Source of the DNA: an uncultured Bacteroidota bacterium | GTDB lineage: Bacteria; Bacteroidota; Bacteroidia; JABEUT01 | Length of the DNA: 33,871 nt | Assembly: GCA_903916255.1 (NCBI GenBank) | Contig: CAIWVW010000126.1 | Span: 1-33,871, forward strand | Direction of reading: 5' to 3' | Part shown: positions 1 to 33,871 of the stretch, piece after piece | How the letters are laid out: each line of letters starts with the position of its first letter | Numbering within the stretch: position 1 is the first letter of the stretch | Notes under the pieces: generated by a model | What the model was told of the DNA's origin: nothing | What the model saw: only the letters and a program-made list of their open reading frames with translations | Database searches by the model: none | Position numbers and translations under genes: made by a program

Positions 1-294
1 GCAACACTTTAACACGGTTTTTTTTGTGCTGCATAAACCCACAATGCATTGATTACTAATTACTAATTATTAATTACGAATTAAAACACTACTGTTGCGA
101 ATAAGTTGCGTGGCAAATGGGTGGTAAATGCCACACAATTATTTGGGCAAAAACTTAAAATAGGCAAAGACACTAAGTAGTGGTACCGAATTAGAGTCCG
201 GGGTTGGTGCCTGACTGTCAATAATAAAAAGTCATTGACTTTTGGGAATAAAGTAAATAATAGATAATATTTACGGGGAAATGTACACCTCAAA
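1..294. other. AT-rich region with no convincing gene
   Basis: I see no gene here. The reverse-strand open frame across 81-314 has no recognisable motif and overlaps the 3' end of the HNH gene. Positions 52-83 are a low-complexity run of degenerate ATTACTAAT/ATTAATTA words. A hairpin with 9-base arms sits at 107-115 and 129-137. The rest of the stretch downstream of the HNH gene shows nothing I can name. Confidence 0.5.
107..137. repeat. Imperfect hairpin downstream of the HNH gene
   Basis: TGCGTGGCA (107-115) pairs with TGCCACACA (129-137) with one G-T wobble and a 13-base loop. It lies about 160 bases beyond the stop of the HNH gene, so it could be part of a transcript end or of a dispersed repeat. 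There is no T-run on the reverse-strand side, so it is not a standard intrinsic terminator. Confidence 0.35.
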
Positions 295-828
295 TTATAA
301 TTCCGTAGGGTCACTTTTTAAATTAAAAAGGCGCTCTAAATACGGATTAAGCCAGCTCGGGTAGTTTCTCCAAAACTCGCTAACTATTGAATTACTTTTA
401 GCTACATTATGAAACCTGCATAATAGAATTCTATTTTCAATTATTGATGGCCCCCCGAGGGAATAGGGCCAATAATGATCAGCTTGACATTTTTCCCTAA
501 TTTGACGATAGTTATTGAATTCACAGAATCCGCTTTTTTGTATGGATGAATACTGACAATTATCAGAATTATTTATTCCCTTACTAAAATCAGATGAATT
601 ATAATCAATAAAATTTCCAAGAAATTGCCCTTCGGAATTATATAAAAAGACAGGATAAATAAGAGGTAATATTAATGGAAGATGTACAACATTACTTTTC
701 TTAATCTCTGTATGTAATTCCTTATATTTTAAAATCCAGTATTTGTTTTTCTCAGGAAGGTTTAAACACTCTGTTTCAGTTAAGAATTTCAATAAACATT
801 TAAAATATGTATTCGATTGTTCAATCAT
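295..828 (-). CDS. HNH endonuclease family protein
   Basis: Predicted 177-residue nuclease. The visible motif is an HNH (beta-beta-alpha-metal) core: D117-H118 in QADHYWPYSLGG, N132 in ENRILLC, and H140-N141 followed by K144 in FHNVAKSN. Such cores bind a metal ion and cut DNA. Cysteines at 91, 102, 114 and 137 could form a structural zinc site, though the spacing is not the common paired CxxC. Residues 1-85 match nothing I recognise and may recognise DNA or a partner. The start codon overlaps the stop of the upstream DGQHR gene as ATGA, so the two are almost certainly cotranscribed and translationally coupled. AT content is higher than in the flanking core genes. The HNH call is fairly sure; the biological role (restriction, defence, homing) is inference. 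Confidence 0.75.
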   Translation of the reverse strand: MIEQSNTYFKCLLKFLTETECLNLPEKNKYWILKYKELHTEIKKSNVVHLPLILPLIYPVFLYNSEGQFLGNFIDYNSSDFSKGINNSDNCQYSSIQKSGFCEFNNYRQIREKCQADHYWPYSLGGPSIIENRILLCRFHNVAKSNSIVSEFWRNYPSWLNPYLERLFNLKSDPTEL

Positions 829-2393
829 TTATCAAGTCTAATTTGAGTTACTCTTTTAGTATCACCACTGTAAGACATGTAAATAATATCGATTTCATAA
901 TTATTAGGAAACTTGCCTACATTTTCACCCTTTTGTGTTAATGCATGTTTCAATTCCACTGTTGGTTTATGGTTAAAATCGCTAACTGATAGTAAATATA
1001 AATTACTAGATGTTGACTGAATACAAATTAATTCACGTGTTATTCCCCCAGTAGAAAGATCAAACGGGATTATCCCACTTCCATAGGGAATTGTTTTACT
1101 GATTTTTGTTTTATTATCTTTTCGTCCAGTACTAGTAACTTGATAAGCATCTATAACAAATTGCCCTCCAATTCCCTGAATAAAATCAGTAAATACCTGT
1201 CCATTTAAGTTATTTGGTTCACAAAAGAACTCTATAAAGGCATCTGTAGCTACTTGCTTAGAAGGTTTACTAAAACTACTGGATAATGCAGCAGTTGATT
1301 TAACAAAGGGAAGTAAAAAATTGCATTTATTTACTGCCCTCCTGGGTTCTAGAAAAAATGACACCCAACCATCAAAAGGAGTTTGTTTATTTATTGTAGA
1401 TAAATATGTCAAGAGGCCTATTAAATATGATTCAGCTATCATTTTATGAGTATTACTATTTGAAAACAATTTCGAGTCAGTATTTCTATGTGCATCATTA
1501 TTTTCAAAAGCTATTGTTGCCTTAACTATCTCTTCAGCAAGCTCATTAGGAGACAACTTCCCTCCTTTCCCATAATAGTAAGAAGCAACGATTTTTTCCC
1601 ATTCAATGGAATTAAAATCGAATGCGTTCCATTTCGGTGTTGGTTGAATGTAAGGGTTAAACTGTATCTTATTACTAAATGGATTGGTCATATTAGAAAG
1701 GATAGGTTCTTTGCATAATATAATAGTTGTCTCCATTGATGATTTGTGAGACTTTTGTTTATACTGTTCAAGATTGAAAGCATACTTCATCCACTCTCCA
1801 TGAACTGGCTCCATTGGCTTAGCCCCTGTAGTTACATGAGTAAATATCTCAGCAAGAAATGGAGGAGAGTACTTGCTTGTGTCATGCAATAAAACAAAAG
1901 GAACTAATTCATCTTTCTGAGTTGAAACCGAAAGCCCTTTAATGCGGTGTTGTCCGTCCAAAATCCAAATGGGCTTCCCACCATCGGCTTCGTAAGATAC
2001 CTCAACCTCGTAACAATTGGGAACAACAACCATTTGTCCATCAGAAGTCTTTATTGTTTTTTGGGTCAAATTAATTTCCACCTTTGGCGGCATCAAGTTT
2101 TGTATTGCAGTACCCAAAAGAACAGGATTAGCCATCAGATTATCCTTTAAAGAATCTCCGTAAATTTCTTTTATTGCCATAACCTTATTTTGATCTTCAG
2201 GTCGCTGCCATTCGTCAATAGGTGGTTTAATCACATCATCTGCAATTTTATGATGTGGTTTATCAACAGGAAAACTTGGAACTTCGGCAATTTTAATTAA
2301 TAAGTTTGCTGGAAGGAATCCGCAATACATAGGGTATTGATTACCATTAATTTTTGCAACCCCTTTTAAAACATCAAATTTGAATGAACTCAT
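825..2393 (-). CDS. DGQHR-motif protein, DndB-like
   Basis: 522 residues. WILDGQHRIKGL puts the signature DGQHR at residues 146-150. The preceding segment (RPEDQNKVMAIKEIYG, then ANPVLLG) resembles the DndB/ParB-like fold, as does the following FLAEIFTHVTTGAKP. DndB is the regulatory member of phosphorothioate DNA-modification clusters, and DGQHR proteins also occur alone. The C-terminal ~95 residues look beta-rich and are unfamiliar. No dndA, dndC, dndD or dndE homologue is visible in the window. It is the first gene of a two-gene unit with the HNH nuclease. A 13-base palindrome lies 15-27 bases upstream of the ATG. The gene is AT-rich: spot counts give 19 GC of 60 at 1261-1320 and 15 of 60 at 1441-1500, against 30 of 60 inside lon. 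That suggests recent acquisition. Family membership is fairly sure; function is not. Confidence 0.75.
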   Translation of the reverse strand: MSSFKFDVLKGVAKINGNQYPMYCGFLPANLLIKIAEVPSFPVDKPHHKIADDVIKPPIDEWQRPEDQNKVMAIKEIYGDSLKDNLMANPVLLGTAIQNLMPPKVEINLTQKTIKTSDGQMVVVPNCYEVEVSYEADGGKPIWILDGQHRIKGLSVSTQKDELVPFVLLHDTSKYSPPFLAEIFTHVTTGAKPMEPVHGEWMKYAFNLEQYKQKSHKSSMETTIILCKEPILSNMTNPFSNKIQFNPYIQPTPKWNAFDFNSIEWEKIVASYYYGKGGKLSPNELAEEIVKATIAFENNDAHRNTDSKLFSNSNTHKMIAESYLIGLLTYLSTINKQTPFDGWVSFFLEPRRAVNKCNFLLPFVKSTAALSSSFSKPSKQVATDAFIEFFCEPNNLNGQVFTDFIQGIGGQFVIDAYQVTSTGRKDNKTKISKTIPYGSGIIPFDLSTGGITRELICIQSTSSNLYLLSVSDFNHKPTVELKHALTQKGENVGKFPNNYEIDIIYMSYSGDTKRVTQIRLDK

Positions 2394-2407
2394 ACTTTAT
2401 AAATTTT

Positions 2408-2420
2408 TGATTACTAATCA
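2408..2420. promoter_or_regulatory. Perfect 13-base palindrome, candidate operator
   Basis: TGATTACTAATCA is a perfect 6+1+6 palindrome between the start codon of the DGQHR gene (2393) and a partial -7 box (7 of 8 to TAnnTTTG, reverse strand, 2439-2446). The inverted half TAGTAATCAA recurs at 2479-2488. This is a plausible binding site for a repressor of the module. DndB proteins are known to act as transcriptional regulators, so autoregulation is a reasonable but untested idea. Confidence 0.4.
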
Positions 2421-2558
2421 TAAGTGATGTAATTATAACAAATATTTTATTATTAATTGAACGAATGTTTTAATGCTTTAGTAATCAAATACTTTTCCGA
2501 GCCGCTTAGTTGCACTTTGTCGTATACTATCCATGCAATTGCCTGTCCGGCTCATCTC

Positions 2559-3278
2559 TTATAGCTCAAGCAAGTCCTTCATCCCAAAGACGCCCTTTCT
2601 GCCGATAAGCCAGGCCGCAGCATGTATGGCGCCTTCGGCAAAGCCCTGGCGGCTATATGCCTGATGGGTGATTTTTATTTCATCGGCTTCCGAGGTATAA
2701 AATACGGTATGCGTTCCGGGTACTTCTCCTACCCGTATAGATTGAATAGCTAATTCGTCGTCGTTGGGTTCATCCACATTAAGAACCCATTTTTTTATGT
2801 GCTCGTTTTCTTTCATTATGCCATCGGCAAGTGCTATGGCTGTCCCGCTGGGGGCATCTTTTTTATGGGTGTGGTGTATTTCTTCCATCGATGCAAAATA
2901 TTCCGGGTGGTTTTTCATCAGCCTCGCCAGATAGACATTCAGCCTGAAAAATAAATTAACCCCTATACTATAATTGGAGGCATAAAAGAAGGCCCCGTTT
3001 TTTTCAATGCATAGTTTTTTCACTTCATCCATCTTATCGAGCCAGCCGGTGGTGCCGCAAACAACGGGTATGCCTGCTTCAAAGCACTTAACTATATTGT
3101 CTACTGCAGATTGCGGTGTGCTAAACTCTATGGCAACATCCACCGTTTTCAGGTTCTCGACTGTAAAATCTTTCAGGTTTGTTTCATCGAACACAAGCGG
3201 AACATCATATCCTTTGGCAAGTGCAATCCGTTCGATGGCACGGCCCATTTTTCCATATCCTATAAGCGCAATCTTCAT
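2559..3278 (-). CDS. dapB: 4-hydroxy-tetrahydrodipicolinate reductase
   Basis: DapB reduces the dihydrodipicolinate precursor with NAD(P)H in the diaminopimelate/lysine pathway, in the cytoplasm. The 239-residue product has the N-terminal dinucleotide motif GYGKMGRAIE (7-16), CGTTGW (74-79) and the catalytic signature EEIHHTHKKDAPSGTA with H135, H136 and K139. It ends with the conserved GAIHAAAWLIGRKGVFGM segment. An in-frame ATG exists at 3338, but I chose the ATG at 3278 because the protein then begins MKIALIGYG as in the family. The longer version would also run through the TATATTTG promoter box at 3298-3305. The length is normal for Bacteroidota. It appears to be a single-gene unit, separated from lon by a palindromic repeat. 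Confidence 0.95.
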   Translation of the reverse strand: MKIALIGYGKMGRAIERIALAKGYDVPLVFDETNLKDFTVENLKTVDVAIEFSTPQSAVDNIVKCFEAGIPVVCGTTGWLDKMDEVKKLCIEKNGAFFYASNYSIGVNLFFRLNVYLARLMKNHPEYFASMEEIHHTHKKDAPSGTAIALADGIMKENEHIKKWVLNVDEPNDDELAIQSIRVGEVPGTHTVFYTSEADEIKITHQAYSRQGFAEGAIHAAAWLIGRKGVFGMKDLLEL

Positions 3279-3297
3279 ACTTGATGGGTTAAGGTGC

Positions 3298-3305
3298 CAA
3301 ATATA
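3298..3305 (-). promoter_or_regulatory. Bacteroidota -7 box upstream of dapB
   Basis: TATATTTG on the reverse strand matches TAnnTTTG, 19 bases before the chosen ATG. No TTTG -33 element at 19-21 bases spacing was found. Confidence 0.45.
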
Positions 3306-3387
3306 ACATAAGGTAATGATTTCCCGACCGGGGTTCAAAATTTTGATAAAGGCACAGAACGAATTTATAGATTCATTTCAAATTTTG

Positions 3388-3517
3388 AGATGCTGAAACA
3401 AGTTCGGCATGACAAGGTTGCTTATCCTTAGTAAGGGGTAAGAGGGGGCGGCAAACCCGCCCCCTCTTACCCCTCTTTCAAAGTGAATTCTGTCATGCCG
3501 AACTTGTTTCGGCATCT
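3388..3517. repeat. Nested inverted-repeat (MITE/REP-like) element
   Basis: The outer arms 3388-3414 and 3491-3517 are 27 bases long and match at 26 positions; the core word is GAAACAAGTTCGGCATGACA. Inside lies a second, perfect palindrome with 18-base arms at 3434-3451 and 3457-3474 around the loop CAAAC. The element fills most of the gap between divergent dapB and lon. The outer word resembles dispersed repeats I associate with Bacteroidota genomes. There is no coding capacity, so mobilisation would need an enzyme acting in trans. It could also fold as a long cruciform or bidirectional hairpin. Confidence 0.85.
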
Positions 3518-3633
3518 TTTTATTGAAAGTGATTCAAGGAACCTTTAGGTTAAACGGGACTTCCTGTTTTGTCATTACCCCCCTTTGGCATACTAATTGA
3601 AGGGATTTTCATACTATTGCCAATTATTTGGCT

Positions 3634-3641
3634 TAATTTTG
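3634..3641 (+). promoter_or_regulatory. -7 box immediately before lon
   Basis: TAATTTTG matches TAnnTTTG and ends 5 bases before the lon ATG, so transcription would begin at or next to the start codon. No convincing -33 element is visible. Confidence 0.4.
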
Positions 3642-3646
3642 CCCTT

Positions 3647-6139
3647 ATGAAAGATTCACCAGAGAAGAAAGACACTGTGCTCCATATATTGAATTTGGAT
3701 AACCTGAATGACGATGAACATGAGTTTATTCCCATCCTTACCAACGAGGAGGAGAAGAAACTGAATGAGGAAGAAATTCCTTCCGAAATTCCAATTCTGC
3801 CGTTGAAAAATACGGTTCTGTTCCCCGGGGTGGTTATACCTATTACCGTTGGAAGGGACAAATCCATTAAACTGATTAAAGACGCCTATTCGGGAAATAA
3901 AACCATCGGGGTTATTGCCCAGAAGAGCGATTCTATCGAAGACCCCACTATTGAGGATATTCACAATATCGGCACTATAGCCTTTATATTAAAAACCATT
4001 AAAATGCCTGATGGCAGCACCACTGCTATTATACAAGGCAAAAGAAGGTTTGAAATTACCGAGCTTACCCAAAAAGAACCTTACCTGAAAGCCAAGGTAA
4101 CAGCTTTTGAAGAGATTGTGCCTGAAAAAGGCGATGAAGAATTTGAAGCGTTTGTTTCATCGTTGAAAGATGTGGCATTTCAGATTATCAAACTTTCGCC
4201 GAATATACCGTCGGAGACTGCCATTGCCCTGAAAAATATAGAAAGCAGCAATTTCCTTATCAATTTCATCTCATCGAACATGAGCGCCCAGGTGGCTGAT
4301 AAGCAGAAGATATTAGAAATGCCCGACCTTAAAAAGCGTGCTGCATTATTGCTTATTACACTGAATAAGGAGATGCAGGTGTTGCAGCTCAAAAATCAGA
4401 TTCAATCGAGGGTTAAGGAAGATTTGGATAAGCAGCAGCGCGAATATTTCCTGCACCAGCAGATGAAAACCATACAGGAAGAGCTTGGGGGAGACACTTA
4501 CGGACAACTTATAAAGGAATATAAGAAAAAGGCGAAGACAAAAAAATGGGGCAAAAATGTTAAAGAGGTTTTTGAAAAGGAAATTCAGAAGCTGGAGCGT
4601 ATGAACCCCAATGCTGCGGAATACTCGGTATTAAGCAACTATCTGGAACTTTTACTCGAGCTTCCATGGAATGAGTATACCAAAGATAAATTCGACCTGA
4701 AAGAAGCCGAAAAAATACTAAACAGCGACCATTACGGGCTGGAAAAAGTAAAAGAACGTATCATATCGTACCTTGCCGTGTTGCAACTGAAAGGTAACAT
4801 GAAGGCTCCAATCCTTTGTTTGGCAGGCCCTCCGGGAGTTGGTAAAACTTCCTTGGGCAAATCGATGGCGGCTGCACTCGGACGCAAGTATGTTCGGGTT
4901 TCTTTAGGTGGTATGCACGATGAGGCTGAAATCCGCGGACACCGTAAAACCTATATCGGCGCTATGCCGGGACGTATTATACAAAGTTTGAAAAAAGCAA
5001 AATCATCGAATCCGGTTTTTGTATTGGATGAAATAGATAAAATAGGACGTGATTTTCATGGCGACCCTGCATCTGCTTTATTAGAGGTGCTCGACCCGGA
5101 ACAAAACAAGGAATTTCACGATAACTTTATAGAAGTGGAATATGACCTTTCGAAAGTATTATTTATTGCTACTGCCAATAATTTGGATGCCATCAATCCT
5201 GCGCTGTTAGACAGAATGGAGGTGATTGACATCAGCGGATATACGGTGGAAGAAAAAACGCAAATAGCCAAGCAGCACCTTATTCCGAAGCAGTTAAAAG
5301 AGCATGGCGTTAAGAAGAATCAAATTAAAATATCGGACGAAGTAATTGAAGCCATTGCCGATAATTATACCCGCGAATCGGGCGTGCGTAGTTTAGAAAA
5401 GAAAATTGCGCAGGTAATTCGTTCGGTGGCTAAGTCAATCGCCATGGGCGAAAAATATGACCAGGAAATAAAGGTGGAGCAATTGGATAAAATACTTTCG
5501 CCATCGCATCCGAAAGACCGCTATCAGGGTAATGATGTGGCAGGTGTTGTAACCGGCCTTGCATGGACTCCATCAGGTGGGGATATATTATTTATAGAAG
5601 TAAGTCTGAGCCGTGGTAAAGGTGGACTTACGCTCACCGGAAACTTGGGAGATGTGATGAAAGAATCGGCAACGATTGCGTTAGAATATCTCAAATCGCG
5701 AGCGGAAGATTTATTTATTTCATGGAAAGCATTTGAAAAATGGAACATTCATATTCACGTTCCGGAAGGCGCTACGCCAAAGGATGGCCCGTCTGCAGGT
5801 GTATCCATGTTGACTGCACTTGCATCGGCATTTACACAACGCAAAGTGCGTAAAGATTTAGCCATGACAGGTGAAATAACCTTGCGCGGAAATGTGCTAC
5901 CCGTGGGCGGAATTAAAGAAAAGATTCTGGCTGCAAAAAGAGCAGGCATAAAAGAAATAATGTTGCCGCGCGATAACAAACGAGACATTGATGATATTGA
6001 CCCAAAGTATCTGGAAGGGCTTAAGTTTACTTACGTGGATAAAATGAAAGACCTGCTGGAATATGCCCTGTTGGATGAGTTTGTGAAAAACCCATTGAAA
6101 CTGGAAGTGGCATATGCGGAAGAAACTCATTCAAGATAA
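3647..6139 (+). CDS. lon: ATP-dependent protease La (Lon)
   Basis: Lon is a cytoplasmic homohexameric AAA+ serine protease that degrades misfolded and regulatory proteins. The 830-residue product has an acidic N-terminal extension (about 1-40), the N-terminal substrate-recognition domain starting near IPILPLKNTVLFPG, and a coiled-coil region. It carries Walker A GPPGVGKT (394-401, K400), Walker B VFVLDEIDKIG, and the protease domain with PKDGPSAG (nucleophile S716) and GGIKEKILAA (K759). The S-K spacing of 43 equals that of the E. coli enzyme. An open frame extends upstream to 3569, but the 26 extra residues are hydrophobic and run through a promoter-like box. I therefore start at the ATG at 3647. 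No truncation or missing catalytic residue is seen. Confidence 0.96.
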   Translation: MKDSPEKKDTVLHILNLDNLNDDEHEFIPILTNEEEKKLNEEEIPSEIPILPLKNTVLFPGVVIPITVGRDKSIKLIKDAYSGNKTIGVIAQKSDSIEDPTIEDIHNIGTIAFILKTIKMPDGSTTAIIQGKRRFEITELTQKEPYLKAKVTAFEEIVPEKGDEEFEAFVSSLKDVAFQIIKLSPNIPSETAIALKNIESSNFLINFISSNMSAQVADKQKILEMPDLKKRAALLLITLNKEMQVLQLKNQIQSRVKEDLDKQQREYFLHQQMKTIQEELGGDTYGQLIKEYKKKAKTKKWGKNVKEVFEKEIQKLERMNPNAAEYSVLSNYLELLLELPWNEYTKDKFDLKEAEKILNSDHYGLEKVKERIISYLAVLQLKGNMKAPILCLAGPPGVGKTSLGKSMAAALGRKYVRVSLGGMHDEAEIRGHRKTYIGAMPGRIIQSLKKAKSSNPVFVLDEIDKIGRDFHGDPASALLEVLDPEQNKEFHDNFIEVEYDLSKVLFIATANNLDAINPALLDRMEVIDISGYTVEEKTQIAKQHLIPKQLKEHGVKKNQIKISDEVIEAIADNYTRESGVRSLEKKIAQVIRSVAKSIAMGEKYDQEIKVEQLDKILSPSHPKDRYQGNDVAGVVTGLAWTPSGGDILFIEVSLSRGKGGLTLTGNLGDVMKESATIALEYLKSRAEDLFISWKAFEKWNIHIHVPEGATPKDGPSAGVSMLTALASAFTQRKVRKDLAMTGEITLRGNVLPVGGIKEKILAAKRAGIKEIMLPRDNKRDIDDIDPKYLEGLKFTYVDKMKDLLEYALLDEFVKNPLKLEVAYAEETHSR

Positions 6140-6174
6140 ACTTTATGAACTTTACAAACTTTAAGAACTTTTAC
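6138..6174. repeat. Short AACTTTA-type tandem repeat between lon and queD
   Basis: Four degenerate copies of (A)AACTTT(A) start at 6138, 6148, 6156 and 6166, a period of about 8-10 bases. They fill the 40-base gap between the lon stop and the next ATG. Confidence 0.6.
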
Positions 6175-6179
6175 CTGAT

Positions 6180-6596
6180 ATGATGTATGTAACAAGGCGC
6201 GAAACCTTTAACGCCGCACATAAAGTTTATAATCCTGATTGGAGCGATGCCAAAAACATGGAAGTGTTCGGAGGCTGCGCCAATCCTAACTGGCACGGGC
6301 ACAACTATGTGCTGTCTGTAACCGTGAAAGGTGAAATGAGCAAAGAAACAGGCTTTGTTATCGACCTGAAACTATTGAGCCAGCTAATCAAGAAAGAGAT
6401 TATCGATAAGGTTGACCACAAGAACTTTAACCTGGATGTTCCATTTTTGAAAGATACTTTGACCAGTACGGAAAACGTTACAAAAGCGTTTTGGGAGATA
6501 CTCGATAAACCCATAGCTGATATGGGCTGCAAGTTACATTCCTTAAAACTGCAGGAGACGGAGAATAATTATGTGGAGTATTTTGGTGAAAAATAA
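6180..6596 (+). CDS. queD: 6-carboxytetrahydropterin / 6-pyruvoyl-tetrahydropterin synthase family (QueD-like)
   Basis: Enzymes of this family convert 7,8-dihydroneopterin triphosphate to 6-carboxy- or 6-pyruvoyl-tetrahydropterin; in bacteria this usually feeds queuosine. The 138-residue protein has the zinc-binding histidines H14 (FNAAH), H39 and H41 (WHGHNY). The candidate catalytic C33 sits in [11 protein letters not shown], with the VDHKNFNLD segment and the C-terminal [11 protein letters not shown] glutamate region. Its length fits the family. Two adjacent ATGs (6180 and 6183) are equally plausible starts. It lies 11 bases before folE, whose product makes its substrate, so the two probably form an operon. 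QueD versus a eukaryote-like PTPS activity cannot be decided from sequence alone. No queC or queE is in view. Confidence 0.88.
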
Positions 6597-6607
6597 ACAA
6601 ATTTATT

Positions 6608-7258
6608 TTGGGTAGAAAAAATCACATTGAAAAAGGCTATGACGAACTCCACGGAGAGGACGAGATGCCGCTGGATGCCATTTACGACATCCATCATGCT
6701 AAAAATATAGCAAAGGATTTTAAAAATATCTTAGAAGAAATAGGCGAAGATGCCGGACGGGAAGGTTTATTGAAAACTCCTATTCGTGCTGCAGGTTCTA
6801 TGCAGTTTCTTACACAGGGATATAAGCTGAACCCCGAAGCCATGCTTCGAAAGGCTATTTTCACCGAGAAATACAGCCAGATGGTAATTGTAAAGGATAT
6901 AGAACTCTATTCTTTATGCGAACACCACATACTGCCGTTTTTTGGCAAGGCCCATGTGGCATATATCCCTGATGGAAGGGTAGTAGGGCTTAGTAAAATA
7001 CCCCGTGTGGTAGATGCATTTGCCCGCAGATTACAAATACAAGAACGCCTTACCGACCAGATTCGGGATTGCATACAAAATACCCTGCAACCCTTGGGTG
7101 TGGCTGTAGTTATTGAAGCACAGCATCTTTGTATGCAAATGCGCGGCGTACAAAAACAACACTCTGTTACAACCACCTCCTCCTTTACGGGTGAGTTCTT
7201 GAAAAACGAAAAAACCCGGCAGGAGTTTATTAGCTTGGTGAAGGCCAACAGGCACTGA
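6608..7258 (+). CDS. folE: GTP cyclohydrolase I
   Basis: FolE converts GTP to 7,8-dihydroneopterin triphosphate, the entry step to folate and to queuosine-type pathways. The 216-residue product carries [16 protein letters not shown], the zinc site C104 and H107 in [18 protein letters not shown] with C175 in [27 protein letters not shown], and the C-terminal TSSFTGEF. The start used here is TTG at 6608, 11 bases after the queD stop. The first in-frame ATG (6665) would remove 19 residues that look like the usual variable N-terminus, without touching the catalytic domain. I prefer TTG but the start is uncertain. Adjacency to queD suggests shared supply of dihydroneopterin triphosphate. Confidence 0.94.
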
Positions 7259-7386
7259 TTCCCGTCACTTTTATTAAAATTGTTCGTAAACACCTGTAAA
7301 CCCACAATAATTTGAGGGTAAAGGGTCGTTTTTACAATATTAATAACTTTTTGAGGTTACTCAGATATCTTCCATCGTAATTTTCA

Positions 7387-7394
7387 TATATTTG
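7387..7394 (+). promoter_or_regulatory. -7 box upstream of porV
   Basis: TATATTTG matches TAnnTTTG 16 bases before the porV ATG, within the 152-base gap after folE. A TTTG occurs at 7350-7353, but 33 bases away, too far for a normal -33 element. Confidence 0.5.
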
Positions 7395-7410
7395 TAAGTC
7401 AACCAATAGC

Positions 7411-8487
7411 ATGATAAAAAGGATAATTCTCTTCAGCGGACTTGTTTTGTCGATTAGCAAGATAGATGCTCAAAGCGCACCCAAGTACAGCAACGATTTT
7501 TTAAATATTGGCGTAGGGGCGCGTGCCCTTGCCATGGGCAATTCGGTTGTGGCAAGCGATAATGATGTAACTTCCGGCTATTGGAACCCGGCGGGATTAA
7601 TGGGCGTAACGGGCAACATTGAAGTGTCTCTTATGCACGATGAATACTTTGCCGGAATTGCCAAGGACGATTATCTGGCTGCCAGCTATAAGTTCGATAA
7701 GAACAGCGTTTTCGGACTGACGGTTATCCGTTTTGGAATCGATAATATACCCTATACCATTGATTTGATTGACCCGACAGGCAATGTAAATTACAATAAT
7801 ATTACCTCTTTTTCCGATGCGCAATATGCGTTCTTGTTCAGTTATGCACGTAGTTTCGATGGAATTAAAGGGCTTACCGTCGGAGCAAATGTGAAGGTAA
7901 TCCGCTCCATAGTGGGCGATTTTGCAAGTTCATGGGGTTTTGGGCTGGATGCCGGGGCGCAATACAAATACAAGGATTGGCTCTTTGGCGCTGTGGCCAA
8001 GGATATTACTTCTACCTTTAATGCCTGGAGCTATAACCTGAGCCAGGATTTGGTGAACGTGTTCCAGGAAACAGGCAATGAAATTCCCCAGAATGGATTG
8101 GAAATAACCTTACCCAGCTTGAGATTGGGAGCCGCGAGAACCTTCAAAGCGTTTCATGAAAAGGTTACCATTATGCCTGAATTGGGCGCCGATATTACGT
8201 TTGACGGGCAACGCAACACGCTTATCAGCACCAACCCTGTGAGTGTAGACCCGCATCTGGGTATTGAAGTGGGCTATCGTGCGATTGTTTTTTTACGCCT
8301 CGGTATTGGCAACCTGCAATCTACTACCGACGAGACCGGAGCATCGTATGAAGCCTTCAATCCTGATTTTGGTGTGGGCATAAAAATCAAATCATTTTCG
8401 CTCGACTACGCGCTTACGGATAACACCGCAGCCGGATTATATTCTAACATTTTTTCAGTTAAGTTCGATATTAATAAGAAAAGGTAA
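7411..8487 (+). CDS. porV: PorV/PorQ-family outer-membrane barrel (T9SS PorV-like)
   Basis: 358 residues with an N-terminal signal peptide ending near IDAQS, then a beta-barrel pattern of the FadL-like PorV/PorQ family. The motif FLNIGVGARALAMGNSVVASDNDVTSGYWNPAGL at about 30-63 is characteristic. PorV is the outer-membrane T9SS component that carries cargo to the PorU sortase and is needed for export of type A substrates. The next gene, a PorU-like C25 protease, begins directly after this stop (TAAATG). That strongly supports the T9SS assignment over another barrel family. PorQ and other family members look alike by eye, so the V suffix rests mainly on context. A TATATTTG promoter box sits just upstream. 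Confidence 0.8.
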   Translation: MIKRIILFSGLVLSISKIDAQSAPKYSNDFLNIGVGARALAMGNSVVASDNDVTSGYWNPAGLMGVTGNIEVSLMHDEYFAGIAKDDYLAASYKFDKNSVFGLTVIRFGIDNIPYTIDLIDPTGNVNYNNITSFSDAQYAFLFSYARSFDGIKGLTVGANVKVIRSIVGDFASSWGFGLDAGAQYKYKDWLFGAVAKDITSTFNAWSYNLSQDLVNVFQETGNEIPQNGLEITLPSLRLGAARTFKAFHEKVTIMPELGADITFDGQRNTLISTNPVSVDPHLGIEVGYRAIVFLRLGIGNLQSTTDETGASYEAFNPDFGVGIKIKSFSLDYALTDNTAAGLYSNIFSVKFDINKKR

Positions 8488-11400
8488 ATGAAGAAATTCT
8501 ACCTGATAGTATTTCTTGGTATTTGTATTTCCGCCTTTATAACGGCACAGGTAAAGCCTGTTGCAAAGCAAACACAGCCTGCTTCTTCTCAAATTATTCC
8601 CGCGGCGCAGAAACCTGCCGCCAAACCAGCAACTACTGCCAAACCTGAAACCAAAGAACCTGCAAAGGCTATTAATAAGGGTAAATCGGCTGCCGCTAAG
8701 AAAAAGAAAAGAAGGGTAAGCAGCACTACCATTTACGGCAACGAATGGATTAATTACAACCAGAAATATTACAAAATAAAAGTCCCGAAAACGGGGCTTT
8801 ACCGCATAGATTCTGCTGTGCTTGCACAGGCGGGTGTGCCTGTAGATACGATTAACAATAAATATTACCAGTTATATTTTCAGGGGAAGCAGCAATATAT
8901 TTACATACGCAGCAATGGCCCGAATTTAAGCGAGAAGAATGGCGATTATATCGAGTTTTACGGGCAATATAATGACGGAACGCTCGACTCTACTTTGTAT
9001 TACAACACCAATTTCATGCCTTCGCCTTATTATAGTTTGTTTAATGATACATCATCCTATTATTTAACTTGGACGAGTTCAGTAAACGGGCTTAGGATGA
9101 TACATGTGCCCGATACGGGATGGGCATCATATTCGGCTTTTCCGTATGTTATGACTTCTACCGTTGTCGGCTGGCAGGCTCCTACTAATGGTACTACCCG
9201 ATTTTCATCGAGCGTAACATTGGAACCTACTACGGCACAATTCTTCTCGGGTGCACAATGGCAAGATGGAATTTATACACCCAACGACCCACGCTTTACC
9301 CAAAACTGTGCCTGGATACCGGAATATTGGGCGTTGCCTAATGCGCATATAACGTTTACGCCTAATATTAACGGCAACCTTGTTTATACCGGAGGCGGAG
9401 CCCCCGCTGCTTTTATGCGAACTGTTGTGCTTGGTATAAACTTCACCTCATGCCCTTTTACGGTTTCTACCAGTGCACGGCAATTGGATACAGGCACTTG
9501 TAACGGGTTTCAGGCATTTGATTTTGCCAACACATTTCCTGCGACAGACCTTACAGGAGGTGTTTTCACCGTTTCCTATTATAATAATCAAATTGTAAAC
9601 AATAACTCCTATATAACCAGCCCCTATATTTATCTTAATTATCCGCACACAACCAATTTGGGTGGCGATACCACTTTTACGATGGAAGTTCCGGATGGAA
9701 ATGGCCCGGGGCCAAAGACATTTCTTGAATTAACTAATTTATATACCAAAGGGCCCAATGATAGTGTATGGATGTATGATTTAACCAACCATCGCCGTTT
9801 TTGGTGTAAACCTGAACGGGGCGGTTATTGGGTATTAGATTCCAATTCAGGAGGATTAAAACAATGTTATGTAACAAATGATGATACTGTAATAAAAATT
9901 AAGAGCATTACCCCGGTTGGAATACACAGAACCGGGACTTTCACAGATTTCACAACAGGGCCCGATAGCGCGTATATAATTATTACCCATCCTTCCCTTT
10001 GGAACAGTGTAGATTCTTCCTATGCTCCATACCGCCGCAGCAAAGGCTTTAATGTGGTGGTTGCCGATGTATATGAATTGTATGACCAGTTTGGATATGG
10101 TGTAGATTACAGCCCATTGGGTATCCGCCGCTTTTGCAATTATGCCATCGATAAATGGTCTACAAATTCGCCGCCATCCAATTTATTTTTGATGGGTAAA
10201 GGAATTCATACGCCTATATTCCGTGCCGATACTGCTGTTTGGTCTCGCAACCAAATGTTGGTTCCTTCATTTGGCAATCCTTCATCTGATGTGCTATTTA
10301 CCAACGGGCTTGGAGGGGATACGCTACTGGAACCCGCCATACCTACGGGGCGTTTAGCTGCAAAAAACAACAGCGATGTAATGACCTATTTGAGTAAAGT
10401 GCAAACTTTTGAAAGCACCCCGGCAGCGCAATGGATGAAAAACCAAGCCCAGTTTGTGGGTGGCGATACTTACAATGAGGAATCTTTATTCTTGAATGAT
10501 TGTTATGGTATTATGCAAGACATCAGAGATACCTTTTGGGGCGGACAGGTGTTTCTGTTTCAGAAATCTACTCCGGCTCCTATCAGCAACAGCTTGACGG
10601 ATTCGATAATAAATCTTATAAATAACGGTGTGGGTATTATGAATTTTTATGGCCATGCCGATGGAAGTAATTGGGATGAAAGTGTAGACGCTCCTAATGA
10701 ATTTGCCAACTATGGCAAGTATCCTTTTATGATGGCCGAGGCTTGTTTTTCGGGCGATATATTCCAACCGGAAGGTGAAGCCGTATCGAATGTGAGTGAA
10801 CAATGGGTGTTGCAACCTCCGGGCGCTATCGCTTTTCTGGCTTCTGATTTTTTGAGTGACCCTCAGGTATTGGAAACCTGGGCCGATGTGTTTTATAGTG
10901 ATATAACCCTCCGGATGTATAGGAAGCCTTTGGCAGCTTGCGTTCAGAATACGATTGAGCAAACGCAAACTCTTAATGGGGAACTAATGGTATTTTCCGA
11001 TTTGGAAATGACTTTGCATGGCGACCCTGCCATTGCAATCAATGCTACAGATTCATTGCCCGATTACGCCGTGAATACCCAAAGCATCTATTTTACTCCT
11101 GCCAATGTTACTGTTTTAAATTCCTCCTTTACAGTGCATGTTATAGTTTCCAATAATGCGGAAGCGCTGAACCAGCCTGTGTCAGGAATATTGACACGCA
11201 CTTTTCCTGATGGCATCAGTGTTCCTTATCCATTCACTTTCAATCATGTATATTACCAAGATACTTTTAGCATAGAAATGCCTGTAACCAGCGGTGCAAA
11301 TATTGGCAGCGGGTTTAATTCTTTCTGCGTGGATGTTAATCCCTTACGTACTGATAGGGAACTTACCTATGCCAATAACAACATTGTTCCTTGTGTTCAA

Positions 11401-14118
11401 ATGCTGATATCATCGGAAGATATTACGCCCGTATGGCCTTATGACTATGCTATTATTGCCACCGATACAGCGACTTTAAAAGCCAGCACCAACGACCCCT
11501 TTGCGCCGCAGCATACCTATATTTTTGAAATAGATACCAGCCATGCATTCAACAGCCCGCTTTTCCGTTCCGATACGGTAACCAATAGCGGAGGGGTAAT
11601 CGAAATATCGCCTTATGCCGATTGGGGCAAAACGCATTTTAAAGGTGCGGAAAAAAGGGAGCCTGTGAAAGGTGAAAAGCAACCCGTTATTTTGAAGGGT
11701 GGAAAAAGGCAAATGAACCGGGAAGCGAATACAAATCCTGCAGTGCAAACTTCAAACACGCCGCAAAACAATACAAGCAGGCCCGCAGCCCCGCCACAAA
11801 ATAAACCCGAAGGTGTTCAGCAAACTACCGCGAAAAGTACTGTGCAAAGCATTACCCCTATAAAACAAATGGGCTTGGATAAATTTAATCCGGCTACTGT
11901 AAAATCATGGCATCGCGGACTGCCGCATGATTCATTTCTTAATAATGCCGTTTATTACTGGAGGGTGCGCCGAGATACTATAGATTCTTTGAAATATCCT
12001 TGGGTTAATACCTCCTTCCAATACATCAAAGGGAAATATGGCTGGGGACAATCAGATTATTACCAATATAACAACGATGAAGTTTTTAACGATAATTATA
12101 ATTTCATCAATTTTAATAATCCACTTAGAGACTGGACATTCAATACGCAAGACTATACACTTGAATGCTTTACATATGGGATGCTTAAAACGAATTTGAA
12201 TACCACTGACCTTTACGCTACAGAATTTAAAATTGATGATTATGTTCAAGCCTATGCAGGATGTTCTCTTAATGAAGGATTTTATGTGGCTGTTATAGAC
12301 CCATTGACTATTACTCCATGGAGTACACAAGATTATGATTTCGGGGAAGCCGATAAAGACCACGGAATTTGCAGTGATTATCCGGATAACAAATTTGTAT
12401 TTATGGACAATGATGTTACGCAAATGGATTCACTGGCCAGAATGTTAAACTTAATTCCAAATGGTGATTATATTCTTGTGTGGACGTGGATTAATGGCTA
12501 TTATAAAGCTCCGGGGCTATCAAATGCCGTCGGCGTTGATTCCGCTTTATATAAATTAGGCTGTACGCAGATATTCAGCCATACAGTGCCCGGCAAAGAT
12601 TCTGTGCCAATGATATTTTTTGTGCAGAAAGGTGTGCCAGGCTCAGCCCATCAACTATTTGGGGCCACTTCTACCAGTGCACTCGCTGATTCTTTTAATT
12701 TGAAAGGCAGCGGTACGTTGGGTTGTATAACAACGCCCTATATTGGCCCTTCAACAAAATACGATTCGCTTTCCTGGCACCAGCACAGCTACGACCGTGG
12801 CCCGCTTACCGACAGCACCCGCCTGAATGTAATAGGTATTCAAACCAACGGAAACCCGCAAACGTTGCTTTCGAATGTAACGCCTTCGGTTGCAAGCATG
12901 TATATTTCATCTATAAATGCCGCTGTGTTTCCATACATACAAATGCAGATGTATTGCAAGGATACCACGCATAAAACGCCTGCCCAAATGAACTGGTGGA
13001 GGGTATTCTACCAACCTGTGCCCGAAATAGCCATGAACCCCAATTTTTATACCTATTACCATGCCGATACCCTGGAATATGGCGACAAATTGAATTTCCA
13101 GACTACGGTGCAAAACATTAGCGATTGGCCTATTGCTACCACGCAATTGCTTACCTGGACAACGGATGCTATGAATAATATTAAGTATTATAACAACCCC
13201 ACATTTGTTAAACCTTTAAATCCGGGAGATACGGCTAAAATATCTTTCATGTGGCCTGATTCCGTTGCAAGCGCTAATTCGCAAAAAAGCGTTTGGTTTG
13301 AAATAAATCCCGAAAACTACCCGAAGACGCGATTGGAACAATACCACTTTAATGATTACGCATATAAAAGTTTCTATTCCTATGGAGATAAAATAAATCC
13401 TGTGCTGGACGTTACGTTCAATGGCATCCATATTCTGAACAACGATATTGTATCGCCGCAGCCCAATATTCTTATCACTTTTATGGATGAGAACAAATTT
13501 TTGGCAATGAATAACCCGGCCGATTTCCATGTCTATTTGCAGGATAAAACCACCAACGGCCCTATTCAAACTATTCCTTACGGCTCAACTCTTTCGTTCA
13601 CCCCTGCGGTGCTTCCAAATAACAAATGCAGTTTGTTATATACACCTACATTGCCCGATGGAACCTACGAACTGACCGTTCAGGGAAATGATATTGCAGG
13701 CAATCCTTCGGCGAACAACAGCTATAAAATCGATTTCCAGGTTATCAATAAATCGATGATTACCGAAGTGGTGAACTATCCTAATCCGTTCTCCACATCT
13801 ACGCGGTTTGTTTTTATCCTTACCGGAGACCAGATACCAACCACCTTCAAAATTCAGATTATGACTGTATCCGGTAAAATTGTGCGTGAAATAAATGAAA
13901 GTGAAATCGGGCCGATTCATATTGGCAGAAATATTACGCAATTTGCCTGGGACGGCACCGATAAATTTGGCAGCAAATTGGCTAACGGAGTTTACCTTTA
14001 CAGGGTAATAACGTCTATTAATGGTCAGGGCATCGATGAATTCGAGCAGGGATATAACGGCGCCAATGTTGACCAGTACTTTACCAAGAACTGGGGCAAA
14101 ATGTACTTAATGCGTTAG
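8488..14118 (+). CDS. porU2: Giant C25-family T9SS sortase-like protease (PorU/PorU2 type)
   Basis: 1876 residues with a signal peptide (about 1-21). A Lys/Pro/Ala-rich stretch follows (about 22-75, containing AAAKKKKRR), then a beta-rich N-terminal region. A gingipain-like C25 peptidase domain follows, with candidate catalytic H723 in NFYGHADGS and C753 in EACFSGD, 30 residues apart. Further on is a second low-complexity Lys/Gln/Pro/Asn linker (about 1050-1127). The protein ends in a FlgD/Ig-like segment (about 1757-1850) with WDGTDKFGSKLANGVYLYRV. PorU removes the C-terminal sorting domain of T9SS cargo and attaches the protein to a surface lipid. The family is usually nearer 1100-1300 residues, so this is a long form; the PorU2 label rests on length and layout. 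It directly follows porV with no intergenic base, consistent with an attachment-complex operon. Confidence 0.8.
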   Translation: MKKFYLIVFLGICISAFITAQVKPVAKQTQPASSQIIPAAQKPAAKPATTAKPETKEPAKAINKGKSAAAKKKKRRVSSTTIYGNEWINYNQKYYKIKVPKTGLYRIDSAVLAQAGVPVDTINNKYYQLYFQGKQQYIYIRSNGPNLSEKNGDYIEFYGQYNDGTLDSTLYYNTNFMPSPYYSLFNDTSSYYLTWTSSVNGLRMIHVPDTGWASYSAFPYVMTSTVVGWQAPTNGTTRFSSSVTLEPTTAQFFSGAQWQDGIYTPNDPRFTQNCAWIPEYWALPNAHITFTPNINGNLVYTGGGAPAAFMRTVVLGINFTSCPFTVSTSARQLDTGTCNGFQAFDFANTFPATDLTGGVFTVSYYNNQIVNNNSYITSPYIYLNYPHTTNLGGDTTFTMEVPDGNGPGPKTFLELTNLYTKGPNDSVWMYDLTNHRRFWCKPERGGYWVLDSNSGGLKQCYVTNDDTVIKIKSITPVGIHRTGTFTDFTTGPDSAYIIITHPSLWNSVDSSYAPYRRSKGFNVVVADVYELYDQFGYGVDYSPLGIRRFCNYAIDKWSTNSPPSNLFLMGKGIHTPIFRADTAVWSRNQMLVPSFGNPSSDVLFTNGLGGDTLLEPAIPTGRLAAKNNSDVMTYLSKVQTFESTPAAQWMKNQAQFVGGDTYNEESLFLNDCYGIMQDIRDTFWGGQVFLFQKSTPAPISNSLTDSIINLINNGVGIMNFYGHADGSNWDESVDAPNEFANYGKYPFMMAEACFSGDIFQPEGEAVSNVSEQWVLQPPGAIAFLASDFLSDPQVLETWADVFYSDITLRMYRKPLAACVQNTIEQTQTLNGELMVFSDLEMTLHGDPAIAINATDSLPDYAVNTQSIYFTPANVTVLNSSFTVHVIVSNNAEALNQPVSGILTRTFPDGISVPYPFTFNHVYYQDTFSIEMPVTSGANIGSGFNSFCVDVNPLRTDRELTYANNNIVPCVQMLISSEDITPVWPYDYAIIATDTATLKASTNDPFAPQHTYIFEIDTSHAFNSPLFRSDTVTNSGGVIEISPYADWGKTHFKGAEKREPVKGEKQPVILKGGKRQMNREANTNPAVQTSNTPQNNTSRPAAPPQNKPEGVQQTTAKSTVQSITPIKQMGLDKFNPATVKSWHRGLPHDSFLNNAVYYWRVRRDTIDSLKYPWVNTSFQYIKGKYGWGQSDYYQYNNDEVFNDNYNFINFNNPLRDWTFNTQDYTLECFTYGMLKTNLNTTDLYATEFKIDDYVQAYAGCSLNEGFYVAVIDPLTITPWSTQDYDFGEADKDHGICSDYPDNKFVFMDNDVTQMDSLARMLNLIPNGDYILVWTWINGYYKAPGLSNAVGVDSALYKLGCTQIFSHTVPGKDSVPMIFFVQKGVPGSAHQLFGATSTSALADSFNLKGSGTLGCITTPYIGPSTKYDSLSWHQHSYDRGPLTDSTRLNVIGIQTNGNPQTLLSNVTPSVASMYISSINAAVFPYIQMQMYCKDTTHKTPAQMNWWRVFYQPVPEIAMNPNFYTYYHADTLEYGDKLNFQTTVQNISDWPIATTQLLTWTTDAMNNIKYYNNPTFVKPLNPGDTAKISFMWPDSVASANSQKSVWFEINPENYPKTRLEQYHFNDYAYKSFYSYGDKINPVLDVTFNGIHILNNDIVSPQPNILITFMDENKFLAMNNPADFHVYLQDKTTNGPIQTIPYGSTLSFTPAVLPNNKCSLLYTPTLPDGTYELTVQGNDIAGNPSANNSYKIDFQVINKSMITEVVNYPNPFSTSTRFVFILTGDQIPTTFKIQIMTVSGKIVREINESEIGPIHIGRNITQFAWDGTDKFGSKLANGVYLYRVITSINGQGIDEFEQGYNGANVDQYFTKNWGKMYLMR

Positions 14119-14163
14119 TCAGTGGCCGACAGCGAATAACATAGCGGATAAAAAGAAACAGAA

Positions 14164-14631
14164 GTGAGCAAACAGGGAAAAGAATCGGTACAAAAGGAAA
14201 TTAACATTAAGAACCGCAAAGCCGCTTTCGAGTATGCTCTGCAAGATAAATACACCGCAGGAATTCAACTTACCGGGACGGAAATAAAATCTATCCGCGA
14301 AGGGAAAGCATCGATTGCGGAGGCTTTTTGTTTTTTTGAAAAAGGGGAGTTGTTTGTAAAAGGCCTGCAGATTACAGAATATACCAATGCCAGTTTTAAT
14401 AAACCTGAACCGCTGCGCAACCGCAAACTGCTGTTGCATAAAAAGGAATTGAAGAAAATGCAAAATGCAATGGATGATAATATTACCATAGTACCGTTGT
14501 CGTTATTCATTAATAAAGGCGGTTGGGCCAAGTTGGAAATTGCAATAGCCAAAGGCAAAAAGCTTTACGATAAACGCGAAACCATTAAGAAGCGCGAATT
14601 GCAAAGGGATTTGGGAAGAAAAATCAAGTAG
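14164..14631 (+). CDS. smpB: SsrA-binding protein SmpB
   Basis: SmpB binds tmRNA and guides it into stalled ribosomes for trans-translation. The 155-residue product has the family signature: NRKAAFEYALQDKYTAGIQLTGTEIKSIREGKASI, then EYTNASFNKPEPLRNRKLLLHKKE, and the basic tail with KLYDKRETIKKRE that folds in the decoding centre. The start is GTG at 14164, the only initiator that gives the normal N-terminus (MSKQGKESVQKEINIKNRKA). It lies 45 bases after the porU-like stop on the same strand, but no functional link to T9SS is known. No tmRNA (ssrA) gene is visible in the window. Confidence 0.95.
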   Translation: MSKQGKESVQKEINIKNRKAAFEYALQDKYTAGIQLTGTEIKSIREGKASIAEAFCFFEKGELFVKGLQITEYTNASFNKPEPLRNRKLLLHKKELKKMQNAMDDNITIVPLSLFINKGGWAKLEIAIAKGKKLYDKRETIKKRELQRDLGRKIK

Positions 14632-14736
14632 GGGGCGACCCACGTGTCGCCCCTTATATTATAACCCATGTGTCGCCCCAATATCATATTATAACCCATG
14701 TGTCGCCCCTTATATTATAACCCATGTGTCGCCCCT
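14632..14736. repeat. Tandem GTGTCGCCCC / TTATATTATAA repeat between convergent genes
   Basis: About 3.6 copies of a unit reading CCCATGTGTCGCCCC followed by TTATATTATAA lie at 14639-14664 (26), 14665-14694 (30, variant), 14695-14720 (26) and 14721-14736 (partial). Upstream GGGGCGAC (14632-14639) pairs with GTCGCCCC in the first unit, giving an 8-base stem with a 6-base loop directly after the smpB stop. The array lies between smpB and the oppositely oriented giant protein, so the hairpin plus the AT-rich block may serve as a transcription end for smpB. Confidence 0.75.
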
Positions 14737-14775
14737 AAAAAAGAAACAAGTCAGTTAATTTGTGCCCCCAAAAAT

Positions 14776-17700
14776 TTATTTATTCCTTATAAGTTGGATA
14801 AACCCATCTAGTTTATGGGTTTTGCCTGTATAATCGCAGTAATCTAAAATATAGTAATATACTCCATCTGATGCCGGTTCATTTGTTTGTCGGATTATTC
14901 CGGGCCACCCTTCAGCCACACTGTTTAACTGGTAAACCAATACTCCCCAACGATTATAAATATTGCAATGCAGGCAAGTTGCTCCGGCAATGGTAAAATA
15001 AAACACATCATTTTGTCCGTCGCCATTGGGTGTAAATACATTCGGTATTATTACCATAGGGCTCACAAAAACATCGCCCGTAGCGGTATCCGGGCATCCG
15101 TATGAATTATAGCCGATTAGCATTATCTGGTAAGTGCCTGAATTGGCATAATCATGTGTTGGTGATGTTCCTGTGGTCGAACTGCCATCTCCAAAGGTCC
15201 AGTAATAACTGGTGTTTCCGGTGCCGGTATTCGTAAAGGTTACAACCTGACCGGGTTGTATGGTGTCGGGTGAAACATAAAATGAAGCATTTCCGGATGG
15301 TACCACAACTACATGCATAGTGTCTGTAGAAATATAATTGCATGCATCGGTAACGGTTACGCTATAAGTGGTGGTAGCCGTTGGGTAAACGGTAATAGGT
15401 CCGGCAGTAGCATTCGTTATTCCATTATTCCAAACGTATGTATAAGCAGGTTTTCCGCCTGCCACATTTACCTTTAAAATTACAGGTTTGCCGGCGCATA
15501 TAGTATCGCTTAACGGCATATTGGATGATAGGTTTTTATAAACCGATACCGCATAAGGAATAGAATCATTGCATACACCCAGGCTGCCGATTACCCAATA
15601 GGTGGTATTGGTAGTTGGTGATACTGTGATGGAAGAAGACGTGTTGCTATTTGACCATTTATAAGTTGCCGCGCCCATTGCCGTGAGCGTTACACTTTGC
15701 CCTTTGCAAACGGAATCGGTACCTGTTACGGTCATTGTAAATGTTTTGTTTATTGCAACAATTCCTGAGGCAGTATCGATACATCCGTTGGCATCGGTAA
15801 TAGTAACGGTATATTTTCCCGCACTTAAAGAGGAGACGGAGAAGTTTGTACTTCCGCCGGGGCTCCATGAATAGCTATAGGGTGAATTGCCGCCACCGAC
15901 TGAAACGGTTATGCCTCCATTGTTATTTATGCAGGTAGCAGAATCGGAAGAGATGGTTGTTGATATAGCCAGAGGTTGCGTAATAACAACCGAAGTTGTT
16001 AATGTGCATCCCAAAGAATCCGTTACAATAACCGAATAACTTCCTGCACTAAGGTTTGAAACTGTTGGAGTAGATTTTCCGGTGGGGTTCCAAAGGTATG
16101 TGTAGGAAGGTGTGCCACCGGATATGGTTACGGAAGCATTCGCATTAGCGCCACCATTGCAACTTTCATTTGTATTTGAAATATTTGAATATGCCAGCGC
16201 CGTTGGCTGCGTTAGTGTAGCTGATGCTGTGGCAGCACATCCGTTTTTATCGGTAACCGAAACGGTATAAGTGCCTGCTGAAAGCCCGCTGATAGCTACA
16301 GTTGATGCACCATTCGACCAGGTATAAGCATACGATGGCGAGCCACCTGTTACACCAATTGAAATGTTTCCGCTATTGTTTCCATTGCAAAGAATATTCG
16401 AGAATGAAACAACAGAATCCCTGACAGCGGTAGGTTGTGTGATGGTAACCGATGCACTAACCGATGAGCCGCATTTATCATTAACTAAAACGCTGTATGT
16501 GCCTACAGAAAGCCCTGTAACGGTTGATGTGGTTGCGCCATTCGACCAGTTATAAATATATGCAGGAATTCCTCCGCTGATAGTGATAGTAATAGAAGCG
16601 TTCGTATCGTCAAAACAAAGCGGGTTTATATGCGTAAGCGATGAAATACTTATCTGGGTTGGTGCCGTAATTGTAATAGAACTGGATGCTGTGCAGCCAT
16701 AGCCATCTGTTACGGCTAATGAATAAGTGCCGGGTTGGGTTATGGTATCCGTAGGATTAATAATATTGCCGGGAGTCCAGACATACTGCGCCATGCCTGG
16801 CGCCCCGCTGAGAACAACCGTATCTTTTCCATTCGGGCAAATAGAAGTGGAAGGGGCCGCAGTAATAGTTGCATTCGGGTTTGCCAACAGGATGGTTGCG
16901 CTGGCAATGGTTGTAATGCCACATGAAACCACTTCGCAGGAATACGTTCCGCTGACATTTACATATTGCACCGAATCAGTTCCGTTTAAGGGAGGAAGCC
17001 AGTTATAGGTGGCGCCATTAGAAGCTATTGCAGTTAGTTTGGCTGAATCGCCGGGACAAATAGTGTAACTTGGCGTTACCACCAGGTATGGTGTGGCGTA
17101 AAGGCCAACTTCCACTGTATTGGAAAGTTGAACACATCCCAATGAATCGGTGCGCACGCAACTATAGTATCCGGGAATTTTTACATAAATGTGTGGAGAG
17201 TTTATGGCAATTGGGCCATAAGGGCCGTTCCAGGTAAAGCTGCCATCGGCGCTGGAACAATTTAATTCCACAGAATCATTGGGGCAAACAATTCCATTTG
17301 TAGGATTCATATCGATTTTTGGTTGAGGAACCGTGTGAACTCCAAAACTAGCGGTTGCAAACGCAGTACAACCGTAGCTATTGGTATCCCTTGAAGTGAC
17401 TTGATAGGGGGGAGGGGTTGCACCTACATAAATACTATCTGTCGTACTCCCTTGAGACCATGAATAGTTAGTGCCTCCATGTGCCACTAACCAGGTTTTA
17501 TCACCCGGGCAAACATAATGATTTCCGGTTATTGTTATTGTTAAGTTTGGAAGGGGGTATAAGCGCACATATACAGAATCACTTAAAATATTTATTGCCG
17601 TATCGCAGGTGTTTCTTCGGATAATTGTAGCAGTAATATTATACCAGCCAGAATCGGAAGGGCTGAATGGATCCCAATCTCTCGATAAACTGGCACATGA

Positions 17701-20007
17701 AGATTTTGATGGATAGGTGATTGTTGCTGATGGTGTGGCGGCCCATTCAATATGGGTATCCGGTTCGGGAGGGATACATCCTCCAAGTGATGCTCCCGGA
17801 TTTGTAATAGAGTCGTAAGGCAACATAATAAACCCATCACCGATACAGAAAAAGGCTGAATCGTGGTGGCAGGTTGAACAAACAAGTTTCGGTATGATAC
17901 GTGGCAAAGAATCACTAATTGTAACGTGAACGGTATTTGCATTTACACAACCATACGAGTTTGTCACTAAAAAAGTATAATCTCCGCTTGAGGTGGCAGT
18001 AGTACTTATTGAATCGTATGGGCCATTTGGTCCGGGCACATACCACGTATACGTGTTAGTGCCATAATTGCCTCCTGTAAGAATACAATCCCTTCCGCAA
18101 AGTATAATATTATAGGCATTGGTATCGTCGGTTTCTACAATAACATTATCCGAAATCCATGGTGTTTTTGGAACAGGTTCAGCAATCACAAGGATGCTAT
18201 CCCTGCTCGTAAAGCAGCCATCAACTGATGTGGCGGTAACATAATACCAGCCGGGAGAATTAATAAGAATTTGATTCCCTGTGGCATGGGTTGACCATAA
18301 GAAATTAAAGTCGGGGCCTATATCATTCAGATTATTACATGTTTGGGTATTGGCAAATAAAGCAATACCCGGTGGAAAATTATATTCACAAAAGCGAACG
18401 GTATCCTGGCATCCGCCATGAATTGAAGAGTTATTATCGTTTATGCAGACGCCTACTTGAGGCCTGTCGCAGAAATTTTCGTAGCGGCTATAATAATCAT
18501 ACGTCTGCCTGGTTAAATCAATGGGTTTTGCAATAAAAATATCCAGATTACCGAAGGTGGTCATGGTTCCAAAATGCCCATAATAATTATCAGAACAATA
18601 TGAGTGGTTACATCCCTCAAATCGGCAATAAGAGAAATCGTAGGATGAATTGCAGTCGACAAAATTAGTGTCCATAGGTACAATCATATCATCATCAAAA
18701 CTGCCTGCGGTATATAGGTGAGCTGTTGTATCAATTGCAATTCCGTTACCGTAATTGTTTCCATGCCCTCCTATCTGGCGGCTCCATATCCAACTTCCGT
18801 CAGTGCCTGCGTATCCGGCGGTAAATACGTCCCAATATCCAACAGTGTTAAATGTACCCTGCCCATAGCGGTCCGCATAACCATTCAACACACATTCAAA
18901 ATTCCCGATGATGTATGGATTTCCGGCAGGGTCGAGAGAAATATTATTGGCAGTTAGCGGATTCGATGAACCATCTGCCACATCCCATAACAAGTTTGCA
19001 TTCTGGTCATATTTTGCAATAAATATCCGGTTGAAATAAGTATTGGTAAGGGTTACTATGGGGTTCACAAAAAAGTCGAGGTTCCCCTGGAAATTCCCGG
19101 TGATATACACGTTCGAACTGTTGTCAACTGCTATTGCATTGGCGATATTGTATATGCCTCCTCCGGCCGTTGTTATCCATTGTTCATTGCCGTTGTTATC
19201 ATATTTCACAATAAATATGGCATTGTACAAGGGGCTGAAATGAACATTGTCGAATGTAATGGTATCTGTAAATTGCCCGGTGATATATACATTGCCTGTC
19301 GGGTCACAAGCTACGCCAAGGCCTCTATCGGTATGCGGACCTGTTCCTGACTTGGCCCACAAAAAAGTACCATCGGAAGAATCCAGTTTGGCCGTAAATA
19401 CATTAATGTTATTGTTAGAGCTCGTTAACGTATAAGTACCAAAAGTGGCAGTTCCGGTAAATTGCCCGGTAATTATAACATTCCCGGTATTGTCGAGCGT
19501 AATTGCATTCCCAATATCCGATTCCGGACCTCCGGCACTCACTACCCATTTTAAATTTCCATTGCGGTCATACTTTGCAACAAAAACATCCTGCAATCCG
19601 GCGCTGGTAATATTCTGGCTCCCGAAAGTGGCAGTGCTATAGTAATACCCGGTAACATAACTGTTTCCATTTTTATCTGTTTTTATGGCGAGCCCCCTAT
19701 CTGCACCTCCATCACCGGCTTTCACCGCCCATTTATAAATTCCTAAGCTGTTTGTTTTAGTAATAAATATGTCACTTACGGCAAAGGTGCTTAACGCAAT
19801 GGCTGAGCCAAATGAAGCATTTCCTGAAAAATATCCTGTAGTATATGTATTGTTACTGTCATCTATCGAAATGCTGTAAGCTTCATCCGGAGTCGCACTT
19901 CCGGCCTGCTCCAACCAGTATTTATTTTGTGCGGATAAATACCCGCTGCCAATGAGCAACAGTGCAATAAAGAAAGTTTTTACAAACTTGGGGTAAAGAT
20001 TTGCCAT
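14776..20007 (-). CDS. Giant secreted propeller/SprB-repeat protein with gliding-motility-associated (type B T9SS) C-terminal domain, copy A
   Basis: 1743 residues from the ATG at 20007, where the signal peptide MANLYPKFVKTFFIALLL begins. An in-frame extension to 20106 overlaps the neighbouring gene's end and is rejected. Order: signal peptide (about 1-27); SBBP-type repeats (about 28-490) with the pattern DIFIxKxxxxGxxxW...DxxGNxYxTGxFxGTATFG, seven by my count; Ig-like segments (about 500-1115) with many xxCPGDSxxL words; four SprB-type repeats (about 1120-1418) with LSAGTYTVSVTDKNGC; a PKD domain with YYWTFGDGSS (about 1569-1642); and IPNVFTPNGDGQNDVFYF to the end, the CHU_C/type B sorting domain. 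It should be exported by T9SS and displayed or released as an adhesin-like protein. The true ligand is unknown. It follows copy B by 35 bases, probably as one operon. A Cys-rich loop near 448-474 is more elaborate than in copy B. Confidence 0.85.
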   Translation of the reverse strand: MANLYPKFVKTFFIALLLIGSGYLSAQNKYWLEQAGSATPDEAYSISIDDSNNTYTTGYFSGNASFGSAIALSTFAVSDIFITKTNSLGIYKWAVKAGDGGADRGLAIKTDKNGNSYVTGYYYSTATFGSQNITSAGLQDVFVAKYDRNGNLKWVVSAGGPESDIGNAITLDNTGNVIITGQFTGTATFGTYTLTSSNNNINVFTAKLDSSDGTFLWAKSGTGPHTDRGLGVACDPTGNVYITGQFTDTITFDNVHFSPLYNAIFIVKYDNNGNEQWITTAGGGIYNIANAIAVDNSSNVYITGNFQGNLDFFVNPIVTLTNTYFNRIFIAKYDQNANLLWDVADGSSNPLTANNISLDPAGNPYIIGNFECVLNGYADRYGQGTFNTVGYWDVFTAGYAGTDGSWIWSRQIGGHGNNYGNGIAIDTTAHLYTAGSFDDDMIVPMDTNFVDCNSSYDFSYCRFEGCNHSYCSDNYYGHFGTMTTFGNLDIFIAKPIDLTRQTYDYYSRYENFCDRPQVGVCINDNNSSIHGGCQDTVRFCEYNFPPGIALFANTQTCNNLNDIGPDFNFLWSTHATGNQILINSPGWYYVTATSVDGCFTSRDSILVIAEPVPKTPWISDNVIVETDDTNAYNIILCGRDCILTGGNYGTNTYTWYVPGPNGPYDSISTTATSSGDYTFLVTNSYGCVNANTVHVTISDSLPRIIPKLVCSTCHHDSAFFCIGDGFIMLPYDSITNPGASLGGCIPPEPDTHIEWAATPSATITYPSKSSCASLSRDWDPFSPSDSGWYNITATIIRRNTCDTAINILSDSVYVRLYPLPNLTITITGNHYVCPGDKTWLVAHGGTNYSWSQGSTTDSIYVGATPPPYQVTSRDTNSYGCTAFATASFGVHTVPQPKIDMNPTNGIVCPNDSVELNCSSADGSFTWNGPYGPIAINSPHIYVKIPGYYSCVRTDSLGCVQLSNTVEVGLYATPYLVVTPSYTICPGDSAKLTAIASNGATYNWLPPLNGTDSVQYVNVSGTYSCEVVSCGITTIASATILLANPNATITAAPSTSICPNGKDTVVLSGAPGMAQYVWTPGNIINPTDTITQPGTYSLAVTDGYGCTASSSITITAPTQISISSLTHINPLCFDDTNASITITISGGIPAYIYNWSNGATTSTVTGLSVGTYSVLVNDKCGSSVSASVTITQPTAVRDSVVSFSNILCNGNNSGNISIGVTGGSPSYAYTWSNGASTVAISGLSAGTYTVSVTDKNGCAATASATLTQPTALAYSNISNTNESCNGGANANASVTISGGTPSYTYLWNPTGKSTPTVSNLSAGSYSVIVTDSLGCTLTTSVVITQPLAISTTISSDSATCINNNGGITVSVGGGNSPYSYSWSPGGSTNFSVSSLSAGKYTVTITDANGCIDTASGIVAINKTFTMTVTGTDSVCKGQSVTLTAMGAATYKWSNSNTSSSITVSPTTNTTYWVIGSLGVCNDSIPYAVSVYKNLSSNMPLSDTICAGKPVILKVNVAGGKPAYTYVWNNGITNATAGPITVYPTATTTYSVTVTDACNYISTDTMHVVVVPSGNASFYVSPDTIQPGQVVTFTNTGTGNTSYYWTFGDGSSTTGTSPTHDYANSGTYQIMLIGYNSYGCPDTATGDVFVSPMVIIPNVFTPNGDGQNDVFYFTIAGATCLHCNIYNRWGVLVYQLNSVAEGWPGIIRQTNEPASDGVYYYILDYCDYTGKTHKLDGFIQLIRNK
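14870..14955. repeat. 86-base direct repeat (copy A sorting domain)
   Basis: Identical base for base to 20137-20222. It encodes the RWGVLVYQLNSVAEGWPG to NEPASDG part of the type B sorting domain. Flanking codons differ between the two copies. Confidence 0.95.
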
Positions 20008-20042
20008 GCAAAATAATATTACATAGCGAATATAGTAATTAT

Positions 20043-23000
20043 TTACTTGCTGCGTATCAGCGTTATAAATCCGTCCAGCCTGTGCGATACATTCATATAA
20101 TCGCAATAATTCAGCACATAGTAATAGGTGCCGTCAGATGCCGGTTCATTTGTTTGTCGGATTATTCCGGGCCACCCTTCAGCCACACTGTTTAACTGGT
20201 AAACCAATACTCCCCAACGATTGAATATATCGCAATGGAAACAGGTTGTTCCTGTAATGGTGAAATAGAAAATATCATTTTGTCCGTCGCCATTGGGCGT
20301 AAATACATTCGGAATGTATATTTCAGGAGTAACGTGAACATCTTTCACCGCTGTATCAGGACAGCCATATACATTATCGCCGATTAACGTAACGATATAC
20401 ACTCCCGGATTGGTATATACGTGTGTAGGATTTGAATCGGAGGAAGTACCGCCGTCTCCAAAGGTCCAATACCAGGAAGTAGTGTTGGTGCCTTTATAGG
20501 TAAAGGTTACGGTTTGCCCACCGGGTATAGTGTCGGGTGCAGGTATAAAATTTACATTTCCTTTCGGGTAAACATCAACCCTTGTAGAATCGATTACCAA
20601 ATCATTGCATCCATCCGTAATGTCTACAATATAAGTTGTAGAATCGGTAGGATAAACCGTAATTGGGCCGGCGCTGTTAGTCGTAATACCGTTGTTCCAC
20701 GCATACGTGTATTTCGGTTTTCCGCCTGCAACATTCACTTTCAGTTTTACGGGAGTACCGGGACAGATATTAGTGAGCGGGGGCATGTTTGCGGCCAGGG
20801 GTTTGTATAATGTTACAGTATGCAATACGGAATCTTTACATACACCTGTAACACCCGTTAGCCAATAAGATTGGGTTGAACCCGGACTAACTATTATACT
20901 GGATGAAGTGCTTCCATTCGACCAGAGATAAGTTGTAGCTCCGCTGGCGATAAGCGTATCGGGTTGTCCTTTGCAAATGGAATCGAGCCCTTTTACGTTC
21001 ACATTAAATGTTGAATCGAGGCTTACTGTAATGGAAGTTGTATCGACACAACCATGCGCATCGGTAATAACAACAGTATAATTACCTGCACTCAATCCTG
21101 ATATGGATGCATTGGTGTTTCCTCCCGGATTCCAAGTGTAGGTATAAGGAGAAGTGCCACCAGTTACAGTGGTACTGATGCTTCCGTCATTATTCGCACA
21201 TGTGGCGGAGATTGCTGTCAGTGTTGGTGCAGTTGCATTCGGTTGTGTTATACTTACGGTAGTTGTTTCACTGCATCCTACCGAATCGGTAACAATAATT
21301 GAATAGGTTCCTGCACTTAAACCTGAAACGGTGGGACTGGTTTGAAGGCCCGGATTCCATAAGTATGTATAAGACGGAACCCCGCCGGTAACACCAACAG
21401 TAGCATCGCCATTATTGTTTCCAAAGCAATTTACATTGGCAGAAGATAAAATGGACGGAGTTAATAATGTGGCAGGTTGAGTAAGCGTAACGGAAGCTGT
21501 TTTCATACATCCATTGGCATCTGTTACGCTGACAGTATAAGAACCTGCGGATAGATTGGATGCCGTTGAACCCGTACTCACCGGAGGCGACCATGTATAC
21601 GTATAGGCTGATTCACCACCGCTCACAGTAGCAGTAATACTTCCGGTGGCGCCGCCTTTGCAACTTATATTTTTAGCATTTATAACAGTATCTTTTAACG
21701 GAGGATAAATGGTAACATCTGATGTGGCAGTGCATCCATAAGCGTCTGTAGCTATCAATGTGTAGGTAGCTGCATTTTTAACGGAGATAACAAGATTGGT
21801 ATTATTTACCGGGGTCCACAGGTAGCTTGCCATGCCTGGCGCAGCAGTTAATGTAACGGAGTCTCCTGCAGTACAAATGGTTTTTGAGGGAGCCACTGTT
21901 ATAGTTGAAATTGGCGTTGAAGAAGTTATTGTTACAGAACAAATCGTAGTTATTCCGCAGGAAATAACCTCCACGGAATAAGTGCCTGCCGCTTTTATTA
22001 TCTGGTTGGCCGAATCTCCGCTCAAAGGAGGCAGCCATGTTATAGTTGCATTGCTCGATGCTTCTACCGAAACTTCTATGGAATCGCCCGGGCACAAATT
22101 GTGGCTGGTGGGCAAGGCGAGATATGGCGTGGCATAAAGTTCTGTTATCACCGTATTTGATAATTTAGAAAGCGGGCAGGGCAAACTATCGCTTACATAG
22201 CAGTAATAACTGCCGGGTGCTTTTACATAAGCAGTAGCAGAAGTTGAACCCAGAGGCCCTGAAGGGCCATACCATTGATAGTTTTGGTAAGGGCCTCCTG
22301 AACATATCAGCTCAACCGAATCACCGGGGCAAACTACACCGCTGGAAGGATTCATAGTTACCGTTGGCGTGGCAATAACGGCATCCGTAACTCCTATGGA
22401 GGCAGCTGCAGCGCCTGTGCATCCATATGCATTGGTTAAAGTGGCCGTAGCAAAATATGTACCGGGCCCCACATAAAGGCTGTCTTTTGTACTGCCGGTA
22501 GACCAGGTAAAGTTGGTGTTGCAATTAGCTACAAGCCATTCCGAATCGCCGGGGCAAACAGTAGTGCTGCCTGAAATTGTTAATGTAACAACAGGGGTAG
22601 GGTATAGCCTGACAAAAATAGAATCCTTTAAGATATTTTTACTGGTTCCGCAGGCATTGGAACGGACAATGGTATCTGTAATTAGGTACCATCCCGAATC
22701 GGATGGGGTAAAAGTGTTCTGGTCGGGGCAGCCTGTAGTTACATGGTAACTGATGGAGTTCGGGCTGGCTTCCCACTTGTTGGTAGTGCCGGAAGACGGT
22801 GGAATACATAGGGAAGGATTTGCCGATGGATTTGAAATAGTATCATAAGGCAGCAGCGTAAAACCTCCACCCTTGCATATAAAAGCGGAGTCGTGCTGGC
22901 AGGTAAGGCATTTTATTTTCGGGCCTATATTTGGCAAAGCACTGTCAATAGCAACCCACACACAGGTTTGATTTACGCACCCGAAGGAATCGACTACGTT

Positions 23001-24995
23001 GAAACAATAGTATCCGCTGTCGGAACGCAGCCCGACAGTTATGGTGACGGAATCTTTTTTTACGAATGTATTTGGGGTTGTCCAATACCAGGTGGAATCG
23101 CCGCTATAATTACAGCCGGTAAGTTTAACCGGACCGTTGCAAACGCGTATAGGTTTAGGGTTTGTGGAGTTGGTGTTTATTACCACATTGTCGGATAGGC
23201 AGGGCTGCGGAGGTGCCGGATGGATAATAACATAAATGCTGTCTTTGCTGGTGATGCAGCCGTCGGCAGAAGTTGCCGTTACCGAATACCAGCCTGTGTG
23301 TGAAACAGAAATCGAATTCGACCTGGAACTGGTCGACCAGAGGTAGGTAAAATTCGGGCCCACAACATTACACGTTTTTGTAATAGCCGAAATAACTCCA
23401 TTTAAACAAAATGAAACGGTATCTTCACAAATGGTTGATTCTCCAACGCAAATACCTACCTGCGGCCTGTTACAACCGGAACCGGAGCGTATATAAAAAT
23501 CGTAGGGCTGCCTGTTCAGGTTAATGGGTTTGGCAATAAAAATATCCAAGTTTCCGGCGGTATTGAAAGTTGCAAAATAGCCATAGTTGGCATCGGAACA
23601 ATAAGTGGTATTGCAATAAGTTGCGTTGATGGCGTTATAGCCGAGGTAACTTGGCGGCGGGTCGGCGGTAATAATCATATCCTGGTCGAAACTACCCGTA
23701 GTATAAAGGTCTCCACTTGTGGATGAAGCAATGCCATACCCGTAATTGTTCATGTGTCCGCCTATCTGCCTGCTCCATTGCCATGCCCCTCCGGAAGAGC
23801 TGTATTCTGCTGTGAAGATGTCCCAATAACCTACCGAATTGAAAGTACCCTGTCCGTAATGGTCGGCATAGCTGTTAAGAATACAATCGAAATTCCCTAT
23901 GATATAAGCATTGCCCGAACCATCTACCGCGATACTGTTAGAACTTACCGGGTTTGAAGAAGCATCCGCTACGTCCCATAAAAGATTGGCATTCTGGTCA
24001 TATTTTGCCACAAATATCCTATTGGTATAAGGGCCAGTAAGCGGAACAATGGTGTTGGCATAAAAGGTAAGTGTGCCTGTAAAGTTTCCTGTTATAAGTA
24101 CATTCGAACTATTATCTACCGCAATCGCATTCGCTATATTCATGGTTCCTCCACCGGCTGTAGTTATCCATTGCTCGTTGCCTGCGCTGTTATATTTCAC
24201 TACAAAAATGGCATTGTAAAAAGGGCTGTAATGCACATTGTCGAACGTAATGGTATCTGAAAACTGGCCTGTTATATAAACATTCCCCGCAGGGTCGCAG
24301 GCAACGGCCAAACCTCTGTCGGTATGAGGCCCAACGCCCGATTTTGCCCAGATAAAATTTCCGTTTGCCGAATCGAGTTTGGCGGTAAATACATTGATGT
24401 TGTTATTTGTACTGGTTAAATTAAATGACCCGAAGGTGGCTGTTCCTGTAAACTCGCCCGTAATAATTACGTTTCCGGTATTGTCGATTGCAATGCCGTT
24501 TCCTATATCCGATTCGGTTCCGCCCGCGCTTACCACCCATTTCAGGTTGCCGTTGGCATCATATTTTGCAACAAAAACATCCTGCAATCCGGCGCTGGTT
24601 ATATGCTGAGCGCCAAATGTGGCAGTGCCATAATAAAATCCGGTAACGTAACTGTTTCCTTTGGAATCTGTTTTTATGGCAAGCCCCCTGTCTGAGCCGC
24701 CATCGCCAGCTTTCACGGCCCATTGATAAACGCCGTTGCTGTTGGTTTTGGTAATAAAAATATCGGAAACACCGGTAGATGTTAAAACAGTAGAACCAAA
24801 TGTCGCGGTGCCTGTAAAGTATCCGGTGGAGTAGGTATTGTTGTTGCCATCCAATGAAATGCTGTAACCTTCATCGGCTGTTACGCTTCCGGCCTTCTGC
24901 ATCCAATAGCCCTGTGCAGGTATATCCACAGACACAGCTGTAAATGCGAGTATGATAAAGAGTAATTTAAGCGTGGTAATGTTTCTTATTTTCAA
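20043..24995 (-). CDS. Giant secreted propeller/SprB-repeat protein with gliding-motility-associated (type B T9SS) C-terminal domain, copy B
   Basis: 1650 residues with the same architecture as copy A. It has a signal peptide (MKIRNITTLKLLFIILAF, cleavage near PAQG), SBBP-type propeller repeats (about 28-485) and Ig-like segments with CPGDSxxL words. Three SprB-type repeats follow (about 1101-1331), against four in copy A, then a PKD domain with WYWTFGDGGTSS (about 1478-1553). The C-terminal sorting domain starts at YIPNVFTPNGDGQND (about 1560-1650). The initiator is TTG at 24995; an in-frame TAA lies just upstream with no ATG between, and the signal peptide begins well there. The propeller region is the most conserved part against copy A. 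Expected to be a T9SS substrate at the surface; binding target unknown. Likely the first gene of a two-gene operon. Confidence 0.85.
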   Translation of the reverse strand: MKIRNITTLKLLFIILAFTAVSVDIPAQGYWMQKAGSVTADEGYSISLDGNNNTYSTGYFTGTATFGSTVLTSTGVSDIFITKTNSNGVYQWAVKAGDGGSDRGLAIKTDSKGNSYVTGFYYGTATFGAQHITSAGLQDVFVAKYDANGNLKWVVSAGGTESDIGNGIAIDNTGNVIITGEFTGTATFGSFNLTSTNNNINVFTAKLDSANGNFIWAKSGVGPHTDRGLAVACDPAGNVYITGQFSDTITFDNVHYSPFYNAIFVVKYNSAGNEQWITTAGGGTMNIANAIAVDNSSNVLITGNFTGTLTFYANTIVPLTGPYTNRIFVAKYDQNANLLWDVADASSNPVSSNSIAVDGSGNAYIIGNFDCILNSYADHYGQGTFNSVGYWDIFTAEYSSSGGAWQWSRQIGGHMNNYGYGIASSTSGDLYTTGSFDQDMIITADPPPSYLGYNAINATYCNTTYCSDANYGYFATFNTAGNLDIFIAKPINLNRQPYDFYIRSGSGCNRPQVGICVGESTICEDTVSFCLNGVISAITKTCNVVGPNFTYLWSTSSRSNSISVSHTGWYSVTATSADGCITSKDSIYVIIHPAPPQPCLSDNVVINTNSTNPKPIRVCNGPVKLTGCNYSGDSTWYWTTPNTFVKKDSVTITVGLRSDSGYYCFNVVDSFGCVNQTCVWVAIDSALPNIGPKIKCLTCQHDSAFICKGGGFTLLPYDTISNPSANPSLCIPPSSGTTNKWEASPNSISYHVTTGCPDQNTFTPSDSGWYLITDTIVRSNACGTSKNILKDSIFVRLYPTPVVTLTISGSTTVCPGDSEWLVANCNTNFTWSTGSTKDSLYVGPGTYFATATLTNAYGCTGAAAASIGVTDAVIATPTVTMNPSSGVVCPGDSVELICSGGPYQNYQWYGPSGPLGSTSATAYVKAPGSYYCYVSDSLPCPLSKLSNTVITELYATPYLALPTSHNLCPGDSIEVSVEASSNATITWLPPLSGDSANQIIKAAGTYSVEVISCGITTICSVTITSSTPISTITVAPSKTICTAGDSVTLTAAPGMASYLWTPVNNTNLVISVKNAATYTLIATDAYGCTATSDVTIYPPLKDTVINAKNISCKGGATGSITATVSGGESAYTYTWSPPVSTGSTASNLSAGSYTVSVTDANGCMKTASVTLTQPATLLTPSILSSANVNCFGNNNGDATVGVTGGVPSYTYLWNPGLQTSPTVSGLSAGTYSIIVTDSVGCSETTTVSITQPNATAPTLTAISATCANNDGSISTTVTGGTSPYTYTWNPGGNTNASISGLSAGNYTVVITDAHGCVDTTSITVSLDSTFNVNVKGLDSICKGQPDTLIASGATTYLWSNGSTSSSIIVSPGSTQSYWLTGVTGVCKDSVLHTVTLYKPLAANMPPLTNICPGTPVKLKVNVAGGKPKYTYAWNNGITTNSAGPITVYPTDSTTYIVDITDGCNDLVIDSTRVDVYPKGNVNFIPAPDTIPGGQTVTFTYKGTNTTSWYWTFGDGGTSSDSNPTHVYTNPGVYIVTLIGDNVYGCPDTAVKDVHVTPEIYIPNVFTPNGDGQNDIFYFTITGTTCFHCDIFNRWGVLVYQLNSVAEGWPGIIRQTNEPASDGTYYYVLNYCDYMNVSHRLDGFITLIRSK
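20137..20222. repeat. 86-base direct repeat (copy B sorting domain)
   Basis: Perfect match to 14870-14955, including all synonymous positions, inside paralogues that otherwise differ at roughly one base in five where I compared them. Confidence 0.95.
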
Positions 24996-25106
24996 ATCCG
25001 GCAGTATTATGTATCACAATTATAAAAGCATCGGCCTGTTAACTTATACGTTGAGTTATATAAAAGGGTTGGGTACTATATTTTGATGTTTCAGGTTTAA
25101 TCCTTA

Positions 25107-25114
25107 CAAAAATA
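25107..25114 (-). promoter_or_regulatory. Possible -7 box for the giant-protein operon
   Basis: TATTTTTG on the reverse strand matches TAnnTTTG about 111 bases before the TTG start of copy B and after the terminator hairpin of the upstream gene. It would give a leader of roughly 100 bases. Confidence 0.3.
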
Positions 25115-25135
25115 ATAAAATGCCCGGTTAAAATG

Positions 25136-25165
25136 AAAATCCCCGCATATTCCGGCGGGGATTTT
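25136..25165 (-). terminator. Intrinsic terminator after the barrel gene
   Basis: A perfect 11-base stem, AAAATCCCCGC (25136-25146) with GCGGGGATTTT (25155-25165), has an 8-base loop. On the reverse strand it is followed by TCATTTTAACC, a T-rich tail. It lies 20 bases after the stop of the outer-membrane protein and separates that gene from the giant-protein operon. Confidence 0.8.
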
Positions 25166-25185
25166 ACTAATTAGTGCCATTCGGT

Positions 25186-26112
25186 TTAGAAATGAAAGGT
25201 GAGGTATAATGCACCTGAACTGTTTCCCCATGCTGTGTTTATGCCATTATCCAGCGAGAAGCGTGTGCTGCCCGATGTTTTGTAAATGTCAGTCTGGTCG
25301 GCTCCGGTACTGGAATTCAACTCTTCAATAGAAACACTACCCTGACCGGTAGTCTGAAAATTTATTCCCCAGGTAAACTCTGCCCCGATAGATATTTTAG
25401 GTGCGAAAAAGTATTCGAAACCTGCATAGCCGAGCAAGCTTATGCCGAAAGTTCCTCCGGGTCCGTCTTCGGTTGGCCTCGGCAAACCGGAAGTTGTTGT
25501 ATTGGAATTCCAGTCGTACCATACAGGGTTAGCGTCTACGCTGGCATTATAAGCGTTTCCATAAGTGAAAGTGGTGTCACTGCCGGCAAAATAAAACATG
25601 GCTTCCACGCCATAATAGCCTTGCAGGCGGGTATGGCCTTTTCTTTTTTCAATACCGGCTCCAAGGCCAATAAAGTGGCTCGATATTGTTCTTTTGTCTT
25701 CCACTTGCGGGGTGGGGAAAGTTTGTCCTGTATCGCTGGAAGATATTTCCTGATTTTGCGAATATGAATTAATTCCGATTCTTACCAGCATGCGATAAGC
25801 TGTGTTGTTATTCGCATAATACTTGCCGATAATGGTTTGGTTGGAATTTAAAAAGGAAGCTGTAGGCGATTGCGTGCTGCCCGTTCCGTGGAAGAAATTA
25901 CCAATGTAATTAAACCAGGGTGTTGCATCCAGACTGATGGCCCAGTCTCCTGCCTGCGGGAGATATACTTCTCCTTTTTTAGATACGATTTGCGGAACGT
26001 CGGGGTTGGTAACCGTTGTAGTTCCTGCTGAAGATGCAGGCGCAGTGCCCCCCTGCGCATAAACTCCGGATACGAATGCAGTGAAACCGATAATGCTAAG
26101 AACCTTTTTCAT
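25186..26112 (-). CDS. Predicted outer-membrane beta-barrel protein
   Basis: 308 residues from the ATG at 26112 (MKKVLSIIGF); another ATG two codons upstream (26118) is possible. A signal peptide ends near VYAQGG and is followed by a low-complexity Ala/Ser/Thr stretch. Alternating hydrophobic strands follow, such as RMLVRIGINSYS, HFIGLGAGIEKR, LQGYYGVEAMFYF and ISLLGYAGFEYFFAPKISIGAEFTWG. The chain ends LYLTFHF with a terminal phenylalanine, typical of BamA-assembled barrels. I do not recognise a specific family and assign no substrate. The gene has its own promoter box and a strong terminator, so it is probably monocistronic. Confidence 0.7.
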   Translation of the reverse strand: MKKVLSIIGFTAFVSGVYAQGGTAPASSAGTTTVTNPDVPQIVSKKGEVYLPQAGDWAISLDATPWFNYIGNFFHGTGSTQSPTASFLNSNQTIIGKYYANNNTAYRMLVRIGINSYSQNQEISSSDTGQTFPTPQVEDKRTISSHFIGLGAGIEKRKGHTRLQGYYGVEAMFYFAGSDTTFTYGNAYNASVDANPVWYDWNSNTTTSGLPRPTEDGPGGTFGISLLGYAGFEYFFAPKISIGAEFTWGINFQTTGQGSVSIEELNSSTGADQTDIYKTSGSTRFSLDNGINTAWGNSSGALYLTFHF

Positions 26113-26146
26113 ACTCATGTGAAATTGTGTTTGGTTGATTTTGGAA

Positions 26147-26154
26147 CAAATATA
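26147..26154 (-). promoter_or_regulatory. -7 box upstream of the barrel gene
   Basis: TATATTTG on the reverse strand, about 34 bases before the ATG, in the 148-base gap after pcm. No -33 element was recognised. Confidence 0.5.
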
Positions 26155-26260
26155 AGCCTATATGTTAGGTGCTTTTGTGAAGTTGAAAACGGGGTTATCG
26201 ACCAAAAATTGTTTATAAGTCTAATAAAAAATAAAAGAATCCGCAATTTTGGGCTCCTGC

Positions 26261-26902
26261 CTACGTCGTTTCATTTAAAAGCGGTACAAAAGAGAAGTTT
26301 CCATAATCTTTTATATCATATTCATTATCCCCGATTTTCCGTATTTTTTTCATCACCTGGGTAACCCCTTCACCTACCGGAATTACCAGTATTCCTCTGG
26401 GTTTTAGCTGCTGCAACAATGGTTCGGGTACGTATGGTGCGGCGGCTGTTACAATAGCCCTGTCGAAAGGTGCGAATTCAGGAAGCCCGATATAACCGTC
26501 GCCATAAAAACATTTCACGTTGCATTTTAAATGCCCGAGCATAATTTTTGCTTTGTCGTGGAGTTTTTTTTGCCGTTCAATGGAATAAACCTCCGCACCT
26601 AACGTGCTTAATATGGATGCCTGGTAGCCCGAGCCTGTTCCTATTTCCAATATTTTATCGCCTTTGCGCACTTCCAGTAATTCCGTTTGGCGCGCTACCG
26701 TGTATGGTTGAGATATGGTTTGTCCTTCTCCAATCTGAAAGGCAACATCATCGTAAGCAAATTGCAGGAAAGCGCTGTTGAAGAAAAAATGCCTCGGTAT
26801 TTTGTCCATGGCCTGCAACACTTTAAAATCTTTAATCCCGCTGTTTTTCAAATGCTGGATAAGCTTTTTGCGCAATGCCTGATGTTTGAATGTATCTTCC
26901 AC
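26261..26902 (-). CDS. pcm: Protein-L-isoaspartate O-methyltransferase
   Basis: PCMT methylates abnormal L-isoaspartyl residues using S-adenosylmethionine so that damaged proteins can be repaired. The 213-residue product has the family's PRHFFFNSAFLQFAYDD, GEGQTISQPYTVARQTELL, the SAM-binding motif EIGTGSGYQASIL, and FDRAIVTAAAPYVPEPLLQQLKPRGILVIPVG. The start is GTG at 26902, 20 bases after the sugar-transferase stop. TAATTTTG (26907-26914, reverse strand) lies directly before it, so it may be transcribed both with the upstream operon and from its own near-leaderless promoter. Length and motifs are normal. Confidence 0.95.
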   Translation of the reverse strand: MEDTFKHQALRKKLIQHLKNSGIKDFKVLQAMDKIPRHFFFNSAFLQFAYDDVAFQIGEGQTISQPYTVARQTELLEVRKGDKILEIGTGSGYQASILSTLGAEVYSIERQKKLHDKAKIMLGHLKCNVKCFYGDGYIGLPEFAPFDRAIVTAAAPYVPEPLLQQLKPRGILVIPVGEGVTQVMKKIRKIGDNEYDIKDYGNFSFVPLLNETT

Positions 26903-26906
26903 AATG

Positions 26907-26914
26907 CAAAATTA
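26907..26914 (-). promoter_or_regulatory. -7 box immediately before pcm
   Basis: TAATTTTG (reverse strand) matches TAnnTTTG and ends 4 bases before the GTG start, the same geometry as at lon. Confidence 0.35.
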
Positions 26915-26922
26915 GTTATAAC

Positions 26923-28344
26923 TCATTTGCCTCTGCCTTGTATTACGATAAGCACCGTATAAATAAGAATGCGCATATCGAGCAGAAAGGAAATATTTTC
27001 AAGGTAAAGCAGGTCGTATTTCATACGGCGAATCATCTGGTCCACATTTTCCGCGTAGCCGTATTTCACTTGCCCCCACGAGGTAATACCCGGTTTTATT
27101 TTTTGCAGGTGCGTGTATTGTGGCGCTTTCTGAACTATTTGTTCTATAAAGAAGCGGCGTTCAGGGCGCGGGCCTACAATGGACATGGTTCCTATTAATA
27201 CATTAAGAAACTGGGGCAGTTCGTCCAGCCTTGTTTTGCGCAGAAATTTTCCCACTTTGGTGATGCGGTTATCATCTTTACTCGACAGGGCAGGGCCATT
27301 TTTCTCGGCTCCATCGGTCATCGAGCGGAATTTATAAATAGTGAACGGGTTGCCGTGCAAGCCTATCCGTTCTTGCGAATAAAAAACAGGCCCTTTGGAA
27401 GTAAGTTTTATAATGATGGATATAATCAGGTAAACGGGAGAGAGGATAACCAGGCAAAACAAAGAAACCGTAATATCGAAAGCGCGCTTTAGGATAATTT
27501 GTTTTGGTTCCAGAATATCTTTTGAAACCACAATCAGCGGGGCATCGAGGATGGAAGAAAATTTTACCGAGCCGGTGAGAATGTCATACATATCGGGTAT
27601 GATTTTTATAACCGTTTCCGTATCGCTCAGTTTATTGATAATCGTTTCTATATACTTGTGTTCCGACGATTCGATTGCAATTATCACCTCTTCCGCTTTT
27701 TCGCGGATAATGAGGTCGTGGATGTTTTCAAACTCCCCAAGGTGCTTTAGTTTAGCGCTCAATTCAGAGGAGGCTCCATTGCTTGAATCTACATGAACAA
27801 AGCCTACAAACCTGTTTCCCGATGATGCCTTTTGGTTTTCCATATCATCAAACAGTTGCACGGCCCGGGCATTGCTGCCAATCAGAATTGTGTTGAACCC
27901 TATATCCCTTTTGTGGATTTTCCGGTTTGTGCTGGTGGTTAAAAGTATATGCGCAAAAGAAGTTAATACAAACTGTATGCTGAATAGCACCGAGGTGGAG
28001 AAATAATAAGATTTGTAAGTGATAATTACATTTTTCAGCAGCAGGGTAAAGAACAATATTACCACTCCGATAACGGTAGTTATAAATATCTGCTTAATCT
28101 CCGCTATCCGCGATTTACGGTAAACATTGGCGTATAAGCCGGAAAGGAAATACAGCAATACCCAAAAAGACGGAATAATTACAAGGGCAATGTAAAATCG
28201 GGTATCGAAGGTTAGCGCAACTTGTATCCCGAATTTTTCCGATTCGATATATTGCTTGCGGAAAATCCAGAAGGCCGCCCATGTAATAGCTGCGCAAAGA
28301 AAATCTGCAATAACATATTTCGATATTTCCCTGCGGCGGTTCAA
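26923..28344 (-). CDS. Polyprenyl-phosphate sugar-1-phosphate transferase (exopolysaccharide initiation)
   Basis: 473-residue inner-membrane enzyme of the WcaJ/WbaP type, which loads the first sugar phosphate onto undecaprenyl phosphate. Four N-terminal transmembrane segments lie at about 9-28, 47-70, 85-105 and 113-135. A Rossmann-like middle domain contains FNTILIGSNARAVQLFDD. The Bac_transf catalytic domain begins at KRAFDITVSLFCLVILSPVY and includes GPVFYSQERIG, YKFRSM, TRLDELPQFLNVL and SIVGPRPER. Initiation is at TTG (28344); a stop codon lies close upstream in frame and no ATG offers a better start. It sits 7 bases after the lipoprotein gene and 20 before pcm. The sugar specificity cannot be read from sequence. 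Confidence 0.92.
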   Translation of the reverse strand: MNRRREISKYVIADFLCAAITWAAFWIFRKQYIESEKFGIQVALTFDTRFYIALVIIPSFWVLLYFLSGLYANVYRKSRIAEIKQIFITTVIGVVILFFTLLLKNVIITYKSYYFSTSVLFSIQFVLTSFAHILLTTSTNRKIHKRDIGFNTILIGSNARAVQLFDDMENQKASSGNRFVGFVHVDSSNGASSELSAKLKHLGEFENIHDLIIREKAEEVIIAIESSEHKYIETIINKLSDTETVIKIIPDMYDILTGSVKFSSILDAPLIVVSKDILEPKQIILKRAFDITVSLFCLVILSPVYLIISIIIKLTSKGPVFYSQERIGLHGNPFTIYKFRSMTDGAEKNGPALSSKDDNRITKVGKFLRKTRLDELPQFLNVLIGTMSIVGPRPERRFFIEQIVQKAPQYTHLQKIKPGITSWGQVKYGYAENVDQMIRRMKYDLLYLENISFLLDMRILIYTVLIVIQGRGK

Positions 28345-28351
28345 AGGGGAA

Positions 28352-29266
28352 TCAGTAAATTATTTTGATATTATCCAGCAGCAGGGTGTCGGTAGTGTGC
28401 CCATCAATAGTATCGAGCCGCACTGAAAAGTAAACTCTATATTGAGGGAAAAGATAATAGTTTTGAATAGTAGGGTTTAACGTAACATAGAGTTTTTTCC
28501 AAGTAGCGGTAGAGGAAAGAACGGATGGAGTAATGGGTCCCAGCGTAGTATCCTCGGCAAACATTCCGACTGAAAGATAAGTAGTGCATTTGTAGTTAGC
28601 TTCAAGGTAAACCGGTGTGCTATTATTTGGAAGTGAATCCCATGGATTAGTCATGCCTATATAATACTCATGGCTCTTATTTACCAGCACTCTTCCGGAA
28701 TGGTGTCCTTCAAATACATCTGATGAAGGGCTTCCAATAACCGTCATAGTGGTAGTAGAGCCACCGCCAACGGAGCCGTCGCCGCCAAAATTTATAATAT
28801 GTGCAGGCTGGGTATTTACAAGTTCCGATTCGAAATCTTCCATAAGTTTAAATACCACCCAGCTGTAGTAATAGGATACAGGCTGAAATGTGGTGGTTTT
28901 ACCCTGCTGCAGGTTAGCGGTGACAGAGTAATACTGGTAAAACGGCTCGATATTATAAGGAGATGTTCCTCCGGCAGTGCTTACTCCCGGGTAAATTTTA
29001 ATGTTATGATTGCCGTTGCTCGCAACCAACGGAAAGGTACATGGCAGCTGAAACGCGCCAACAGGGTTATCATCCAGGTAAACCCATGCGGCGGGTATAG
29101 TTGCCGAAGCGCTGCCTTGAAGGGGCTGATTTGTGATTTCAAAATGCACACTGTCAATATGTCCGTATGCAGGCACAACTATAGGCGGGTCGAAGGTATT
29201 GCAGGATGCTAATGCCACTGTTATGGAAAGAAAAGGAATGAAAAATCTGGATTTGATGAGTTTCAT
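28352..29266 (-). CDS. Lipoprotein of unknown function in the polysaccharide operon
   Basis: 304 residues. The N-terminus is a lipoprotein signal with lipobox LASC, lipidated C22 expected. The mature part is beta-rich, Thr/Ser/Asn-rich and has no enzyme motif I recognise. About 30-110 resemble a carboxypeptidase-regulatory or PEGA-like fold (AAWVYLDDNPVGAFQLPCTFP ends this impression). About 150-304, with FEGHHSGRVLVNKS and a C-terminal TLLLDNIKIIY, resemble carbohydrate-binding jelly-roll sandwiches seen in secreted proteins. That resemblance is a visual impression only. It lies between a Gfo/Idh oxidoreductase and a sugar transferase with tight spacing, so a role at the cell surface in glycan handling is a reasonable guess. 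Confidence 0.7.
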   Translation of the reverse strand: MKLIKSRFFIPFLSITVALASCNTFDPPIVVPAYGHIDSVHFEITNQPLQGSASATIPAAWVYLDDNPVGAFQLPCTFPLVASNGNHNIKIYPGVSTAGGTSPYNIEPFYQYYSVTANLQQGKTTTFQPVSYYYSWVVFKLMEDFESELVNTQPAHIINFGGDGSVGGGSTTTMTVIGSPSSDVFEGHHSGRVLVNKSHEYYIGMTNPWDSLPNNSTPVYLEANYKCTTYLSVGMFAEDTTLGPITPSVLSSTATWKKLYVTLNPTIQNYYLFPQYRVYFSVRLDTIDGHTTDTLLLDNIKIIY

Positions 29267-29322
29267 GATACTGGTAAAACGTAAGGCAATTTACATTATT
29301 GCTTTGAAATGCCTGCTATTGC

Positions 29323-30309
29323 TTATTCGGGTTGTATGTAGTTTATTCTTTCTATAATCTTGGCAGCGGTATCGAGAGCTTTGGCGCCGTCTTCTATGGT
29401 TACTATGGTAGGTTTATTATGTATGATGGATTCTGCAAACTCCTGCAATTCCATGCGTATGGCATTATTGGGGACCACCGGCGGGTTTTCCACTGAAAGC
29501 TGCTTTTTCGATTTGCCTGCTCCCTGGTCTATCACCATAGAGAACATACCTTCCTCCTCATCATCCGCTATTTCTTTAATCTTTACAACTTCCGTTTTAT
29601 GCGAAAGCAAATCCATGGAAATATAAGCATCCTTCTGGAACATCCTTATTTTGCGCATGTTTTTTAGGCTTATGCGGCTGGCGGTAAGGTTAGCCACACA
29701 GCCATTGTCAAACTCAATACGGGCATTGGCAATATCGGGGGTTTCACTTACTACCGATACGCCGCTTGCGCTGATGCGTTTCACATCCGACTTAACAAGG
29801 CTAAGCACTATATCTATATCGTGAATCATCAAATCCAATATCACCGACACATCTGTTCCACGGGGATTAAAAACCGCCAAACGGTGCGCTTCAATAAACA
29901 TAGGATTGTCGCAACGGTCCTTTACAGCCAGAAAAGCGGGGTTGAACCGTTCCACATGGCCTACCTGCGTTTTTACATTGGCTTCCCGCGCCAGCGATAC
30001 AAGCGCTTTTGCTTCTTCCACATCAACAGATAAGGGCTTTTCAATAAAAACATGCTTAAACTGGCGCAGAGCCATAGATGCGTATTCAAAATGCGCCACC
30101 GTAGGCACAACCACATCCACCACATCCACGCTTTTAATAAGTTCAACAGCCGAAGAAAAAGCCGGTACGCCCAATTCTTCACTTACCTTTTTTGCAGCAG
30201 CAGCATCCGTATCAAAAAAACCGACCAGTTGATAGTGTGGAATCTCCTTAATTTGCTTCAGGTGAATCTTCCCAAGATGCCCCGCCCCGATAACTCCTAT
30301 TTTAAGCAT
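29323..30309 (-). CDS. Gfo/Idh/MocA-family NAD(P)-dependent oxidoreductase
   Basis: 328 residues. The N-terminal Rossmann motif is GVIGAGHLGKIHLKQ (5-19). FIEKPLS supplies the conserved EKP lysine, and DLMIHDIDIVLSL supplies the catalytic-type Asp/His pair. The family oxidises or reduces sugars and sugar nucleotides, often UDP-N-acetyl sugars in surface polysaccharide pathways. The substrate is not decidable here. It heads a reverse-strand run with the lipoprotein (56-base gap) and the polyprenyl sugar transferase, which favours a polysaccharide role. TAATTTTG on the reverse strand lies 23 bases before the ATG. Normal length, no anomalies. Confidence 0.9.
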   Translation of the reverse strand: MLKIGVIGAGHLGKIHLKQIKEIPHYQLVGFFDTDAAAAKKVSEELGVPAFSSAVELIKSVDVVDVVVPTVAHFEYASMALRQFKHVFIEKPLSVDVEEAKALVSLAREANVKTQVGHVERFNPAFLAVKDRCDNPMFIEAHRLAVFNPRGTDVSVILDLMIHDIDIVLSLVKSDVKRISASGVSVVSETPDIANARIEFDNGCVANLTASRISLKNMRKIRMFQKDAYISMDLLSHKTEVVKIKEIADDEEEGMFSMVIDQGAGKSKKQLSVENPPVVPNNAIRMELQEFAESIIHNKPTIVTIEDGAKALDTAAKIIERINYIQPE

Positions 30310-30331
30310 GGATAAAATTTTCGAATTTGGG

Positions 30332-30339
30332 CAAAATTA
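30332..30339 (-). promoter_or_regulatory. -7 box upstream of the Gfo/Idh operon
   Basis: TAATTTTG (reverse strand) matches TAnnTTTG in the gap divergent to the phosphohexomutase gene. Confidence 0.45.
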
Positions 30340-30368
30340 ATAAGAATACCTTAGTAGTGGTTCGGTGC

Positions 30369-30448
30369 GGGTTATAAGTTATGAGTTATTAGGTATAACC
30401 GTGGTTCTATACTTGGCAACAGGGATAATAACTCATAATTCATAACCC
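30369..30448. repeat. AT-rich inverted repeat in the divergent promoter gap
   Basis: 23-base arms at 30369-30391 and 30426-30448 match at 21 positions (core words GTTATAAGTTATGAGTTAT and ATAACTCATAATTCATAAC), around a 34-base centre. It lies between the two divergent -7 boxes. It may be a dispersed palindromic repeat or a structured leader; nothing coding is seen. Confidence 0.7.
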
Positions 30449-30465
30449 ATAACTGATTTTTAGAC

Positions 30466-30473
30466 TATTTTTG
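30466..30473 (+). promoter_or_regulatory. -7 box upstream of the phosphohexomutase gene
   Basis: TATTTTTG matches TAnnTTTG 21 bases before the ATG at 30495. The in-frame TTG at 30471 falls inside this box, which argues against it as the start. Confidence 0.5.
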
Positions 30474-30494
30474 CACCCGAAAAATAAAACATAC

Positions 30495-31889
30495 ATGAGT
30501 TCGATAAAATTTGGCACCGACGGATGGAGAGCCATTATTGCAGATGAATATACAGTTGAAAATGTAACCAGGGTATCTGAAGCAACCGCCCTGTGGCTGA
30601 AAAAGAATTTTAAAAAACCCGTTGCTGTAGTGGGCCACGATTGCCGCTTTGGCGGTAAACTATTTGCCGAAACAGTTGCTATGGTTTTCGCCAACCATGG
30701 CATTAAAACATTGCTTTCAACCGGAATTTCTTCCACCCCAATGGTTTCGTTGGGTGTTGTAAAAAGTAAAGCAAGCATAGGTGTTGTTATTACCGCCAGC
30801 CATAATCCACCCGATTATAACGGGTTTAAACTGAAAGGCGAATACGGCGGCCCATTGCTGGAAAAGTATGTAAAGGAAATTGAAGCCATCATTCCCGACA
30901 AAGCAAAGAGCTATCAGTCCGCCAAGGCGGACTCTAAATTAATAGAACCTATCGACCTGGAAGGTATTTACTGCAAACATGTAGAGGATAACTTCGATAT
31001 TAAACTGATTAAAAAATCAGGCATAAATATTGTATATGATTCCATGTATGGGGCCGGGCAAAATGTGATGAAACGCCTTTTCCCCGATGCTACTTTATTG
31101 CATTGCATTCATAACCCCGGTTTCGGCGGAACTGCACCCGAACCGATAGACCGCAATTTAGGGGAACTTCGGGCTTTCATCAAGAAAAACAAAGCCAGCG
31201 ATGTGGGATTGGCAACCGATGGCGACGCTGACCGAATAGGGCTTTACAATGCCAAGGGCGATTTTGTAGATTCCCATTTAATCATACTTATACTTATCAA
31301 TTACCTTACCCAATATAAAAAGATGGGCGGTAAAGTATGCGTAGCTTTTTCTGTTACTGAAAAGGTGAAGAAAATGTGCGCACATTACAACCTTCCATTG
31401 CAGGTGGTGAAAGTCGGGTTCAAATACGTTTGCGATGTAATGATTAGCGAAGATACTTTGCTTGGCGGCGAAGAATCGGGGGGTATTGCTATAAAGGGGC
31501 ACATTCCGGAACGGGATGGCATCTGGATTGGATTGACCATTATTGAGTATATGGCGCGTACCGGAAAAACCCTCGACGAGTTAGTAAAAGAAGCGCTGAA
31601 GATTACCGGAAAGTTTGCATACCGCCGCATCGATTTGCACCTCACTGAAAAGATTAAACAGGAAGTGCTGAAAAACTGCAATCAGAATAAATATAAAGCC
31701 TTTGGGAAATATACGGTGAAAAGAGTAGAAACTATAGACGGCTTCAAATTCTTTTTCAATGATGATACCTGGCTGATGATTCGCGCCTCCGGAACAGAGC
31801 CTGTGTTGCGAACCTATTCTGAAGCCCCAACCACTGCAATTGCCGAAGACATATTGGCGGAAGCGGGGAAATTAATAATGAAAAATTAA
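30495..31889 (+). CDS. Phosphoglucomutase/phosphomannomutase family enzyme
   Basis: 464-residue alpha-D-phosphohexomutase that moves phosphate between C1 and C6 of a hexose. Visible elements are GTDGWRA near the N-terminus, the phosphoserine loop ITASHNP with S102, the magnesium loop TDGDADR (D242, D244, D246), the sugar-specificity loop GGEESGG, and the phosphate-binding RASGTEP near the C-terminus. Sugar specificity (glucose, mannose or glucosamine) is not certain. The ATG at 30495 is preferred over a TTG 24 bases upstream that lies in the promoter box. It is divergent from the polysaccharide run, and its product (a hexose-1-phosphate) would feed nucleotide-sugar synthesis for that run. Confidence 0.92.
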   Translation: MSSIKFGTDGWRAIIADEYTVENVTRVSEATALWLKKNFKKPVAVVGHDCRFGGKLFAETVAMVFANHGIKTLLSTGISSTPMVSLGVVKSKASIGVVITASHNPPDYNGFKLKGEYGGPLLEKYVKEIEAIIPDKAKSYQSAKADSKLIEPIDLEGIYCKHVEDNFDIKLIKKSGINIVYDSMYGAGQNVMKRLFPDATLLHCIHNPGFGGTAPEPIDRNLGELRAFIKKNKASDVGLATDGDADRIGLYNAKGDFVDSHLIILILINYLTQYKKMGGKVCVAFSVTEKVKKMCAHYNLPLQVVKVGFKYVCDVMISEDTLLGGEESGGIAIKGHIPERDGIWIGLTIIEYMARTGKTLDELVKEALKITGKFAYRRIDLHLTEKIKQEVLKNCNQNKYKAFGKYTVKRVETIDGFKFFFNDDTWLMIRASGTEPVLRTYSEAPTTAIAEDILAEAGKLIMKN

Positions 31890-31951
31890 AAATTAAAAGG
31901 TAAAAACTAAACCGATTCCGCCATTTTTCATTTTTAGTTTTTCACTTTTCA
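31880..31951. repeat. Low-complexity AT-rich imperfect inverted repeat before obg
   Basis: A/GAAAAATTAAAA-type words at 31880-31912 are loosely mirrored by TTTTTCATTTTTAG and TTTTTCACTTTTC words up to about 31951, with CCGATTCCGCC in the centre. It fills the gap between the mutase and obg. It could be a decayed palindromic element; AT-rich composition makes chance similarity likely in part. Confidence 0.4.
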
Positions 31952-31958
31952 CTTACTT

Positions 31959-32969
31959 ATGGCTGATTCGAACTTTGTTGACTACGTAAAAATTTGTTGC
32001 CGCACCGGAAAGGGCGGATCAGGTTCGGTTCACTTTTACCGCGATAAGAAAGTTGCCAAAGGCGGCCCCGATGGCGGCGATGGCGGACGGGGCGGAGATA
32101 TTATCCTGCGCGGGAACAAACAACTATGGACACTCATCCATTTGAAATACCGCAAACATATTATTGCTACCGCAGGCGAACCCGGTTCTTACCAGAACAT
32201 GAAAGGAGCCGATGGCGAAGACGTGATATTAGATGTGCCAATTGGTACTACCGTCCGCGATGAAATCACAGGCGAACAGGAACATGAAATTACCCACGAC
32301 GGACAAGAAATTATTATTGTAAAAGGTGGCCGTGGAGGCTTAGGTAACAGCCATTTTGCAAGCCCTACAAACCAATCGCCACACCATGCACAACCGGGAG
32401 AACCGGGCAAAGAAGAATGGAAAATATTAGAATTAAAAATACTGGCTGATGTGGGACTCGTTGGTTTCCCGAATGCGGGAAAATCTACTTTGTTGTCTGT
32501 TGTATCTGCTGCTAAACCGGAAATTGCGAATTACCCTTTCACTACGCTGGTGCCTAATTTGGGCATTGTGCGGTACCGCGGCGCACAGAGTTTTGTAATG
32601 GCCGATATTCCCGGAATTATCGAAGGCGCATCTGAAGGGAAAGGCCTTGGGCTCCGCTTTTTGCGCCATATTGAGCGTAACTCGGTGCTGCTTTTTATGG
32701 TGCCTTGCGATGCCCCCGATATTGTTGCCGAATACCAAATATTGTTGAAAGAATTGGAGAAATTTAACCCTACGCTGCTTGATAAGTCTCGCATATTGGC
32801 CGTTTCCAAGTGCGATATGGCCGATGATGAACTGCTGGGCGAATTGAAAAAAGAATTAAAAGCCAAGAGCCGCAAACTTAAAAAAGTGCCGGTTGTTTTC
32901 TTCTCCTCCGCCTCCGGCAAGGGTATTCCTGAGTTGCTGGATGTTCTTTGGAAAACGATTAATGGCTAA
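31959..32969 (+). CDS. obg: Obg family GTPase
   Basis: Obg/CgtA is an essential GTPase linked to large ribosomal subunit assembly and stress signalling. The 336-residue product has the glycine-rich Obg fold ([43 protein letters not shown]) at about 1-160. The G domain follows: G1 GFPNAGKST (169-177), G2-region [11 protein letters not shown]3 DIPG (216-219), then a G4 of SKCD in place of NKxD, and the G5-like [11 protein letters not shown]. It has no extra C-terminal domain. It lies about 70 bases after the mutase on the same strand. Confidence 0.95.
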
Positions 32970-32971
32970 TT

Positions 32972-32987
32972 CCCCTCCCTGGAGGGG
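32972..32987 (+). terminator. GC-rich hairpin just after obg
   Basis: CCCCTCC and GGAGGGG form a 7-base stem with a 2-base loop directly after the obg stop, followed by GCAGGGGTGGGTTG. There is no T-run, so it is a weak terminator candidate. The word resembles a dispersed GC-rich repeat I associate with Bacteroidota. Confidence 0.4.
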
Positions 32988-33004
32988 CAGGGGTGGGTTG
33001 TTCC

Positions 33005-33086
33005 CGTCATTGCGAGGAACGAAGCAATCTTACCCAATAATTGCGTCCGTATTAGTAAGATTGCTTCGCGGAGCCTCGCAATGACG
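33005..33086. repeat. REP-like palindrome (CGTCATTGCGAGGA type)
   Basis: CGTCATTGCGAG at 33005-33016 and GAAGCAATCTTA at 33021-33032 are mirrored by TAAGATTGCTTC (33056-33067) and CTCGCAATGACG (33075-33086), with an asymmetric internal loop. The sequence type occurs as a dispersed non-coding palindrome in many bacterial genomes. It lies between obg and the small reverse-strand gene. Confidence 0.85.
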
Positions 33087-33098
33087 AGAGCCACTAAG

Positions 33099-33359
33099 TT
33101 AGCGGTCACGGCTGAACTTATTCGACAACCAAACTACGAGAAACAAACAACCCATTAATGGTAAAATACCTGCTAAAAGGCAAATGGCAAAAGCGCCCAT
33201 CGGGGAATATCTGCCTGTAGCATCAGTGGTAATTAAATCAGCTATATATTTCCATAATCCGGTGTCGGTAATTGAAGCGTAAACCACATAACCTATCCAT
33301 ACCAGCATTAGCAATGCTATCAGATTAATTAAGCCCCGAGCAAGTTTGGTGAGTTTCAT
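33099..33359 (-). CDS. Small two-helix membrane protein, unknown function
   Basis: 86 residues with two clear hydrophobic segments, about 9-29 (GLINLIALLMLVWIGYVVYA) and about 55-79 (GAFAICLLAGILPLMGCLFLVVW). A short polar loop of about 25 residues sits between them, and the tail NKFSRDR is basic. A TATATTTG box lies 20 bases upstream of its ATG, which supports it as a real gene rather than a chance frame. I recognise no family and infer only membrane location. Confidence 0.65.
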   Translation of the reverse strand: MKLTKLARGLINLIALLMLVWIGYVVYASITDTGLWKYIADLITTDATGRYSPMGAFAICLLAGILPLMGCLFLVVWLSNKFSRDR

Positions 33360-33379
33360 GTTTGCCGATTTTTTTGTTT

Positions 33380-33387
33380 CAAATATA
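33380..33387 (-). promoter_or_regulatory. -7 box for the small membrane protein
   Basis: TATATTTG on the reverse strand; only 4 bases separate it from the forward-strand box at 33392-33399, so the two promoters share a region. Confidence 0.5.
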
Positions 33388-33391
33388 TTGC

Positions 33392-33399
33392 TATTTTTG
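33392..33399 (+). promoter_or_regulatory. -7 box for the lipoprotein gene
   Basis: TATTTTTG matches TAnnTTTG 47 bases before the ATG at 33447. TTTTG at 33372-33376 is a weak -33 candidate, but the spacing (15) is short. Confidence 0.45.
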
Positions 33400-33446
33400 T
33401 ATCAGATGAAAGAGAGATTTACCAAACACATATTTTGAATAATATC

Positions 33447-33871
33447 ATGAATAAAATAACCAATAGCTCTGTTGGATATGTCTTGGCAATGCTTCTGCTA
33501 TTGTTTGCCGGCAGTTGCAGCAACCAGGGCGACAAGCAGGCTAAAGAGAAAACCATCCGGGATTATTATGCCGCATACGAGAAAAAAGACTGGAACATGC
33601 TGACCTCCCTTCTCGCAGATGGCTTTGATTTCAACAGCCCGCTCGATACCAGTATTGATTTAAATACCTATAAGCAACGGTGCTGGCCCAATGCCGTCAA
33701 CATCAAAAAATTTGATATTGAAAAACTTGTTGTAGATGGAGATGACGCTTTTGTAATATATAACGGCTGGACCAATGATGGCAGGCTATTCCGCAACACG
33801 GAATATTTTAAATTTAAAGACGGTAAAATAAAAGAGAACTCCTGTTTCTTTGGCCCGGGTATAAGTTTTCC
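33447..33871 (+). CDS. NTF2/SnoaL-like lipoprotein, cut by window end
   Basis: At least 141 residues, with no stop before the window edge. It begins MNKITNSSVGYVLAMLLLLF with lipobox FAGSC; C24 is the expected lipidated residue. The mature part reads KTIRDYYAAYEKKDWNMLTSLLADGFDFNSP, then FDIEKLVVDGDDAFVIYNG and EYFKFKDGKIKE. This is the layout of NTF2-like (SnoaL-type) small-domain proteins: an N-terminal helix with a D-W spacing, then beta strands. Such proteins bind small molecules or act as accessory domains; no catalytic residue is evident. The 3' end is missing. Confidence 0.75.
   Translation, partial: MNKITNSSVGYVLAMLLLLFAGSCSNQGDKQAKEKTIRDYYAAYEKKDWNMLTSLLADGFDFNSPLDTSIDLNTYKQRCWPNAVNIKKFDIEKLVVDGDDAFVIYNGWTNDGRLFRNTEYFKFKDGKIKENSCFFGPGISF

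Follow-up and report, generated by a model that had tools for sequence, protein, structure and literature searches.

We consider it moderately probable that the two genes at one end of the window (the whole 33,871-nucleotide stretch of DNA analyzed here), one for a DGQHR-motif protein and the other for an HNH endonuclease-like protein, form an effector module working with DNA phosphorothioate (PT) modification, a split counterpart of SspE and DndI that was acquired horizontally in this genome. Rather than being self-contained, the pair probably supplies a sulfur-tag anti-virus system with a new cutting partner, and we found no description of a DGQHR-HNH gene pair in the literature searched. 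This reading is based on the pairing of the genes, on the motifs that they conserve, on the PT neighborhood of both readable relatives, and on an insertion with respect to the nearest congener.

The window corresponds to the complete contig C126 of a MAG (3.74 Mb, 149 contigs, 97% complete) whose gene content places it in Bacteroidota, within or close to the class Bacteroidia. An earlier note on this DNA had described two genes overlapping by ATGA in an AT-rich patch beside housekeeping genes, and the description holds: both open reading frames lie on the minus strand as collected in Table 1, the DGQHR frame being intact and ordered before the HNH gene, and the GC of the pair is 30–34% (GC3 25%) versus 40–47% (GC3 38–50%) in the neighboring housekeeping and secretion genes. 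No coding sequence follows the pair in the contig, of which 294 nt are left after the HNH stop. A promoter scan was uninformative (13 found versus 11.3 expected). Elsewhere in the window (14776–24995), two tandem large paralogous proteins of 1776 and 1650 aa have near-identical C-terminal ends; they belong to the gliding/T9SS-cargo type and lie close to PorV/PorU-like genes.

Table 1. Positions of the pair, its motifs and flanks in the window, and of the GIY-YIG-type genes in other loci (locus handle before the position).
Feature	Position	Strand	Remarks
DGQHR-motif protein, 522 aa	825..2393	-	residues ~1-250, DGQHR/DndB-like (ParB/Srx superfamily) region; remainder subfamily-specific
HNH endonuclease-like protein, 177 aa	295..828	-	N-terminal ~95 residues of no recognised type; HNH motif in C-terminal half
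ATGA stop/start overlap coupling the DGQHR and HNH genes	825..828	-	sequence
DGQHR pentapeptide, residues 146-150, predicted NTP-hydrolysis motif	1944..1958	-	sequence; invariant in the 3 pair members; also in other DGQHR proteins
QR dipeptide, residues 63-64, second conserved DGQHR-family motif	2202..2207	-	invariant in alignments
HNH motif, D117-H118 ... P-x-S-L-G-G-P ... N132 ... L-C ... H140-N141	406..480	-	invariant in 3/3 HNH proteins
AT-rich spacer, dapB stop to DGQHR start	2394..2558	-	probable insertion junction side; similarity to congener G396 ends at window 2569 (dapB end)
Dispersed repeat at contig end	1..196	.	99% copy at C98:181-376; other copies 72-84%
GIY-YIG-type gene overlapping/abutting DGQHR	L080:7446-7787
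GIY-YIG-type gene overlapping/abutting DGQHR	L081:9586-10110
GIY-YIG-type gene overlapping/abutting DGQHR	L082:9534-10028
GIY-YIG-type gene overlapping/abutting DGQHR	L083:8026-8556

The DGQHR domain (TIGR03187) is defined by a QR pair, the DGQHR pentapeptide, an F/FxxxN motif, a ParB/Srx-type domain, and a score above the cut-off of the model. In comparison with other DGQHR proteins, QR, DGQHR and F184 are conserved in the window protein, whose residues 4–247 match 15 of these proteins profile to profile (hhalign) with a probability of 97.9% and an E of 6e-13, while the match to TIGR03187 itself has an E of 5e-10 and 39.6 bits, below the cut-off (58.85). Judged by its sequence, the protein is probably a divergent branch of the DGQHR family. 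The window HNH protein gives weak Pfam matches to HNH (E 0.004) and HNH_4, below gathering scores, and matches PADLOC REase_II at E 1.3e-5; the H...N...H/N catalytic set of HNH (His-Me finger) nucleases is present, with D117-H118, N132 and H140-N141 invariant in the three proteins known. Profile searches against PDB sequences gave no meaningful match, and AlphaFold models from two-sequence alignments yielded no usable structure (pLDDT 35 and 30; mean 30 for the DGQHR protein).

The pair recurs in two further loci, L041, a 15-kb contig binned as Heimdallarchaeota, which came from a motif-alignment scan of genome contigs (E 1e-51), and L092 (genome G953, of the same class as the window), which was recovered when 395 genomes of the class were searched by profile (E 7e-53); all three loci are MAG or draft contigs, and the Heimdallarchaeota assignment depends on binning. 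In both relatives the HNH gene immediately follows the DGQHR gene, in the same strand and order as in the window, the ATGA overlap of the latter corresponding to a 1 nt gap in L092 and, according to the start codon, to an overlap or a gap of ~10 nt in L041. The DGQHR proteins share about 30–33% identity pairwise, the window protein having ~31–33% to the L041 and L092 homologues by BLASTP, and the HNH proteins 34–42% over the aligned part; DGQHR, QR and "WQRP" are invariant across the three former, and D117, H118, P121, S123-P127, N132, L136, C137, H140, N141 and K144 across the three latter, that of L041 matching Pfam HNH_5 at E 1e-4, below the gathering score. Thus, on sequence grounds, the pair proposed in the earlier note is real and not a product of chance, since all three loci keep both genes in the same order, adjacent or overlapping; in addition, both relatives lie in defense islands, and the D-H...N...H-N active site is invariant in them.

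The family is nevertheless rare, with three loci in distant hosts. No relative was found by single-sequence search in 395 genomes of the phylum, in 10 congeners, in 227 genomes of the archaeal phylum (L041 itself aside), or by single-protein searches of phages, plasmids and viral contigs. Profile scans of viral contigs found only a phage locus unrelated to the pair (L094:3888–6764), in which a DNA methyltransferase, a 342-aa DGQHR protein and a 310-aa protein of no known type stand consecutively. A genome-scan match in Dysgonomonas (L042) is not a pair member, because a radical-SAM-like N-terminus precedes its DGQHR stretch in a single fusion, and an HNH gene was not seen beside it; the open reading frame concerned (L042:9017–10609), in which this N-terminus is followed by the VVLDGQHRIKAF motif region, is an unusual fusion in its own right. 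A weak match in genome G769 (L091/L093) was spurious, being a large glycosidase-like open reading frame.

Both readable relatives (2/2) adjoin complete PT modification systems, and these belong to two different lineages. In L041, dndE, dndD, dndC and dndB are followed on the minus strand by PbeD/C/B/A-like genes, and the pair diverges from them on the plus strand, starting 107 bp away from pbeA; a type II DNA methyltransferase and an MvaI/BcnI-like gene come after it. DndB, C, D and E all score above the NCBIfam cut-offs, PbeA and PbeC were assigned by PADLOC, and the calls for PbeB and PbeD depend solely on their location and length (62 and 153 aa, for which the published sizes are 66 and 152 aa; PMC6459918). 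The DndB of this locus is canonical (405 bits, TIGR03233) and separate from the DGQHR protein of the pair, which is therefore not a stand-in for DndB. In L092, an SspA-like cysteine desulfurase, a 71-aa open reading frame, an SF2 helicase, a GHKL ATPase, a PLD-like protein and the DGQHR and HNH genes form a plus-strand run with short gaps throughout except one of 0.3 kb, and SspD, SspC and SspB, with strong PADLOC matches, lie convergently just downstream of the pair. Other candidate PT effectors are thus also found in both relatives, PbeABCD in the one and the helicase, GHKL ATPase and PLD genes in the other. The part of the run headed by the SspA-like gene (L092:3230–9340, with the SF2 helicase, GHKL ATPase and PLD-like genes) may represent another PT restriction module, different from both SspE and SspFGH.

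These surroundings speak against the "stand-alone" system that had been suggested for the pair, since its relatives abut DndBCDE-PbeABCD and SspABCD, and the window breaks off 294 nt past the HNH stop. The proximity has to be read against the phylum, in which DndC or SspD lies within ~8 kb in 6 of 28 other Bacteroidota DGQHR loci (L066, L073, L081, L082, L083 and L088); with two pair relatives out of two, the PT association exceeds this family baseline at about 0.05 by chance, which is suggestive, short of conclusive. DGQHR proteins are often near PT genes generally, so that proximity need not mean dependence. An HNH motif gene adjoining DGQHR was found by pattern search in none of the 28 loci.

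The nearest congener (G396) carries trhO-recJ-cysD-cysN 360 bp after dapB. The window DNA ceases to resemble that of the congener at the end of dapB, and in the window genome trhO-recJ-cysD follow an amino-acid permease at one end of contig C141. This is most simply read as an insertion separating dapB from trhO, which would hold the pair together with the contig gap and perhaps further DNA, and a horizontal acquisition of the pair downstream of dapB forms part of the explanation preferred here. The repeat at the contig end is the likely cause of the assembly break; lepB on contig C98 was ruled out as the other side of the break, as it adjoins guanylate kinase there. An AT-rich stretch (window about 50–86) recurs at >10 places in the genome, on both strands. 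The earlier note stated that no dnd modification gene is present. In the binned contigs of the MAG, PF01507, which does detect DndC of L041 and SspD of L092, finds only CysD, so that they hold no PT sulfurtransferase (DndC or SspD); however, downstream partners could lie beyond the contig end, and on that side the window cannot decide. The window pair may still adjoin a PT cassette that was left unassembled, or it may be an effector that has been orphaned.

Among the systems already described, the pair most calls for comparison with SspE and DndI, PT-gated DUF262-DUF1524 effectors that likewise join a ParB-superfamily NTPase-type domain to an HNH nuclease and occur in PT loci (PMC13251355, PMC11662687). 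Their domain carries DGQQR where the pair protein carries DGQHR, their two activities are fused whereas the pair has two genes, and the pair differs also in an HNH of the HNH/HNH_4/HNH_5 kind and in a C-terminal part of ~270 residues that is the DGQHR protein's own; Pfam DUF262 (PF03235) and DUF1524 (PF07510) gave no match at E<=1 to the window proteins, and none to the L041 and L092 homologues. The GmrSD/BrxU type IV enzymes also combine a ParB-like DGQQR domain with an HNH domain, sometimes in two genes, and the GmrS/DUF262 and DGQHR/DndB domains are related (PMC4619093), but the same two models match neither pair protein. With DndB the pair protein shares the DGQHR/QR core and the ParB-like region; it is not DndB, being longer (522 versus ~350 aa), coexisting with a true DndB in L041, and giving, like its L041 and L092 homologues, no match at E<=1 to the DndB equivalog TIGR03233. 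The likeness to DpdB of the Dpd 7-deazaguanine system is a weak N-terminal match covering only the DGQHR region of the model (NF041060; 20.1 bits for the window, 31.9 for L041 and 27.3 for L092, with a cut-off of 300), and no Dpd modification gene was seen in L041 or L092. An identity with DndB, DpdB, SspE or GmrSD was accordingly rejected on model scores. The PbeABCD and SspFGH restriction modules resemble the pair in adjoining PT modification genes, and in L041 the pair adjoins PbeABCD itself; the pair gave no PADLOC match to the Pbe, Ssp and Dnd restriction families.

In SspE, PT binding drives NTP hydrolysis, licensing its HNH nickase (PMC13251355), and in DndI, PT-driven NTP hydrolysis removes DndI from self DNA (PMC11662687). 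Because the pair would place the functions of SspE/DndI on two coupled genes, and PT genes adjoin its relatives, the most likely mechanism, by analogy, would be a PT-informed NTPase switch over a separate HNH nuclease. The DGQHR protein is predicted to be the NTPase-type PT sensor or licensing subunit and the HNH protein a DNA nickase or nuclease under its control, and such an arrangement would suppose NTPase and nuclease activities, a sensing of PT or dependence on it, a physical interaction of the two proteins, and an antiviral function. PT may activate the pair, as in SspE, or restrain it, as in DndI; the former sign is mildly favored, as a speculation, because a nuclease restrained by PT would be toxic in an orphan pair. 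Effector partners of PT systems would still be missing, given that ~84% of sspBCD loci in one survey have neither SspE nor SspFGH (PMC8092258), and Rakesh et al., who list HNH and URI nucleases in the vicinity of Dnd genes in general, note that many nucleases there have no assigned mode of action (PMC10853773).

An alternative explanation, which we hold to be unlikely, is that the pair is a self-contained two-gene defense or type IV-like restriction module, similar to GmrSD, recognizing foreign or modified DNA without PT, so that the adjacency to PT genes would be ordinary clustering in defense islands. GmrSD targets glucosylated-hmC DNA and a PT requirement has not been described for it (PMC4619093), the window MAG is without DndC and SspD, and the methyltransferase and MvaI/BcnI-like genes next door in L041 do indicate a defense island; however, both readable relatives directly adjoin two different PT systems, and the window contig stops just past the HNH gene. 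It is less probable again, and in our view quite improbable, that the DGQHR protein regulates the PT operon as a repressor in the manner of DndB, the HNH protein being a backup suicide nuclease freed on failure of the main system. The canonical DndB already present in L041, the lack of a TIGR03233 match in the pair protein, and the ATGA coupling and co-retention in 3/3 loci, which suggest a joint effector, weigh more here than the reported role of DndB as a regulator of PT modification (PMC4507180), the position of the pair at the edge of the L041 cluster, and the suicide-effector role that Rakesh et al. propose for standalone nucleases at the boundaries of Dnd loci (PMC10853773). As for a toxin-antitoxin-like or selfish nuclease cassette unrelated to PT, with an HNH toxin held by its DGQHR partner, an overlapping two-gene operon of low GC, with a patchy distribution and inserted with respect to the congener, is in its favor, but gene order and sizes are unlike those of typical toxin-antitoxin pairs, the NTPase motif DGQHR is strictly conserved, and the context is one of PT systems, all of which makes it very improbable.

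The preferred reading, that of a PT-linked effector module, gives the pair an interest as a simple candidate partner for PT loci, seen beside both Dnd-Pbe and Ssp systems, and a separable sensor and nuclease would let sensing and cutting be assayed apart, which the fused SspE/DndI do not easily allow. A comparable organization is found in 4 of the 28 other loci (L080–L083), where a small GIY-YIG-type gene abuts DGQHR, with Pfam support in L080 (E 7e-10), sub-threshold Pfam matches in L081 and L082, and resemblance to L081 only in L083; three of the four (L081–L083) are Ssp or Dnd loci. From this organization, the DGQHR plus GIY-YIG-like genes would be a sister design of the HNH pair with another nuclease, and DGQHR proteins look like a common sensor subunit with interchangeable effectors. 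It may be proposed, as a tentative extension that we rather doubt, that two-gene modules of DGQHR and a small nuclease (HNH, or GIY-YIG-like in L081–L083) are an unnamed class of PT-dependent restriction partners, in which DGQHR would be the common PT-sensing switch and the nuclease interchangeable; if so, such modules would account for part of the large share of Ssp/Dnd loci that are without SspE, DndI, DndFGH, SspFGH and Pbe.

Two further arrangements were observed among the 28 loci. One locus (L081:3122–16409) is an Ssp-Pbe hybrid, with SspBCD and SspA, a PbeA/PbeC-like cluster, DGQHR and the GIY-YIG-like gene. In five others (L067–L070 and L076), a small membrane-protein-like gene abuts DGQHR, its product being hydrophobic, of 165–210 aa, with a membrane character read from the sequence, and the overlap being -4 nt in 4/5; these are possible DGQHR plus membrane-effector pairs.
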